A DNA stretch of 64,000 nt from Candidatus Izimoplasma sp. HR2 (GTDB taxonomy: Bacteria > Bacillota_I > Bacilli_A > Izemoplasmatales > Izemoplasmataceae): assembly GCA_000753575.1 (NCBI GenBank), contig JRFF01000022.1:62001-126000 (forward strand), given 5' to 3'. How positions within the stretch are numbered: position 1 is the first letter of the stretch; each line of letters starts with the position of its first letter. Below, one piece after another: positions 1 through 64,000 of this stretch. The translations under genes and the position numbers were made by a program. The notes beneath the pieces were generated by a model. That model did no database searches. It saw only the letters and a list, made by a program, of their open reading frames with translations, and was not told the origin of the DNA.

Positions 1-273
1 GGGTTTGCTGTTAACTGGAATGAAATGTTCTTAACTAATATTTATTTAGGTGGTAACATTAAAACAATTCCTATGTTACTCCAAGGGCTTCAGGCCGCCT
101 GGGGTAGTGCCGCCGATTACTCTGTAAATAGTGACTTTGTTAATGTCGACTTTACAGAAGCAAAAGCGTTCGCAGGAACGATGTTATCTATTATGCCACT
201 TGTAATTATGTACGGAATTATTCAAAGATTCTTTATTGAAAGTATTGATAAATCTGGTATTACAGGAGAATAA
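1..273 (+). CDS. Carbohydrate ABC transporter permease, C-terminal part (5' end outside window)
   Basis: The reading frame is open from base 1, so this is the last 90 residues of a longer protein and the true start lies upstream. The fragment looks like the end of a MalG-type inner-membrane permease: a periplasmic-loop-like stretch (AAWGSAADYS), a final hydrophobic helix (GTMLSIMPLVIMYGIIQRFF) and a short cytoplasmic tail. The MalG family carries sugars or maltodextrins across the membrane with a partner permease and an ATPase. The convergent neighbour is a secreted alpha-amylase, which fits a maltodextrin-uptake role, but the substrate is inferred. It ends at a hairpin shared with the amylase. 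Confidence 0.75.
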   Translation, partial: GFAVNWNEMFLTNIYLGGNIKTIPMLLQGLQAAWGSAADYSVNSDFVNVDFTEAKAFAGTMLSIMPLVIMYGIIQRFFIESIDKSGITGE

Positions 274-279
274 AAAAAG

Positions 280-309
280 AGTGTAGTCAAATTGACTACA
301 CTTTTTAAT
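280..309. terminator. Bidirectional terminator between permease and amylase
   Basis: Inverted repeat AGTGTAGTC (280-288), loop AAATT, GACTACACT (294-302), with T-rich sequence after it on the plus strand and a run of A before it, which gives a T-run on the minus strand. It can serve both convergent genes. Confidence 0.85.
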
Positions 310-2530
310 TTGTTAAATCATCTAATAAATCAAATGGCAATTTAAGAACAATTGTTCCTTTAGGAGAAATTCCTCCGTAGTTATTTTCATATGAACTATA
401 GAGTATCTCGTAACTAGTAAATTCACTTGGTATTTCTCTATAAGTTACTGAACTAAAATTATGAATAACAACAACCAATTCTTTATCAACACCATTTTCA
501 AATACACGATAATACCCATCAAGTCCTGTGCTTGTATAAGGAATAAAATCACCATACATTAAAGCAAGACTATTCGTTCTAGCATCTCCTATATCTATAT
601 AAGAATTTAGTAAAGAATTAGGATCTGCAAGCTGTTCACTAACAGTATCAACACCGTAATCCTCAACGTTAGTAGTAATGATATCATAATAGTCTCCCCA
701 AATCATATACGTTCTAGTTCCCAGCATTCCGACTTCATCCCCATAATAAATGTATGGATTACCTGGTAAAAATAGAACTGCTTCAGCTGCCATTCTGAGC
801 TCTCTAGCGTCATCACTAAAAACGGTAGAGATTCTATCTTGATCATGATTTCTCAAGAATGGTGCGTCTATATAGTCTGTAGTATATTTTTCTATTTCAG
901 TATAAATCTCTTGTAATGAAGCCGAATAACTCCATCCAAGTGTTCCATTTATTGCATCAACTATTCTATAACTAGCATCAAAGTTAAAAGCTGTAATACC
1001 AGATTCATAGTATTTTGCATATTCTCCATACCATGACCAAGCTTCCCCGACAATATAAACATCTGGATCACTAATTTCACAATTAGTATTAAATCCGGTT
1101 AGGAAATCAATATTTGCTTGTGTATTATTTGTAACACCTAAATATTCATTTTCTCCAAAAATATGCATGATTGCATCCATTCTAAATCCAGCTACTCCAG
1201 TTTCTTCAATCCACCATGTTCCAACATCGTAAATATAATCAATAACTGCTTGATTTTGGAAGTTTAAATCAGGCATATAGTCAGAAAAATATGCGGCGTA
1301 ATACATTCCATCTAGTGATGAATGAACTGTTAAAGATGTTTTTTGCAACCAGTTTCTTCCTGAAGGTGTATACCAAATTGTTTGTCCCCAAGAACCTTTA
1401 GTTCCATATCTGGAATCACTACTATCTATCCATGTAAACCAATCATAATAATCACTATTTACTCCATTTCTTAGAACATCTTGAAATATATCATTATGAG
1501 CTCCCATGTGATTGACCACTAAGTCTATTATTATATCTATCCCAATTAATTCAGCAGCAATTACCAGATCTTTAAAATCTTGCATAGTTCCATATTGGCT
1601 ATCTATTTCATAGTAATCGTCAATCTCATATCCGTGATTTGATCTTGATTCCATTATTGGCATTAACCATATTCCACCAACACCTAAACTTTTAATATAA
1701 TCTAAGTTATCAATGATTCCTTGAATATCTCCTACATTATTTTCATCACTATCAGCATATGTTCTAACATAAATTTGATAGTATATTTTATTGTTCATAT
1801 ATACTTCTGTATAATCAGTTCCACTTACATTTTCATCAGATAATGTGACTATCCTTGATTGGTCTGATAAATATGCAGCAACACATTTTTCTTGAAGTGG
1901 ATCTTGTTCACAAGTTTTTTCTGTAACAGTTATAGTTTTTACTATTTCAAAATCTCCATCTATAGTTGTAATTGTGATTATAGCAGTACCTTCACTAATC
2001 CCAAATACAAATCCAGAATTAGTAACTGTAGCAACATCTTCATTACTTGATGTAATAGAAGTTTCCATATTTCCCGCATCAATCGGTAAGATAGACCAAT
2101 CTAGATTAATAAAATCTCCGACATAAACACTATCTAATAATAGTGAAGTAGATGTAAACGAGATACTCTCCACATTAATCAAACATTTATCTTGTGTATC
2201 ATCCATTTCACATGTTAATTCTAAAATATTCAAAATAATATCAACGGAACTATAAGTTCCTACATCATCATAAACAAAAAGAGTTAAATTATATACTCCA
2301 ATAGAACTAAGATTATAACTACCTTCTATTTCAATAAAAGAAGTTATATCGTTAGAATCATCATCAAGGGCAATAACATATGATAAATCAATTAAGGTAT
2401 CACCAACATATTGATCAATACTGTAGCCATCATTGATATTCCAAGTGTTTTCTCTTGAATCTGTATTATCACAAGCACTAAGTGTTATAACTAAAGTTAA
2501 TGCAAGTAATATTAAATATATTTTTTTCAT
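305..2530 (-). CDS. Secreted GH13 alpha-amylase lipoprotein with Ig-like domains
   Basis: Starch- or maltodextrin-cleaving glycoside hydrolase anchored outside the cell membrane. The chosen ATG gives a lipoprotein signal peptide (MKKIYLILLAL, lipobox LSAC); a TTG six codons upstream is open, but its codons overlap the likely RBS (AAAAGAG). After the lipid-anchor Cys come two Ig-like domains (about residues 30-105 and 118-205, the second BIG2-like), each followed by a Cys-paired linker. The GH13 barrel starts near residue 245 and shows the nucleophile Asp452 (FRMDA), acid/base Glu496 (VGEAW) and Asp563 (NHDQD), so the catalytic triad is intact. A beta-domain closes the protein. A sugar permease fragment lies convergently downstream. 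Exact specificity (amylase, neopullulanase or glucosidase) cannot be read from the sequence. Confidence 0.9.
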   Translation of the reverse strand: MKKIYLILLALTLVITLSACDNTDSRENTWNINDGYSIDQYVGDTLIDLSYVIALDDDSNDITSFIEIEGSYNLSSIGVYNLTLFVYDDVGTYSSVDIILNILELTCEMDDTQDKCLINVESISFTSTSLLLDSVYVGDFINLDWSILPIDAGNMETSITSSNEDVATVTNSGFVFGISEGTAIITITTIDGDFEIVKTITVTEKTCEQDPLQEKCVAAYLSDQSRIVTLSDENVSGTDYTEVYMNNKIYYQIYVRTYADSDENNVGDIQGIIDNLDYIKSLGVGGIWLMPIMESRSNHGYEIDDYYEIDSQYGTMQDFKDLVIAAELIGIDIIIDLVVNHMGAHNDIFQDVLRNGVNSDYYDWFTWIDSSDSRYGTKGSWGQTIWYTPSGRNWLQKTSLTVHSSLDGMYYAAYFSDYMPDLNFQNQAVIDYIYDVGTWWIEETGVAGFRMDAIMHIFGENEYLGVTNNTQANIDFLTGFNTNCEISDPDVYIVGEAWSWYGEYAKYYESGITAFNFDASYRIVDAINGTLGWSYSASLQEIYTEIEKYTTDYIDAPFLRNHDQDRISTVFSDDARELRMAAEAVLFLPGNPYIYYGDEVGMLGTRTYMIWGDYYDIITTNVEDYGVDTVSEQLADPNSLLNSYIDIGDARTNSLALMYGDFIPYTSTGLDGYYRVFENGVDKELVVVIHNFSSVTYREIPSEFTSYEILYSSYENNYGGISPKGTIVLKLPFDLLDDLTN

Positions 2531-2552
2531 AGTATCAACTCTTTTCAAGTGT

Positions 2553-2561
2553 ATTATAGCA
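2553..2561 (-). promoter_or_regulatory. Extended -10 promoter of the amylase gene
   Basis: On the minus strand TGC-TATAAT lies about 22 bases before the ATG. No good -35 is visible; the TG extension may compensate. Confidence 0.5.
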
Positions 2562-2591
2562 TAATGATATGGAAAATATATGAAATATAAG

Positions 2592-2615
2592 AAACGCGAA
2601 TTTCTTCGCGTTTTT
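2592..2615 (-). terminator. Terminator of the cysteine-desulfidase-like gene
   Basis: ACGCGAA (2594-2600), loop TTTC, TTCGCGT (2605-2611). On the minus strand it directly follows the stop codon of the gene at 2614-3879 and precedes a T-rich stretch. Confidence 0.75.
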
Positions 2616-3879
2616 ATATTAAATCGATAATTCCTTTATTTGCTGAATTAAGAATCTCATTATTAAGTTTTCCTAAGTTCTTAATTGTTTTATCTACATC
2701 TACTTTATTTAATCCTGTTCCATCACAAACATGATTTCCATCAATTACCATTTTAGCAGAAATCATTCCATTCATTGCAGCAAACGATACTTTATATGTA
2801 CACGATACCTTAGCACCATCACATACAAATCCCATTGATGTTGATAAGTATAAATTGATAGATTCTTTTATTTGGTTTCCAGTTCCTTCTTGAATATAAG
2901 CAGTAACTGCAGCTGCGCTACACCCAGTTGCGTGTCCTGTACCACATAATACAGTAACAATATTCATCTCTTGTTTAACATATACACTTGTTAAAAAAGA
3001 TAAAACTATTAATTTTTGTTTTTCGTTTTCACTCAGTTTAAGAGCATGAGCTAAGAACATTGGAGTAATTAAAGTTCCTATACCTAAGTTCCCACTACCA
3101 GCAACTCCATAAACAGTGTAAATATCACCTGTCATTCTCTTTCTTGAAGGAACAGTTATATGTTTTCTTAAGAAGTTTGAAAGGTCATACAAACAATCTT
3201 TTTGGGCATCTCTTAGATCTTCAACTAAGTAGTTTCCACCTTCAAGCTTAATTTCATCTCTAGCACTTTCATATTGGAGATCAGCTGTGTGAAATAAATA
3301 GTCAAGTCCAGAGAAATCTCCATTTTTAACAAAATCGAGTATTTCATCATAACTTTCAATGTTATATTTATTAACTCTACCAATTAAAGCTACTTTTTCA
3401 AAGTCTTCAAGTTTTTCACCGTTTCTAATTACACTTTCAACATTATCATAAGCATCCTTAATTATAATTGTTGCACTATCTCCTTCGTGAGAAGTAATAG
3501 TTAATTCTTCATATAATACTGTATGAATATACTTTTCATAACTAATATCAACTTCAATATCATTTAGTAATGATTCAATCTTTTCAATATCATCATTTGT
3601 TACACTTTCAAAAACACTTAATTGCTTATTAGGATTTTTAAGTAATAATCCTAAAGCAAGTGCTTTATCTAGTCCGCTTTTTTTTAAACCTGGAACTCCA
3701 ACATTAACGCTATTTTTGTAAAGTTCTTCACTCATTACGAGTTTAACAGATTTAATTTTCTTATTTCTCAAAATGTACGCACCTATTGAGGCAATATACC
3801 CTACTACACCTATATCTGTACAACCCATTGTCTTTGTCAAATTGGCATTTAATAATCTTTCTACTTGAGCTTTATCCAA
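2614..3879 (-). CDS. L-cysteine desulfidase / serine dehydratase alpha-like protein (UPF0597 family)
   Basis: About 421 residues, typical for the UPF0597 (YhaM/CyuA) family of [4Fe-4S] enzymes that break L-cysteine into pyruvate, sulfide and ammonia. The conserved cysteines are present: MGCTDIG near the N-terminus, CGTGHATGCSAAA near residue 310 and VCDGAKVSC near residue 345. An upstream GTG (3888) is open, but AGAGGTGATTATA-TTG is the RBS/start arrangement seen at other genes here, so TTG at 3879 is preferred. It is transcribed divergently from rlmB. Family membership is clear; cysteine rather than serine as substrate is taken from the family. Confidence 0.8.
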   Translation of the reverse strand: MDKAQVERLLNANLTKTMGCTDIGVVGYIASIGAYILRNKKIKSVKLVMSEELYKNSVNVGVPGLKKSGLDKALALGLLLKNPNKQLSVFESVTNDDIEKIESLLNDIEVDISYEKYIHTVLYEELTITSHEGDSATIIIKDAYDNVESVIRNGEKLEDFEKVALIGRVNKYNIESYDEILDFVKNGDFSGLDYLFHTADLQYESARDEIKLEGGNYLVEDLRDAQKDCLYDLSNFLRKHITVPSRKRMTGDIYTVYGVAGSGNLGIGTLITPMFLAHALKLSENEKQKLIVLSFLTSVYVKQEMNIVTVLCGTGHATGCSAAAVTAYIQEGTGNQIKESINLYLSTSMGFVCDGAKVSCTYKVSFAAMNGMISAKMVIDGNHVCDGTGLNKVDVDKTIKNLGKLNNEILNSANKGIIDLI

Positions 3880-3899
3880 TATAATCACCTCTAATAAAC

Positions 3900-3928
3900 A
3901 TTATAAACTTAAAAGGTATTTAGAGCAA
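3900..3928 (-). promoter_or_regulatory. Promoter of the cysteine-desulfidase-like gene
   Basis: Read on the minus strand: TTGCTC (3928-3923), 17 bases, TATAAT (3905-3900), about 20 bases before the start. Confidence 0.65.
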
Positions 3929-3968
3929 TAATTTTCAAAATTTTTCAATAGGAAGTAATGTTATTTTG

Positions 3969-3977
3969 TGGTAAAAT
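3969..3977 (+). promoter_or_regulatory. Extended -10 promoter of rlmB
   Basis: TGG-TAAAAT about 26 bases before the rlmB ATG, with no clear -35. It is the most likely start of the rlmB-sigH transcript. Confidence 0.4.
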
Positions 3978-4002
3978 AAATTAAGAAAAAGGATGTGATA
4001 AT

Positions 4003-4710
4003 ATGGCAACAATAATTACTGGTAAAAATACTGTATTAGAAGCCATCAAAGCAGATCATAAAATATATGAGTTATATTATTTAAAAGGATCAAATATTGA
4101 TATTTTAGAGTTAGCAAATTCTAAAAATATAAAAGTAAAAGAATATGATAAATTTAATCTTAATAAGCTACTACCTAGCCATAATCAAGGGATAGGTGCT
4201 TTAGTTGAAGATTATAAATATACTAGTCTAGAAGATGCAATTAAAAAAGGTGATCACAATAAATTATTTATTATGTTAGATTCAATTGAAGATCCACATA
4301 ATTTAGGAGCAATTTTAAGAAGTTCTGATGCCTTTAAAGTGGATGCAGTTATTATACCTAAAAATAGAAGCGTTAAATTAAACGCTACTGTCGCAAAAGT
4401 ATCTACTGGAGCAATAGAATATGTTGATGTTATTGAAGTGACAAATTTAAATCAAACAATTAAAAAATTAAAAGATAATGGATTCTGGGTTGCCGGGACA
4501 GATATGGATACAACTCAAACAATTCATGATATCGATGTTAATACCAATTTATGTGTTGTAATTGGTAATGAAGGGAAAGGTATTACTAGATTAGTTAAAG
4601 AAAATTGCGACTATATGGTTAAAATACCTATGAGCGGACATGTAAACAGTTTAAATGCAAGCGTATCTGCCGCATTAATAATTTACGAAATTTATAATAA
4701 AAGAGGGTGA
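4003..4710 (+). CDS. rlmB: 23S rRNA (guanosine-2'-O-)-methyltransferase RlmB (TrmH/SpoU family)
   Basis: Methylates a guanosine ribose of 23S rRNA with S-adenosylmethionine. 235 residues, normal length. The N-terminal substrate-binding domain covers about residues 1-75 and the SPOUT catalytic domain the rest, with the family motifs LDSIEDPHNLGAILRSSDAF (about 97-116), VIGNEGKGI and the C-terminal MSGHVNSLNASVSAAL. The RBS AGGATGTG precedes the ATG. It stops with TGA four bases before sigH. The order rlmB-sigH-rpmG-secE-nusG matches Bacillus, apart from a missing yacP. Confidence 0.93.
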   Translation: MATIITGKNTVLEAIKADHKIYELYYLKGSNIDILELANSKNIKVKEYDKFNLNKLLPSHNQGIGALVEDYKYTSLEDAIKKGDHNKLFIMLDSIEDPHNLGAILRSSDAFKVDAVIIPKNRSVKLNATVAKVSTGAIEYVDVIEVTNLNQTIKKLKDNGFWVAGTDMDTTQTIHDIDVNTNLCVVIGNEGKGITRLVKENCDYMVKIPMSGHVNSLNASVSAALIIYEIYNKRG

Positions 4711-4714
4711 GGAT

Positions 4715-5257
4715 TTGACTTATTACAAACATAACGATTATGAAATTATTTCTCAAATAAGAGAGGGAAATAATGAAGCACTTGAGTTATTGTTTGAGAA
4801 GTACAAACCTCTAATTTCTAAAAAAATATATAAGTTTAACCTGTACTATGATTATGATGATATGTATCAAGAAAGTTTGATGGTTTTATTTAAATCACTT
4901 GAACGTTTTGATGAAAAATACTCGAAAACTTTCACTAGATATTTTGAACAAAATTTGGAAAGAAAGTTCATTACAATTGTTACAAAAAGAGTAAGAAGAA
5001 GTGAGATATTTAGAAAAAATGAGAAATATATTTTTGAGAATAATCATAATACTGTTCATCATAGTGAATATTTTGATTTGGTAAAAAAAGAAATTACAAA
5101 AATACTTACAAATACTGAAAACTTAGTATATACTTTAAGAGAGTTAAATAATTATAGTATCTCGTACATACATGATACTTACGGCTTAGCTGACAAGGTA
5201 ATCTATAATTCACTTCATCGTGCTAAGAAAAAAATTCGAAAGCATTTTGAGACTTAA
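4715..5257 (+). CDS. sigH: Sigma-70 family RNA polymerase sigma factor, SigH-like
   Basis: 180 residues. A region-2 core (YDYDDMYQESLMVLFKSLERF, about 46-66) is followed by a basic stretch and a C-terminal region-4 helix-turn-helix (about 125-175, ending LHRAKKKIRKHF). The start is TTG, four bases after the rlmB stop, with a GGGTGAGGA RBS inside the end of rlmB. Its place between rlmB and rpmG is exactly that of sigH in Bacillus, which is the basis for the name; sequence divergence is considerable. Bacillus SigH directs transition-state, sporulation and competence genes. What this one directs cannot be read here. Confidence 0.8.
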   Translation: MTYYKHNDYEIISQIREGNNEALELLFEKYKPLISKKIYKFNLYYDYDDMYQESLMVLFKSLERFDEKYSKTFTRYFEQNLERKFITIVTKRVRRSEIFRKNEKYIFENNHNTVHHSEYFDLVKKEITKILTNTENLVYTLRELNNYSISYIHDTYGLADKVIYNSLHRAKKKIRKHFET

Positions 5258-5258
5258 C

Positions 5259-5287
5259 TTGACAAAGATATCGATTTTTGATAAATT
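5259..5287 (+). promoter_or_regulatory. Promoter before rpmG
   Basis: TTGACA (5259-5264), 17 bases, TAAATT (5282-5287). It sits directly after the sigH stop and can drive rpmG-secE-nusG. Confidence 0.65.
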
Positions 5288-5314
5288 ATATATTTGCAAT
5301 AGGAGTTGAGTAAT

Positions 5315-5461
5315 ATGAGAGAGAAAATTATACTAATATGCGAAGTTTGTTTATCACGAAACTATAACGTATATAAAAATAAGGAAAACAAAGAGAGAAT
5401 GCAGATAAAAAAATTCTGTAAAAGATGTGGTACTCATACCATACATAAAGAAAGCAAATAG
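5315..5461 (+). CDS. rpmG: 50S ribosomal protein L33
   Basis: 48-residue large-subunit protein. It begins [12 protein letters not shown] and has the four zinc-ribbon cysteines at about positions 9, 12, 35 and 38 (CEVC...CKRC), so this is the zinc-binding form of L33. RBS AGGAG lies 9 bases before the ATG. It is short but certain because of the Cys pattern and its place upstream of secE, as in Bacillus. The copy is somewhat divergent in the middle ([15 protein letters not shown]). Confidence 0.9.
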
Positions 5462-5473
5462 GAGAGAATAATT

Positions 5474-5902
5474 ATGGCTAAAAAAGTAGTAGAAGTTAAG
5501 AAAAATAAAATTATTGAAATCATCCAAAAAGAATATCCAGTTGAGAAATTACTTTTAGGAGTATTAGGAACAATTGTATTAATTCTTGGAGTTTATTTAA
5601 TTGAAGGATCAGTTCTAGAAATTAGATATACAGATTTATGGATTTTTAACACATCAACAAAAATAATGATTTTTTCAATTTTTGTAATTATGATTGGAGC
5701 TACAGCATTCTTATTATCTGTATGGCCATTCTACGTTCCAAGTTTTTCAGAGATGAAAAAAGTATCTTGGCCAACTAAAAACGTCATTGTTAATCACTCG
5801 TTAAGAGTATTTGGATTTATTTTCCTTGTTGCGTTTTTCTTTGTGCTAATCGATTTTGGATTAAGACCATTATTTGGTTGGATTAACGAGTTAGGTAATT
5901 AA
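5474..5902 (+). CDS. secE: Preprotein translocase subunit SecE, long three-helix form
   Basis: SecE clamps SecY in the Sec protein-export channel. At 142 residues it is much longer than the single-helix SecE of most Firmicutes (about 60). Three hydrophobic helices are visible (about 24-45, 60-85 and 112-132). The conserved amphipathic SecE core (SEMKKVSWPTKNVIVNHSL) precedes the last helix, so the core is C-terminal and two helices are added in front, as in the E. coli layout. Good RBS (GGAGAGAATA-ATT-ATG). The nusG ATG follows 5 bases later. Confidence 0.9.
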   Translation: MAKKVVEVKKNKIIEIIQKEYPVEKLLLGVLGTIVLILGVYLIEGSVLEIRYTDLWIFNTSTKIMIFSIFVIMIGATAFLLSVWPFYVPSFSEMKKVSWPTKNVIVNHSLRVFGFIFLVAFFFVLIDFGLRPLFGWINELGN

Positions 5903-5907
5903 TACTA

Positions 5908-6444
5908 ATGGACGGTAGAAGATGGTATGTTGTTCAAACATATTCTGGATTTGAAAACTCTGTTAAATTAAACCTAGAACGTCGTATTGAATCAATGCAA
6001 ATGGAAGATCTTATTTATCAAGTAATGATTCCTGAAGAATTGAAAATTGAGAAAAAAGCTGATGGTACTACAAAAGAGAAAATGGTTAAAATTTTCCCTG
6101 GGTATGTATTCTTAGAAATGGATGTAACTGATGACTCATGGTTTGTTGTTCGTAATACACCTGGAGTTACAGGATTCCTTGGATCAAGTGGAGGGGGAAC
6201 TAAACCAGTTCCGTTACCACCAGAAGAAATTAATCCAATACTGAAAAAATGTGGATTAATGGAAGCACCAAAATTAGATGTTGAAATTGGAGAGAAAGTA
6301 CGTGTTATCACTGGACCATTCCGTGATCAAATAGGTGCTGTTGATTCAATAGATAATGATAAGTTAGAAGTGACTGTTCTTGTAGATATGTTTGGTAGAC
6401 AAACACCTGTAGAATTAGGCTTCGAAGATATCGAGAAAGTATAA
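5908..6444 (+). CDS. nusG: Transcription termination/antitermination factor NusG
   Basis: 178 residues. The NGN domain starts at RRWYVVQTYSGFE, where RNA polymerase is bound; PGYVFLEMDVTDDSWFVVRNTPGVTGFLG is its second half. The C-terminal KOW domain (about 125-178) contains GEKVRVITGPFRDQIGAVDSID. NusG binds the elongating polymerase and influences pausing and termination. Five bases separate it from secE. A strong promoter follows its stop, so the ribosomal-protein genes downstream are transcribed separately. Confidence 0.96.
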   Translation: MDGRRWYVVQTYSGFENSVKLNLERRIESMQMEDLIYQVMIPEELKIEKKADGTTKEKMVKIFPGYVFLEMDVTDDSWFVVRNTPGVTGFLGSSGGGTKPVPLPPEEINPILKKCGLMEAPKLDVEIGEKVRVITGPFRDQIGAVDSIDNDKLEVTVLVDMFGRQTPVELGFEDIEKV

Positions 6445-6455
6445 AGATAATTTTC

Positions 6456-6485
6456 TTGACATCACTATTATTAATATAGTATAAT
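6456..6485 (+). promoter_or_regulatory. Strong promoter of the rplK-rplA operon
   Basis: Consensus TTGACA (6456-6461), 18 bases, TATAAT (6480-6485), 12 bases after the nusG stop codon. Confidence 0.9.
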
Positions 6486-6517
6486 AGCTTGGCATGCAAT
6501 ATGCCATGCTATTTTTA
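6485..6517 (+). promoter_or_regulatory. Hairpin at the start of the rplK transcript
   Basis: TAGC-T-TGGCAT, loop GCAAT, ATGCCA-T-GCTA followed by TTTTT, directly downstream of the -10. It could be an intrinsic terminator for nusG or a 5' stabilising/attenuating hairpin on the rplK mRNA. Its place right at the expected transcription start makes the second reading attractive. Confidence 0.6.
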
Positions 6518-6520
6518 TGA

Positions 6521-6553
6521 GTGGGAGGATTTGCAAAAATCTGATTACCACAT
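6521..6553 (+). promoter_or_regulatory. rplK leader stem, candidate ribosomal-protein L1 operator
   Basis: GTGG (6521-6524) pairs with CCAC (6548-6551). Inside, GATTT-GCAA-AAATC forms a second helix, with asymmetric internal loops GAG and TGATTA. The same plan recurs before rplA. A GTGGGAGG...TACCACAT element between nusG and rplK is, to my knowledge, typical of Firmicutes; assignment to L1 (rather than L11) feedback is inference. Confidence 0.6.
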
Positions 6554-6577
6554 CACGAAAAAAAGGAGGTGTCTTTC

Positions 6578-7003
6578 GTGGCTAAAGAAATTAAGACTCA
6601 AGTTAAACTGCAAATACAAGCAGGAAAAGCTAACCCAGCTCCACCAGTAGGACCAGCACTTGGACAAGCAGGTGTAAACATTCAAGAATTTTGTACAAAA
6701 TTCAATGCGCTTACTAAGGATAAAATGGGATCTGTAATTCCAGTAGTTATTACAGTTTATGATGACAGAAGTTTTACGTTTATTACTAAAACTCCACCAG
6801 CAAGTGACTTATTAAAAAAAGCAGCTGGAATCAGCAAAGGAGCAAGTAATTCTTTAAAAGAAAAAGTTGCAACTATTACTAAAGAACAATTAAGAGTGAT
6901 AGCAGAAACAAAAATGCCTGACTTAAACGCAAATGACGTTGAAGCAGCAATGAAAATTATTGCAGGATCTGCAAGAAACATGGGAATATTAATAGAAGAC
7001 TAA
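6578..7003 (+). CDS. rplK: 50S ribosomal protein L11
   Basis: 141 residues, the usual length, beginning [18 protein letters not shown]. The GTG at 6578 is chosen because AAAGGAGGTG lies seven bases upstream; the longer frame from 6569 would start inside that [22 protein letters not shown] and the C-terminal RNA-binding domain (GSARNMGI) are clear. L11 binds the GTPase-associated centre of 23S rRNA, where EF-G and EF-Tu (both encoded downstream) act. Confidence 0.97.
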
Positions 7004-7032
7004 AGCACTTAGTTGTTTATATACAGCTAATT

Positions 7033-7059
7033 GTGGGAGGAAATTCCGTTATACCACAT
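7033..7059 (+). promoter_or_regulatory. rplA leader stem, second copy of the rplK-type element
   Basis: GTGG (7033-7036) and CCAC (7054-7057) close a stem holding a short GGA/TCC helix and the loop GTTATA. The flanks GTGGGAGGAAAT and ATACCACATT match the element before rplK. It overlaps the region just upstream of the rplA RBS. Confidence 0.55.
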
Positions 7060-7076
7060 TTAGGAGGTAATTAATT

Positions 7077-7766
7077 ATGGCAAAAAAAGGAAAAAAATTC
7101 TTAGCTGCAGCTGCACAAGTTGATGTATTAAAATTTTACACAGCAAGTGAAGCTATAGACTTACTTAAAAAGGTATCATTTGAAAAATTTGATGCATCAG
7201 TAGAATTCGCAATTCGTCTTAACTTAGATCCACGTAAAGCTGAACAAAACTTACGTGGTGCAGTGGTTTTACCACATGGTACAGGAAAAACTAAAAAAGT
7301 TTTAGTTTTTGCTAAAGGTGACAAAGCAAAAGAAGCTGAAGCAGCAGGAGCTGACTACGTTGGAGACGCAGAATTAGTCGAAAAAGTACTTAAAGGTTGG
7401 GCAGATTTTGATACAGTAGTAGCAACACCAGATATGATGGCTCAAGTTGGAAAACTTGGTCGTACATTAGGACCAAAAGGTTTAATGCCTAATCCTAAAA
7501 CTGGAACAGTTACTATGGATGTAACAAGAGCAGTTAACGAAATTAAAGCTGGTAAAGTAGAATACAGAGTAGACAAAGTAGGAAATATCAACTTAACAAT
7601 TGGTAAAGTTTCTTTCAGTGCTGAAAAGCTATCTGAAAACTTAAACACTATTTATACTACACTTGTAAAATTAAGACCAGCAACTGTTAAAGGTGTATTT
7701 GTAGAAAATCTTGCAATCGCATCTACAATGGGTCCTGGTATCAAAATTGATCCAGACACAATTTAA
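7077..7766 (+). CDS. rplA: 50S ribosomal protein L1
   Basis: 229 residues. Motifs include [34 protein letters not shown] near the N-terminus and the signature [14 protein letters not shown] in the middle. L1 forms the stalk that moves deacylated tRNA out of the E site, and in many bacteria it represses its own operon by binding the leader mRNA. RBS TAGGAGGTAATTA before ATG. It follows rplK by 73 bases containing the repeated leader stem. Confidence 0.97.
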
Positions 7767-7794
7767 TTAAAGATTTAAAAATAAAATTGAATAA

Positions 7795-7866
7795 GAACTT
7801 TATGTCCAAGACTTAGGTGCTAATATGCTTAATATCCTAACGAGATAGAAGAAATGATATAATATA
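7795..7866 (+). promoter_or_regulatory. Ribosomal protein L10 leader
   Basis: The segment from GTCCAAGACTTAGGTG (from 7804) to TTAATATCCTAACGAG (to about 7845) carries the sequence signature of the L10 leader RNA, bound by the L10-(L7/L12)4 complex to control rplJL in Firmicutes. Recognition is by motif memory, not by a covariance search. A TGA-TATAAT (7855-7863) inside it could be a secondary promoter, but it has no -35. Confidence 0.7.
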
Positions 7867-7867
7867 T

Positions 7868-7902
7868 CCTCTTTTGTCTATGACTGAAGAGGTTTTTATT
7901 TT
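7868..7902 (+). terminator. Attenuator terminator of the rplJ leader
   Basis: CCTCTT (7868-7873) and AAGAGG (7887-7892) form a stem followed by TTTTTATTTT. Its position between the L10-binding motif and rplJ fits a premature terminator controlled by L10 binding. Confidence 0.75.
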
Positions 7903-7929
7903 GATTGAATAAGTTTCGGAGGTGGAAGA

Positions 7930-8472
7930 GTGTCAAAAAAAGCAATCGCTAACAAACAAGTTGAAGTTAATGCATTAGCTGAAAAAATGCAAAATACGAA
8001 TAGTTTCGTTATAGTAAACTATAGTGGATTAACAGTTGAACAGGTTACTAAATTAAGAGTTGAGCTTAGAGAAGCTGGATGTGAATTAAAAGTAATCAAA
8101 AACAACATTACTAAAAGAGCAGCAGAAGCTGCTGGTTACGGTGAAATAAAAGAAGCTTTACTTGGTCCGAATGCAGTAGCATTTAGTTATGAAGATAGTG
8201 TTTCAGCAGCAAAAACGGTTTTTGAATTTGCTAAAGAAAACAGTGCTTTAGAATTAAAAGTTGGTGTAGTTGATGGTGAATATATGGATAATGTAAAAAT
8301 CCAAACAATCGCTACAATTCCTACAAGAGATGTATTATTAACAATGATCGCTGCAGGATTATTAACACCAATTAAAGAAGTTGCAATCGCATTAGACTTA
8401 CATATGAAAAATTTAGAAGCACCACAAACAGAAGAAGCTGCTGAAGTTACTGAAGTAACTGAAGAAGCATAA
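7930..8472 (+). CDS. rplJ: 50S ribosomal protein L10
   Basis: 180 residues, starting with GTG (RBS CGGAGGTGG). The globular domain holds NSFVIVNYSGLTVEQVTKLR and LKVIKNNITKRAAE, and a C-terminal helix (about 135-165) binds L12 dimers. It ends in an acidic, glutamate-rich tail of about 15 residues (EEAAEVTEVTEEA), slightly longer than in Bacillus. L10 anchors the L7/L12 stalk. The gene is paired with rplL 21 bases downstream and preceded by its own leader. Confidence 0.96.
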   Translation: MSKKAIANKQVEVNALAEKMQNTNSFVIVNYSGLTVEQVTKLRVELREAGCELKVIKNNITKRAAEAAGYGEIKEALLGPNAVAFSYEDSVSAAKTVFEFAKENSALELKVGVVDGEYMDNVKIQTIATIPTRDVLLTMIAAGLLTPIKEVAIALDLHMKNLEAPQTEEAAEVTEVTEEA

Positions 8473-8493
8473 TAATATTAGGAGGAAATAACA

Positions 8494-8856
8494 ATGGCAA
8501 AATTAACAAACGCTGAGATAATTGAAAGTTTTAAAGAAAAAACTTTATTAGAATTAAAAGAATTAGTAGATATGATGAAAGAAGAATTTGGTGTTGATCC
8601 AAGTGCAGTTGCAGCAGCAGCTCCAGCAGCAGTAGACGCAGCTCCAACTGAAGTTTCTGTAATTTTAGAAGCTCCAGGACCTAAAAAAATCGCAGTAATT
8701 AAAGTAGTTAGAGAATTAACTGGTTTAGGATTAAAAGAAGCTAAAGGTGTAGTTGATGCTGCTCCTACAGCAGTTAAAGAAAATATTACACCTGAAGAAG
8801 CAAAAGCTATCAAAGAAATGTTAGAAGAAGCTGGAGCAGCAGTTACGATTAAATAA
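8494..8856 (+). CDS. rplL: 50S ribosomal protein L7/L12
   Basis: 120 residues. An N-terminal dimerisation domain is followed by an Ala/Pro hinge ([13 protein letters not shown]) and the C-terminal factor-binding domain ([21 protein letters not shown]). It is the multi-copy stalk protein that recruits translation GTPases. RBS TTAGGAGGAAATAAC. A hairpin terminator follows 17 bases after the stop. Confidence 0.97.
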
Positions 8857-8872
8857 TTACCAAGTTAAAATC

Positions 8873-8897
8873 AACCTGAGTGTAAACTCAGGTTTTT
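8873..8897 (+). terminator. Terminator after rplL
   Basis: AACCTGAGT (8873-8881), loop GTAA, ACTCAGG (8886-8892), TTTTT. It may be partial, since the methyltransferase and rpoB follow closely. Confidence 0.85.
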
Positions 8898-8937
8898 GAC
8901 TATTTACACAACAACAAAAAAAATTGGAGATGGTGTG

Positions 8938-9531
8938 ATGACTCACTATTTTTCAGAAGATAATAATACACTGAAAAGCAATCCACAAGTGATTGCTTTT
9001 AGTGTTAATAATACACCTTTAAAATTCAAAACTGATGTTGGTGTATTTTCTAAAAATCATCTTGATAGAGGAACTGAAGTATTACTTAAATACTTAGAAG
9101 TTGATGGCTCAGTTAAGACGGTTTTAGATTTAGGTTGTGGCTATGGAACTATTGGAGTTTATATGAATAAAAGGTATGATGTTGAAGTTGATATGGTAGA
9201 TATTAATCAAAGGGCAATCGATCTTTCTATTCATAATGTTAAGTTAAATAATACCAAAGCAAATGTGTTTAAGAGCAATGGATTTGAAAATATTAACAAT
9301 AAGTATGATCTTATAATAACTAACCCTCCAATTAGGACTGGGAAGGAATTAATTTATAAGTTTTTTAGTGAAGCAGCAAAGTTTCTAAATGATGAAGGTG
9401 CCTTATGCATTGTAATTAATAAGAAACATGGTGCAGAATCAGCTATTAAATTCCTAAAGACTATATATAGAAATATTGAGGTTTTAGGAAAGAATAAAGG
9501 ATTTTATGTAATAAAGTGCAAAATCAATTGA
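8938..9531 (+). CDS. RsmC-like class I SAM-dependent methyltransferase (YbxB type)
   Basis: 197 residues from the ATG at 8938, chosen because GGAGATGGTGTG immediately precedes it; the longer TTG frame begins inside the rplL terminator. The SAM-binding loop VLDLGCGYGTIG is near residue 75 and the amino-methyltransferase motif NPPIRTGK near residue 135, both as in RsmC/RlmG enzymes that methylate guanine N2 of rRNA. It lies between rplL and rpoB exactly as ybxB does in Bacillus. The TGA stop overlaps the -35 of the rpoB promoter. The target nucleotide is not known from sequence. Confidence 0.88.
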   Translation: MTHYFSEDNNTLKSNPQVIAFSVNNTPLKFKTDVGVFSKNHLDRGTEVLLKYLEVDGSVKTVLDLGCGYGTIGVYMNKRYDVEVDMVDINQRAIDLSIHNVKLNNTKANVFKSNGFENINNKYDLIITNPPIRTGKELIYKFFSEAAKFLNDEGALCIVINKKHGAESAIKFLKTIYRNIEVLGKNKGFYVIKCKIN

Positions 9532-9556
9532 CTATTTGACAGTATTATGGTATTAT
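9528..9556 (+). promoter_or_regulatory. Promoter of rpoBC
   Basis: TTGACT (9528-9533), 17 bases, TATTAT (9551-9556). A second -35-like TTGACA (9536-9541) lies 8 bases later. The -35 overlaps the stop codon of the methyltransferase gene. Confidence 0.7.
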
Positions 9557-9627
9557 ATTAAATTGCCGAAACATGCGGTTTTTTGTGTTTCTAACACTGT
9601 TTTAACAATAAAAATGGGGTGAAGTTT

Positions 9628-12600
9628 GTGAGTTACAAATTAGTAAAATATGGTAAACAAAGAGAGAGACGAAACTACTCGAAAGTTAAGACTAACGTCG
9701 AATTACCAAACCTGATTAAGGTTCAAACTGAGTCGTTTGACTGGTTTATTCAAAAAGGACTAGCAGAATTATTTAGAGATATTTCTCCTATCCAAAACTT
9801 TACAGAAAATATAGAACTTTATTTTGAAGGATATGAATTTGGAGAGCCTAAATACAATATTAAGCAATCCATGGAAAAAGATATGACTTATTCGAAACCT
9901 TTACGTGTAAATGTAAAGTTAGTTAATGTCGATACCGGAGAAATAAAACAACAAAAAATCTTTATGGGTGATTTCCCAATTATGTCGCCTAATGGTTCGT
10001 TCGTAATTAACGGTAGTGAGCGTGTTATCGTTTCACAGATCGTAAGAAGTGCGGGAGTTTTCTTTAGTGAAAACATTGATAAGAAAACACTTCGTAGTAA
10101 ATTCTTAGGACAAGTTATCCCAACACGTGGAGCTTGGCTAGAGTACGAAATCGGATCTAAAGATGTATTGTTTGTTAAATTAGATCGTAGTAAAAAAATT
10201 ACCTTAACTACTCTTCTTAGAGCGTTAGGTTTTTCTAGTAACCAACAAATTTTAGAAATGTATGGTGTTTCAAACTTCTTGGAATTAACACTTAGTAAAG
10301 ACCCTACAACTAATTCAGTTGACGCAATTAAAGAAGTTTATTCTAAATTACGTCAAGGTGAAACAGCGACTGAAGAAGGAGCGAAATCGTTCTTAATTAG
10401 CCGTTTATTTGATGCGAAAAGATATGATTTAGCTGAAGTTGGTCGTTATAAAATAAATAAAAAACTTGATGTACTTAACCGTATTCATGGGAAAAAATTT
10501 GCTTATGATTTAGTAGATCCTGAAACTGGGGAAGTAATATTCGAACAAGATACTGTGATTACTGATCAAACTATTGAAGTATTAAAAGATTACCGTCATT
10601 TGTTCACTCATAAGATTCCGGGTGTTGGAGCTTATGAACTTGAGTATGACTTTAAATTAATTGTTGATATCTTTAGAACTGCTGAAGTTAATGATGTAAA
10701 ATTATTTGATTATTTATCAGATGATGAATTACTTGAAGATATTAGAACTCAAGAGTTTAAAACAGGAAAACAATATTATAAAGGTTACTTAAAATCTCTT
10801 GGTAAAACTGACAAAATGTTAACTGAGGAATTAGGTAAAGCATTTGTAAAAGAATTAAAAGAAGGATTTGATGCAGTTCTTGAAAATGAAAATATCAATT
10901 TCGAGTTAGCAGAAGTTCAAATCATTGAAGTACTTACAAAAGATGCACAAGATAATGAAATTCAAGTAAAAATTATTGGTAATAATACATTTGAAGATAA
11001 AGTACATATTGTACCTTCAGATATTATTGCATCAATTTCTTACTACTTGAATCTATTTAATAGAGTAGGATCACTAGATGATATTGATCACCTTGGTAAT
11101 AGACGCCTTAGATTAATTGGTGAATTACTTAAGAATCAATTTAGAATTGGTCTTACAAAAATGGAGAAAAACGTTAAGGATCGTATGTCTACAAAAGAAC
11201 CTGATGAAATTACTCCACAAAACTTAATTAATATTAGACCTTTAACTTCATCAATTAAAGAGTTCTTTGGTAGTAGCCAGTTATCACAATTCATGGCTCA
11301 AACTAACCCTCTTGATGAGTTAACACATAAACGTCGTATCTCAGCTCTTGGACCTGGTGGTTTAACTAGGGACCGTGCTGGATTCGAAGTACGTGACGTT
11401 CATCATAGTCATTATGGACGTATTTGTCCTATTGAAACTCCTGAGGGACAAAATATTGGTTTAATCAATAGTTTAGCTTCATATGTTAGAGTTAATAAAT
11501 ATGGATTTATGGAAACTCCTTATCTAAAAGTTAATAAACTTGAAGATGGTATAGCGCAAGTTTCTGATGAAATCGTTTATTTATCAGCAGATGAAGAAGA
11601 AAAATATATAATTGGACAGGGTAATATTGTTGTTGACAACAAAAAACACATTGTTCATGAATCTGTAGTTGCTAGAAATAGAGGGGAAACAAAAATGTAT
11701 CCTCGTCAAAAAGTTGAATTAATGGACGTATCTCCTAAACAGATCGTTTCTATTTCAACTGCATGTATTCCATTCTTAGAGCATGATGATGCAAACCGTG
11801 CTTTAATGGGTGCAAACATGCAACGTCAAGCAATTCCACTATTAATCCCTGAAGCTGCATATGTTGCAACAGGTATTGAGTATAAAGCAGCACATGATTC
11901 AGGGTCTTGTATTATCGCAGAGAACTCTGGTGTTGTTGAATATGTTGATGGTGATGTAATTAAAGTTAAACAAAAAAATGGAACAATGGATATTTATGAT
12001 TTACCTAAATTCCAAAGATCTAATCAAGGAACTTGTATTAACCAATCTCCAATTGTAAAAATTGGTGACAAGATTAAAGCTAGTGACATAATTACAGATG
12101 GTCCTTCAATGGATCAAGGTGAAATGGCACTTGGACGTAATGTTGTTGTTGGATTTATGACGTGGAATGGTTACAACTATGAAGATGCAATTATTATGAG
12201 TGAAAGATTAGTAAAAGAAGATGTTTATACTTCAATTCATATTGAAAAATCTGAAATTGAAGCAAGAGATACAAAACTTGGAAAAGAAGAAATCACAAGA
12301 GAAATTCCAAATGTTGGAGATGACGGTAGAAAATACTTAGATGATAAAGGAATTATTATTCCTGGTGCTGAAGTATTTGAAGGTGACATCTTAGTTGGTA
12401 AAGTTACTCCTAAAGGACAAACAGATCCAACTCCAGAAGATAAATTATTACTAGCTATCTTTGGTGAGAAATCACGTGAAGTAAGAGACACTAGTTTAAG
12501 AGTACCTCACGGTGGTGGGGGAATCGTTCGAAGTGTTAAATACTTTAGTAGAGCTAACGGAGATGAGTTATCTCCTGGTGTAAACGAAGTAGTTAGAATT

Positions 12601-13392
12601 TATATAGTTCAAAAACGTAAAATTAATGAAGGTGACAAAATGGCTGGTCGTCATGGTAATAAAGGGGTTATCTCTAAAATATTACCAATTGAAGATATGC
12701 CATACATGGAAGATGGAACTCCTATCGATATCATGTTAAACCCACTTGGAGTACCTTCACGTATGAATATTGGACAAGTACTAGAATTGCATTTAGGTAT
12801 GGCATCTAAGGAATTAGGTGTTCATGTTGCTACTCCTGTATTTGATGGTTGTAGTAGTAAGGATTTAGCTACTATTATGAAAGAAGCTGGAATGGCTGAT
12901 GATGGTAAACAAGTACTTTATTCAGGTAGAACTGGTGAAGCATATGACAACAGAATTTCTGTTGGAGTAATGTATATGATTAAATTAGACCATATGGTTG
13001 ATGACAAATTACACGCTAGATCAGTTGGTCCTTACACATTAGTAACACAACAACCAATGGGTGGTAAAGCTCAAAATGGTGGACAACGTTTCGGAGAAAT
13101 GGAAGTATGGGCATTAGAAGCTTATGGTGCTGCGTACGCATTACAAGAAATGTTAACTGTTAAATCTGATGATATTATCGGAAGAAACAAAGTGTTTAGA
13201 GCAATAGTTGATGGGAAAAGTATTCCTGAACCAAGCTTACCAGAATCATTTAGAGTATTAACAAGAGAATTACAATCAATCGGTATTTATGTTGAGTTAA
13301 TCAACAAAAAAACTGGTGTTAATGAAGCAAATAAAAGTTTAGTAAATGAAGATTCAGAAGACTATATTTCAAAATATGGATTCCAATCTTAG
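9628..13392 (+). CDS. rpoB: DNA-directed RNA polymerase subunit beta
   Basis: 1254 residues from the GTG at 9628 (RBS GGGGTGAAG); the frame also has a GTG at 9619, but that lies inside the RBS. Landmarks: [15 protein letters not shown], the rifampicin pocket region ([25 protein letters not shown]) with its normal residues, [36 protein letters not shown] and the C-terminal [19 protein letters not shown]. All are full-length and unbroken. It is co-transcribed with rpoC 16 bases downstream. Confidence 0.98.
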
Positions 13393-13408
13393 AAAGTAGG
13401 GTGATTTT

Positions 13409-16400
13409 ATGAGTCAAAGATTTTCACATTATAAAATTAGATTAGCATCTCCTGAGGAAATCAGAGGTTGGTCGTTTGGTGAAGTTAAAAAACACGAAAC
13501 AATAAATTATCGTACTTTAAAACCAGAAAAAGATGGATTATTTTGCGAAGTTATCTTCGGACCGACAAAAGATTATCAATGTGCATGTAGTAACAAATCA
13601 AAAAGAAGTTCACATACAGGAAAGAAATGTGCTGTATGTGGTGTAGAAATTACCGAAAGTAAAGTAAGAAGAGAAAGAATGGGACACATCGAATTAGCTG
13701 CTCCTGTTGTTCATACTTGGTATTTAAGAAATAGTCCTTCAAGACTCGCTACTTTACTTGCAATTAAATCTAAAGATTTAGAAGAAGTTGTATATCTTGC
13801 TTCATATATCGTAATTGATGCTGGAGATACAGATTTACACTTCAAACAAATATTAAGTGAAGCAGATTATTCTAAAAAGTATATGGAATATGGAACGCGT
13901 TTTAAAGCCTTAACTGGTGCTGAAGCAGTTAAAGTATTACTTAGAAAATTAGATCTTAAAAAAGAATCACTTAACTTAAGAAAAGATTTACCAACAGCTT
14001 CAAAACAAAAAAGAGAAAAAATCATTAAAAGATTAGAAGTAGTAGAAGCATTTGTTAATTCAGATAACTTACCTGAATGGATGGTTTTAGATGTATTACC
14101 TGTAATACCTCCAGAACTTCGTCCAATGGTTCAGTTAGATGGTGGACGTTTCGCTACAACTGACTTAAATGATTTATATCGTCGTATTTTAAACAGAAAT
14201 AACCGTTTAAAAAGACAATTTGAACAAAGTGCTCCTCACTTAATTACTAAAAATGAAAAGCGTATGTTACAAGAAGCAGTTGATGCTTTAATTGATAACT
14301 CTAAACGTGGTAGAAAAGTAGTAGTTGAGAAAAACAGACCATTAAAATCTTTAAGTGATTTATTACGTGGTAAACAAGGTAGATTCAGACAAAACTTACT
14401 TGGTAAACGTGTTGATTATTCAGGACGTTCAGTTATCGTAGTAGGTCCAGACTTAGAAATGTACCAATGTGGACTTCCAAGAGAAATGGCAGTTACTCTA
14501 TTCAAACCTTTCGTTATTAGAGAGTTAATTGAAAGAGATATTGCTTCAAATATTAGAAGTGCTAAACGTATGATTGAAATGCTTACTGATGATAGAATCT
14601 GGGATGTACTAGAAGATGTTATTAGAGAGCATCCAGTATTATTAAATCGTGCACCTACACTACATAGACTTGGTATTCAAGCATTTGAACCAGTATTAGT
14701 AGAAGGAAAAGCAATTAGACTTCACCCACTAGTAACAACTGCATTTAATGCCGATTTCGATGGGGATCAAATGGCAGTACATGTTCCACTTAGTGAAGAA
14801 GCTCAAGCTGAAGCACGTGTATTAATGCTTGCATCAAACAACATTTTAAATCCTAAAGATGGTAAACCAATTGTTACACCATCACAGGATATGGTATTAG
14901 GTAACTATTACCTTACAATGGAAGAAGCAGGATTACCTGGTGAAGGTAAAGTATTTGGTGATTATGATGAAGCAACTATTGCTTATGAAAATAAAATCAT
15001 TACTTTACATACTAGAATAGCTTTAAGAGGTAGTGCATTAGGTAATGCACCACTTACTGAAGAACAAAGAAATGGTTACTTAATTACAACTTATGGTAAA
15101 TTAACTTTTAATGAAATCTTACCAAGAAGTTTTGCTTACTTAAATGAACCAACTCTTACAAATCTTCAAAAACAAAAAGACCCTATAACTGGTGAAGAAA
15201 GATATATTACTCCTTCTCAATACTTTGTACCTAAAGGTGTTAATATTAGAGAATATATCAAAAACCAACCAATTGTAGGACCATTTAAAAAAGGTTTCTT
15301 ATCACAAATCATTTCTGAAGTATTTATAGTATTCAAAATAAATGAAACTTCAAAAATGTTAGATAAACTTAAAAACTTAGGGTTTAAATATTCTACATTA
15401 GCTGGAATTACAGTTTCAGCATCAGATGTAAAAGTTTATTCAGGTAAAGCTAAAGAAGTTAAAAAGACTGAAAAAATTGTTGAAAAATTAACTCTTCAAT
15501 ATCAAATGGGACTTTTAACTGATTATGAAAGATATAAATTAGTAGTAAAAGAGTGGGCATTAGTTAAAAACAAAATCCAAGCTGGATTAATGAAAGAATT
15601 AACTAGCGATAACCACATCTTTATGATGAGTGACTCTGGAGCCAGAGGGAACGCATCAAACTTTACACAGTTAGCTGGTATTCGTGGATCAATGGCCAAT
15701 ACAAAACGTGAAGGATTAAATAAAGCTTATAACATTAAAGCTGGAATCAAATCAATCATTGAGTTACCTGTAAAATCTTCATTTATTGAAGGTCTTACAA
15801 TGAGTGAGTTCTTTATCTCTACTCATGGGGCTCGTAAAGGTTCTACCGATACTGCCTTAAAAACAGCCGATTCAGGGTACTTAACAAGACGTTTAGTAGA
15901 TGTTTCACAAGACTTAGTTATTACTGAAGAAGACTGTCATACTGATAAAGGAACTACAATTAGAGCAATATTACATGATGATGGAAAAGAAATTGTTCCA
16001 TTCTTAGATAGATTAATTGGACGTTTTAGTTCTGAAACTATTCTTCATCCTGAGACTGGGGAAGTATTAATTACTAAAGATGAGTATATCGATGATGAAA
16101 AAGCGAGACATATCGTTGAAGCAGGTATCGATGAACTTAGAATTAGAAGTGTATTAACTTGTGATTCTAACTCAGGTGTTTGTAAAAAATGTTACGGACA
16201 AAACTTATCAACTGGAGACTTAGTTGAAGTTGGAGAAGCGGTTGGTATAATCGCAGCTCAATCAATTGGTGAACCAGGAACTCAGTTAACAATGCGTACT
16301 TTCCATACAGGTGGGGTAGCTGGATCAGATATCACTCAAGGGCTTCCACGTATCCAAGAGTTATTTGAAGCAAGAACGCCTAAAGGAAAAGCAGTAATTA

Positions 16401-17104
16401 GTGAGATTGATGGTACTGTTTCTGATATTGAAATAGTTGAGGAAAGATATAAAGTTACTGTAGAAAACGGATTTGAACAACACGTTTATGAGACTAATAG
16501 TAATGTTACACTAATGGTTGAAGAAAACGATGATGTATTCTCTGGACAAAAAATTACTGATGGATCTATTGATCCTAAGCAATTACTAAAAGCTACAGAT
16601 GCTGATACAGTTCAACAATACTTAATTAAAGAAGTTCAAAAAGTTTACCGTGCTCAAGGTATTGAGATTTCAGATAAACACATTGAAGTTATTGTTCATC
16701 AAATGATGAGAAAAATCAATGTTTATATTGAAGGAGATACAACAATCTTACCAGGAGCTCAAAAATCTATAAGAGAATTTAAAGCTGCGAATAAGGAAGT
16801 ACTACTTAGCGGTGGGAAACCAGCTGTTGGTAGACCAGTATTACTTGGTATTACTAGAGCAAGTTTACGTAGTGAATCATTCTTAAGTGCTGCATCATTC
16901 CAGGAAACTACTAGAATACTTACAGATGCTGCAATTAGAGGTAAAGTAGATTATTTAAGAGGCTTAAAAGAAAATGTAATTATCGGTGGATTAATTCCTG
17001 CTGGTACTGGTATTCTAAAAGATACATATTTTGCATATGATAAACCAGAACCTGAAGTAATTGAAGAAGAAAATCCATACGCATTAGATAATTTCGAATT
17101 TTAA
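13409..17104 (+). CDS. rpoC: DNA-directed RNA polymerase subunit beta'
   Basis: 1231 residues. The N-terminal zinc site is present (YQCACSN...GKKCAVCG), as are the zipper/lid region [15 protein letters not shown], the catalytic [14 protein letters not shown] with the three Mg-binding Asp, the trigger-loop region ([12 protein letters not shown]) and a second zinc site (SGVCKKCYG). The segment between the first Cys pair and second Cys pair ([11 protein letters not shown]) is charged. Full length. RBS AAAGTAGGGTGA. A strong terminator follows, so rpoBC form one unit. Confidence 0.98.
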
Positions 17105-17112
17105 TTAATAAA

Positions 17113-17140
17113 ACAGCTACAATTTGTAGCTGTTTTTTAT
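17113..17140 (+). terminator. rpoC terminator
   Basis: ACAGCTACA (17113-17121), loop ATT, TGTAGCTGT (17125-17133), followed by a T-run. Confidence 0.92.
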
Positions 17141-17163
17141 TTAAATACAATATTTAAGATGGC

Positions 17164-17192
17164 TTACATAGTGGATTAATTTAACCTATAAT
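17164..17192 (+). promoter_or_regulatory. Upstream promoter (P1) of the rpsL operon
   Basis: TTACAT (17164-17169), 17 bases, TATAAT (17187-17192). Confidence 0.6.
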
Positions 17193-17221
17193 AAGTATTT
17201 TAAAAAAAGATAACATAATTA

Positions 17222-17250
17222 TTGACACGCCTGCATGTGTGTTATATAAT
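17222..17250 (+). promoter_or_regulatory. Main promoter (P2) of the rpsL operon
   Basis: Perfect consensus TTGACA (17222-17227), 17 bases, TATAAT (17245-17250). One of the two best promoters in the window. Confidence 0.92.
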
Positions 17251-17256
17251 AGGTAT

Positions 17257-17352
17257 GCAATTTGAGATTAAATACACGGGGTTTATGGCATAAACCTCTA
17301 TATTTATGACAAAAGTGAACCACCTGGTAGTGTGGAACCTATTATGAGAGGA
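17257..17352 (+). promoter_or_regulatory. Structured rpsL leader
   Basis: Two hairpins: GGTTTA-TGGCA-TAAACC (17280-17296) and CCAC (17320-17323) pairing with GTGG (17332-17335) around CTGGTAGT. The GAACCACCTGGTAGTGTGG segment resembles the conserved leader before rpsL in low-GC Gram-positives. Its use in feedback by an operon protein is inference. Confidence 0.5.
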
Positions 17353-17364
17353 GGAAACCCATAA

Positions 17365-17772
17365 ATGCCTACAATCAATCAATTAGTAAGAAAAGGTAGA
17401 AAATCTAAAGTTACAAAATCAAAATCACGTCACTTAAATGTTGGATATAATTCAATCAAAAAGATCATGACTGATACAAAAAGTCCGCAAAAACGTGGTG
17501 TTTGTACACGTGTTGCTACAATGACACCTAAGAAACCTAACTCAGCTTTACGTAAGTACGCTCGTGTTAGATTATCTAACGGAATTGAAGTAACAGCATA
17601 TATACCTGGTATTGGACACAAACTACAAGAACATAGTGTTGTGTTAATTCGTGGTGGTCGTGTTAAAGACTTACCAGGAGTTAGATATCATATCATCCGT
17701 GGTACATTAGATACTACAGGAGTAGAAGGAAGAAAACAAAGCCGTTCTAAATACGGTGCAAAGAAAGCATAA
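17365..17772 (+). CDS. rpsL: 30S ribosomal protein S12
   Basis: 135 residues. [12 protein letters not shown], then [30 protein letters not shown] and [18 protein letters not shown]. The lysines usually altered in streptomycin-resistant mutants (in TPKKPNSA and GRVKDLPG) are in the wild-type state. S12 sits at the decoding centre. RBS GAGAGGAGGAAACCC. First gene of the str operon rpsL-rpsG-fusA. Confidence 0.98.
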
Positions 17773-17815
17773 TATAATTTAAAAAAAATTAAAAATTCGA
17801 GAGGAGGAATTAATT

Positions 17816-18286
17816 ATGCCTCGTAAAGGTCATATAGCAAAAAGAGAAGTATTGGCTGATCCAATGTATAATTCAAAATTAGTTACTAAACTAATCAACA
17901 ATATCATGTTGGATGGTAAAAAAGGAACTGCTCAAGGTATTTTATACGGAGCGTTCAAAAAAGTAGAAGAAATAACAAACCAACCACCTATAGAGGTTTT
18001 TGAGGAAGCTTTAAATAATATCATGCCTACATTTGAAGTTAAATCAAGAAGAATTGGTGGACAAAACTATCAAGTACCTGTTGAAGTAAGACCAGAGAGA
18101 AAATATACTCTAGGACTTAGATGGTTAACATTATATGCAAGATTAAGAAATGAAAAGACTATGGAAGATAGATTAGCAAAAGAAATTATTGATGCAAGCC
18201 AAGGAAATGGAGCTTCTGTTAAGAAAAAAGAAGATATTCATAGAATGGCTGAAGCTAATAAAGCATTCGCTCACTATCGTTGGTAG
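17816..18286 (+). CDS. rpsG: 30S ribosomal protein S7
   Basis: 156 residues, the standard length. [28 protein letters not shown], then [16 protein letters not shown] and the C-terminal [10 protein letters not shown]7 nucleates the 30S head and contacts E-site tRNA. RBS GAGAGGAGGAATTAATT. It sits between rpsL and fusA, as in nearly all bacteria. Confidence 0.98.
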
Positions 18287-18301
18287 AAAGGAGATATCAA
18301 A

Positions 18302-20371
18302 ATGGCACGTGAATACTCACTAAATATGACTCGTAATATTGGTATTATGGCTCATATTGATGCAGGTAAAACTACTGCGACTGAGCGTGTTTTGTATCAC
18401 ACAGGAAGAATCCATAAAATTGGTGAAACGCACGATGGTGCTTCACAAATGGACTGGATGGCTCAAGAGCAAGAACGTGGGATTACAATAACATCAGCAG
18501 CTACTACAGCGCATTGGAATGACCATAGAATTAACATTATTGATACTCCAGGACACGTAGACTTTACAGTAGAAGTATCAAGATCACTACGCGTATTAGA
18601 CGGTAGTGTGGCATTATTAGATGCACAAGCAGGAGTTGAACCTCAAACTGAAACAGTTTGGAGACAAGCTACTGAATATAAAGTACCTAGAATTGTATTC
18701 GTTAATAAAATGGATAAAATGGGTGCAGACTTCGCATTCAGCGTACAATCAATGAAAGATAGATTAGGAGCACATGTTGCTGCTATTCAATGGCCTATTG
18801 GTGCTGAAGACGATTTTGACGGAATAATTGACTTAGTTGATATGATAGCTTACCATTTCGATGGTGAAGCTAATGAAGAAGCTGTAGTAATTGATATTCC
18901 TGAAAATTTAAAAGAACTTGTAGAAGAAAAAAGAGTTGAACTAATTGAAGCAATGGCAGATTTTAACGAAGACATCATGATGCTTTACTTAGAAGGAGAA
19001 GAAGTTCCAGCTGATATGCTTAAAGCGACTGTTCGTAAAGCTACATTAGAAGTTAAATTCTTCCCGGTATTATGTGGTTCAGCTTTCAAAAACAAAGGTG
19101 TAAAACTAATGTTAGATGCAGTTATAGCGTACTTACCAAGTCCGTTAGAAGTTGCAGCTGTTATTGGTACTAATAAAAAAGGTGAAGAAATTACATTACC
19201 AGCAGATGACGCTGGAAGATTTAGTGCATTAGCATTTAAAGTAATGACAGATCCATTTGTTGGAAAACTTACATTCTTTAGAGTTTACTCAGGACAATTA
19301 TCAAAAGGATCATATGTAAAAAATGCTTCTAAAGATAATAGAGAGAGAATTGGTAGAATACTTCAAATGCATGCAAACTCAAGAGTAGAAATTGAACATG
19401 TATACTCTGGAGATATCGCAGCAGCTATCGGACTTAAAAACACTACTACAGGGGATACTCTTTGTGGAGACAAAGATTATATTATCTTAGAAAAAATGGT
19501 ATTCCCAGAACCAGTTATCAGTGTTGCTATTGAACCAAATAGTAAACAAGATCAAGATAAAATGGGTATAGCATTAAACAAACTTGCAGAAGAGGATCCA
19601 ACATTTAGAACATATACTGATGAAGAAACAGGACAAACTATTATTGCTGGTATGGGTGAATTACACCTTGATATTATCGTTGATAGAATGAAACGTGAAT
19701 TCAAAGTAGGAGCAAGTGTAGGAGCACCTCAAGTTTCTTATAGAGAAACAATTACTCAAGAAGCAGAAATTGAAGGAAAATTCGTTAGACAATCTGGTGG
19801 ACGTGGACAATATGGACATGTTTGGATTAGATTTGAACCAAACCCAGGTAAAGGATTTGAATTCGCAGATAAAATCGTTGGTGGAACAGTACCTCGTGAA
19901 TATATCCCAGTTGTTGGTAAAGGTTTAGCTGAATCAATGGACAGTGGTATACTTGCTGGTTATCCAATTATCGATTTAAAAGCTACATTATATGATGGAT
20001 CTTATCATGATGTAGATTCGAATGAAATGGCGTTTAAAGTTGCAGCTGGAATGGCGCTTAAAAAAGCGGCTGAACAATGTAAAGCTATTTTATTAGAACC
20101 ATTAATGTTAGTAGACGTTATTGTACCTGATGATTACCTAGGTAATGTTATTGGGGATATTACAAGTCGTCGTGGTAGAATTGAAGGACAAACTCAACGT
20201 GGAAATGCTCAACAAATAACTTCTAAAGTACCTCTAGCTGAAATGTTTGGTTATGCTACAAGCTTAAGATCAAACACTCAAGGACGTGGAAATTATACAA
20301 TGCAATTCTCGCATTATGAAGCATGTCCTAAGTCAATAGCTGAAGAAGTAGTTAAAAAACGAAACGGATAA
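18302..20371 (+). CDS. fusA: Elongation factor G
   Basis: 689 residues. GTPase motifs: G1 AHIDAGKTT, effector [19 protein letters not shown] and [10 protein letters not shown]. Domains II-V follow in order, ending [18 protein letters not shown] drives tRNA-mRNA translocation. It is not a tetracycline-protection variant: the loop residues are those of canonical EF-G. RBS AAAGGAGATATCAAA. tuf follows with its own promoter. Confidence 0.98.
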
Positions 20372-20384
20372 TTGACTGAAAAAC

Positions 20385-20413
20385 TTGCATTATACTGAAT
20401 AATGCGATAAAAT
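20385..20413 (+). promoter_or_regulatory. Promoter of tuf
   Basis: TTGCAT (20385-20390), 17 bases, TAAAAT (20408-20413). The inverted repeat GCATTAT-ACTGA-ATAATGC (20387-20405) lies in the spacer. An alternative TTGACT at 20372 has poor spacing to TATACT. Confidence 0.55.
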
Positions 20414-20467
20414 ATTGTTGGAAAATATAAAACTATAAGAGAAAATTATTAAGGAGGAAAATTAATA

Positions 20468-21658
20468 ATGGCAAAAGAAAAATTTATTAGAAATAAACCG
20501 CATATGAATATAGGAACTATTGGTCATGTAGACCATGGTAAAACTACATTAACAGCTGCAATTGCAACTGTATTAGCAAAAAGAGGAGTAGGAGCTACTC
20601 AAGCTGCTGACTTTGCTTCTATCGATAACGCACCTGAAGAAAGAGAAAGAGGAATCACAATCAACACTTCACATGTTGAATATGAAACTGAAGCTCGTCA
20701 TTACGCTCATGTTGACTGCCCAGGACATGCCGATTACGTTAAAAACATGATCACTGGAGCTGCACAAATGGACGGTGGAATCATCGTTGTTAGTGCTACT
20801 GACGGACCTATGCCTCAAACTAGAGAACATATCTTATTATCTCGTCAAGTTGGTGTACCTAAATTAATCGTATTTATGAATAAAGTAGATGCAGTTGATG
20901 ATGACGAATTATTAGAATTAGTTGAAATGGAAATTCGTGAATTATTAGACGAATATGATTTCCCTGGAGACGATATTCCTGTAATTATGGGATCTGCACT
21001 TGGTGCATTAAACGGAGAAGAAAAATATGAAGACGGTGTTATGGAATTAATGGAAGCTGTTGATACATACTTCGATACTCCAGTTCGTGAAACTGACAAA
21101 CCATTCTTAATGCCTGTTGAAGACGTATTCAGTATTACTGGACGTGGAACAGTTGCTACAGGACGTGTTGACAGAGGAACTATCAAAGTTGGAGAACCAG
21201 TTGAAATTATCGGAATCAAAGATACTATACAATCTGTATGTACAGGTGTTGAAATGTTCCGTAAATTATTAGACCGTGCTGAAGCTGGAGATAATATTGG
21301 TGCATTATTACGTGGTGTTTCAAGAGACGACGTACAACGTGGACAAGTATTAGCTAAACCTAAATCAGTTACTCCACATACAAACTTCAAAGGACAAGTA
21401 TACGTACTTTCTAAAGAAGAGGGTGGACGTCATACTCCATTCTTCAGTAACTATAGACCTCAGTTCTACTTCAGAACTACTGATGTTACTGGTGTTGTTG
21501 AATTACCTGCAGGTGTAGAAATGGTTATGCCTGGTGACGATGTTGAAATGGTTGTTGAATTAATTCATCCAATCGCATTAGAACAAGGTACTAAATTCTC
21601 TATCCGTGAGGGTGGACGTACAGTTGGTGCTGGAATCGTTGCTGAAATTTTAAAATAA
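20468..21658 (+). CDS. tuf: Elongation factor Tu
   Basis: 396 residues. [41 protein letters not shown] and [10 protein letters not shown] are the G motifs; barrel domains follow and the end is [15 protein letters not shown]. It delivers aminoacyl-tRNA to the ribosome. RBS TAAGGAGGAAAATTA. The usual S10 operon does not follow it; tatD does. Confidence 0.98.
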
Positions 21659-21676
21659 TTACTAAATCTTTTAATT

Positions 21677-21702
21677 AAAGAGACTTCGGTCTCTTTTTTT
21701 TA
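21677..21702 (+). terminator. tuf terminator
   Basis: AAAGAGAC, TTCG tetraloop, GTCTCTTT (21677-21696), then a T-run. Confidence 0.93.
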
Positions 21703-21743
21703 TGCATTTTTCACATAATTTTCATAACAAAGTTATATAATTT

Positions 21744-21752
21744 TGATATAAT
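21744..21752 (+). promoter_or_regulatory. Extended -10 promoter of tatD-htrA
   Basis: TGA-TATAAT, 15 bases before the tatD ATG; no strong -35. Confidence 0.5.
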
Positions 21753-21767
21753 AAGATAGGTGATAAT

Positions 21768-22538
21768 ATGTTAGTAGATACTCATGTACATTTAAATTCG
21801 AAAAAATACAAAGATAATTTACCACAAGTTATATCTAGAGCACACGAAGCTGGGGTTGAATTAATGATCGTAGTTGGCTTTGATCATGAAACAAACTTAA
21901 GAGCTATAGAGCTTGCGGAAAAGTATCCTTTTATCTATGCCACAGTTGGATATCATCCTACTGACGCAAGACACGTTAAACCTCGCGACTATGAAATTCT
22001 TTCAAAACAGCTTAAACATGAAAAAGTTGTAGGGATAGGTGAATGCGGATTAGATTTTTATTGGGATAAAGAATATGTGGATAAACAAATTGAAGTGTTT
22101 AGAAAACAAATAGAGTTATCAATAGAATTTGATAAGCCTTTAATTATACATATGAGAGATGCAAGTGAAGCTACGTACAATGTACTTAGTGAATATAAAA
22201 ATCTAAAAGGAATAATGCATTGTTATTCAGGTAGTCCTGAAATGGCAAAAGAATTTTTAAAATTAGGATTTCATATATCTTTAGGAGGACCTGTGACTTT
22301 CTTAAATGGACGTGTTCCTAAAGAAGTAGCTAAAATAGTTCCTATAGATAAATTACTAATTGAAACTGATGCACCTTATCTTTCTCCACATCCTTTTAGA
22401 GGTAAAACAAATGAGCCAGCTCGAGTAAAATTAGTAGCTGAAGAAATAGCTAGATTAAGGGATGTGTCTTATACTAGTATAGCTAAAACTACAGCTAATA
22501 ACGCATATAAATTATTCAACATCAAGGAGATGAAATAA
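21768..22538 (+). CDS. tatD: TatD family deoxyribonuclease / metal-dependent hydrolase
   Basis: 256 residues. The metal ligands of the family are all visible: DTHVHLN (residues 4-8), GIGECGLDFYWD (Glu), IIHMRDA, GIMHCYSG and IETDAPYLSP. TatD proteins act as 3'-exonucleases in DNA repair or nucleic-acid turnover. In Firmicutes the gene (YabD) often neighbours metG and rnmV, which are absent here. The stop codon abuts the ATG of the htrA-like gene, so the two are co-translated. Confidence 0.93.
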   Translation: MLVDTHVHLNSKKYKDNLPQVISRAHEAGVELMIVVGFDHETNLRAIELAEKYPFIYATVGYHPTDARHVKPRDYEILSKQLKHEKVVGIGECGLDFYWDKEYVDKQIEVFRKQIELSIEFDKPLIIHMRDASEATYNVLSEYKNLKGIMHCYSGSPEMAKEFLKLGFHISLGGPVTFLNGRVPKEVAKIVPIDKLLIETDAPYLSPHPFRGKTNEPARVKLVAEEIARLRDVSYTSIAKTTANNAYKLFNIKEMK

Positions 22539-23681
22539 ATGAGAAAAATATTGATAGTACTAATAATTTCTTTAAGTCTATTATTAAGTGGATGTTCAGC
22601 TTTCAATAGTGGGACTACATATACAGAAGATGAATTAACTGAGTTAATAGAGAGTTTAATACCCGAGGCTGAGGTTACAACTAGTTATGATCTTTCATCA
22701 TTTGAGAATGCAATTACTCAAATGGCTGAAACTTCAAAATCTGGGGTAATTGGGATTACAGCAATTTCTGGAATTAGTTCAGGAACAGGATCAGGAGTTA
22801 TCTATAAGTTAGATGGGAATAAATACTATGTTGTAACTAATGCACATGTAGTAGTTCATTCACAACTTGAAAACATAGATAGTGAATTAACTGAAGTATA
22901 TTATGAAGCATTTTCTTTAAAGATTGTATATGAGAAGAATGGATTACTATTTGAGATAACTGAGAATGTAGAATTAGTTGGATATGATATTACAACTGAT
23001 TTATCAGTGTTAACTTTTGAATCAGACCAAGATTTCGCAGTAATAGAAATGGCTGATTCATATCAACTTGAATTAGGACAGTTTGTTTTCGCAATTGGGA
23101 ATCCTCTTGGATTTGAGTATTACGGGACAGTTACTATGGGAATCATTAGTGGTACTACTAGATATGTTGATTATGGAGATTTTAGCGCAACATTAATTCA
23201 ACATGATGCAGCAATAAGCCCAGGAAATAGCGGTGGAGCATTGTTGAATCTAGAAGGTGAATTAATAGGAATAAATAATATGAAGATTGTTGATGACTCT
23301 GTAACTGGAATAGGATTTGCAATTCCGTCTAATACAGTTAGAAGAATTGTAGCAGATTTAGAAGATGATGGAATAATTACTAGACCATACCTTGGTGTAT
23401 CAACTAACGCATTATCAAATACATGTGGACTTGAATATGGGGTTTGTATTAATATACAAGCCGGTGGAGCTGCAGAAGCTGCGGGATTACTTGATGGTGA
23501 TGTAATAATCGGATATATGAATGCTGATATGACAGAGTTTTTAGAAATACTAAATTTTAATGATTTAAAAGAAGCAATTCTAAACAGCTCAGTAGGAGAA
23601 AATGTTACTATTAAATATGTAAGAGATGGAGTAGAAAAAATATCAGACGAAGTTGTTTTAGGTACACATCCAGATGATTAA
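22539..23681 (+). CDS. HtrA/DegP-type serine protease lipoprotein with one PDZ domain
   Basis: 380 residues, extracellular quality-control protease anchored by a lipid rather than by a helix: signal peptide MRKILIVLIISLSLLLSGC with lipobox LSGC. The trypsin-like domain has His103 (TNAHVV), Asp154 (TTDLSV) and Ser231 (SPGNSGG), so it should be active. About 20 extra residues sit between His and Asp. A single PDZ domain (about 280-375, PYLGVS...GGAAEAAGLLDGDVIIGY) follows. Most Firmicute HtrA proteins use a transmembrane anchor, so the lipobox is a small peculiarity. It starts one base after tatD, with RBS AAGGAG inside tatD. Confidence 0.92.
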   Translation: MRKILIVLIISLSLLLSGCSAFNSGTTYTEDELTELIESLIPEAEVTTSYDLSSFENAITQMAETSKSGVIGITAISGISSGTGSGVIYKLDGNKYYVVTNAHVVVHSQLENIDSELTEVYYEAFSLKIVYEKNGLLFEITENVELVGYDITTDLSVLTFESDQDFAVIEMADSYQLELGQFVFAIGNPLGFEYYGTVTMGIISGTTRYVDYGDFSATLIQHDAAISPGNSGGALLNLEGELIGINNMKIVDDSVTGIGFAIPSNTVRRIVADLEDDGIITRPYLGVSTNALSNTCGLEYGVCINIQAGGAAEAAGLLDGDVIIGYMNADMTEFLEILNFNDLKEAILNSSVGENVTIKYVRDGVEKISDEVVLGTHPDD

Positions 23682-23706
23682 AGAGGAGAAATCCTCTTTT
23701 TTTTTG
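23680..23706 (+). terminator. Terminator after the htrA-like gene
   Basis: AAAGAGGA, GAAA tetraloop, TCCTCTTT (23680-23699), T-run. Confidence 0.93.
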
Positions 23707-23762
23707 CCTATCTTTTTTTAAAAAAGTGTATAAGTGTTAAAATATTTATAGAGGTGATTATT

Positions 23763-24593
23763 TTGAGAGATGCCATTTTAAGTAGAGTAAGTACTAGGAC
23801 ATTTAATAAACAACAATTATCAGGAAAAGATATTCAAAAAATAGAAGCAATATTAGAAGAGTATAAATCTATTAAAGGACCATTTGACCATGTATTTAAA
23901 TTTAACTTTAGATTAAATGATTCGAAAAGTCCAGAAAGTAGAAAAGTTGGGACTTATGGAGTGCTTAGACATGTTCCTGGATTTATTGGAGGCATTTGTG
24001 AAAATGAACTTAAATCCTTAGTAGATTATGGGTATATTTTTGAGAGAGTAATTCTTGAATTAACAAAAGAGGAATATGATACATGTTGGATTGGTGGAAC
24101 ATTTAAAAGAAAAGATTTTGAGAAAAAACTTAAAGAAAATGAAATAATTCCTGCGATAAGTCCTGTAGGATTTAGAGCTCTTAAGAGAACAATGATTGAA
24201 AGGTTTGTAAGAAATAGTGCAGAGTCAGATAATAGAAAAATATTTGATGAAATGTTTAAAGACTACAATACTTTAGAGCCATTAAACGATACCTTTGAGA
24301 ATCCAATAATGCAGTGTTTAGATCTTGTAAGAAAAGGTCCAAGCGCATCTAATAAGCAACCATGGAGAGCGTACCTTGATAATGATATAATTCACTTTTA
24401 TTTAAAAAGAACACAAAGATATCCAAGTGATTCATTTCCATATGATATTCAGGCATTAGACATCGGGATAGCTATATCGAACTTCACTGTTGGATTGGAA
24501 TATTTCGATTTTGAATATACGTATTTTCATAATGATAAAGCCAATAAAATAGATTTTAATGATTATGTAATATCTATTAAGATTAAGAAATAG
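23763..24593 (+). CDS. Nitroreductase family protein (TM1586-like)
   Basis: 276 residues from the TTG at 23763, chosen because AGAGGTGATTATT precedes it; a GTG at 23754 is inside that RBS. N-terminal RDAILSRVSTRTFNKQQLS is the typical FMN-binding start of nitroreductases, and a second, related half has RKGPSASNKQPWRAY (about 195-209). Length and two-part plan match the TM1586 putative nitroreductase family rather than the 200-residue NfsB type. Probably an FMN-dependent oxidoreductase; substrate unknown. It lies alone between two terminator/promoter regions. Confidence 0.8.
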   Translation: MRDAILSRVSTRTFNKQQLSGKDIQKIEAILEEYKSIKGPFDHVFKFNFRLNDSKSPESRKVGTYGVLRHVPGFIGGICENELKSLVDYGYIFERVILELTKEEYDTCWIGGTFKRKDFEKKLKENEIIPAISPVGFRALKRTMIERFVRNSAESDNRKIFDEMFKDYNTLEPLNDTFENPIMQCLDLVRKGPSASNKQPWRAYLDNDIIHFYLKRTQRYPSDSFPYDIQALDIGIAISNFTVGLEYFDFEYTYFHNDKANKIDFNDYVISIKIKK

Positions 24594-24612
24594 AAACTAT
24601 TTGCTTTTTAAC

Positions 24613-24641
24613 TTGAAAAAATCCCTGAAATAAAGTAAAAT
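24613..24641 (+). promoter_or_regulatory. Promoter of ychF
   Basis: TTGAAA (24613-24618), 17 bases, TAAAAT (24636-24641). Confidence 0.65.
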
Positions 24642-24666
24642 AGTTTAGGCCTAAGGAGATGATAAT

Positions 24667-25770
24667 ATGGGTTTAACTGCTGGAATTGTTGGGTTACCTA
24701 ACGTTGGTAAATCAACACTATTTAATGCAATAACAAAAGCTGGTGCACTTGCTGCTAATTATCCATTTGCGACTATTGATCCAAATGTGGGAGTTGTGGA
24801 AGTACCAGATGAAAGACTAGATAAATTAACTGAGCTTGTAAAACCGAAAAAGACTATTCCTACAATTTTTGAATTTACTGATATTGCTGGAATTGTTAAA
24901 GGGGCTTCTAAAGGTGAAGGACTTGGAAACAAATTTTTAAGTCATATTAGAGAAGTTGATGCAATTGTTCAAGTTGTTCGTGCTTTTGATGATGAAAATG
25001 TTACTCATGTAGATGGGGATATTGACCCTATTAGAGATATTGAAACTATTAATTTAGAATTAATTTTTGCTGATTTAGAAGTAGTTGAAAAGAGACTTCC
25101 TAAGATTGAGAAAAAGGCACAATTAAGAGTTGACCAGGACTCAGTTTATGAATATAACATACTTAAAACAATCCATGAACATTTAATGGATAATAGACCA
25201 ATTAGAACTATGAAATTTGCTGATACTGAATTTGCTGTAATTAAGAATTTTAACTTCTTAACATTAAAACCTATGTTATACGTAGCTAATATAATTGAAG
25301 ATGAAATTAATGATTATAGTAATAATGAATATGTAAAGATGATAAAAGAGTTTGCTAAAAATGAACATAGTGAAGTTGTTGTTATTAGTGCTAAGATTGA
25401 AGCTGAACTTGGTGAGCTAGATGATGATGAAAAAGAAATGTTTTTAGAAGAACTAGGAATTAACGTTTCTGGACTAGAAAAACTTATCGTTAGAAGCTAT
25501 GATTTACTTGGTCTTGAAACTTACTTTACTGCTGGTCCTCAAGAAGTTAGAGCTTGGACTTTCAGAAAAGGAATGAAAGCTCCTGCATGTGCTGGAATTA
25601 TTCATACTGATTTTCAAAAAGGATTTATCCGTGCTGAAACTATTAAATATGAAGATTTAATTAAATTTGGTGGAGAGCAAGGTGCTAAAGAAGCTGGTAA
25701 AGCTCGTTTAGAAGGAAAAGAATATATCGTTCAAGATGGCGATGTAATGCATTTTAGATTTAATGTATAA
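24667..25770 (+). CDS. ychF: Redox-regulated ATPase / Obg-like GTPase YchF
   Basis: 367 residues. It begins MGLTAGIVGLPNVGKSTLFNAITKAG (G1), then FTDIAGIVKGASKGEGLGNKFL (G3) and the C-terminal TGS domain (about 280-365; PQEVRAWTFRKGMKAPACAGIIHTDF). YchF binds ATP rather than GTP and associates with ribosomes and stress responses. RBS TAAGGAGATGATA. Monocistronic, with its own promoter and terminator. Confidence 0.96.
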   Translation: MGLTAGIVGLPNVGKSTLFNAITKAGALAANYPFATIDPNVGVVEVPDERLDKLTELVKPKKTIPTIFEFTDIAGIVKGASKGEGLGNKFLSHIREVDAIVQVVRAFDDENVTHVDGDIDPIRDIETINLELIFADLEVVEKRLPKIEKKAQLRVDQDSVYEYNILKTIHEHLMDNRPIRTMKFADTEFAVIKNFNFLTLKPMLYVANIIEDEINDYSNNEYVKMIKEFAKNEHSEVVVISAKIEAELGELDDDEKEMFLEELGINVSGLEKLIVRSYDLLGLETYFTAGPQEVRAWTFRKGMKAPACAGIIHTDFQKGFIRAETIKYEDLIKFGGEQGAKEAGKARLEGKEYIVQDGDVMHFRFNV

Positions 25771-25773
25771 TAG

Positions 25774-25800
25774 GCACTACAGATGTAGTGCTTTTTTTTT
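25774..25800 (+). terminator. ychF terminator
   Basis: GCACTAC, AGAT, GTAGTGC (25774-25791), T-run of 9. Confidence 0.93.
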
Positions 25801-25835
25801 ATTGATATGGTAAAATAAACTACTGAGGTGATTAT

Positions 25836-26666
25836 ATGGATTTAACTGTTTATAAGCTTAGTTCTTTCCCAAAAGAAGATTATGGTGGAAATGAAGCTGG
25901 AGTAGTATTAGACGCTGATTCATTAAAAGATAAAGAAATGTTAAAGATCGCCAAAGAAGTTGGCTTTTCTGAAACTGCGTTTGTATCTAATAGTAATGTT
26001 GCTGACTATAAAGTTAGATTCTTTACACCTGCAAATGAAGTATCATTATGTGGGCATGCTACTATTGCCACATTTAATTTATTGAGAGATAAAGAAATTA
26101 TTAGTCCAGGGATATATACTCAGGAAACTAAAGCCGGAATATTAAAATTAGATGTAAAAGAAGATATTGTATTTATGGAACAAAATTCTCCTGTATACGG
26201 ACAGGTTATTGAAGCAATAGAATTTAATAATTGTTTTTATAACGATGACTACATTAATCATGAGTTACCAATAGTAATTCTATCAACTGGTATGAGAGAA
26301 ATATTTTTACCAATTAACTCAGTAAAAAAGCTTAATAATCTTACTCCAAATTTTGAAGAAATTATTAAACTTTCAAAGAAATACGATGTAATTGGAATCC
26401 ATGTTTTCTCTGTTACAAAAGATAAAGCTGATGCATACGGCAGAAACTTTGCACCTATCGTTGGAATCAATGAAGAGAGTGCTACAGGAACAAGTAATGG
26501 AGCGCTTGGTTGCTATTTAAATAAATATGTTAATCCAAGTAAATCTGAGTTTATTTTAAGACAAGGATACAGTATGAATAAGCCTTCAGAAATTATTACA
26601 AAATTACAAATCCAAAATAGAATGATAAATACTGTTTGGGTTGGAGGAACTGCAAAGATTATATAA
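25836..26666 (+). CDS. PhzF family isomerase/epimerase
   Basis: 276 residues, two-lobed PhzF/DapF-like fold. Signature pieces: GFSETAFV with the Glu that is catalytic in PhzF, VSLCGHATIATF (about 66-77) and ESATGTSNGALGCYL in the second lobe. Many bacteria carry such genes outside phenazine clusters, with unknown substrates, and no phenazine gene is nearby, so no pathway is assigned. RBS GAGGTGATTAT; cinA follows directly. Confidence 0.87.
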   Translation: MDLTVYKLSSFPKEDYGGNEAGVVLDADSLKDKEMLKIAKEVGFSETAFVSNSNVADYKVRFFTPANEVSLCGHATIATFNLLRDKEIISPGIYTQETKAGILKLDVKEDIVFMEQNSPVYGQVIEAIEFNNCFYNDDYINHELPIVILSTGMREIFLPINSVKKLNNLTPNFEEIIKLSKKYDVIGIHVFSVTKDKADAYGRNFAPIVGINEESATGTSNGALGCYLNKYVNPSKSEFILRQGYSMNKPSEIITKLQIQNRMINTVWVGGTAKII

Positions 26667-26678
26667 GAGGTGAAGATG

Positions 26679-27884
26679 ATGAAAACAGCAATTATTACAG
26701 TAGGAAAAGAAGTTCTTACAGGAAAAACAATTAATACTAATTTAGCTACTATTTCAAGAAGATTGAATGAGATAGGAATTGATGTAAATCGTTCTATCGT
26801 AATTGATGATATAAAAGAAGAATATTATAGTATTCTTGATTTTTGTGATTCAGATTTAATAATATTCACTGGTGGACTTGGTCCAACAGTTGATGATATT
26901 ACTAGAGAGACAGTAATTGATTATTTTAAAGTTGAAACATATTTAGATAAAAATATCTTAAAAGATATAAAAGACTACTTTGGAAGAATAAAAGTAAAAA
27001 TGGAAGATACAAATGATAAACAAGCATATTTTCCTAAAAATTCTATAATAATAAATAATGAACTTGGAACTGCCCCAGGAGTTATCTTTAAGGCTGATAA
27101 TAAAACAATAGTCTTATTCCCGGGTCCACCACATGAAATGATACCAATGCTTGAAGAGTTAATTAAATATCTTAAAAAAGAACTAGATATTAAGTTATAT
27201 TCAAAAGGATTTAAACTTGTTGGAATAGGTGAATCAACTATTGAAAAAGCTTTAACAGGATTCTATGATAAACATCCTTTAGTTAATGTTGCACCTTATG
27301 CAAGTATAGGAGAAATTAAGTATGTATTTACTTCGTCAAATAAAGAAAAATTAGAAGAAACAATGAATGATTTTTATAGTAAATTTAGTGAGTTTATATA
27401 TGGTGATTTGGATGACACATTAGAAGGAATTATTGTTCAAAAATTAATAGATGAAAAGATGGTTATTTCTACAGCAGAAAGTTGTACTGCAGGACAACTT
27501 GCACATATGATTACTAAGGTAAGTGGATCATCTGAAATCTTTAAAGAAGGATTTATTACTTATAGCTATGAAGCAAAAAGTAAGTATCTAAATGTTTTAC
27601 AGGATTCTTTAATAAAATATGGTGCAGTAAGTAATGAAGTGGCTAATGAAATGGCTATAGGACTAGCAAAAGAGACCCTTGCTGATATAGCAATTTCTAT
27701 AACAGGAATAGCTGGTCCAACTGGTGATACACCAGATAAACCTATTGGTTTAACTTACTTTGGACTTACTCATAACGGAGTTACAAAAACATTTAAAAAG
27801 ATATTTAATGGTAACCGAGAAATGGTAAGAACTAGAGCAACCATTTATGCTTTGAATTTAATTAGAAAAGAGTTATTTAAATAG
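26679..27884 (+). CDS. cinA: CinA family protein (competence/damage-inducible; nicotinamide-nucleotide amidase)
   Basis: About 401 residues. The N-terminal MoaB-like domain covers about residues 1-170 (TGGLGPTVDDITRE, LFPGPPHEM). The C-terminal amidase domain (about 245-400; STAESCTAGQLAHMITKVSGSS, SITGIAGPTGDTPDKPIG) cleaves nicotinamide mononucleotide in related proteins. Three in-frame starts lie together: GTG 26670, ATG 26676 and ATG 26679. The last gives the family's usual MKTAIITVG beginning and the best spacing to AGAGGTG. recA, the common partner, is not adjacent. Confidence 0.92.
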   Translation: MKTAIITVGKEVLTGKTINTNLATISRRLNEIGIDVNRSIVIDDIKEEYYSILDFCDSDLIIFTGGLGPTVDDITRETVIDYFKVETYLDKNILKDIKDYFGRIKVKMEDTNDKQAYFPKNSIIINNELGTAPGVIFKADNKTIVLFPGPPHEMIPMLEELIKYLKKELDIKLYSKGFKLVGIGESTIEKALTGFYDKHPLVNVAPYASIGEIKYVFTSSNKEKLEETMNDFYSKFSEFIYGDLDDTLEGIIVQKLIDEKMVISTAESCTAGQLAHMITKVSGSSEIFKEGFITYSYEAKSKYLNVLQDSLIKYGAVSNEVANEMAIGLAKETLADIAISITGIAGPTGDTPDKPIGLTYFGLTHNGVTKTFKKIFNGNREMVRTRATIYALNLIRKELFK

Positions 27885-27888
27885 ATAA

Positions 27889-27920
27889 AAAAAGTGGTGA
27901 AATTACACCACTTTTTTTTT
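27889..27920. terminator. Bidirectional terminator between cinA and the small peptide gene
   Basis: AAAGTGGTG (27891-27899), loop AAATTA, CACCACTTT (27906-27914), with T-runs on both strands. It serves cinA on the plus strand and the peptide gene on the minus strand. Confidence 0.9.
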
Positions 27921-27939
27921 ACATTGGTAAGACGCATTA

Positions 27940-28008
27940 CTAGATTAGGAAATCTACTAGCAAAATGACTACTTCAAAAATGAATAAAAGGACCAATATT
28001 TTTTTCAT
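27940..28008 (-). CDS. 22-residue hydrophobic peptide, unknown function
   Basis: A very short minus-strand gene. It begins MKKILVLLFIF, continues with Glu, then another hydrophobic run, and ends VDFLI before TAG. The whole peptide could be one transmembrane helix with a positively charged start and two acidic residues (Glu12, Asp19). Support for being real: an excellent RBS, TGAGGTGG, 5 bases before the ATG, and a shared intrinsic terminator after it. It stands convergent to cinA in an otherwise empty 350-base gap. It may be a small membrane regulator, a signal peptide or a toxin-like peptide; no family is recognised. Confidence 0.6.
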   Translation of the reverse strand: MKKILVLLFIFEVVILLVDFLI

Positions 28009-28020
28009 CTTACCACCTCA

Positions 28021-28140
28021 ATTAAAGTTTAACATTATGAAAATATGAAGTAAATATTGTATATATATGTTGCATATAAAACAATGTGAACTACATTAAC
28101 TGATCCTTTAATGAATTATATATATTATATATATTTATTA
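28021..28140. other. AT-rich spacer with no gene
   Basis: This stretch is nearly all A/T with short palindromes (TATATATA, ATTATATATATTATATATAT). It separates the divergent small peptide gene and rpsF. No coding frame or convincing RNA structure is seen beyond likely promoters for the peptide gene. Confidence 0.5.
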
Positions 28141-28141
28141 G

Positions 28142-28170
28142 TTTACAAGGAAAACCAACTGTGATATAAT
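28142..28170 (+). promoter_or_regulatory. Promoter of rpsF-ssb-rpsR
   Basis: TTTACA (28142-28147), 17 bases, TATAAT (28165-28170), with a TGA extension of the -10. Confidence 0.85.
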
Positions 28171-28177
28171 TATTCAG

Positions 28178-28225
28178 CGTGAGTTTTGAACTCATCCTTG
28201 CTGCAAGGCAGCCAATAGACCAAGA
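28178..28225 (+). promoter_or_regulatory. rpsF leader with alternative hairpins
   Basis: GAGTT-TTG-AACTC (28181-28193) is followed by two overlapping stems: CCTTG-CTG-CAAGG (28196-28208) or GCTGC-AAG-GCAGC (28200-28212). It lies where the S6:S18 autoregulatory leader is found in many bacteria, but I cannot place that motif's diagnostic CCG with confidence. Confidence 0.45.
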
Positions 28226-28238
28226 GGAGGTAGAAAAA

Positions 28239-28526
28239 ATGAGAAGATACGAAATTATGTACATCATTCGTCCTACTGTACTAGAAGATGACAGAAAAGC
28301 TTTAATTGAAGAATTAAACGCTATCTTTACATCTCGTGGTGCAGAAGTTACTAATGTAAACGAATGGGGAATGAAAGATTTAGCTTATGAAATTGAAAAA
28401 CATAAAAAAGGATATTACGTTGTAATAGACGTGTTATCAAATGATGAAGCTAGAATTGAATTCGACCGTATTGTTAGAATTAAAGAAACAATTATTCGTT
28501 ATTTAATATTGAAAAACGAAAGATAA
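28239..28526 (+). CDS. rpsF: 30S ribosomal protein S6
   Basis: 95 residues from the ATG at 28239, which has the RBS AGAGGAGGTAG; the longer open frame upstream is leader sequence. It begins MRRYEIMYIIRPTV, then GAEVTNVNEWGMKDLAYEIEKHKKGYY. S6 forms a dimer with S18 on the 30S platform, and its gene heads the classical rpsF-ssb-rpsR operon. Confidence 0.97.
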   Translation: MRRYEIMYIIRPTVLEDDRKALIEELNAIFTSRGAEVTNVNEWGMKDLAYEIEKHKKGYYVVIDVLSNDEARIEFDRIVRIKETIIRYLILKNER

Positions 28527-28538
28527 GGGAGTGATTTT

Positions 28539-29000
28539 ATGATTAATCGAGTAGTATTAGTAGGCCGTTTAACTAAAGATCCTGAACTAAGATATACTTC
28601 AAGTAATATTCCTGTTTCGAAATTTACACTAGCTGTAAATCGTACTTTCGCAGGACCATCTGGTGAAAGAGAAGCTGACTTCATCCAATGTGTTGTGTGG
28701 AGAAAGCAAGCAGAGAATTTAGCTAAATTCGTAAGAAAAGGAAGTTTAATCGGAGTTGAGGGTAGAATTCAAACTGGTTCATACGACGACAAAGATGGAA
28801 TCAGAAAATACACTACAGAAGTTATTGGAGATAGCGTCCAGTTTTTAGAACCTAAAAGTCAACAACAAGACAATAGCGGTTATAATGACAACTATAGACA
28901 AGACTATCAACAAAACAATAACTACCAAAAAAATAATAACAATACAAAAAAAGAGTCTACTCCTACAATTGATGTAGCTGAAGACGATTTACCATTCTAA
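28539..29000 (+). CDS. ssb: Single-stranded DNA-binding protein
   Basis: 153 residues. The OB-fold covers about 1-105 ([52 protein letters not shown]). An Asn/Gln-rich disordered linker follows, then the acidic tip AEDDLPF that recruits repair and replication proteins. It protects single-stranded DNA during replication and repair. RBS AGGGAGTGA. It lies between rpsF and rpsR as in most Firmicutes. Confidence 0.97.
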
Positions 29001-29016
29001 AAAGGAGGAATATACC

Positions 29017-29250
29017 ATGGCAAGACCAGGAAATTTTCGTAAAAAACGTAAAAAAAGATGTTATTTCACTGATAACAAAGTTACATATATAGATTACAAA
29101 GATGTTGAATTACTTAAAAGATTTATTAGTGATAGAGGTAAAATCTTACCTAAACGTGTTACGGGTACTAAATCAAGATACCAAGCAGAGCTTAGTGTAG
29201 CGATTAAACGTGCACGTCATATGTCTTTATTACCATTCATCAAAGAGTAA
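29017..29250 (+). CDS. rpsR: 30S ribosomal protein S18
   Basis: 77 residues. [35 protein letters not shown] and the end [12 protein letters not shown] are typical. It pairs with S6 in the 30S platform. RBS AAAGGAGGAATATACC. A strong terminator closes the operon. Confidence 0.97.
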
Positions 29251-29268
29251 ATTTAACCATAATAATAC

Positions 29269-29296
29269 AAAGACTCAGAAATGAGTCTTTTTTTAT
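29269..29296 (+). terminator. rpsR terminator
   Basis: AAAGACTCA, GAAA, TGAGTCTTT (29269-29290), T-run. Confidence 0.93.
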
Positions 29297-29325
29297 TAAA
29301 ATATATATTATATATTTTAATTTTT

Positions 29326-29354
29326 TTGTATAATAAATACTAATATGTTATAAT
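29326..29354 (+). promoter_or_regulatory. Promoter of the gdpP-rplI gene
   Basis: TTGTAT (29326-29331), 17 bases, TATAAT (29349-29354) with TGT extension. Confidence 0.75.
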
Positions 29355-29379
29355 TGTTTAGACAAAACGAGGTGATTAT

Positions 29380-31806
29380 ATGAAAACACTTTTTAAAGTT
29401 TTGGTACCAAGTTCTATTTTATTAATACTAGTTATGTTCTTAATATTCCAAGAGAATACTACTTTTGTGATGGTTTTTTCAGTTATACTTTCAATTGGAT
29501 TATTTAATCTATATTTTCAGCTTTTTTTCTTCAACAGAAAAAATCAAAAGATTGTTTGGTTATCAAGAAAATTAAAAGATACTCAAGATGTAGTTGAACG
29601 AAAAGATATAGCTGAGAAGAAAGTTATAGCGGAAATGCCTATGGGTATTGTACTTTATGACGAGTTTTTTGTTGTAAGGTGGGCAAATAACTTTGCTAAG
29701 GATATTTTTGATAATGTTCTTGTTAAAAGAAACTTAGAAACATTATCGAAAGAGATTTTTGAGAATTTATCAAGAAATCATCCTGAAAGTGTTCTGGTTG
29801 TTAAAATTTATACTAATGAATATGAAATCATTTTTGATATCGAAAATAGAGTATTATATTTAACTACTGTTTCTGAACGTGAAGAAATGAGAAGAAAATA
29901 TGAAGCAAATACTGATGTTATCGGTATTATAAATTTAGATAACTTAGATGATGCAATCAGTGTTTTAGATGTATCTGAGAGAAGTTATATTCAAGGTAGA
30001 TACTTAGGTGTACTTGAAACTTGGGCAGATGAATTTGGATTTTATATTGTTCCGTTAACAAATGCCAAATTAATTGTCTTTATGAATAAAGAAAACTTAT
30101 TAGAATTAATTGAAGATGAATTTAAAATTTTGGATAACATTGCTGAAATATCAAGAGATATTGATTTAATGGTTACACTTAGTAGTGGATTCGCTTGTAC
30201 TAATATTAAACTAGATAAATTAGGAGATATTGCTCAAGAAGCACTTGATTTGGCTCTTTCAAGAGGTGGAGATCAAATTGTTGTTAATATTGAGGGTGAA
30301 GATCTTAGATATTATGGTGGTAATACTAATACTGCTGAGAAAAGAACAAGAATTACTACTAGAATAAATATTCAAAGACTTGAACGTTTGTTTGATGAAA
30401 ATAATCGTGTATTTATAATGCCGCATGTTCATCCTGACACTGATGCAATAGGTGCTTCGATGGGGTTATTAAAATTAGCACAAACATTTAATAAAGAATC
30501 ATTTATTATTTTAGATAGAGAAGATTTAGATAAAACTGTTAAGAAGATTCTTCAACTTATTGAATATGAATATATTGGTTTCTTAGGTGCGATAGTATCA
30601 CCAAGTCAAGCTCTAGACATGATTAATAGAGAAGATTTACTTATATTAGTAGATCACCATTCTTATGGACAAACATTAGAAGAGAAAATGATAAATAAAA
30701 CTAAAGACTTAGTTATTATTGATCATCATAGAAAGTTATCTGATGCAATTCCAAATGCATTGATTTCTCATATAGAACCATATGCATCTAGTAGTGTTGA
30801 ACTTGTTACTGAGATGATTGATTTAGCTAGTAAAGATGTTGAGTTAAATCAGTTTGAAGCTACAGTTATGCTTTCTGGTATGATGGTTGATACGAATAAC
30901 TTTATTTATAGAACAGGAGCTAGAACATTTGAAGCGGCTGCTATATTAAGAAAATTTGGAGCAGATACATTTAAAGTTAAGACAATACTTCGTGAAGGAT
31001 TAAGTGAAATAAAACTTAAATCACAATTATTATCACTTGCGGAAGTTATACACCGTAAATTCTCGATTGTTATTGTTCCTAGTGACATTGCTACAAGTAG
31101 AAATTTACTTGCAAAAGTTGCGGATTTGCTGTTAGAAATAGATGACACAGTAGCTTCATTTGCTATTGGATATTTTGAAGAAGGTAAAGTCGGAATTAGT
31201 GCTCGTAGTTTAGAGGGATTTAATGTTCAAGTTCTTATGGAAAAATTTAGTGGTGGTGGACATTTGAATAATGCAGGAGCGCAAATCACAACTAATGATA
31301 TCGCAGAGGTTAGATTAGATCTAATTGATTTATTAAACGAAGCTGTACAGGAGGAAAAACCAATGAAAATTATATTAATTAAAGATGTTAAAGGTCGAGG
31401 TAAAAAAGGTGAAGTTATTGATGTAGCGGCTGGATATGGTAACTACTTATTAACTAGTAAGAATGCTATAGAAGCAACAACTGAAAACCTTCAATCGATT
31501 GAAAGTGAAAAAGCTAAAAAGGAAGAAAAAGAAAAACAATTACTTGATGAGATGAAAAAATTAAAAGAAAAAATTGAAGGTTTACCTGTAAAAGTTTACG
31601 TTAAGATAGGTGAAAACGGGAAATTATTTGGGAAAATAAATTCTAAACATATTACTACAGAATTTAAAAAACAAAACGGATTTGAAATTGATAAAAGAAA
31701 AATTCAATTAAAAGAAAACATATCTACATTAGGTAGTTATAAAATTGATGTTAAATTACATAAAGATGTCACAGCTAAAATTGAAGTATTAGTTGTAGAA
31801 GAATAG
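29380..31806 (+). CDS. gdpP: GdpP-type cyclic-di-AMP phosphodiesterase fused in frame to ribosomal protein L9
   Basis: 808 residues in one uninterrupted frame. Residues 1-661 are a complete GdpP: two membrane helices (about 8-26 and 28-47), a PAS-like domain (about 80-165), a degenerate GGDEF domain (about 175-310) and the DHH/DHHA1 phosphodiesterase (about 340-655; HVHPDTDAIGAS, VDHHSYGQ, IDHHRKLSD, GGGHLNNAGAQ). Residue 662 is the start Met of a complete L9. GdpP degrades c-di-AMP at the membrane; L9 is a 50S protein. In Bacillus the two genes are adjacent but separate. A perfect internal RBS remains at the junction (31349-31365), so free L9 may also be made. dnaB follows 9 bases later. Confidence 0.92.
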   Translation: MKTLFKVLVPSSILLILVMFLIFQENTTFVMVFSVILSIGLFNLYFQLFFFNRKNQKIVWLSRKLKDTQDVVERKDIAEKKVIAEMPMGIVLYDEFFVVRWANNFAKDIFDNVLVKRNLETLSKEIFENLSRNHPESVLVVKIYTNEYEIIFDIENRVLYLTTVSEREEMRRKYEANTDVIGIINLDNLDDAISVLDVSERSYIQGRYLGVLETWADEFGFYIVPLTNAKLIVFMNKENLLELIEDEFKILDNIAEISRDIDLMVTLSSGFACTNIKLDKLGDIAQEALDLALSRGGDQIVVNIEGEDLRYYGGNTNTAEKRTRITTRINIQRLERLFDENNRVFIMPHVHPDTDAIGASMGLLKLAQTFNKESFIILDREDLDKTVKKILQLIEYEYIGFLGAIVSPSQALDMINREDLLILVDHHSYGQTLEEKMINKTKDLVIIDHHRKLSDAIPNALISHIEPYASSSVELVTEMIDLASKDVELNQFEATVMLSGMMVDTNNFIYRTGARTFEAAAILRKFGADTFKVKTILREGLSEIKLKSQLLSLAEVIHRKFSIVIVPSDIATSRNLLAKVADLLLEIDDTVASFAIGYFEEGKVGISARSLEGFNVQVLMEKFSGGGHLNNAGAQITTNDIAEVRLDLIDLLNEAVQEEKPMKIILIKDVKGRGKKGEVIDVAAGYGNYLLTSKNAIEATTENLQSIESEKAKKEEKEKQLLDEMKKLKEKIEGLPVKVYVKIGENGKLFGKINSKHITTEFKKQNGFEIDKRKIQLKENISTLGSYKIDVKLHKDVTAKIEVLVVEE
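31349..31365 (+). promoter_or_regulatory. Internal Shine-Dalgarno and ATG at the GdpP-L9 junction
   Basis: AGGAGG (31349-31354), 8 bases, ATG (31363-31365), inside the fused reading frame. Strength and spacing equal those of ordinary genes here. It encodes QEE of the junction at the same time. Confidence 0.8.
31363..31806 (+). CDS. rplI: 50S ribosomal protein L9, possible separate product by internal initiation
   Basis: 147 residues, the normal length of L9. It begins MKIILIKDVKGRGKKGEVIDVAAGYGNYL, the N-terminal rRNA-binding domain. The long connecting helix (about 45-75, rich in K/E) and the C-terminal domain follow. It shares the frame of the gdpP gene, so translation from this ATG would give a free L9 while readthrough from 29380 gives the fusion. 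Which form enters ribosomes is not visible in the sequence. Confidence 0.7.
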   Translation: MKIILIKDVKGRGKKGEVIDVAAGYGNYLLTSKNAIEATTENLQSIESEKAKKEEKEKQLLDEMKKLKEKIEGLPVKVYVKIGENGKLFGKINSKHITTEFKKQNGFEIDKRKIQLKENISTLGSYKIDVKLHKDVTAKIEVLVVEE

Positions 31807-31815
31807 GAGGGTACT

Positions 31816-33168
31816 ATGGATAGAATAACTCCCCATAATATAGAAGCTGAACAATCAGTACTAGGAAGTGTATTTGTAGACCAAGGTGCAATGAAAACTT
31901 TGGTTGATAAATTAAATTTAGATGATTTTTACAAAAATCAACATAAAGTTATCTTTGCCGCTATGATAGAGTTATTTCAAGACGACATAGATATCGACTA
32001 TACAACTTTATCAAATAAACTAGATTCTAAAGATTTACTTAATGATGCAGGTGGAATCGACTATATTTTAGGGCTAATTAACTATGTACCGTCGATTGTT
32101 AACTTAGTTAACTATATAAACATTGTTAAAGATAAATCGATTACCCGAAGAATTATGGAGGCTTGTAGAGTTATCATTGAAAAAGGTTTTGAAACAGATA
32201 ATGCTATTGATTTTGTGGATAGTTCTGAAAAAATCATTTTTGATATTGCAAAAGAAAGAAGAACTACAGACTTTGTAAGAATTGGTGAAGTTGCTGAACA
32301 AGTTATTAGTAAAACTGAAAGTACTAAAGATAATCAAGGTAAAATTACAGGACTTGATACTGGGTTTGAAGTATTGAATGAGTATATATTAGGACTTCAA
32401 CCTTCAGAGCTAATGATTATAGCAGCAAGACCTTCAATGGGGAAATCAGCATTTGCTCTTAATATAGCTACTAATGTAGCCAAGATGAAAGATAAACCTT
32501 ATGTAGCATTCTTTAGTTTAGAAATGGGTAGTGATCAGTTAGTAAGTAGGATGCTTGCAGCTGAATCACGTGTTCATGGTAATAAAATACGTACAGGGCA
32601 TTTATCAAATACCGAATGGAGACAGTTAAGTTTTGCTCAAGAGATTTTATCAAAACTTAATATTGTATTCGATGACTCAGGTACTGTAAAAATAAATGAC
32701 TTAAGACAAAAATGTCGTAAGTTAAAACAAGAAAAAAGATTAGACTTAGTAGTAGTAGATTATCTTCAATTATTAAGTGGTTCTAACCCAGGTGTTAATA
32801 GGGTTCAAGAAGTTTCAGAAATTTCAAGAACTTTAAAAGAAATGGCACGTGAAATGAAGATACCAGTTATTGCTTTATCTCAGCTTTCAAGAAATGTTGA
32901 AAGAAGAGATGATCGTAAACCTGTTATGGCGGATTTAAGAGACTCTGGATCAATTGAGCAAGATGCGGATATTATCCTTTTCTTATACCGTGATGATTAC
33001 TATAATCCAAAAACAACAGATAGACCAAATCAAGTTGATATCTATATTTCTAAAAACCGTCAGGGAGCCACTAATACAGACGGATTTAGACTTTCATTCA
33101 ACAAGCCGTGTAGTTATTTTGAAAATCTTCATGGTAGTGCTGTAGATGAAGATTTAGATCTTGATTAA
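31816..33168 (+). CDS. dnaB: Replicative DNA helicase DnaB (DnaC in Bacillus)
   Basis: 450 residues. The N-terminal collar domain begins DRITPHNIEAEQSVLGSVF. The RecA-like motor has Walker A RPSMGKSAFALN (about 208-219), Walker B LVVVDYLQLL and SQLSRNVERRDDRKPVMADLRDSGSIEQDAD. No intein. It unwinds DNA ahead of the replication fork as a hexamer. RBS TAGGAGGGTACT. The order gdpP-rplI-dnaB is the Bacillus one, here with the first two joined. Confidence 0.97.
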   Translation: MDRITPHNIEAEQSVLGSVFVDQGAMKTLVDKLNLDDFYKNQHKVIFAAMIELFQDDIDIDYTTLSNKLDSKDLLNDAGGIDYILGLINYVPSIVNLVNYINIVKDKSITRRIMEACRVIIEKGFETDNAIDFVDSSEKIIFDIAKERRTTDFVRIGEVAEQVISKTESTKDNQGKITGLDTGFEVLNEYILGLQPSELMIIAARPSMGKSAFALNIATNVAKMKDKPYVAFFSLEMGSDQLVSRMLAAESRVHGNKIRTGHLSNTEWRQLSFAQEILSKLNIVFDDSGTVKINDLRQKCRKLKQEKRLDLVVVDYLQLLSGSNPGVNRVQEVSEISRTLKEMAREMKIPVIALSQLSRNVERRDDRKPVMADLRDSGSIEQDADIILFLYRDDYYNPKTTDRPNQVDIYISKNRQGATNTDGFRLSFNKPCSYFENLHGSAVDEDLDLD

Positions 33169-33198
33169 GTAATTTGAAAAAATAAAAAATAAATATAG

Positions 33199-33229
33199 AG
33201 TTCGTAACCTAGGTTACGAACTTTTTTTG
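33199..33229 (+). terminator. dnaB terminator, perfect palindrome
   Basis: AGTTCGTAACCT directly followed by AGGTTACGAACT (33199-33222) and seven T. The 12-base arms have no separate loop. Confidence 0.92.
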
Positions 33230-33269
33230 TTATTATATATATAATAAAATCGGACTAGGAGTGAAATAT

Positions 33270-34391
33270 ATGAAGACTATATTTGATAAATTAAATGGTA
33301 ATTGTAAGAATAGCGCTAGAGTGTCAGATAAGGTTATAGATTTAATTGATAAATTAGCTAAAAACACTAATCTTGAAAGAGATGAATTTTTGTATGTTTT
33401 AAATAATATCACAGCTAGAGAGACAGGACATTTATATAAGAGGGCTTATGAAGTGAAACATATTCATTATCAAAATAGAGTATATTTACGTGGGCTTATT
33501 GAGATATCTAATTATTGTAAGATGGGTTGTAAATACTGTGGGATTAACTATAAAGCCCAAGGTGTTGAAAGATATAGATTGACAATTGAAGAGATAGTTA
33601 AGTGTTGTCAAATTGGATACGATCTTGGATATAGAACATTTGTAATTCAAAGTGGAGAAGATTCTTATTATTCTGATAAGTTAATTATTGAGATGTTAGG
33701 GTTTATTAAAGATAAGTTTTCTGATGTGAGAATTACATTATCACTTGGAGAAAGATCACGTGAATCTTATCAAAAATTATATGATGCTGGTGCAGATAGA
33801 TATTTACTAAGGCATGAGACAGCTTCAAGAAGATTGTATGAACATGTTCATCCTAGTTTTATGAGTTTTGATAATAGGAGAAAATGTTTATCTAATCTAA
33901 AAGAGATTGGGTATCAAGTTGGAGCAGGGTTTATGGTGGGGTTACCTACACAAACGAATGAAGATTTGGTAGAAGACTTAATTTACTTAAGAGAATTAGG
34001 ACCTGAAATGATAGGAATTGGACCATATTTGTGTCATGAAGATACTGAATTAAAAGGAAATGAATCTGGAACTTTAGAAGAGACTTTAGTAATGGTTGCG
34101 ATGGCTAGATTAACGTTACCTAAAGCTTTACTACCAGCGACAACTGCGCTTGGTAGTTTACATGCAATAGGTCGAGAAAAGGCTTTAAAATCTGGGGCAA
34201 ACGTAATGATGCCTAATATTAGTCCAACTGAAAATAGAGCTAAGTATGAAATATATCAAAACAAAATTTGTATAACTGATGCGAGTGATCAATGTAGAAA
34301 TTGTATTGAAGCGAGAATTGTTGGAGTAGGACACGAAATAGATTTAGGTGTTGGAGATTATATCGATTTTGAAAGGAATGAAGAAAAATGA
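33270..34391 (+). CDS. hydE: [FeFe]-hydrogenase maturase HydE (radical SAM)
   Basis: 373 residues from the ATG at 33270 (RBS AGGAGTG); the GTG at 33261 lies inside the RBS. The radical-SAM motif CKMGCKYC (about 66-73) binds the [4Fe-4S] cluster that cleaves SAM. YRTFVIQSGED, LGERSRESYQKLYDAGADRYLLRHET and the C-terminal MMPNISPTENRAKYEIYQNK are characteristic of HydE. HydE works with HydG and HydF to build the di-iron subcluster of the H-cluster. It overlaps hydG by four bases (ATGA), so the operon is tightly coupled. A -10-like TATAAT at 33240 may start it. Confidence 0.95.
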   Translation: MKTIFDKLNGNCKNSARVSDKVIDLIDKLAKNTNLERDEFLYVLNNITARETGHLYKRAYEVKHIHYQNRVYLRGLIEISNYCKMGCKYCGINYKAQGVERYRLTIEEIVKCCQIGYDLGYRTFVIQSGEDSYYSDKLIIEMLGFIKDKFSDVRITLSLGERSRESYQKLYDAGADRYLLRHETASRRLYEHVHPSFMSFDNRRKCLSNLKEIGYQVGAGFMVGLPTQTNEDLVEDLIYLRELGPEMIGIGPYLCHEDTELKGNESGTLEETLVMVAMARLTLPKALLPATTALGSLHAIGREKALKSGANVMMPNISPTENRAKYEIYQNKICITDASDQCRNCIEARIVGVGHEIDLGVGDYIDFERNEEK

Positions 34392-35752
34392 TAGATAAAG
34401 AATATATAAACAAAATAATAAAAGCTGGAGAACATCCCACGCATGAAGAAATACAAAATATTTTAAAAAAAGCTAGTAAAAGAATTAAATTAAGTCACTT
34501 AGAAATATCAATGTTGATGAGTGCTTATGAAGAAAAACAAGTTCATCAAATATACAATATTGCTGGGCAAATTAAACAAGAAATATATGGGGATAGAGTA
34601 GTTATTTTTGCACCGTTATATATTTCAAATTACTGTGTTAATAATTGTAAATATTGTGGATTTAGAAGAGATAATAAATTCCTAAGAAAGAAATTAACTC
34701 AAGACGAAATCAAAGAACAAGCAATGCAGTTAGAAAGACTTGGACATAAGAGATTAGCGCTAGAGGTAGGTGAATCTCCTAAGGAAACTCCTATTGAATA
34801 TGTATTAGAATCTATTAAAACTATTTATGATAATAGCTCAATTAGAAGGATTAATGTAAATATAGCTGCGGCTTCTATTGAAGACTTAAGAAAGTTACAT
34901 GAGATAGGTATTGGAACTTATATTTTATTCCAAGAAACTTATGATGTAGATGCATTTAGAGAAATGCATCCATCTAGTATAAAAGGGAATTATAATTATC
35001 ATTTAAACTCATTTGATAGAGCTTTTGAAGCTGGTGTTGAAGATGTTGGTGGTGGAGTGTTATTTGGACTTGCTAACTATAAGTTTGAAGTATTATCTTT
35101 AATTATTCATAATGAATATTTAGAAGAGAAATACGGATGTGGGTTCCATACAATTAGTGTACCAAGACTTAAAAAAGCTGAAGGTATGAGTTTAGAAGAT
35201 TATCCTCATATCGTAACTGATGAAGAGTTTAAAAGAATTGTTACTGTAATTAGACTTGCGGTTCCTTATGTAGGTATTATTTTATCAACTAGAGAAACAA
35301 AAGAAATAAGAGAAGAGTTAATTGATCATGGTGTTTCTCAAGTAAGTGCTGGAAGTAAAACTGATGTTGGTGGATATCATGATGAAATAGAGGAGGAAGA
35401 TGCTCCTGATCAATTTGAGTTATCTGATGAACGAAGTGTAATGGAAGTTAATAAAGACTTGATTAAGTCTGGATATATACCGTCTTATTGTACTGCCTGT
35501 TATCGTAAGGGACGTACAGGGGATAGATTTATGAAGTTAGCTAAAAGTGGTAAGATAGGGCAGATTTGTGAGCCTAACGCTATTATGACTTTAGCTGAGT
35601 ATATTATGGATTACGGTGATAAGGAAATGATGGCTATTGGGCTTGAATTTGTTTATGAACATGCTGAGAATATTAAGAATCAAACTGTTAAAGGTAAATT
35701 AAAAGAAAACATTGAAAGAATTGTTAATGGGGAAAGAGATTTATTTTTCTAA
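34388..35752 (+). CDS. hydG: [FeFe]-hydrogenase maturase HydG (radical SAM tyrosine lyase)
   Basis: 454 residues. The radical-SAM motif CVNNCKYC (about 80-87) lies in an ThiH-like barrel. The C-terminal SYCTACYRKGRTGDRFM...GQICEPNA region holds the cysteines of the auxiliary cluster on which the Fe(CO)2CN unit forms. HydG cleaves tyrosine to give the CO and CN ligands of the H-cluster. Full length. It starts within the hydE stop, and the next gene begins 13 bases after it. Confidence 0.95.
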   Translation: MIDKEYINKIIKAGEHPTHEEIQNILKKASKRIKLSHLEISMLMSAYEEKQVHQIYNIAGQIKQEIYGDRVVIFAPLYISNYCVNNCKYCGFRRDNKFLRKKLTQDEIKEQAMQLERLGHKRLALEVGESPKETPIEYVLESIKTIYDNSSIRRINVNIAAASIEDLRKLHEIGIGTYILFQETYDVDAFREMHPSSIKGNYNYHLNSFDRAFEAGVEDVGGGVLFGLANYKFEVLSLIIHNEYLEEKYGCGFHTISVPRLKKAEGMSLEDYPHIVTDEEFKRIVTVIRLAVPYVGIILSTRETKEIREELIDHGVSQVSAGSKTDVGGYHDEIEEEDAPDQFELSDERSVMEVNKDLIKSGYIPSYCTACYRKGRTGDRFMKLAKSGKIGQICEPNAIMTLAEYIMDYGDKEMMAIGLEFVYEHAENIKNQTVKGKLKENIERIVNGERDLFF

Positions 35753-35765
35753 AGGGGGAAAAATA

Positions 35766-37163
35766 ATGAGAACTGAAAAAGATTTTTTAGGTGAGATTGA
35801 ACTAAACGACAATATATATTATGGTATTTCTACTTATAGATCTCTTGATAATTTTGATGTAAGTTATGAATTTGTTGATTTAAGAATTGTATATGAGCTT
35901 GTGAATATTAAGAAACAAGCTGCAATTGCTAATATGAAACTTAAATCTCTTGATAAAGTAATTGGAGAAGCTATTGTTAAAGCATGTAATATGATATTAA
36001 ATCATGAGTTTGATAGTTCTTTTGTTGTTAATAAATATCAAGGTGGAGCTGGAACTTCTACTAATATGAATGTTAACGAAGTAATTGCTAATATTAGTTT
36101 AGAAATACTTGGTAAAAAATTAGGTGAATATGATTATATTCATCCAATAAACCATGTCAATTTACATCAATCAACTAATGATGCTTTTCCTACTGCAGTA
36201 AAGATTTCGTGTATAAAAGAAATTAGAAATTTAGCTAATTCATACGCATCTCTTCAAAAGGCTTTTCAAGTTAAAGAAAGTGAATATGGAAGTGTCTTAA
36301 AATTAGCTAGAACTGAGTATATGGATGCACTACCTATACTTGCTGGACAAATGTTTGGAGCTTACTCTGAAACAGTGTCACGTGATAGATGGAGAATTTA
36401 TAAAGTTGAAGAAAGATTAAGAACAATCAATATTGGAGGAACAGCTATAGGAACAGGATTAAACGCTCCTCTTAAGTATACGTTTATGATGACTACTTTA
36501 CTTCAAGATAGTACTAATATTGGATTATCTCGTGCTGAATCTTTAATTGATAATACTCAAAATTTAGATAGTTTTAATGAGGTATCGTCGCTACTAAAAG
36601 TAGCAGCTTCTACTTTAATAAAAATAAGTAATGATTTAAGATTTTTATCTTCAGGACCACATGGTGGAATTGGTGAAATAGTACTACATGATAATCAGGT
36701 TGGTTCATCAATAATGCCTGGTAAAGTTAATCCTGTGATACTTGAAATGGTTATTCAAAATGCGAATAAAGTTATAACAAATGATATGTTGATTACTAAC
36801 CTTGTTTCAAGCGGGAGTTTAGAGTTAAATCCGTTTGTTCCAATGATTGGTGAAACATTACTTGAATCATTAACTTTATTAAGTAAAACAGTAGATAAAT
36901 TTAATGAAAAATGTATTAAAACTTTGTCAGTAAATAAGGAAAGATGTTTAGAAAACTTAGAAAAATCAGCTTCTTTAATTACTCCTTTAATATCAATTAT
37001 TGGGTATGATAGAGCAAGTGAGATTGTGAAGATAGCTCAAAGTAAGAAAATTGGGATTAAAGAAGTTTTAGTAAAAGAAAAATTATTTACTAAAGAAGAT
37101 ATTGATGACTTGTTAGAACCATACAATATTACTAAGCCTGGTGTTATTAAAGGAGGTAGTTAA
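35766..37163 (+). CDS. Aspartate ammonia-lyase / fumarase superfamily protein in the hyd operon
   Basis: 465 residues from the ATG at 35766 with RBS AAAGGGGGAAA. Fumarase/aspartase signatures: AGTSTNMNVNEVIAN (about 95-109), HVNLHQSTNDAFPTA and the catalytic-Ser loop GSSIMPGKVNP (Ser315). At the position of the family's RTHLQDA/RTQLQDA motif it reads RTEYMDA (Glu184), an unusual change next to the substrate. Ammonia-lyase homologues recur in hyd maturation operons of anaerobes. A role in supplying ammonia or a carbon-nitrogen precursor for the azadithiolate bridge is a reasonable inference; ordinary aspartase activity is not assured. Confidence 0.85.
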   Translation: MRTEKDFLGEIELNDNIYYGISTYRSLDNFDVSYEFVDLRIVYELVNIKKQAAIANMKLKSLDKVIGEAIVKACNMILNHEFDSSFVVNKYQGGAGTSTNMNVNEVIANISLEILGKKLGEYDYIHPINHVNLHQSTNDAFPTAVKISCIKEIRNLANSYASLQKAFQVKESEYGSVLKLARTEYMDALPILAGQMFGAYSETVSRDRWRIYKVEERLRTINIGGTAIGTGLNAPLKYTFMMTTLLQDSTNIGLSRAESLIDNTQNLDSFNEVSSLLKVAASTLIKISNDLRFLSSGPHGGIGEIVLHDNQVGSSIMPGKVNPVILEMVIQNANKVITNDMLITNLVSSGSLELNPFVPMIGETLLESLTLLSKTVDKFNEKCIKTLSVNKERCLENLEKSASLITPLISIIGYDRASEIVKIAQSKKIGIKEVLVKEKLFTKEDIDDLLEPYNITKPGVIKGGS

Positions 37164-37164
37164 G

Positions 37165-38391
37165 ATGAGTATGAATAAAACTCCTAGATCTAATAGAACT
37201 CATATTGGAATTTTTGGAAAAAGAAATGTAGGTAAATCTAGTTTTATAAATGCTTTAACTAATCAAAAGATTAGTCTAGTGTCTGACTTTAAAGGAACTA
37301 CAACAGATCCAGTGTTTAAATCAATAGAAATATTACCTCTTGGTCCTTGTGTCTTAATTGATACCGCAGGTATTGATGATAAAGGAACAATTTTAGGTGA
37401 TATGAGGGTACAAAGAACTTATGATGTAATTAACAAAACTGATATTGGTATTATTCTTTTTGATATAAATGATGTTGATGATTTTACTTATGAATATGAA
37501 TTAATTAAAGAGTTTAAAAAAAGAAAAAAACCTTATTTACTTGTAGCTAATAAGATTGATCTTCATAGTGATGATAATTTCTTTAAGATGTTTAAAAAAG
37601 ATAAGGTATATAAAGTAAGTTCTGAATCTAAAAAAGGAATAGAAGAAATTAAAGAAGTTATAGGTAGTACATTGAAAATAGAAGAAGAAAAGTTTAGGGT
37701 TGTAGGGGATTTATTAAAACCTTTAGATATAGTAGTTCTTGTAACTCCTATAGACAAGGCTGCGCCTAAAGGAAGATTAATACTTCCTCAACAACAAACT
37801 ATAAGAGATGTTTTAGAAAGTGATGCAATTAGTATTGTTGTTAAGGAACATGAACTAAGGGATACATTAGCAAAATTAAATACTAAACCTAAACTTGTTA
37901 TTACTGATTCTCAAGTATTTTTAAAAGTATCTGCAGACACTCCTAAAGATGTTATGCTTACTTCTTTCTCGATATTATTTGCGAGAAATAAAGGTGATTT
38001 AGAAGAGTTAGTAAGGGGAGCTAAAGCTATTGAAAGTTTAGAAAGTGGAGATGTTATTTTAGTTAGTGAGGGATGTACTCATCATCGTCAAAGTGATGAT
38101 ATAGGTACAGTTAAAATACCAAGATGGCTACGTCAACATACTGGGAAAGATTTTAACTTTAGATATAGTTCAGGGTATACATTTCCTAAAGATATGAGTG
38201 ATGTTAAGTTGGTTATTCATTGTGGAGCTTGTATGTTAACTAAAACTGAAATGATGCATAGGATTAATGAAGTGAAAGATAAAGGAATTCCAATTGTAAA
38301 TTATGGTATTTTAATATCGTATGTTCAAGGAATATTTGAAAGAGCTTTAGAGCCTTTCCCTTTAATTAAAATGATATATGATGAAGATTAA
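37165..38391 (+). CDS. hydF: [FeFe]-hydrogenase maturation GTPase HydF
   Basis: 408 residues from the ATG at 37165 (RBS AAAGGAGGTAG). The N-terminal GTPase domain has GKRNVGKSSFINAL (G1), DTAGIDD (G3) and ANKIDLHSD (G4). A dimerisation domain follows, then the cluster-binding C-terminal domain with EGCTHH and HCGACM, the CxH...HCxxC ligand pattern of HydF. HydF is the scaffold that receives the di-iron unit and hands it to HydA. It is one base after the lyase stop. No hydA is in the window. Confidence 0.95.
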   Translation: MSMNKTPRSNRTHIGIFGKRNVGKSSFINALTNQKISLVSDFKGTTTDPVFKSIEILPLGPCVLIDTAGIDDKGTILGDMRVQRTYDVINKTDIGIILFDINDVDDFTYEYELIKEFKKRKKPYLLVANKIDLHSDDNFFKMFKKDKVYKVSSESKKGIEEIKEVIGSTLKIEEEKFRVVGDLLKPLDIVVLVTPIDKAAPKGRLILPQQQTIRDVLESDAISIVVKEHELRDTLAKLNTKPKLVITDSQVFLKVSADTPKDVMLTSFSILFARNKGDLEELVRGAKAIESLESGDVILVSEGCTHHRQSDDIGTVKIPRWLRQHTGKDFNFRYSSGYTFPKDMSDVKLVIHCGACMLTKTEMMHRINEVKDKGIPIVNYGILISYVQGIFERALEPFPLIKMIYDED

Positions 38392-38420
38392 AAACCTTAT
38401 TGATTTAAGGTTTTTCTTTT
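38390..38420 (+). terminator. Terminator of the hyd operon
   Basis: AAAAACCTTA, loop TTGATT, TAAGGTTTTT (38390-38415), then CTTTTT. The stem starts within the hydF stop codon. Confidence 0.88.
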
Positions 38421-38453
38421 TAGAACAAATAGATAGTTTTTTTAGTTTAGTAG

Positions 38454-38462
38454 TGATATAAT
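38454..38462 (+). promoter_or_regulatory. Extended -10 promoter of the MATE gene
   Basis: TGA-TATAAT, about 26 bases before the ATG. Confidence 0.5.
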
Positions 38463-38488
38463 ATTTTATTGAAAACAAGGTGATATAA

Positions 38489-39880
38489 ATGAAGAAGAAA
38501 ATAGACCTTACAACGGGTAGTATTTTACAGAAATTACTAATAGTTGCAATACCTACATTATTAACTAGTATTGTTCAAATGTCTTATAACTTAACTGATA
38601 TGTTTTGGGTTGGTAAAGTATATACGATGGGACTTGATCCAGAGGAAGCTATAGCTGCAGTAGGAATTGCTGGGTTCTATACTTGGTTTGGATTTGGACT
38701 TATTTTACTTGTTAAGATTGGTACTAGTGTAAAAGTTAGTCAAGCAGCTGGAAGAAATGATATGGAAGATATTAAAAGAATCGGGAATAATGGGATAGTA
38801 TTCATGCTGGTATTAGCTGCAATATATTCTGTTATAGGATACTTTGGGGCAGATTTGTATATTTCTATATTTAATAGTGATTCAATTAATGTTGTAAATT
38901 ATTCAACTGAATATTTAAAAATAATGTCAATGTTTGTTACTTCGATGTTTATGGTTCATTTATTTAATGGAGTTAACGATGGACTTGGTAAAACTATTAA
39001 TACATTCCTTATCACTTCAAGTGGACTTGTATTAAATATTATTTTAGACCCTTTATTTATATTAGAAGAAGTAAATATATTTGGAATGACATTAAATGGA
39101 CTTGGTATGGGAGTTAGAGGGGCAGCTATTGCAACTGTAATTGCTCAATCATTTATCTTGTTAATTTATATAGTATTATATTCATCTAAGTTTAGACCTT
39201 TTAGAATTAGACTTGTTAAGTATTTTGATTGGGATAAAATTAAAGAAATTGCTAAAATTGGTATTCCTGTAGGAATACAAAGTATGTTGTTTACAACTAT
39301 CGCTATTATTATAGGTAGAATGGTTACTTCTTACCATGAAGATTATATGGCAATTCAAAGACTTGGTTCTCAAATAGAGGCATTAGCTTGGATGATAGCT
39401 TCTGGGTTCCAGGTAGCCTTAGCTAGTTTTGTTGGACAAAACTATGGAGCTGGGAAAATGGATCGTATTAAAGAGGGATATATTACCGCTTTAAAATTAT
39501 TAGTTCCTTATGGAATTTTAGTTAATGTAGTAATGTTTGTTTTTGCTGAACAAATGATTGGTATCTTTTTACATGATCCTAATACTATAGTTATTGGTAA
39601 AAGGTATTTAGAAATATTAAGTATTTCACAGTTATTTATGATTATTGAGCTTGGTACTGCTGGGGCATTTAACGGTCTTGGTAAAACACATATTCCTTCA
39701 GGTGTAGGATTTATTGGTAATATTATTAGAATTCCTTTAGGAATGTTAATAGCTGTGTCTTTAGGAGTTTATGGTATTTGGTGGGCAGTTTCGATATCAA
39801 GTATTATTAAAGGTACTGTACTTACTGTTTGGTTTTTGCTGTATTTAAGAAAGATAAAACTACTCAAAGCATCTTCATAG
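38489..39880 (+). CDS. MATE family efflux transporter
   Basis: 463 residues with about 12 hydrophobic helices in two similar halves (first helix LLIVAIPTLLTSIVQMSYNLTDMFWVG, second-half counterpart IGIPVGIQSMLFTTIAIIIGRMV). This is a Na+- or H+-driven exporter of drugs or metabolites. QNYGAGKMDRIKEG and TAGAFNGLGKT are recurrent MATE pieces. Single gene with its own promoter; substrate unknown. Na+ coupling would fit the Na+-type ATPase at 59 kb, but this is not shown by the sequence. Confidence 0.92.
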   Translation: MKKKIDLTTGSILQKLLIVAIPTLLTSIVQMSYNLTDMFWVGKVYTMGLDPEEAIAAVGIAGFYTWFGFGLILLVKIGTSVKVSQAAGRNDMEDIKRIGNNGIVFMLVLAAIYSVIGYFGADLYISIFNSDSINVVNYSTEYLKIMSMFVTSMFMVHLFNGVNDGLGKTINTFLITSSGLVLNIILDPLFILEEVNIFGMTLNGLGMGVRGAAIATVIAQSFILLIYIVLYSSKFRPFRIRLVKYFDWDKIKEIAKIGIPVGIQSMLFTTIAIIIGRMVTSYHEDYMAIQRLGSQIEALAWMIASGFQVALASFVGQNYGAGKMDRIKEGYITALKLLVPYGILVNVVMFVFAEQMIGIFLHDPNTIVIGKRYLEILSISQLFMIIELGTAGAFNGLGKTHIPSGVGFIGNIIRIPLGMLIAVSLGVYGIWWAVSISSIIKGTVLTVWFLLYLRKIKLLKASS

Positions 39881-39928
39881 TTGAAAAAATGAAGTTGATG
39901 TAATATAATATAGTCCGGAGTGATATAT

Positions 39929-40993
39929 ATGATAGATAGATTAAGTAGAATTAAAGATAGATATGATGAAATTAATAATCTTTTAATGGATCCTGATATT
40001 TCAAGAGACATTAGTAGACTAACTGAATTATCAAAAGAACTTAAAGGTTTAGAACCTGTTGTTTTGCTTTTTGCTGAGTATAATCAAACTCTTGAAAGCA
40101 TTGAAGAATTAAAAGAAATGTCTCATGATTCAGATCCTGAAATAGTTGAAATGGCTAAAATGGAGCTTGAAGAATTGAAACCATTAATTCCTCAAATTGA
40201 AGATAAGTTACATGTACTATTAATTCCTAAAGATCCTAATGATGAGAAAAATGTTCTTGTTGAGATTAGAGGGGCAGCTGGTGGAAGTGAAGCTAACATC
40301 TTTGCTGGTGACTTATTTAGAATGTATAGTAAATATGCTGAAACTAAAAACTGGAAGATTGAAATTAGCAACTTAGAAGATAGTGGTGCTGGTGGATTTA
40401 GTAAAGTAGAATTTAGCGTATCTGGTGATTCTGTTTATGCACAATTAAAATATGAATCAGGTGCTCATAGAGTTCAAAGAGTTCCGGCAACTGAATCACA
40501 AGGTAGAGTTCATACTAGTACAGCTACTGTTTTAGTTCTTCCTGAAGTTGAAGATGTGGAAGTTGAATTAAATATGGGTGATGTAAGAATTGATACTTAT
40601 AGATCTAGTGGTGCTGGAGGGCAAAGTGTAAATACAACTGATAGTGCTGTAAGAGTACTACATGTACCTACTGGGCTTGTTGTTACTTGTCAAGATGGTA
40701 AAAGTCAACATAGTAATAAAGCAACAGCACTTAGAATCTTAAAAACTAGATTATATGATAAAATAGTTCGAGAACGAGAAGAAAAAGAAGGAATCGAACG
40801 TAGAAGTAAAATAGGTACGGGAGATCGTAGTGATAAAATTAGAACATATAATTACCCTCAAAACAGAGTAACTGATCATAGAATTGGATATAGTATTTTA
40901 CAACTTGATCGTGTTATGGAAGGTAAATTAGATCCAATAATTGAAGCTCTTATTGGAGAAGAAACAAAACGTATATTAGAAGGTAAGTCATAA
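39929..40993 (+). CDS. prfA: Peptide chain release factor 1
   Basis: 354 residues from the ATG at 39929 (RBS CGGAGTG; a GTG at 39920 lies inside it). RF1, not RF2: the codon-reading loop is [15 protein letters not shown] with the PAT tripeptide, which reads UAA/UAG. The peptidyl-hydrolysis motif GAGGQ ([16 protein letters not shown]) is present. prmC, which methylates that Gln, follows. RF2 is not in the window, but UGA stops here require one. Confidence 0.97.
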
Positions 40994-40999
40994 AATTTT

Positions 41000-41024
41000 A
41001 AGAAGAGCTAATGCTCTTCTTTCA
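41000..41024 (+). terminator. Weak hairpin between prfA and prmC
   Basis: AAGAAGAGC, TAAT, GCTCTTCTT (41000-41021), followed only by TCAATG. It is probably a partial terminator or an mRNA-processing hairpin, as prmC starts 27 bases later. Confidence 0.5.
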
Positions 41025-41047
41025 ATGTCTTAATAAGGTGGTGCAAT

Positions 41048-41893
41048 ATGCCGACATATAGAGAAGTATTAAAAATAAATGAACAATATGCAATTGATAA
41101 TTCAAAAGAGGATTCAGGAGTTAAATTATTAATGTTACATTTTTCTAAAATGAACAGTTCTAATTTACTTTTATCGATGGATGAAGAAATCCCTACAGAA
41201 ATTTATCAAAACTTTTTGTATGGAGTAGATCGTTATATAGCTAAGAATATTCCGGTTCAACATATTATTGGATATGAAGAATTTTATGGACATAAATTCA
41301 TTGTTAATGGTGATGTATTAATTCCTAGATTTGAAACTGAAGAATTAGTAGCAAATGTCTTAATGTATTATGATGAAGTATTTGGTTCTACAGAAGTTAG
41401 TGTTGTGGATGTTGGGACTGGATCAGGTTGTTTAGCTGTTACATTAGACATAGAGGAAAATAATATGACATTAACTGCAACTGATATTTCTGTTGATGCG
41501 TTACGAGTTGCTAAGATAAATAATAGAAAACTAAAAGGTAATGTTACTTTTATTGAGGGGGATATGTTAGAACCTCTTAAAGGTATGAAGTTTGATATTT
41601 TAGTATCAAATCCTCCATATATTCCAAATGAAGAGTATGTAGAAGATTTAGTAATTGATAACGAGCCTAGAGTTGCATTATTTGGTGGAGAAGACGGACT
41701 TGATTTTTATAAAGAGATTATAAGGAATGCTGAAAGTATTCTTAATGATAAATATATTATTGCATTTGAACATGCATATAATAAGGCAAAACAAATTAAA
41801 AAAATCATTAAAAAGAATCTTCATGATGTTGAAATTATACAGAAAAAAGATATGCAAGGTAAAGATAGAATGACGTTTGTAATTAAAAAATAA
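41048..41893 (+). CDS. prmC: Release factor glutamine methyltransferase PrmC (HemK)
   Basis: 281 residues. An N-terminal helical domain (about 1-85, with VQHIIGYEEFYGHKF at its end) is followed by the SAM-binding VVDVGTGSGCLAVTL and the catalytic NPPYIPNEEY. It methylates the Gln of the GGQ motif in RF1 and RF2, giving full release activity. It follows prfA as in many Firmicutes. RBS TAAGGTGGTGC. The rest of the usual block (sua5, glyA) is elsewhere; a sua5-type gene is at 55.8 kb. Confidence 0.95.
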   Translation: MPTYREVLKINEQYAIDNSKEDSGVKLLMLHFSKMNSSNLLLSMDEEIPTEIYQNFLYGVDRYIAKNIPVQHIIGYEEFYGHKFIVNGDVLIPRFETEELVANVLMYYDEVFGSTEVSVVDVGTGSGCLAVTLDIEENNMTLTATDISVDALRVAKINNRKLKGNVTFIEGDMLEPLKGMKFDILVSNPPYIPNEEYVEDLVIDNEPRVALFGGEDGLDFYKEIIRNAESILNDKYIIAFEHAYNKAKQIKKIIKKNLHDVEIIQKKDMQGKDRMTFVIKK

Positions 41894-41940
41894 AAGAAAA
41901 AAATGTTATATATATGTATATATATAATGAAGTATGACAC

Positions 41941-41971
41941 TTGACAGAGTAGAAAACAGTGTGTATATAAT
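41941..41971 (+). promoter_or_regulatory. Promoter of topA
   Basis: TTGACA (41941-41946) and TATAAT (41966-41971) with a 19-base spacer; TATATA at 41964 would give 17. Confidence 0.7.
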
Positions 41972-41995
41972 ATATAGAAAAGAGGAGGCGGAACA

Positions 41996-44086
41996 ATGAA
42001 AACTAAATTGGTAATTGTTGAGTCACCAAGTAAATCAAAAACCATTGAACAGTATTTAGGTGAAGAATATATCGTATTATCATCTAAAGGACATATTAGA
42101 GATTTGTCTATTAGTGGTGTTGGTGGACTAGGGCTTGATATTGAAAATGACTTTACGCCTAAGTACGAAATTATTAAGGAAAAGAAAAAAGTTGTTAAAG
42201 AATTAAAGGATGCATTAGACGGTGTTCTTGAAATATATTTAGCTACCGACCCTGATAGGGAAGGAGAAGCAATTAGTTGGCATTTAAAGGAAGTTCTTAA
42301 AATAAATGGGAGACCATACAAGAGAGTTATCTTTAATGAAATAACTAAGAGTGCTGTTATAAAAGCTTTTGAAGATCCTAGGGATATTGATTTAGATTTA
42401 GTATCAAGTCAAGAAACTAGAAGGATTTTGGACCGTATTATTGGATTTAAGTTATCTAAGTTACTTCAAAACAAAATAAAGTCTAAATCTGCAGGACGTG
42501 TTCAAAGTGCTACTTTGAAAATTATTGTAGATAGAGAAAAAGAAATTGAAGCATTTAAAGAAGATGAATTTTGGAAAGTTAAAGCAGAATTCCCTGGATT
42601 TACTGCAGACTTAGTGAAATTTAATAATAAAAATGTAGTATTAAAGAACGAACAAGAAACTGATGACTTATTAAAAACACTTGATAAAGAGTTTTTAGTT
42701 TCAAGTATTGATACTAAAAATAGAAATAGAGATGCTAAGTTACCATTTACTACTTCATCACTTCAACAAGAAGCTTCAATGAAGTTAAACTTTAGTTCTC
42801 GTAAAACAATGTTAATTGCTCAAAAACTATATGAAGGTATTGATTTAGAAAGTGAAACAGTAGGTCTTATTACATATATGCGTACTGATTCTACTAGAAT
42901 AAGTAATACTTTTGTTGCTCCAGCAATTAAATATTTGAATAACTTATTTGGTGCTGATTACGTTGGTAAAGCAAAAGTTGCTAAGAAGAAACCTAACGTG
43001 CAAGATGCACATGAGGCTGTTAGACCAACTAACGTCTTTAATACACCATCTAAGGTTAAGAGATTCTTAACTAAAGATGAATATAATTTATATAAGTTTA
43101 TTTTTGAAAGAACATTGGCTTCATTAATGAAACCAGCTGTTATTAGTACTAAAACAATTGAATTAACTAATAATAAATCAGTGTTTAAAGCTAGTGCACA
43201 AGATTTAGTATTTGATGGATATTTAAAAATGTATGGTAAATATGAGAAATTAGATTTAAGTGAGCTTCCTAATTTAGATGAAAAATCTACAATTGTACCA
43301 ACTGAAGTTCATAAAACTCAACATTTCACTAAACCTCCTGCAAGATTTAGTGAAGCTAGATTAATTAAAGAAATGGAAGATTTAGGAATTGGGAGACCTT
43401 CTACCTATTCTCAAACTATTACAACTTTAAAAACTAGAAAATATGTTAGTGTTAAAGAAAAAAAGTTTACACCAACCGAGCAAGGAACATTAACTATTGA
43501 AAAATTAGATGAATTCTTTGGACAAATAATAAGTGTAGATTATACAGCAAGAATGGAAAAAGTACTTGATGAAATCTCTCTTGGTGAACAAGAACAATTT
43601 GAAATAATATCTAAATTCTATAAATCATTTATACCAATGGTTGATAACGCGAATAAAAATATGGATAAAGTCCAACCGAAATTTACTGGTGAAGATTGTC
43701 CAAAATGTGGATCTCCTATGGTATTTAGAACTTCAAGATACGGTTCATTTGAAGCATGTAGTAATTATCCAACGTGTAAACATATAAAGGCTAAAGAGTT
43801 TGAAAAACCTAAAACTGTTTCTACTGGAGTTAAATGTACTAAATGTGGAAAAGGTGAAATTGTAGAGAGACTCGCTAAGAGTGGAAGAAATAAAGGTAAG
43901 ACATTTTATGCTTGTGATAATTTCCCAAGTTGTAAAAACATGTTATTTGGTAAACCGACAGGTGAAAAATGCCCTAATTGTGGTAGTTTATTAATAGACG
44001 ACAACAAGGGTGGAGTTATTTGTCAAGAAACTAAAAAGTGTGGATATAAACAAGGTGACAAAATAGAAAAAAATGACGCAATGTAA
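41996..44086 (+). CDS. topA: DNA topoisomerase I
   Basis: 696 residues. The TOPRIM domain starts LVIVESPSKSKTIEQYLG; DPDREGEAISWHL carries the Mg ligands. The active-site Tyr lies in GLITYMRTDSTRIS (about 290-303). The C-terminus has three four-Cys zinc ribbons (about 565-595, 610-645 and 657-680: CPKCG...CSNYPTC, CTKCG...CDNFPSC, CPNCG...CQETKKC). It relaxes negative supercoils. Own promoter and terminator. dprA and trmFO, often adjacent in Firmicutes, are absent. Confidence 0.97.
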   Translation: MKTKLVIVESPSKSKTIEQYLGEEYIVLSSKGHIRDLSISGVGGLGLDIENDFTPKYEIIKEKKKVVKELKDALDGVLEIYLATDPDREGEAISWHLKEVLKINGRPYKRVIFNEITKSAVIKAFEDPRDIDLDLVSSQETRRILDRIIGFKLSKLLQNKIKSKSAGRVQSATLKIIVDREKEIEAFKEDEFWKVKAEFPGFTADLVKFNNKNVVLKNEQETDDLLKTLDKEFLVSSIDTKNRNRDAKLPFTTSSLQQEASMKLNFSSRKTMLIAQKLYEGIDLESETVGLITYMRTDSTRISNTFVAPAIKYLNNLFGADYVGKAKVAKKKPNVQDAHEAVRPTNVFNTPSKVKRFLTKDEYNLYKFIFERTLASLMKPAVISTKTIELTNNKSVFKASAQDLVFDGYLKMYGKYEKLDLSELPNLDEKSTIVPTEVHKTQHFTKPPARFSEARLIKEMEDLGIGRPSTYSQTITTLKTRKYVSVKEKKFTPTEQGTLTIEKLDEFFGQIISVDYTARMEKVLDEISLGEQEQFEIISKFYKSFIPMVDNANKNMDKVQPKFTGEDCPKCGSPMVFRTSRYGSFEACSNYPTCKHIKAKEFEKPKTVSTGVKCTKCGKGEIVERLAKSGRNKGKTFYACDNFPSCKNMLFGKPTGEKCPNCGSLLIDDNKGGVICQETKKCGYKQGDKIEKNDAM

Positions 44087-44101
44087 TTGTGTCCTTTTTT
44101 T
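44075..44101 (+). terminator. topA terminator overlapping the stop codon
   Basis: GACGCAA (44075-44081), loop TGTAA, TTGTGTC (44087-44093), followed by C and seven T. The stop codon is within the loop. Confidence 0.85.
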
Positions 44102-44213
44102 ACCTAGAGATGTTAGTGGTCAGTCCTGATAGATTTACCGCTGATGGCTAAATGTAGCGACCCACCCCGATAGTTGAACTATCAAATAATATAATAGTTT
44201 TTTAGGTTTTTTT
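44102..44213 (+). ncRNA. Structured noncoding element with competing hairpins, unknown family
   Basis: No coding capacity. Features: an outer stem GTGGTC (44116-44121) with GACCCAC (44159-44165, one bulge); inside it ATTTACC (44133-44139) with GG-C-TAAAT (44146-44153). Then GATAGTT-G-AACTATC (44169-44183) competes with AACTAT (44177-44182) pairing to ATAGTT (44194-44199), which is followed by TTTT and, after AGG, seven more T. This is an arrangement of antiterminator and terminator type. No promoter of its own is clear, so it may ride on topA readthrough. Not a family I recognise. Confidence 0.4.
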
Positions 44214-44214
44214 A

Positions 44215-44244
44215 TTGACAAAAGTTCATAAAATATGTTATATT
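44215..44244 (+). promoter_or_regulatory. Promoter of the C-rich small RNA candidate
   Basis: TTGACA (44215-44220), 18 bases, TATATT (44239-44244). It drives no open reading frame: the next gene start is 195 bases away, past a terminator and another promoter. Confidence 0.75.
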
Positions 44245-44249
44245 TAACT

Positions 44250-44365
44250 TGCGACATAACGTCGCAACTTATCCCTTACATAGCATGGCGAATAATTTAT
44301 TATTCGCACATCCCCTTCCTTAATCCGCCGAGAGGCGGATTTTCCCTTTTAATAGGGATTTTTTT
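44250..44365 (+). ncRNA. Candidate C-rich small RNA with three hairpins and a terminator
   Basis: Behind a near-consensus promoter lie TTGCGAC-ATAAC-GTCGCAA (44249-44267), GCGAATAA-TTTA-TTATTCGC (44288-44307), AATCCGCC-GAGA-GGCGGATT (44322-44341) and a terminator TCCCT...AGGGA plus T-run (44343-44365). The single-stranded linkers are C-rich: CTTATCCCTTAC (44268-44279) and CATCCCCTTCCT (44309-44320). The latter is complementary to AGGAAGGGG-like Shine-Dalgarno sequences. That is the build of trans-acting small RNAs of Gram-positives that block ribosome binding sites. It is not SRP RNA: the conserved GGAAGG/GCAGC loop is missing. Expected length is about 115 bases. Confidence 0.6.
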
Positions 44366-44366
44366 A
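44343..44366 (+). terminator. Terminator of the small RNA
   Basis: TCCCT (44343-44347), loop TTTAAT, AGGGA (44354-44358), then seven T. The AGGGAT could also pair with ATCCCT at 44271. Confidence 0.7.
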
Positions 44367-44394
44367 TATATTTATGGTAGATTTTTGATAATTG

Positions 44395-44403
44395 TGTTAT
44401 AAT
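44395..44403 (+). promoter_or_regulatory. Extended -10 promoter of ftsY
   Basis: TGT-TATAAT, 36 bases before the ftsY ATG; the -35 is weak. Confidence 0.6.
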
Positions 44404-44438
44404 ATTTTGTGATTTTATAGGAAAGAAGAAGTGGTATT

Positions 44439-45407
44439 ATGGGTTTTTTTAACAATCTATTTAGCTCAAAAGAGAAAAGAAAAAATGCGCAAAAGTATAA
44501 AATTGGAATGAGTAAGACTCGAGATAATGTTTTTAGTAACCTAAAAACTTTATTAGATTCTTCTTCTTTAATAGTGGATGAACTCTTTGATGAATTAGAA
44601 GAAATTTTTATTATGGCTGATATTGGTGTTGATACTGTAGTGAAGTTTGTAGATCATTTAAGAGAAAAAGTTAGAGTGGATAATATTACTTCAACTAATG
44701 ATTTAAAAGAGTTAATAGTTGAAGAAATGTTTAAGTTATATGTAAAAGAAGACATAGTTAGTTCTAATCTTGATATTGTAGATGGTAGAATTAACGTTGT
44801 ATTATTTGTAGGAGTAAATGGTGCAGGTAAAACAACTACTATTAGTAAAGTAGCACATGAATATATAAAAAAAGGTAAAAAAGTATTAATGGTTGCTGGT
44901 GATACATTTAGAGCAGGAGCTATTGAACAGTTAAAGATATGGAGTAATAGAGTTGGAGCTGATTTTTATGCTAAAGCTGAGGGTAGTGATCCTTCAAGTG
45001 TAATGTATGATGCTATTAGTTATGCTAAAGAAAATAGTATTGATATTATTTTGTGTGACACTGCAGGTAGATTACAAAATAAAGTTAATTTAATGAAAGA
45101 ACTAGAAAAAATTAATAAAGTAATTGGTAGAGAGATTGATGGAGCACCTCATGAAACTTTACTTGTAGTTGATGCAACTACTGGGCAAAATGGATTATCT
45201 CAAGCTAAGATATTTAATGAGGTAACTAAGATTACTGGTATTGTTTTAACTAAGTTAGATGGAACAGCAAAAGGTGGAATAGTTCTTGCTATTAAAGATG
45301 AACTAGATATTCCAATTAAATATGTAGGTCTTGGTGAAAAAATTGATGATTTAGAACATTTTGATATAGAGGAGTACATCTACGGGATGTTCCTAGGTAT
45401 TTTTTAA
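44439..45407 (+). CDS. ftsY: Signal recognition particle receptor FtsY
   Basis: 322 residues. Only a short basic N-terminus precedes the NG domain; the long acidic A domain of E. coli is absent, as in many Firmicutes. G1 GVNGAGKTTTISKVAHEY (about 128-145), DTAGRLQNKVNLMKEL and LTKLDGTAKGG are the SRP-GTPase motifs. It docks ribosome-SRP complexes at the membrane. Its last base overlaps the ylxM start (TAATG), and ffh follows, so the SRP proteins are made from one transcript. Confidence 0.96.
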   Translation: MGFFNNLFSSKEKRKNAQKYKIGMSKTRDNVFSNLKTLLDSSSLIVDELFDELEEIFIMADIGVDTVVKFVDHLREKVRVDNITSTNDLKELIVEEMFKLYVKEDIVSSNLDIVDGRINVVLFVGVNGAGKTTTISKVAHEYIKKGKKVLMVAGDTFRAGAIEQLKIWSNRVGADFYAKAEGSDPSSVMYDAISYAKENSIDIILCDTAGRLQNKVNLMKELEKINKVIGREIDGAPHETLLVVDATTGQNGLSQAKIFNEVTKITGIVLTKLDGTAKGGIVLAIKDELDIPIKYVGLGEKIDDLEHFDIEEYIYGMFLGIF

Positions 45408-45730
45408 TGGATATCTTAGAAAAAGCTTTAGGAATCATTGAGCTTTACGACCTATACCAAGCCCTTTTGACTGATAAGCAAAAAGAATATTTTGAAAGTT
45501 ATTATTTTGATAATTTTTCTATTACTGAGATTAGTGAAAATATGAATGTTAGTAGAAATGCAATACATGATCAACTTAAAAAAACTGTTAATAAACTTAA
45601 TGATTTTGAGGAGAAATTAAACTTAAAAAGATTAGGTAAAGAAAGAAAAAATATAATAAATAAATTAATTGATGTAAGTAAAGATGAAGAAGTTATAGGA
45701 CTACTTACTGAACTTAAAAAGGTAGAGTGA
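45407..45730 (+). CDS. ylxM: YlxM family DNA-binding protein (UPF0122)
   Basis: 107 residues. DLYQALLTDKQKEYFESYYFDNFSITEISENMNVSRNAIHDQLKKTVNKL is a sigma-region-4-like helix-turn-helix. In streptococci and Bacillus YlxM is a partner of the SRP system and always sits next to ffh, as it does here between ftsY and ffh. It begins in the ftsY stop codon (TAATG) and ends with TGA four bases before ffh. Confidence 0.93.
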   Translation: MDILEKALGIIELYDLYQALLTDKQKEYFESYYFDNFSITEISENMNVSRNAIHDQLKKTVNKLNDFEEKLNLKRLGKERKNIINKLIDVSKDEEVIGLLTELKKVE

Positions 45731-45734
45731 TATT

Positions 45735-47135
45735 ATGGCGTTTGATAATTTATCAGATCGTCTTCAAATGTCTTTAAGAAGAGTTACTGGAAAAGGTCGC
45801 TTAACTGAGAATGATATTGAAGAAATGATGAGAGAAGTACGTTTGTCTTTATTAGAGGCAGACGTTAACTTTAAAGTAGTAAAATCTTTTACTAAAGAAG
45901 TTAAAGAACAAGCTATGGGTGAAAAAATCTTAAAAGGATTAAACCCTGGACAACAAGTTGTTAAGATTGTACATGAACAATTAAAGAAAATAATGGGAGA
46001 TAAAGCTGAGCCTTTAACTCTTAACTTAATGGGTGTTACGAGTATTATGATGGTTGGTTTACAAGGAGCAGGTAAAACTACGACTGCTGGTAAACTTGCG
46101 ATGCATTTACGTAAGAGTAATAATTTAAAGCCATTATTAGTTGCACTTGATATTTATAGACCTGCAGCTATTGAACAATTAAAAACAATTGGTGAACAGT
46201 TATCAATTCCTGTTTTTGAGTTAGGTATATTACAAAAACCACAAAGTATCGCTAAAAAGGCATTAGAATATGCGAAAGAAAATAGTTTTAATTTAATAAT
46301 TGCTGATACTGCTGGTAGGCTTCATATTGATGAAAATATGATGAATGAGTTAGTAGATATTAAAGAAGTATTAAGTCCTCAAGAAATATTACTTACTTTA
46401 GATGCAATGACAGGACAAGACGCAGTGAATGTAGCTAGTAATTTTAATGAGACATTAAATATTACGGGAGCTATACTTACCAAGTTAGATGGTGACACTA
46501 GAGGTGGAGCTGCACTTAGTTTAAGAGAAATTACTAATATCCCTATTAAGTTTATGGGTATGGGTGAAAAATTAGACCAACTTGAAGTATTCCATCCTGA
46601 AAGAATGGCATCTAGAATTCTTGGTATGGGTGATGTATTAACTTTAGTTGATAAAGTAACTGAAAATTTAGATGAAGATGATATGATGGGCATGATGGAA
46701 AAAATGATGTCTGGTAAATTCAACTATAATGATTTTATAAAACAATTAAAAATGATTAAAAAAATGGGTTCTCTTGGTGGAGTAATGAAGATGATTCCAG
46801 GTATGGGTAAAGCTATGAAAGGTGCTAATGTTGATGATAAGCAATTAGTATATGTTGAAGCTATAATCGGATCAATGACTAAAAAAGAAAGAAAGAATAC
46901 AAAGCTTATTGCTCAAAGTAGTTCTAGACGTAGACGTGTAGCTAGTGGTTCTGGTAGAAGTGTTTCTGAAGTAAATAGATTAATACAATCACTAGATCAA
47001 CAAAAATCTATGATGAAAAAAATGGGATCAATGGATTCATCTCAAATGAATTCAGCTAGCGCAATGAAAGCTATGAGTGGAACGCCAACTAAGAAAAAAG
47101 GTAAAGGTAAAAATAAAAAAAGATTTAGATATTAA
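45735..47135 (+). CDS. ffh: Signal recognition particle protein Ffh (SRP54)
   Basis: 466 residues. The NG domain has GLQGAGKTTTAGKLA (about 107-121), DTAGRLHIDENMMNEL and LTKLDGDTRGGAALS. The Met-rich M domain (about 300-435; MIPGMGKAMKG, then the RNA-binding SSRRRRVASGSGRSVSEVNRLI) binds SRP RNA and signal sequences. It ends in a lysine-rich tail. It targets nascent membrane proteins to FtsY. The SRP RNA gene is not identified in this window. Confidence 0.97.
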   Translation: MAFDNLSDRLQMSLRRVTGKGRLTENDIEEMMREVRLSLLEADVNFKVVKSFTKEVKEQAMGEKILKGLNPGQQVVKIVHEQLKKIMGDKAEPLTLNLMGVTSIMMVGLQGAGKTTTAGKLAMHLRKSNNLKPLLVALDIYRPAAIEQLKTIGEQLSIPVFELGILQKPQSIAKKALEYAKENSFNLIIADTAGRLHIDENMMNELVDIKEVLSPQEILLTLDAMTGQDAVNVASNFNETLNITGAILTKLDGDTRGGAALSLREITNIPIKFMGMGEKLDQLEVFHPERMASRILGMGDVLTLVDKVTENLDEDDMMGMMEKMMSGKFNYNDFIKQLKMIKKMGSLGGVMKMIPGMGKAMKGANVDDKQLVYVEAIIGSMTKKERKNTKLIAQSSSRRRRVASGSGRSVSEVNRLIQSLDQQKSMMKKMGSMDSSQMNSASAMKAMSGTPTKKKGKGKNKKRFRY

Positions 47136-47154
47136 TGATATATAGGAGGAAATT

Positions 47155-47655
47155 ATGATAAATAAAAAAATCTATTTAACAAAAGTAATTTACTCCGTAA
47201 TTATGGGAGTAGTTATGGGCTTCATTATTACAAGTGTATTTCTTGTGATAATAACAAATGTCGATAAGTACTTCTTTAATAGTTTTATTGGTATTAGTGG
47301 AGATTGGTTATATTATCTTAGTACATTTATATTAGTTCCAATATTTGGAGCTATATATGTGTTTAACAAAAGAATAGTACTAGATAAAGGAATATTATTA
47401 TTAAGAGAAAATTCATTTTCTTTTATCAAATCAACAATGGAAATATCAACTATTAAGAGTATATCTTTACACGAACAACAAGGTAGAAAAAAAGTGAAAA
47501 AAGGAATTAAATTTGCAGATGGTGAAACAGCAATTATGGTTTTAATTAAACCGTTTAAGGAAATGACTATTTCGTTATTACTTAAAGATATAATTAGTAT
47601 TAATCCAGAGATTATTATTGATGATTTTTACAAGAATATTATGAAGTTAAATTAA
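47155..47655 (+). CDS. Membrane protein with two helices and a PH-like cytoplasmic domain, unknown function
   Basis: 166 residues. Two transmembrane helices (about 10-33 and 48-70) are followed by a domain of about 95 residues with alternating strands (RIVLDKGILLLRENSFSFIKSTMEISTIKSISLHEQQG) that looks like the bacterial PH-like fold. RBS TATAGGAGGAAATT, 19 bases after ffh, so probably co-transcribed with the SRP genes. No named family recognised. Confidence 0.75.
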   Translation: MINKKIYLTKVIYSVIMGVVMGFIITSVFLVIITNVDKYFFNSFIGISGDWLYYLSTFILVPIFGAIYVFNKRIVLDKGILLLRENSFSFIKSTMEISTIKSISLHEQQGRKKVKKGIKFADGETAIMVLIKPFKEMTISLLLKDIISINPEIIIDDFYKNIMKLN

Positions 47656-47690
47656 AAAGTATTGAACAATTTTGTTCAATACTTTTATTT
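47654..47690. terminator. Bidirectional terminator between 47.6 kb membrane gene and HAD gene
   Basis: AAAAGTATTGAACAA and TTGTTCAATACTTTT face each other (47655-47686), with T-rich flanks on both strands. Confidence 0.9.
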
Positions 47691-48494
47691 TAGATACTCT
47701 TTTAAAAACTTAACTAATCCATCTTCTTTATTTGTATAATCTAGTATGATGTCTGCGACTTCTTTTAATTCTTCATGTCCATTTTTCATTACTACTCCGA
47801 GCCCAGCATATTCAATCATTTCGATGTCGTTATGTCCATCTCCAAATGCAATGATATCTTCTTTTTTAAATCCTAGGTAATCTGCAACATATTTAAGCCC
47901 TCTACCTTTATTTGTTTCAGGAGTATAAAGTTCTATTATATAGCTGTATTCATTTCCCCAGTTTCTACAAAGGACTTGTCCTTTATAGTTTTCATTTACA
48001 AAATCTTCTATATATTTTCCTTGTCCTTTATTTGCAATTATAATAAAGCCGTTTGTATCATTTCTAAGTGTATCTTTGAATTCTCCAACAAACAGTTTTG
48101 CACCATTAAATAAATGGAGTAAAGGTCTAATTTCTTCAGTATCATGGAGTAAGTATACATCGTCCTTAACTTCTCCAAATGCATTTTCAATATATTGTTT
48201 TGTTTTATCGAAAATATCTAATACACATTTTCTGTCAATAGTTAAACTATATTCTGTAAAATTAGGATCATGTTTAGAAGTAACTAGTCCACCGTTGTAA
48301 TTAATGATAGGTGTATCTAGTTCTAGAAGTTTATGATATTCCTCAGAACTTCTAAATGGTCTTCCTGTAGCTATGACAAATTCATGACCTTGTTTTTTAA
48401 TATTTAGTAAATAATCTATCGTAGGTTTTGGTAATGTTTCCCAATCGTAAAGTAAAGTACCATCTAAATCGAGAGATATTAAGTATTTTTTCAT
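47685..48494 (-). CDS. Cof-type HAD-superfamily hydrolase
   Basis: 269 residues. Motif I SLDLDGTLLYD with both Asp (the nucleophile and the acid), ATGRPFRS, and the motif III/IV FGDGHNDIEMIEYAG are clear. The cap domain in the middle is the C2B type. Such enzymes dephosphorylate sugar phosphates, FMN or PLP; the substrate is not known. It is convergent to the membrane gene and divergent from the gene at 48590, with overlapping promoters between the latter two. Confidence 0.9.
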   Translation of the reverse strand: MKKYLISLDLDGTLLYDWETLPKPTIDYLLNIKKQGHEFVIATGRPFRSSEEYHKLLELDTPIINYNGGLVTSKHDPNFTEYSLTIDRKCVLDIFDKTKQYIENAFGEVKDDVYLLHDTEEIRPLLHLFNGAKLFVGEFKDTLRNDTNGFIIIANKGQGKYIEDFVNENYKGQVLCRNWGNEYSYIIELYTPETNKGRGLKYVADYLGFKKEDIIAFGDGHNDIEMIEYAGLGVVMKNGHEELKEVADIILDYTNKEDGLVKFLKEYLK

Positions 48495-48510
48495 ATAATC
48501 ACCTCGTTAT

Positions 48511-48539
48511 ATTATATATCATACATAATATATTCACAA
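48511..48539 (-). promoter_or_regulatory. Promoter of the HAD gene
   Basis: On the minus strand TTGTGA (48539-48534), 17 bases, TATAAT (48516-48511). The region is shared with the divergent promoter below. Confidence 0.7.
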
Positions 48540-48554
48540 TATATATATTAAATA

Positions 48555-48563
48555 TGTTATAAT
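48555..48563 (+). promoter_or_regulatory. Extended -10 promoter of the 48590 gene
   Basis: TGT-TATAAT; a TTCACA at 48533-48538 is a weak -35 with a 19-base spacer, and it overlaps the HAD gene's -35. Confidence 0.6.
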
Positions 48564-48589
48564 ATTTATTAAGTTAGGAGAGGGTATTG

Positions 48590-49339
48590 ATGTTTGAAAT
48601 ATCTTTTGGCGGATTTATTAATTTCTTTGTAGGTATGGCTACAGGTATGATTGCATTTGCTGCAATTTATGTCTATTTTTTAGTCAGGGGTAAAAATATA
48701 AATATTGACGACATAAAACGTCCTAATATTGACGTTAATGAAGAAGAATTAAAAGTCATGATTATAGATAAACAAAAAAAGTTTAAAAGAAATAAGAAAC
48801 TTGGTAACCAAAATGTTGCGAAATTAACATTCGAATTGAGTTATGAGCTTGTAGAAGAGATTTCTAAGTATTTCTTTCCGGAATCTAAGTATCCAATGCT
48901 TGAGTTAAGTGTTAACGAATTACTTAACTTAAATCATTACATTACTAATAGGTTAGATGATATTTTAGATAAACCGATTTTAAAGAATACAAAGAACTTA
49001 CAAATAACTAAGATTATGAGTATGTATGATAAGAAAAAAGCTATTGAACAAAATAAATTAATTAAAGCAGCGAAGAAATACAAAGTTGGTAAGATTGTTA
49101 AATATGGTGCTGCAGCAATTAATGTAGTTAATCCTGTATTCTGGTTTAGAAAGTTAGTTATTAATACAAGTGTTGATGTAATGACTAGAAAAGTATGTTT
49201 AGTTGTTATTGGAGTAGTTGGAGAAGAAACTACTAAAGTGTATAGTAAAAAACTATTTGATGTACCTGTGGAGTTAAATGTAGTAGAACAAGAGATGCTT
49301 TCACTGTTAGAAGAAGGAGTGGAAGAAGAAATTGAATAA
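48590..49339 (+). CDS. Membrane-anchored protein of unknown function
   Basis: 249 residues from the ATG at 48590 (RBS GGAGAGGG; a TTG one codon earlier is possible). One transmembrane helix (about 8-32, GFINFFVGMATGMIAFAAIYVYFLV) is followed by a basic cytoplasmic region, a helical middle and a hydrophobic stretch (about 170-205, KYGAAAINVVNPVFWFRKLVIN), which may be a hairpin or an amphipathic segment. It ends acidic. It overlaps the thioredoxin-like gene by eight bases, so the two are translationally linked to sftA downstream. No family recognised. Confidence 0.7.
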   Translation: MFEISFGGFINFFVGMATGMIAFAAIYVYFLVRGKNINIDDIKRPNIDVNEEELKVMIIDKQKKFKRNKKLGNQNVAKLTFELSYELVEEISKYFFPESKYPMLELSVNELLNLNHYITNRLDDILDKPILKNTKNLQITKIMSMYDKKKAIEQNKLIKAAKKYKVGKIVKYGAAAINVVNPVFWFRKLVINTSVDVMTRKVCLVVIGVVGEETTKVYSKKLFDVPVELNVVEQEMLSLLEEGVEEEIE

Positions 49340-49652
49340 AATTAAAAGTTTAAAAGAATATTATGAACTTATTGAAAATAATGATAAAGTAATAATTTAT
49401 TGGTATACTAGATGGTGTCCTGATTGTTTTGCAATGAAGATTGTTTTACCGAAATTAGAAAAAGATTTTGTTGATTATAAATTCTTTTCAGTAAATAGAG
49501 ATATGGATATAGAGTTATCTAAACATTTAAATATATTTGGAATTCCAAGTTTCTTAATTTATTATAAAGGTGATGAAATAGATAGATTTGTAGATAAAAG
49601 AAGAAAGTCGTATATACAAGTTAAAGATTTTATCACTAAGGCTATAAAATAA
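49332..49652 (+). CDS. Thioredoxin-like protein (YtpP type)
   Basis: 106 residues, starting at TTG 49332, inside the end of the previous gene with AGGAGTGG upstream. The active site WCPDC (about 29-33: TRWCPDCFAMKIVLPKLEK) lies in a thioredoxin fold, and the cis-Pro loop is FGIPSFLIYY. In Bacillus ytpP stands near ytpS (sftA), and the same pairing occurs here, which supports the identification. Probably a disulfide reductase or bacillithiol/CoA-disulfide-linked protein; substrate unknown. Confidence 0.87.
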   Translation: MNKIKSLKEYYELIENNDKVIIYWYTRWCPDCFAMKIVLPKLEKDFVDYKFFSVNRDMDIELSKHLNIFGIPSFLIYYKGDEIDRFVDKRRKSYIQVKDFITKAIK

Positions 49653-49666
49653 CGAGGAGTGGTTGG

Positions 49667-51631
49667 ATGTTTTTCAAGAAAAAAAGAAGTGTTGAAGCTG
49701 TTACAAATAGAACTGACGATACAGTTCCTTTTGTTGTGCCACAAATAAAAACTAAAGAAGAAAAATCTGGATATAAAGCAAACAGATTTGTATCACCTAT
49801 TTTTGGAACTAAGGTTAAAGATGAAGTTGTAATTCCAACTCCTTATTCAAGAACTGGGGATTTAGATAGACAACTTGATTCTTTTAGAACTAAAAAGAAA
49901 TTAACTAAAGAGGATATGAAAAGAAAATATGGTAGTGAATATCCTGAGTTTGATTTAATTAGTGGTAATAATTTAGAAGAAGCAATGGAAAAACAAAACG
50001 GTAGAAATAAAGAAACTCCGAAGTATGAAAGCTATGATAAGTTTGAAGAAAGAATTGAAGAAACAAAACCAACAGAAGTTATTGAAGATGATTATAAAGA
50101 AGTAAGTAATAAAAGTAAAACTAGTATTAGTGATTTCTTTGATAATAAACCCGAAGTTAAGCCAGTTAAAAAAGAAGTGAAAAGAGTAGAAAAAGTTTCA
50201 ATGAATAAGTTTAATAAAGAATATCGTTTACCACCATTTTCACTATTAACTAAACCAGTTAAAAAGCCTAGTGATAGTGGGGAATGGATCAATAAACAAA
50301 TTGAATCATTAAATAAAACATTTAAAGATATGAGTGTTGGTGCTCATGTTTATACACATACAAAAGGTCCTACTGTAACTAGATATGAGATTATTTTAGA
50401 TAGTGGAGTAAATGTGAGAAAGATAACTAGTATTAGTGATAATATTAAAATGGCTTTAGCTGCGAAAGAAATTAGAATAGAAGCTCCTATCCCTGGTAAA
50501 AGTACTGTAGGGATTGAGGTTCCTAATGAGGTAGCTGAGATTGTTCATTTTATAGATATTGTTAATCAAGATAAATTTATTAATTCTAATGATGCACTTA
50601 ATGTTGCAATAGGATTAGATATAGATGGTAAAGGTGTTTATACATCAATAGTTAAAATGCCTCATGGACTTGTAGCTGGAGCTACAGGTAGTGGTAAAAG
50701 TGTATGTATTAATACAATTCTTATGAGTTTACTATTTAAATATTCTCCGGACCATTTAAAATTAATGTTGATTGATCCTAAGATGGTTGAGTTATCAGCA
50801 TATAATGAATTACCACATCTATTAACTCCTGTTATAACTGATGCAAAAATAGCAACAGCGGGATTAAAGTGGGCAGTAGAAGAGATGGAAAGTAGATTTG
50901 TTACTTTCAGTAATGAAAGAGTAAAGGATATAGTATCTTATAATGATAAAGTAAACCGAGAAGGATTACTTGAAATTATGCCGTATATCGTTATTGTTGT
51001 GGATGAGTTAGCTGACTTGATGATGATTGCGTCATCAAGTGTTGAATCTTCTATCATGAGATTAACTCAAAAAGCTAGAGCTTGTGGTATTCATTTAATT
51101 ATTGCTACACAAAGACCTTCAACTGATGTTGTTAAAGGTACAATTAAATCAAATATACCTACAAGAATTGCTTTTATGGTTTCTAGTTATATTGATTCTA
51201 TGACTATTATTGATAGTGCTGGGGCAGATAAGTTACTTGGTAGAGGAGATATGCTTTTTGCTGAAAGTGGAAAACCACAAATACGTGTACAAGGAGCTTA
51301 TATTTCTGATATAGAAATTCAAAATGTTAATGAGTTTATTAGAAGACAAAGATCAAATGAGTATTTCTTTGATCAAGAAAAACTTGTGAATAAAGCAGCA
51401 TCTTCATCTCAATATGATGAATTATTTGCTGAAGTTGCAAGATATGTTGTTATGAAAAAAGAAGCTTCAATTAATAAAATAAGCAAAGAATTTAGAGTTG
51501 GATTTAATCGTGCACAAAAAATAGTTGAGATGCTTTCTGAAATGGGTATAGTTTCTGATAATGTAGGATCTAAAGCTAGAAGTGTATTAGTAACTGAGAC
51601 AGAACTGGATGAATTACTTTCACGTAAGTAG
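49667..51631 (+). CDS. sftA: Soluble FtsK/SpoIIIE-type DNA translocase SftA
   Basis: 654 residues. No transmembrane helix is present: the first 190 residues are charged and look disordered, where FtsK and SpoIIIE have membrane helices. The motor domain has GATGSGKSVCINTILMSLL (Walker A, about 342-360), IVVDELADLMM (Walker B) and ATQRPSTDVVKGTIKSNIP. A C-terminal winged-helix gamma domain (about 585-650; KISKEFRVGFNRAQKIVEMLSEMGIV) reads KOPS-like orientation signals. This plan and its place next to ytpP match Bacillus SftA, which clears DNA from the division septum. RBS AACGAGGAGTGG. Confidence 0.92.
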   Translation: MFFKKKRSVEAVTNRTDDTVPFVVPQIKTKEEKSGYKANRFVSPIFGTKVKDEVVIPTPYSRTGDLDRQLDSFRTKKKLTKEDMKRKYGSEYPEFDLISGNNLEEAMEKQNGRNKETPKYESYDKFEERIEETKPTEVIEDDYKEVSNKSKTSISDFFDNKPEVKPVKKEVKRVEKVSMNKFNKEYRLPPFSLLTKPVKKPSDSGEWINKQIESLNKTFKDMSVGAHVYTHTKGPTVTRYEIILDSGVNVRKITSISDNIKMALAAKEIRIEAPIPGKSTVGIEVPNEVAEIVHFIDIVNQDKFINSNDALNVAIGLDIDGKGVYTSIVKMPHGLVAGATGSGKSVCINTILMSLLFKYSPDHLKLMLIDPKMVELSAYNELPHLLTPVITDAKIATAGLKWAVEEMESRFVTFSNERVKDIVSYNDKVNREGLLEIMPYIVIVVDELADLMMIASSSVESSIMRLTQKARACGIHLIIATQRPSTDVVKGTIKSNIPTRIAFMVSSYIDSMTIIDSAGADKLLGRGDMLFAESGKPQIRVQGAYISDIEIQNVNEFIRRQRSNEYFFDQEKLVNKAASSSQYDELFAEVARYVVMKKEASINKISKEFRVGFNRAQKIVEMLSEMGIVSDNVGSKARSVLVTETELDELLSRK

Positions 51632-51640
51632 GTGGCCTAT

Positions 51641-52483
51641 ATGATTAATGAATTAGAAGAAGATGAAGTTGTAGAAGAAACTAATATTATAGAAGAAGAA
51701 ATAATAGAGACAGATTATACTGATCAAACTTTAAGAATTAAAGGTAAAATGATTAGAAAAATCAAGGTTGTTTTTGTTAGCTCTATTCTTGTGTTTATTA
51801 CATCTCTTACAGATAAACATGATGATTTTGATGTTGTATTAAAATCAGATTTATTCTTATTCCTAATTTTTATGACTATCTTTGTATCAGTAATAATTTT
51901 AGTGTTTACATATAGAACTAAAGCCAGTTATAATGATGAAAAAATATATAAAGTACATAAAGGATTATTAGATGTATACGACCTACTAAGTATTGTTCCT
52001 GTATTTATGTTAATTATTACGTTATCTAATGTATTCTTTGTCTCTCCATCTTTTATTGATGGAGCTAGTATGGAACCAAATTACTATGATGGTGAGGATA
52101 TATTATTTTGGCATTTAAATGTTGAATATGAAAGATATGATGTTGTTATTCTTAAAGCTCCAAGTGGAAGTTATTGGATAAAAAGAATAATAGGATTGCC
52201 TGGAGATACAGTTACTTTAGATCAAGGAGTTGTATATGTTAATGGTGAAATAATTAACCAAGACTTCTTAAAAGATGAAAATGGGTCAATTAATAGTGAA
52301 ACGGTATGTAGAGTGGGAGATTCAAATTATTGTGTGTTTGATGTTCCTGAAGGAGAATACTTTGTATTAGGAGATAATCGTAGTGTAAGTGATGATTCAA
52401 GATCAACTTCATTAGGTTATGTAAGTACTGAACAGCTGTTTGGTAAAGTGATATTTAAGTTTAATAATTTTTTGAGAAATTAA
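51641..52483 (+). CDS. lepB: Signal peptidase I
   Basis: 280 residues from the ATG at 51641 (RBS AGTAGGTGG); a GTG at 51632 directly after the sftA stop is less likely. The acidic N-terminus (EEDEVVEETNIIEEEIIE) is unusual. Three hydrophobic helices follow (about 45-60, 72-95 and 115-135), then the catalytic domain: Ser in FIDGASMEPNY, Lys in YWIKRIIGLPGDTV, and GDNRSVSDDSRS. It removes signal peptides of secreted proteins. Most Firmicute SipS enzymes have one membrane helix; the extra two here are a variation. Confidence 0.93.
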   Translation: MINELEEDEVVEETNIIEEEIIETDYTDQTLRIKGKMIRKIKVVFVSSILVFITSLTDKHDDFDVVLKSDLFLFLIFMTIFVSVIILVFTYRTKASYNDEKIYKVHKGLLDVYDLLSIVPVFMLIITLSNVFFVSPSFIDGASMEPNYYDGEDILFWHLNVEYERYDVVILKAPSGSYWIKRIIGLPGDTVTLDQGVVYVNGEIINQDFLKDENGSINSETVCRVGDSNYCVFDVPEGEYFVLGDNRSVSDDSRSTSLGYVSTEQLFGKVIFKFNNFLRN

Positions 52484-52502
52484 GATTTATAGAGGTGTTA
52501 AT

Positions 52503-53360
52503 ATGAAACAAATTCAATGGTATCCTGGTCATATGGCCAAAACTAAAAAGGAAATAAAAGAAAAAACCAAAATGGTAGATGTTGTGTTGGAATTATTAGA
52601 CGCAAGAATACCATTTTCTTCACAGAACCCTGTTATTCAGCAACTTACTGAACGTAAGCCAAGAATTATTTTATTGAATAAAGCTGATTTGTCTGATCAA
52701 GTTGAATTAAATAAATGGGTTAAATATTTTGAAGATAAAGGATTTAAAACTTTAAAGATAAATGCGTTATCTGGTAAAGGTGTAGATAAGATTTTACCTC
52801 TTCTTAGAACTATGATGGTTGATGTAGTGGAAAGAGAAAAAGCTAAGGGTAGAAAAGAAAGACCTATAAGAACAATGATTTTAGGTATTCCTAATGTTGG
52901 TAAATCTACTTTAATAAATAGTTTAGCTAAAAAGAAAAAGCTAGTTGCTCAGGATAGACCTGGAGTTACTAAAAAGACTCAGTATATTAGAGTTGGTCAA
53001 GATTTAGAACTTTTAGATACTCCTGGTATTTTATGGCCTAAGTTTGATGACGAAGATGTTGCATATAGACTTGCATTAACTGGAGCTATTAAAGATGATA
53101 TATTACCAATTGACGAAATTGTTATTTATGGATTTAAGTTTTTGAATAAGTTTTATTTAAGAAAATTTGAAGAAAGATACAATATAGAAGTTGATATCGA
53201 AAATATTATTGAAATATATGATAATATCGGAATAAAACGTGGGTGTTTGTTACCGGGTAAAGTAATTGATTATGATAGAGTAAATGATTTATTCTTATAC
53301 GATTTCAGACATCAAAAATTTGGAAAGATTATACTAGATAGAGTTAGTGAACATGTATAG
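52503..53360 (+). CDS. rbgA: Ribosome biogenesis GTPase RbgA (YlqF)
   Basis: 285 residues. It begins QIQWYPGHMAKTKKEIKEK and has circularly permuted GTPase motifs: G4 LLNKADLSD (about 58-66) comes before G1 GIPNVGKSTLINSL (about 125-138) and G3 DTPGIL. It is needed for late 50S assembly in Bacillus. RBS AGAGGTGTT. It overlaps the rnhB start by 8 bases, exactly the rbgA-rnhB pair of Bacillus. Confidence 0.95.
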   Translation: MKQIQWYPGHMAKTKKEIKEKTKMVDVVLELLDARIPFSSQNPVIQQLTERKPRIILLNKADLSDQVELNKWVKYFEDKGFKTLKINALSGKGVDKILPLLRTMMVDVVEREKAKGRKERPIRTMILGIPNVGKSTLINSLAKKKKLVAQDRPGVTKKTQYIRVGQDLELLDTPGILWPKFDDEDVAYRLALTGAIKDDILPIDEIVIYGFKFLNKFYLRKFEERYNIEVDIENIIEIYDNIGIKRGCLLPGKVIDYDRVNDLFLYDFRHQKFGKIILDRVSEHV

Positions 53361-53973
53361 TTTTGAAAAAGAGCTTTTAGATAAAGGACATTTATATATA
53401 GCTGGATGTGATGAAGTAGGTAGAGGACCTTTGGCAGGGCCTGTTGTTGCAGCTGCAGTTATATTAAACCCTGATATAATTATTGAAGGGCTAGATGATT
53501 CTAAGAAACTTACTGAAAAGAAACGAAATGCTTTAGATATTCAGATAAAAGAGAATGCTTTAGCTTATAAAATTGTATATATTTATCCAAAAGAAATTGA
53601 TAAGATAAATATTTATCAAGCATCTAAGAAAGCAATGATAGAGGCTATTAAAGGACTTAATCCTTTACCTAGTTTTGTCTTGAGTGATGCAATGCCACTT
53701 AAAGAACTAGGAATCCCTTTTGAAAGTATTATTAAGGGAGACTCTAAAAGTGCAACTATAGCTGCAGCATCAATTATTGCTAAAGTTGAAAGAGATAATT
53801 ATATGGTGAAAATGAGTAAAAAATATCCTGAATATGGATTTGAAAAACATAAAGGATATCCTACTAAACAACATGTTGCAGCATTAAATAAATATGGAGT
53901 ATTAGATATTCATAGAACTACATATAAACCTGTCGCAGATGTTATTAACAAGCAATTCAAATTAGAAATATAA
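53353..53973 (+). CDS. rnhB: Ribonuclease HII
   Basis: 206 residues from the ATG at 53353 (a GTG two codons earlier is possible). Catalytic residues: CDEVGRGPLAGPVVAAAV (Asp, Glu), then DAMPLK and the third acidic position in SIIAKVERDNYM. GFEKHKGYPTKQH is the substrate-binding signature. It removes RNA from RNA-DNA hybrids and single ribonucleotides. It overlaps rbgA, so translation is coupled. Confidence 0.95.
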   Translation: MYSFEKELLDKGHLYIAGCDEVGRGPLAGPVVAAAVILNPDIIIEGLDDSKKLTEKKRNALDIQIKENALAYKIVYIYPKEIDKINIYQASKKAMIEAIKGLNPLPSFVLSDAMPLKELGIPFESIIKGDSKSATIAAASIIAKVERDNYMVKMSKKYPEYGFEKHKGYPTKQHVAALNKYGVLDIHRTTYKPVADVINKQFKLEI

Positions 53974-54001
53974 AAAAAACAACGAATTTCGTTGTTTTTT
54001 A
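53974..54001. terminator. Bidirectional terminator between rnhB and the ABC exporter
   Basis: AAAAACAACGA and TCGTTGTTTTT face each other (53975-54000), with poly-A and poly-T flanks on both strands. Confidence 0.9.
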
Positions 54002-55717
54002 TATTTCAAGGCTTGCGTTATATAGTTTTGAGTAATATCCATCTTGTGCAATCAACTCTTTATGTGTTCCTCTTTCATTAATTCCAGTTTCAGTTAGAAC
54101 AAGAATTTCATCAGAATTAGAAATTGTTGATAATCTATGAGCTATTACTAACGTAGTTCTACCTTCGCTTAGTTCATCTAATGCTTTTTGAATAAGTTTT
54201 TCTGTGACGTTATCTAAACTTGAAGTTGCTTCATCAAGAATTAATACAGGTGGATTTTTTAAGAATACACGTGCAATACTTACACGTTGTTTTTGTCCTC
54301 CTGACAACTTAACTCCACGTTCTCCAACTAGTGTTTCATATTGTTCAGGTAATGACATTATGAAATTATGAATGTTAGCTTTTTTAGCTGCGTCAATTAC
54401 TCGTTCAAATGTAGCTTCAGGGGCTCCATAAAGAATGTTATCTTTGATACTTCCATAGAAGATATAAACGTCTTGTTGAACATGTCCTATGTGAGATCTT
54501 AAAGAATATATATCGAAGTCTTTTACGTTTTTATCATCAATTAGAATTTCACCAGTATTAACATCATAGAATCTAGGTATCAGTTTAGATATAGTACTTT
54601 TACCTACCCCAGTTTCACCAACTAAAGCTATCTTTTTACCCGGTTCAATAACTACATTAAAATTATGTAGTACATCTTCACGTGATGTTTCATATTGGAA
54701 GTTTACATTTTTGAATTCTATTTTACCTGCGGTACCGTTTAGGAATAATGGATCTTTTGGAGAAGTAATTTTTGGTTTCATTGTAATAATTTTATGAAAT
54801 TTCTCGTATCCACTCCAACCTTTTTGAACTTGTTCGATAGTACCAATTAAAGTTCTTATTGGTTGAATCAAATAAGCTATAAACATAAAGTAAGCGACGT
54901 ATTCACCTGGTGTAATTTGACCTTCAATAATGAAGTATCCACCAAATACTAATACAACAACATAGATTAAATCTATTAGTAGATTAGTTCCGGCACTGAA
55001 GATACCCATTTGTTTATAAAACTCGTTGTAGCTATCTTGATAACGATATGTTACTCTACTGAATTTTTGGATTTCAAAATCTTCATTAGTGAAAGCTTTA
55101 GTTAATCTTATTCCACCTATTGAGTTTTCTACTTCACTATTTATTTCTTCATGAGTAGCTCTTGTTTTACGTGATGCATTCATCATTTTCTTTCTTCTTA
55201 ATGCACTAAAGAACACTAAGAATACTAAGAATACAAATACGATCAAAGTAAACTGTACATGAATAAATATCAAAATTGAAAAACTACCAATAATCATAAT
55301 TGTTGAAACAAATATATTTTCTGGAGTATGATGAGCCATTTCAGATATATCTCTTAAATGTCCTACGATGTAAGTCATGATAGATCCAGTTTTATGATCA
55401 TCAAAATAATCACTATCTAATGTTTGAATTTTCTTGAATAAGTCGATACGCATATCTCTTTCAATTCTTGTTCCCATTACGTGTCCGTAATAGTTAACAA
55501 AGAAGTTACAACCCATTCTTATAAAATAGAGTCCTACAAGTATTGCTCCCCAAATCATTATTAAATCAAGTTTATCGTTTGGTATATAGTCATCAATAAA
55601 GCTTGATGTAATTACTGGGAATAGCAGATTTAAGCCGCTCATAATTGTTGCAGCGAGCAAATCTAAATAGAACAGAAGTTGATGGTTTTTGTAATATCTA
55701 ATGAATGTTTTTAACAT
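53999..55717 (-). CDS. ABC exporter, fused membrane and ATPase half
   Basis: 572 residues. Six transmembrane helices fill about 1-310. The ATPase domain has Walker A GETGVGKSTISKLIPRF, signature LSGGQKQRVSIARVF and Walker B VLILDEATSSLD followed by the H-loop IAHRLST. This is a half-transporter of the MsbA/LmrA type and must form a dimer. No partner lies next to it, so it is probably a homodimeric exporter of lipids or drugs; substrate unknown. It has its own promoter and is divergent from tsaC. Confidence 0.92.
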   Translation of the reverse strand: MLKTFIRYYKNHQLLFYLDLLAATIMSGLNLLFPVITSSFIDDYIPNDKLDLIMIWGAILVGLYFIRMGCNFFVNYYGHVMGTRIERDMRIDLFKKIQTLDSDYFDDHKTGSIMTYIVGHLRDISEMAHHTPENIFVSTIMIIGSFSILIFIHVQFTLIVFVFLVFLVFFSALRRKKMMNASRKTRATHEEINSEVENSIGGIRLTKAFTNEDFEIQKFSRVTYRYQDSYNEFYKQMGIFSAGTNLLIDLIYVVVLVFGGYFIIEGQITPGEYVAYFMFIAYLIQPIRTLIGTIEQVQKGWSGYEKFHKIITMKPKITSPKDPLFLNGTAGKIEFKNVNFQYETSREDVLHNFNVVIEPGKKIALVGETGVGKSTISKLIPRFYDVNTGEILIDDKNVKDFDIYSLRSHIGHVQQDVYIFYGSIKDNILYGAPEATFERVIDAAKKANIHNFIMSLPEQYETLVGERGVKLSGGQKQRVSIARVFLKNPPVLILDEATSSLDNVTEKLIQKALDELSEGRTTLVIAHRLSTISNSDEILVLTETGINERGTHKELIAQDGYYSKLYNASLEI

Positions 55718-55742
55718 AATTAATCACCTCATAGGAGCATTA

Positions 55743-55751
55743 TATCACATG
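55743..55751 (-). promoter_or_regulatory. Extended -10 promoter of the ABC exporter
   Basis: TGA-TATAAT on the minus strand, about 30 bases before the ATG. Confidence 0.5.
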
Positions 55752-55781
55752 TAAAAAATTTCTATTATCTTTTTGCAAATA

Positions 55782-55790
55782 TGTTATAAT
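55782..55790 (+). promoter_or_regulatory. Extended -10 promoter of tsaC
   Basis: TGT-TATAAT, 15 bases before the ATG of the Sua5/YrdC gene, leaving a very short leader. Confidence 0.6.
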
Positions 55791-55805
55791 ATTTATGGTG
55801 ATTAG

Positions 55806-56363
55806 ATGATAATTGATGTTAAAGATTTATTGAAAATTAATTTGAAAGATGAAGTTATAGTATTTGAAACTGATACTGTTTATGGTATTGGTTGTTTAAT
55901 AGATAGTGAAAATGGAATTAAAAAAATATATGAAATTAAAAAAAGAGAAGATAAAAAGCCTTTAGCTGTACTGTGTGCAAGTAATGAACAAGTAAAAAAT
56001 TTAGTTAAAGATTTTGAATTAAATAGTCATTTAGCTGATAAGTACTGGCCAGGTGCTTTAACTTTAATTTTTAATAAGACTAGTATTATAAGTGATTCAA
56101 TTACTTCAGGATTTAATACGGTTGGAGTTAGAATTCCTAACGATAAAATAGCTTTGGAAATCTTAGAAAAGTATGGTCCAATGGCTGTTACAAGTTTGAA
56201 TATTTCTACTGAACCAGCAGTATTAAAGTTTGAAGAAACATTAGCTTTTTTAGATAGTGTAGATTACATTGTAAAAGGTAAAGATTTGTCATCAATTAGT
56301 TCAACAGTTTATGACTGTGTGAACAATAAGGTTTTAAGACAGGGAAAAATTGAAATAGGCTAG
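55806..56363 (+). CDS. tsaC: Threonylcarbamoyl-AMP synthase (Sua5/YrdC family)
   Basis: 185 residues: YrdC domain only, without the C-terminal Sua5 domain of Bacillus YwlC. Motifs FETDTVYGIGC, KKREDKKPLAVL, YWPGALTLIF and VGVRIPND are present. It makes the threonylcarbamoyl-AMP used for the t6A37 modification of ANN-reading tRNAs. GGTGATTAG serves as RBS. In Bacillus this gene is close to rpiB and upp, which follow here after a terminator. Confidence 0.93.
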   Translation: MIIDVKDLLKINLKDEVIVFETDTVYGIGCLIDSENGIKKIYEIKKREDKKPLAVLCASNEQVKNLVKDFELNSHLADKYWPGALTLIFNKTSIISDSITSGFNTVGVRIPNDKIALEILEKYGPMAVTSLNISTEPAVLKFEETLAFLDSVDYIVKGKDLSSISSTVYDCVNNKVLRQGKIEIG

Positions 56364-56382
56364 AGGTTAGCCTGTTTTTTTA
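56355..56382 (+). terminator. tsaC terminator overlapping the stop
   Basis: AGGCTA (56357-56362), loop GAGGT, TAGCCT (56368-56373), then G and a T-run; the stop codon lies in the stem. Confidence 0.88.
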
Positions 56383-56479
56383 TTTGTAAGGTTATTTATA
56401 AAAATCGCGTATATATAGATATATATATAGTAAATATTATATTATATATTATGAACTTATATTATTTAGCGTAATGGTA
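56383..56479. other. AT-rich spacer with palindromes
   Basis: ATATATAGATATATATATAG and ATATTATATTATATATTAT tracts form imperfect palindromes; no gene is seen. Probably promoter-upstream DNA of rpiB. Confidence 0.4.
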
Positions 56480-56507
56480 TTGTATTATCAATATGTTTTG
56501 TTATAAT
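56480..56507 (+). promoter_or_regulatory. Promoter of rpiB-upp-atp
   Basis: TTGTAT (56480-56485), 16 bases, TATAAT (56502-56507) with TGT extension. No other terminator or promoter is clear before the atp genes, so this may drive the whole series. Confidence 0.65.
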
Positions 56508-56565
56508 GTGTATAGTATATATGCGAAGTAATTCTATTTAAGACTAATAAAGGAGATGATTTATC

Positions 56566-57009
56566 ATGAAAATAGCAATAGGTGCTGATCATGGAGGATT
56601 TGATCATAAAGAAGTAATTTTTAAACATTTAAAAGATAACGGATTTGAAGTTGTTGACTTTGGAACTTATAGTAGTGATAGTGTTGATTATAATGACTTT
56701 GCAGTTAAAGTAGCAACTGGAGTAAGTAAAAAAGAATATGACCGTGGAATCTTAATTTGTGGTACTGGAATTGGGATGAGTGTTATGGCTAATAAAGTAG
56801 AAGGTATTAGAGCTGCTTTAGTTCATGACTTATTCACAGCTGAGGCTACTAGACTTCATAATGATTCTAATATACTCGCAATGGGTGGAAGAATTATTAG
56901 TATTGAACTTGCATTACAAATTGTAGATATTTGGATAGGAACTGAATTTTCTAATGAAGATAGACACATTAGAAGAGTTAAGAAAATAAATAACTATAAA
57001 GGAGAATAA
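56566..57009 (+). CDS. rpiB: Ribose 5-phosphate isomerase B
   Basis: 147 residues. MKIAIGADHGGFDHKE, the catalytic-Cys region RGILICGTGIGMSVMANKV and HNDSNILAMGGRII are typical of RpiB/LacAB. The Cys of LICGTGIGMS supports ribose-5-phosphate isomerisation in the non-oxidative pentose-phosphate pathway. RBS AAAGGAGATGATTT. The gene is followed by upp three bases later, as in Bacillus (ywlF-glyA-upp) with glyA missing. Confidence 0.94.
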   Translation: MKIAIGADHGGFDHKEVIFKHLKDNGFEVVDFGTYSSDSVDYNDFAVKVATGVSKKEYDRGILICGTGIGMSVMANKVEGIRAALVHDLFTAEATRLHNDSNILAMGGRIISIELALQIVDIWIGTEFSNEDRHIRRVKKINNYKGE

Positions 57010-57012
57010 CTT

Positions 57013-57639
57013 ATGGGTAAAGTAGTAATATTGGACCATCCCCTTATAGATCATAAAATGGCAATTATTAGAAATGCCGATACTAACACGAAATCATTTA
57101 GGGAAAATGTAAACGAGATTGCAGGATTAATGGCTTTTGAAATTACGAGGGATTTACCAACTAAAAAAGTTGAGGTTGTAACTCCGATTACATCAACAAC
57201 TTGTAAAGTTCTTGATAGAGACGTTGTTATCGTTCCTATACTAAGAGCTGGACTTGGAATGGTTGATGGAATACAAATGATTATTCCTACAGCTAAAGTT
57301 GGACATATTGGGATGTATAGAGATGAAGAAACATTAGAACCTGTGGAGTATTACGCTAAGTTTCCTACTGAGATAATTGATGGGAAAGTATTGGTAGTAG
57401 ATCCAATGCTTGCAACTGGTGGTAGTGCTAGTGCTGCAATTACTAATGTTAAAAAAAGAGGGGCTAAAGATATTAGATTTGTTGGTCTTGTTGGTTGTCC
57501 TGAAGGTGTTGCTAGATTAAATCTAGATCATCCTGATGTTGATATCTATTTAGCTGCGATGGATGAAAAATTAAATGAAGTTGGATATATCGTTCCTGGT
57601 CTTGGTGACTGTGGAGATAGATTATTTGGAACAAAATAA
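57013..57639 (+). CDS. upp: Uracil phosphoribosyltransferase
   Basis: 208 residues. [28 protein letters not shown] and the PRPP-binding loop [18 protein letters not shown] are diagnostic. It converts uracil plus PRPP to UMP (pyrimidine salvage). The stop codon overlaps the atpZ ATG (TAATGG), so upp and the ATPase genes are joined in one transcript, as in several Firmicutes where upp precedes atp. Confidence 0.96.
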
Positions 57640-57866
57640 TGGATGAAAAACAAAAAAATGCTTGGAAAGCTTATTCTCTTGTTAGTAGTTTTTTGTTTAG
57701 TATATTAGTAATTATTGGTATTGGATTTGGACTTGGATATTTTCTTGATGAGTTATTTAATACTAATATATTATTTAAAGTTTTATTATCACTAGGTGGT
57801 ATATTTAGTGGTCTTATTTACTTGGTTGTTAGAGTAAATAAACTGGAGGATAAAGATGGAAAGTAA
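57639..57866 (+). CDS. atpZ: AtpZ/AtpI family protein, small accessory membrane protein of the F-ATPase
   Basis: 75 residues with two transmembrane helices (about 15-36 and 43-65; LFSILVIIGIGFGLGYFLDELF and a second helix). AtpZ-type proteins support assembly of F-ATPases and have been linked to ion (Mg2+/Ca2+) handling. It starts within the upp stop and ends within the atpI start region (11-base overlap). Short, but its place fits. Confidence 0.82.
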   Translation: MDEKQKNAWKAYSLVSSFLFSILVIIGIGFGLGYFLDELFNTNILFKVLLSLGGIFSGLIYLVVRVNKLEDKDGK

Positions 57867-58226
57867 AGATACATTTTTTAAAGCTTTTCCTGTTGTCTGG
57901 GTTGTTACTTTTGTAGTTGGAATTCTTTTATGGGTTTTGGTAAGTCAAGCTTGGGGAATTTCATTTATTCTAGGAAGTATAACTGGATTAATGACAATGA
58001 GTATGCTTTATAAGAATTCTAAAATTATAGTTCAAACTACCAATAAAGAAGTAGCACAAAAGTTAGCAGTTAAAAATTATGCTTTTAGAATGTTCTTTTA
58101 TGCTCTTATATTAGTTATTGCTGGGGTTCTTGATTCATTAGAATTAATTGGAACTATGATTGGTTTATTTACGTTTAAGATTGTATTTTATATATTAATA
58201 TTTTTTGAAAAACGAGGTGAAGTTAC

Positions 58227-58230
<4 letters not shown>
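57856..58230 (+). CDS. atpI: ATP synthase subunit I (AtpI)
   Basis: 124 residues, four hydrophobic helices (about 10-28, 33-52, 75-97 and 100-120). Divergent, but length, topology and position directly before atpB identify it. In Bacillus and Acetobacterium AtpI helps assemble the c-ring, and it is needed for Na+-type c-rings in particular. It ends with TGA that overlaps the atpB ATG (ATGA). Confidence 0.85.
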
Positions 58231-59323
<1,093 letters not shown>

Positions 59324-59351
59324 GAAAATAGTATTATAAGGAGGCAAAACT

Positions 59352-59875
59352 ATGGAAGATTTTGCTAATTCGTTATCGGATTTCGTATTAGAATCAATTG
59401 GGGTTAGCCTTACAGAAATGGCTATCCAAATATTATCAACAATACTACTTTTTCTTATTGTTAAATATTTCTTTTGGAATAATATCACAGAATATTTAGA
59501 AAAAAGAAAAGAATTTATGGCAAGTGAATATGAAGATGCTAAAGTTGCTAATTTAGAAGCTATCTCTACTAAAGAGAAAGCTGAACTTGAATTAACTGAA
59601 ATACGTTTAAGCGCTAAAGGTGTTATAGATGACGCTAAAGACCGCGGAGAGTTAGAACGTACTGATATTGTTAAGAAAGCTAAAAAAGAGGCTAGAATCG
59701 TTATAAGTAACGCTCAAAAAGAAATTGATAGTGAAATTGAAAAAGCTAGAAGCAATTTGAATGAAGAAATTGTTAGTGTAGCAGTTTTAATGGCTGAGAA
59801 GGTTATTAAGAAAGAAATTGATGCAAGTAAACATAAGGAACTTATTAGTGAAGTTACTAAAGGAGTAGCTAGTTA

Positions 59876-59876
<1 letters not shown>
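59352..59876 (+). CDS. atpF: ATP synthase subunit b
   Basis: 174 residues. One transmembrane helix (about 20-40, AIQILSTILLFLIVKYFFW) is followed by a long charged helix (KKRKEFMASEYEDAKVANLEAISTKEKAELELTE) that dimerises as the peripheral stalk. RBS AAGGAGGCAAAACT. The end overlaps the atpH start by one base (TAATGG). Confidence 0.93.
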
Positions 59877-61913
<2,037 letters not shown>

Positions 61914-61926
61914 GGTGGTGTTATAA

Positions 61927-64000
<2,074 letters not shown>

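Follow-up and report, generated by a model that had tools for sequence, protein, structure and literature searches.

A fused gdpP-rplI gene with a conserved internal start signal for ribosomal protein L9 in Candidatus Izimoplasma sp. HR2 and its relatives

A single gene of Candidatus Izimoplasma sp. HR2 probably yields two proteins, a fusion of GdpP with ribosomal protein L9 and free L9, the fusion having arisen once by loss of a stop codon and its L9 tail probably being needed by GdpP. Initiation at 29380 would give a membrane c-di-AMP phosphodiesterase that always carries L9 on a short flexible linker, and independent initiation at an internal AGGAGG-N8-ATG (31363) would supply the ribosomes with free L9 in the greater quantity they need. 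The gdpP stop codon would have been lost once in a common ancestor, with the Shine-Dalgarno (SD) sequence and ATG kept, and GdpP would have come to depend on its L9 tail, probably for structure or regulation through folding, stability, oligomerization or partner contact, with no seat in the ribosome required. Both the presence of the two products in cells and the job of the fused L9 domain are inferred here from comparison of sequences. It is odd to find a membrane signalling enzyme with a ribosomal protein permanently attached throughout three orders of wall-less bacteria, among them phytoplasma-like genomes, and the arrangement gives testable predictions about dual initiation within a coding region, the fusion of overlapping or abutting gene pairs, and gene sharing resolved by duplication. 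It also means that in Acholeplasma and phytoplasmas neither L9 nor GdpP can be knocked out or tagged without affecting the other.

Reading frame, domains and known architecture

The window is the whole stretch of 64,000 nucleotides analyzed here (contig JRFF01000022.1, positions 62,001 to 126,000). Features of the fused gene and its surroundings are as follows.

29269..29290, + strand: terminator-like hairpin upstream (hairpin prediction), parting the fused gene from the rpsF-ssb group
29380..31806, + strand: gdpP-rplI fused frame, 808 codons plus TAG
29383..29530, + strand: pair of N-terminal membrane helices spanning roughly residues 2-50 (AlphaFold helices 2-22 and from 27; hydrophobic sequence)
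29611..29871, + strand: GdpP PAS domain, residues 78-164 (PF21370)
29929..30300, + strand: degenerate GGDEF domain, residues 184-307 (PF24898)
30406..30882, + strand: DHH domain, residues 343-501, with HPDTDA and two DHH motifs (PF01368; conserved columns)
31087..31344, + strand: DHHA1 domain, residues 570-655, with the GGGHLNNAG motif (PF02272)
31345..31362, + strand: junction linker, residues 656-661, ending QEEKP (AlphaFold confidence below 50 at 657-659; without a stop in every relative)
31349..31354, + strand: internal Shine-Dalgarno AGGAGG for L9 (SD pairing energy, conservation)
31363..31365, + strand: L9 internal start codon ATG (ATG, GTG or TTG here in 112/112 single-copy relatives)
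31363..31803, + strand: complete ribosomal protein L9, 147 aa (TIGR00158, 123 bits; PF01281, PF03948)
31816..33168, + strand: dnaB, the next gene; the order gdpP-rplI-dnaB is the Bacillus order

The preliminary description of this DNA had reported an 808-codon frame covering GdpP and L9 without a stop, and this was confirmed: the frame has no internal stops, and Pfam models matched above their cut-offs in the order PAS_GdpP, GGDEF_GdpP, DHH, DHHA1, Ribosomal_L9_N (662-706) and L9_C (724-807). L9 is present in full (TIGR00158 positions 1-148 of 148), with both L9 domains and the conserved residues that define bL9, and it matched the solved structure 1div with E 6e-34. The GdpP part, for which the nearest solved chain was 9n0l (E 6e-77), has two transmembrane helices, PAS, a degenerate GGDEF, and DHH/DHHA1 with metal-binding motifs, and from these domains and motifs the enzyme is a putative GdpP c-di-AMP phosphodiesterase. 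In an AlphaFold model a flexible break, with confidence <50 at residues 657-659, separates the final helix of DHHA1 from L9, which is normally folded; between-domain confidence was low (pTM 0.39) and no docking is therefore claimed. The fused copy is the only L9 gene in the 2.1 Mb host assembly, a search of which in its entirety found no second L9. As a minor point, tight spacing carries on downstream of the fusion, where the AGGAGG of dnaB shares bases with the TAG that ends L9 (31803-31818, TAGGAGGGTACTATG).

A search for the DHH-DHHA1-L9 architecture, proposed in the preliminary description, found it in NCBIfam NF011110/PRK14538 ("putative bifunctional signaling protein/50S ribosomal protein L9"), which has the same full-length architecture as the window protein, so the architecture itself is not new. 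The window protein aligned to positions 52-834 of 838 in this profile with 639.4 bits, below the curated cut-off of 707, and thus has the architecture and sits on its tree but falls outside the formal equivalog cut-off. The record was built from the Acholeplasma/phytoplasma side; it names the fusion and, as far as could be seen, is silent on two products, origin and duplicated lineages. In Clostridia, fusions of IspH with ribosomal protein S1 are annotated, which likewise join an enzyme to a ribosomal protein although the partners differ from GdpP and L9. No paper describing a GdpP-L9 fusion was found in the main texts of the open-licence literature; the tables of Grosjean et al. 2014 (PMC4014445), which are stated to flag gene fusions, may list gdpP-rplI. 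What seems to be new here is the conservation of the dual start, the finding that the fusion arose once, and the duplicated lineages.

Conservation of the internal start signal

The junction AGGAGG-N8-ATG (31349-31365; spacer 8 nt) lies in frame inside the fused frame, and its SD:anti-SD energy of -10.3 kcal/mol is the strongest among 298 internal in-frame ATGs, the runner-up having -7.5. This background consists of in-frame ATGs well inside open frames of at least 200 codons, with statistics taken from the window only, where likely gene starts have a median SD energy of -9.0 kcal/mol. Because the junction stands at the top of the 298 and near gene-start values, the earlier observation that it equals the best start signals of the window is correct and not due to chance.

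The signal is also retained in relatives, as the preliminary description had proposed to check. Across ten families, 112 single-copy fused genes had ATG (108 genes), GTG (three) or TTG (one) as codon 1 of L9, and nothing else was seen; an internal SD and start codon, the mark of a dual-product gene, are therefore both present and conserved. Mean junction SD energy was -9.55 kcal/mol in 111 single-copy fused genes, compared with -1.50 at other internal Met codons and -5.64 after synonymous recoding, in which the same peptide was kept and codons were redrawn by each gene's own codon usage. Observed energies differed from the recoded by Wilcoxon test both over genes (p 4e-18) and over family means (p 0.014). 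The excess over recoding was strong in f1, f3 and f7; there was none in f12, f16 and f32, where a Glu/Gly-rich linker peptide itself forces SD-like codons. Since the signal is stronger than recoding predicts while the peptide that carries it is variable (66 different tetrapeptides), selection would appear to act on the nucleotide-level start signal rather than on the linker peptide. Promoter-like matches in the region numbered 13, compared with 19.2 in shuffles, and so there was no excess to indicate an internal promoter for rplI.

The bacterial genes for IF2, ClpB and CheA have an internal in-frame start and give a long and a short product. The fused gene would resemble them in having two in-frame products, with the difference that here a ribosomal protein, complete in itself, would be the short product, and the long product would be a membrane enzyme from a different pathway.

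Distribution and origin of the fusion

All 58 of the 58 L9-bearing genomes in Izemoplasmatales, the order of the window, carry the fusion (sampled from 28 genera in three families; the frames that are shorter stop at contig ends), as do 39/39 in a second order (families f7 and f18). A third order (f12, f16, f22, f31 and f32) has L9 in 153 of 160 genomes, and all listed matches were fused except for extra free copies, a few frames, 237-563 aa long, being counted here without a contig-end check. This order includes three genomes which we take to be A. laidlawii PG-8A and two phytoplasmas, and their PRK14538 scores are 1391-1516. Genes for gdpP and rplI are separate in mycoplasma-like families, other Bacilli families and Clostridia. 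It had been noted from the outset that a sequencing or assembly error at the junction might conceal a stop codon. No point was found in favor of such an error, which is refuted, and now vanishingly improbable, because about 245 other genomes have the same open frame, including every L9-bearing genome of the order.

A tree of 100 GdpP and L9 proteins placed all 66 fused rows across one branch (SH-aLRT 89), with one gain and no losses, and in the sister family f5, represented by a Candidatus Bathyoplasma contig, the genes are still separate. By this tree the fusion arose once, in an ancestor shared by Izemoplasmatales, Acholeplasmatales and a third order, after which it became fixed; no reversion was seen in the 66 tree tips or in any other genome checked. 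Bacillus, Streptococcus and Clostridioides have the same gdpP (yybT)-rplI order, often with the rplI SD inside gdpP, but differ in having a stop codon between the genes. Co-transcription of gdpP and rplI has been described in S. pyogenes (PMC3711813), and in B. thuringiensis they are reported as one operon (PMC4568413). In the outgroups Clostridioides, Romboutsia, Peptostreptococcus and Sporolactobacillus, the gdpP stop immediately precedes the rplI ATG, the two genes share a frame and the SD lies inside gdpP (the Clostridioides junction reads AGGAGGAAGAATAG directly followed by ATG), so that loss of one stop codon would give exactly the arrangement observed. This comparison favors the original suggestion that the gdpP stop was lost with the SD and ATG kept. 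At three individual loci, in Romboutsia, Peptostreptococcus and Clostridioides (L130, L138 and L141), the TAG of gdpP abuts the rplI ATG in frame, with the SD inside gdpP, and a single stop codon keeps the two genes from being fused. That Clostridia had gained the fusion repeatedly was considered, since tblastn matches seemed continuous, and was rejected: all have a stop before the ATG.

That unfused relatives are often in the same frame and one stop codon away makes fusion an easy accident, and the L9 tail could be a functionless, neutral by-product of stop loss with only free L9 and GdpP of consequence. We regard this as rather unlikely. The 24 linker columns record 521 amino-acid changes by parsimony, on a tree of the fused proteins with 25 substitutions per column, and the linker should then have seen about 54 nonsense events, an expectation based on one-step mutation counts and assuming that stops are tolerated like missense changes; none was seen, and neutrality would not account for this or for the lack of any reversion. 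Neither would it account for the fused copies freed from making L9, described below, which are still full length and constrained. Taken together, the missing nonsense events and this constraint argue that GdpP in the fused clade would need its L9 domain.

Lineages with a second rplI and the role of the fused L9 domain

Natural separation of the two roles is provided by lineages with a second rplI. In genus g90 of f7 (G310, G316 and G322) and in G134 and G627 of f22, the fused gene is followed directly downstream by a free rplI with its own start (loci L192, L193 and L194 in g90, and L195 and L252), so that comparison rests on five genomes and two independent events. On the L9 tree the free and fused copies of g90 are sisters (SH-aLRT 83) and thus look like tandem duplicates within the lineage; in f22 both copies fall within the family, their exact placement not being settled by the tree, and tandem duplication within the lineage is likely there as well. 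Three other genomes do not bear on this count: an apparent duplicate in G629 was rejected as one gene split over two contigs, the second match in G204 was rejected as a 35-codon fragment, and G587, with two similar-scoring matches that were both whole fused genes, was left out as its assembly is flagged 7% contaminated.

Beside a free rplI, the fused copy has lost the internal SD in all five genomes (mean about -0.4 kcal/mol) and the start codon in three of five, all in g90, where it is AAG, AAG and ACT. Together with retention of SD and start in the 112 single-copy genes, this comparison lends support to the two products suggested earlier. A single fused protein from which ribosomal L9 is released by proteolysis would be compatible with low confidence in the linker at residues 657-659 and with a genome having one L9 gene only, but it would leave unexplained both the conservation of the SD and a start-type codon 1 and their loss beside a free rplI, and the variable linker sequence contains no conserved cleavage site; we consider release by cleavage quite improbable.

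Although no longer needed to make L9, the fused domains in duplicated lineages are full length, are recognised by both L9 Pfam models and are predicted to have the L9 fold (TM-score 0.73-0.80 to solved L9s). They are under purifying selection, with dN/dS of 0.32 (G316/G322) and 0.12 (G134/G627) by pairwise NG86 over about 147 codons. At 17 near-universal L9 positions, the fused copies keep 11-12 residues and the free copies 14-16, compared with a mean of 16.7 in single-copy fused genes, and G24 and G90, whose importance is judged from conservation among L9s, were lost from the fused copy in both duplicated lineages. The pattern is as expected if two ancestral jobs were divided after duplication.

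The preliminary description had further proposed that the fused form tethers ribosomes to the membrane or links c-di-AMP turnover to translation, and this part of its interpretation, as opposed to stop loss and two products, did not find support. Docking of the fused form in ribosomes by way of L9 is compatible with the 16.7 of 17 conserved residues kept on average by single-copy fused genes, which free L9 needs too, but G24 and G90 disappeared from the fused L9 in each of the two independent duplications, and Met1 as well in one, without the fusion to GdpP being given up. Loss of these residues from a domain that is still folded and constrained points away from ribosome binding as the retained job, and docking seems unlikely; tethering is possible in single-copy members and is not what the duplicated lineages kept. 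A tentative extension of the two-product explanation would have the L9 domain as an obligatory non-ribosomal module of GdpP that stabilizes or regulates c-di-AMP turnover, one gene elsewhere serving both roles through its internal start.

Two further observations concern the same families. In G139, a genome of genus g90 that is 97% complete, neither L9 nor GdpP was found, whereas the fused gene and free L9 are present in three congeners, which suggests that the whole locus was lost. Finally, many fused proteins of f7 and f18 have VDxQ at the first DHH motif (near residues 443-447 of the L193 protein), where the window protein has VDHH, possibly consistent with a changed metal site or substrate.
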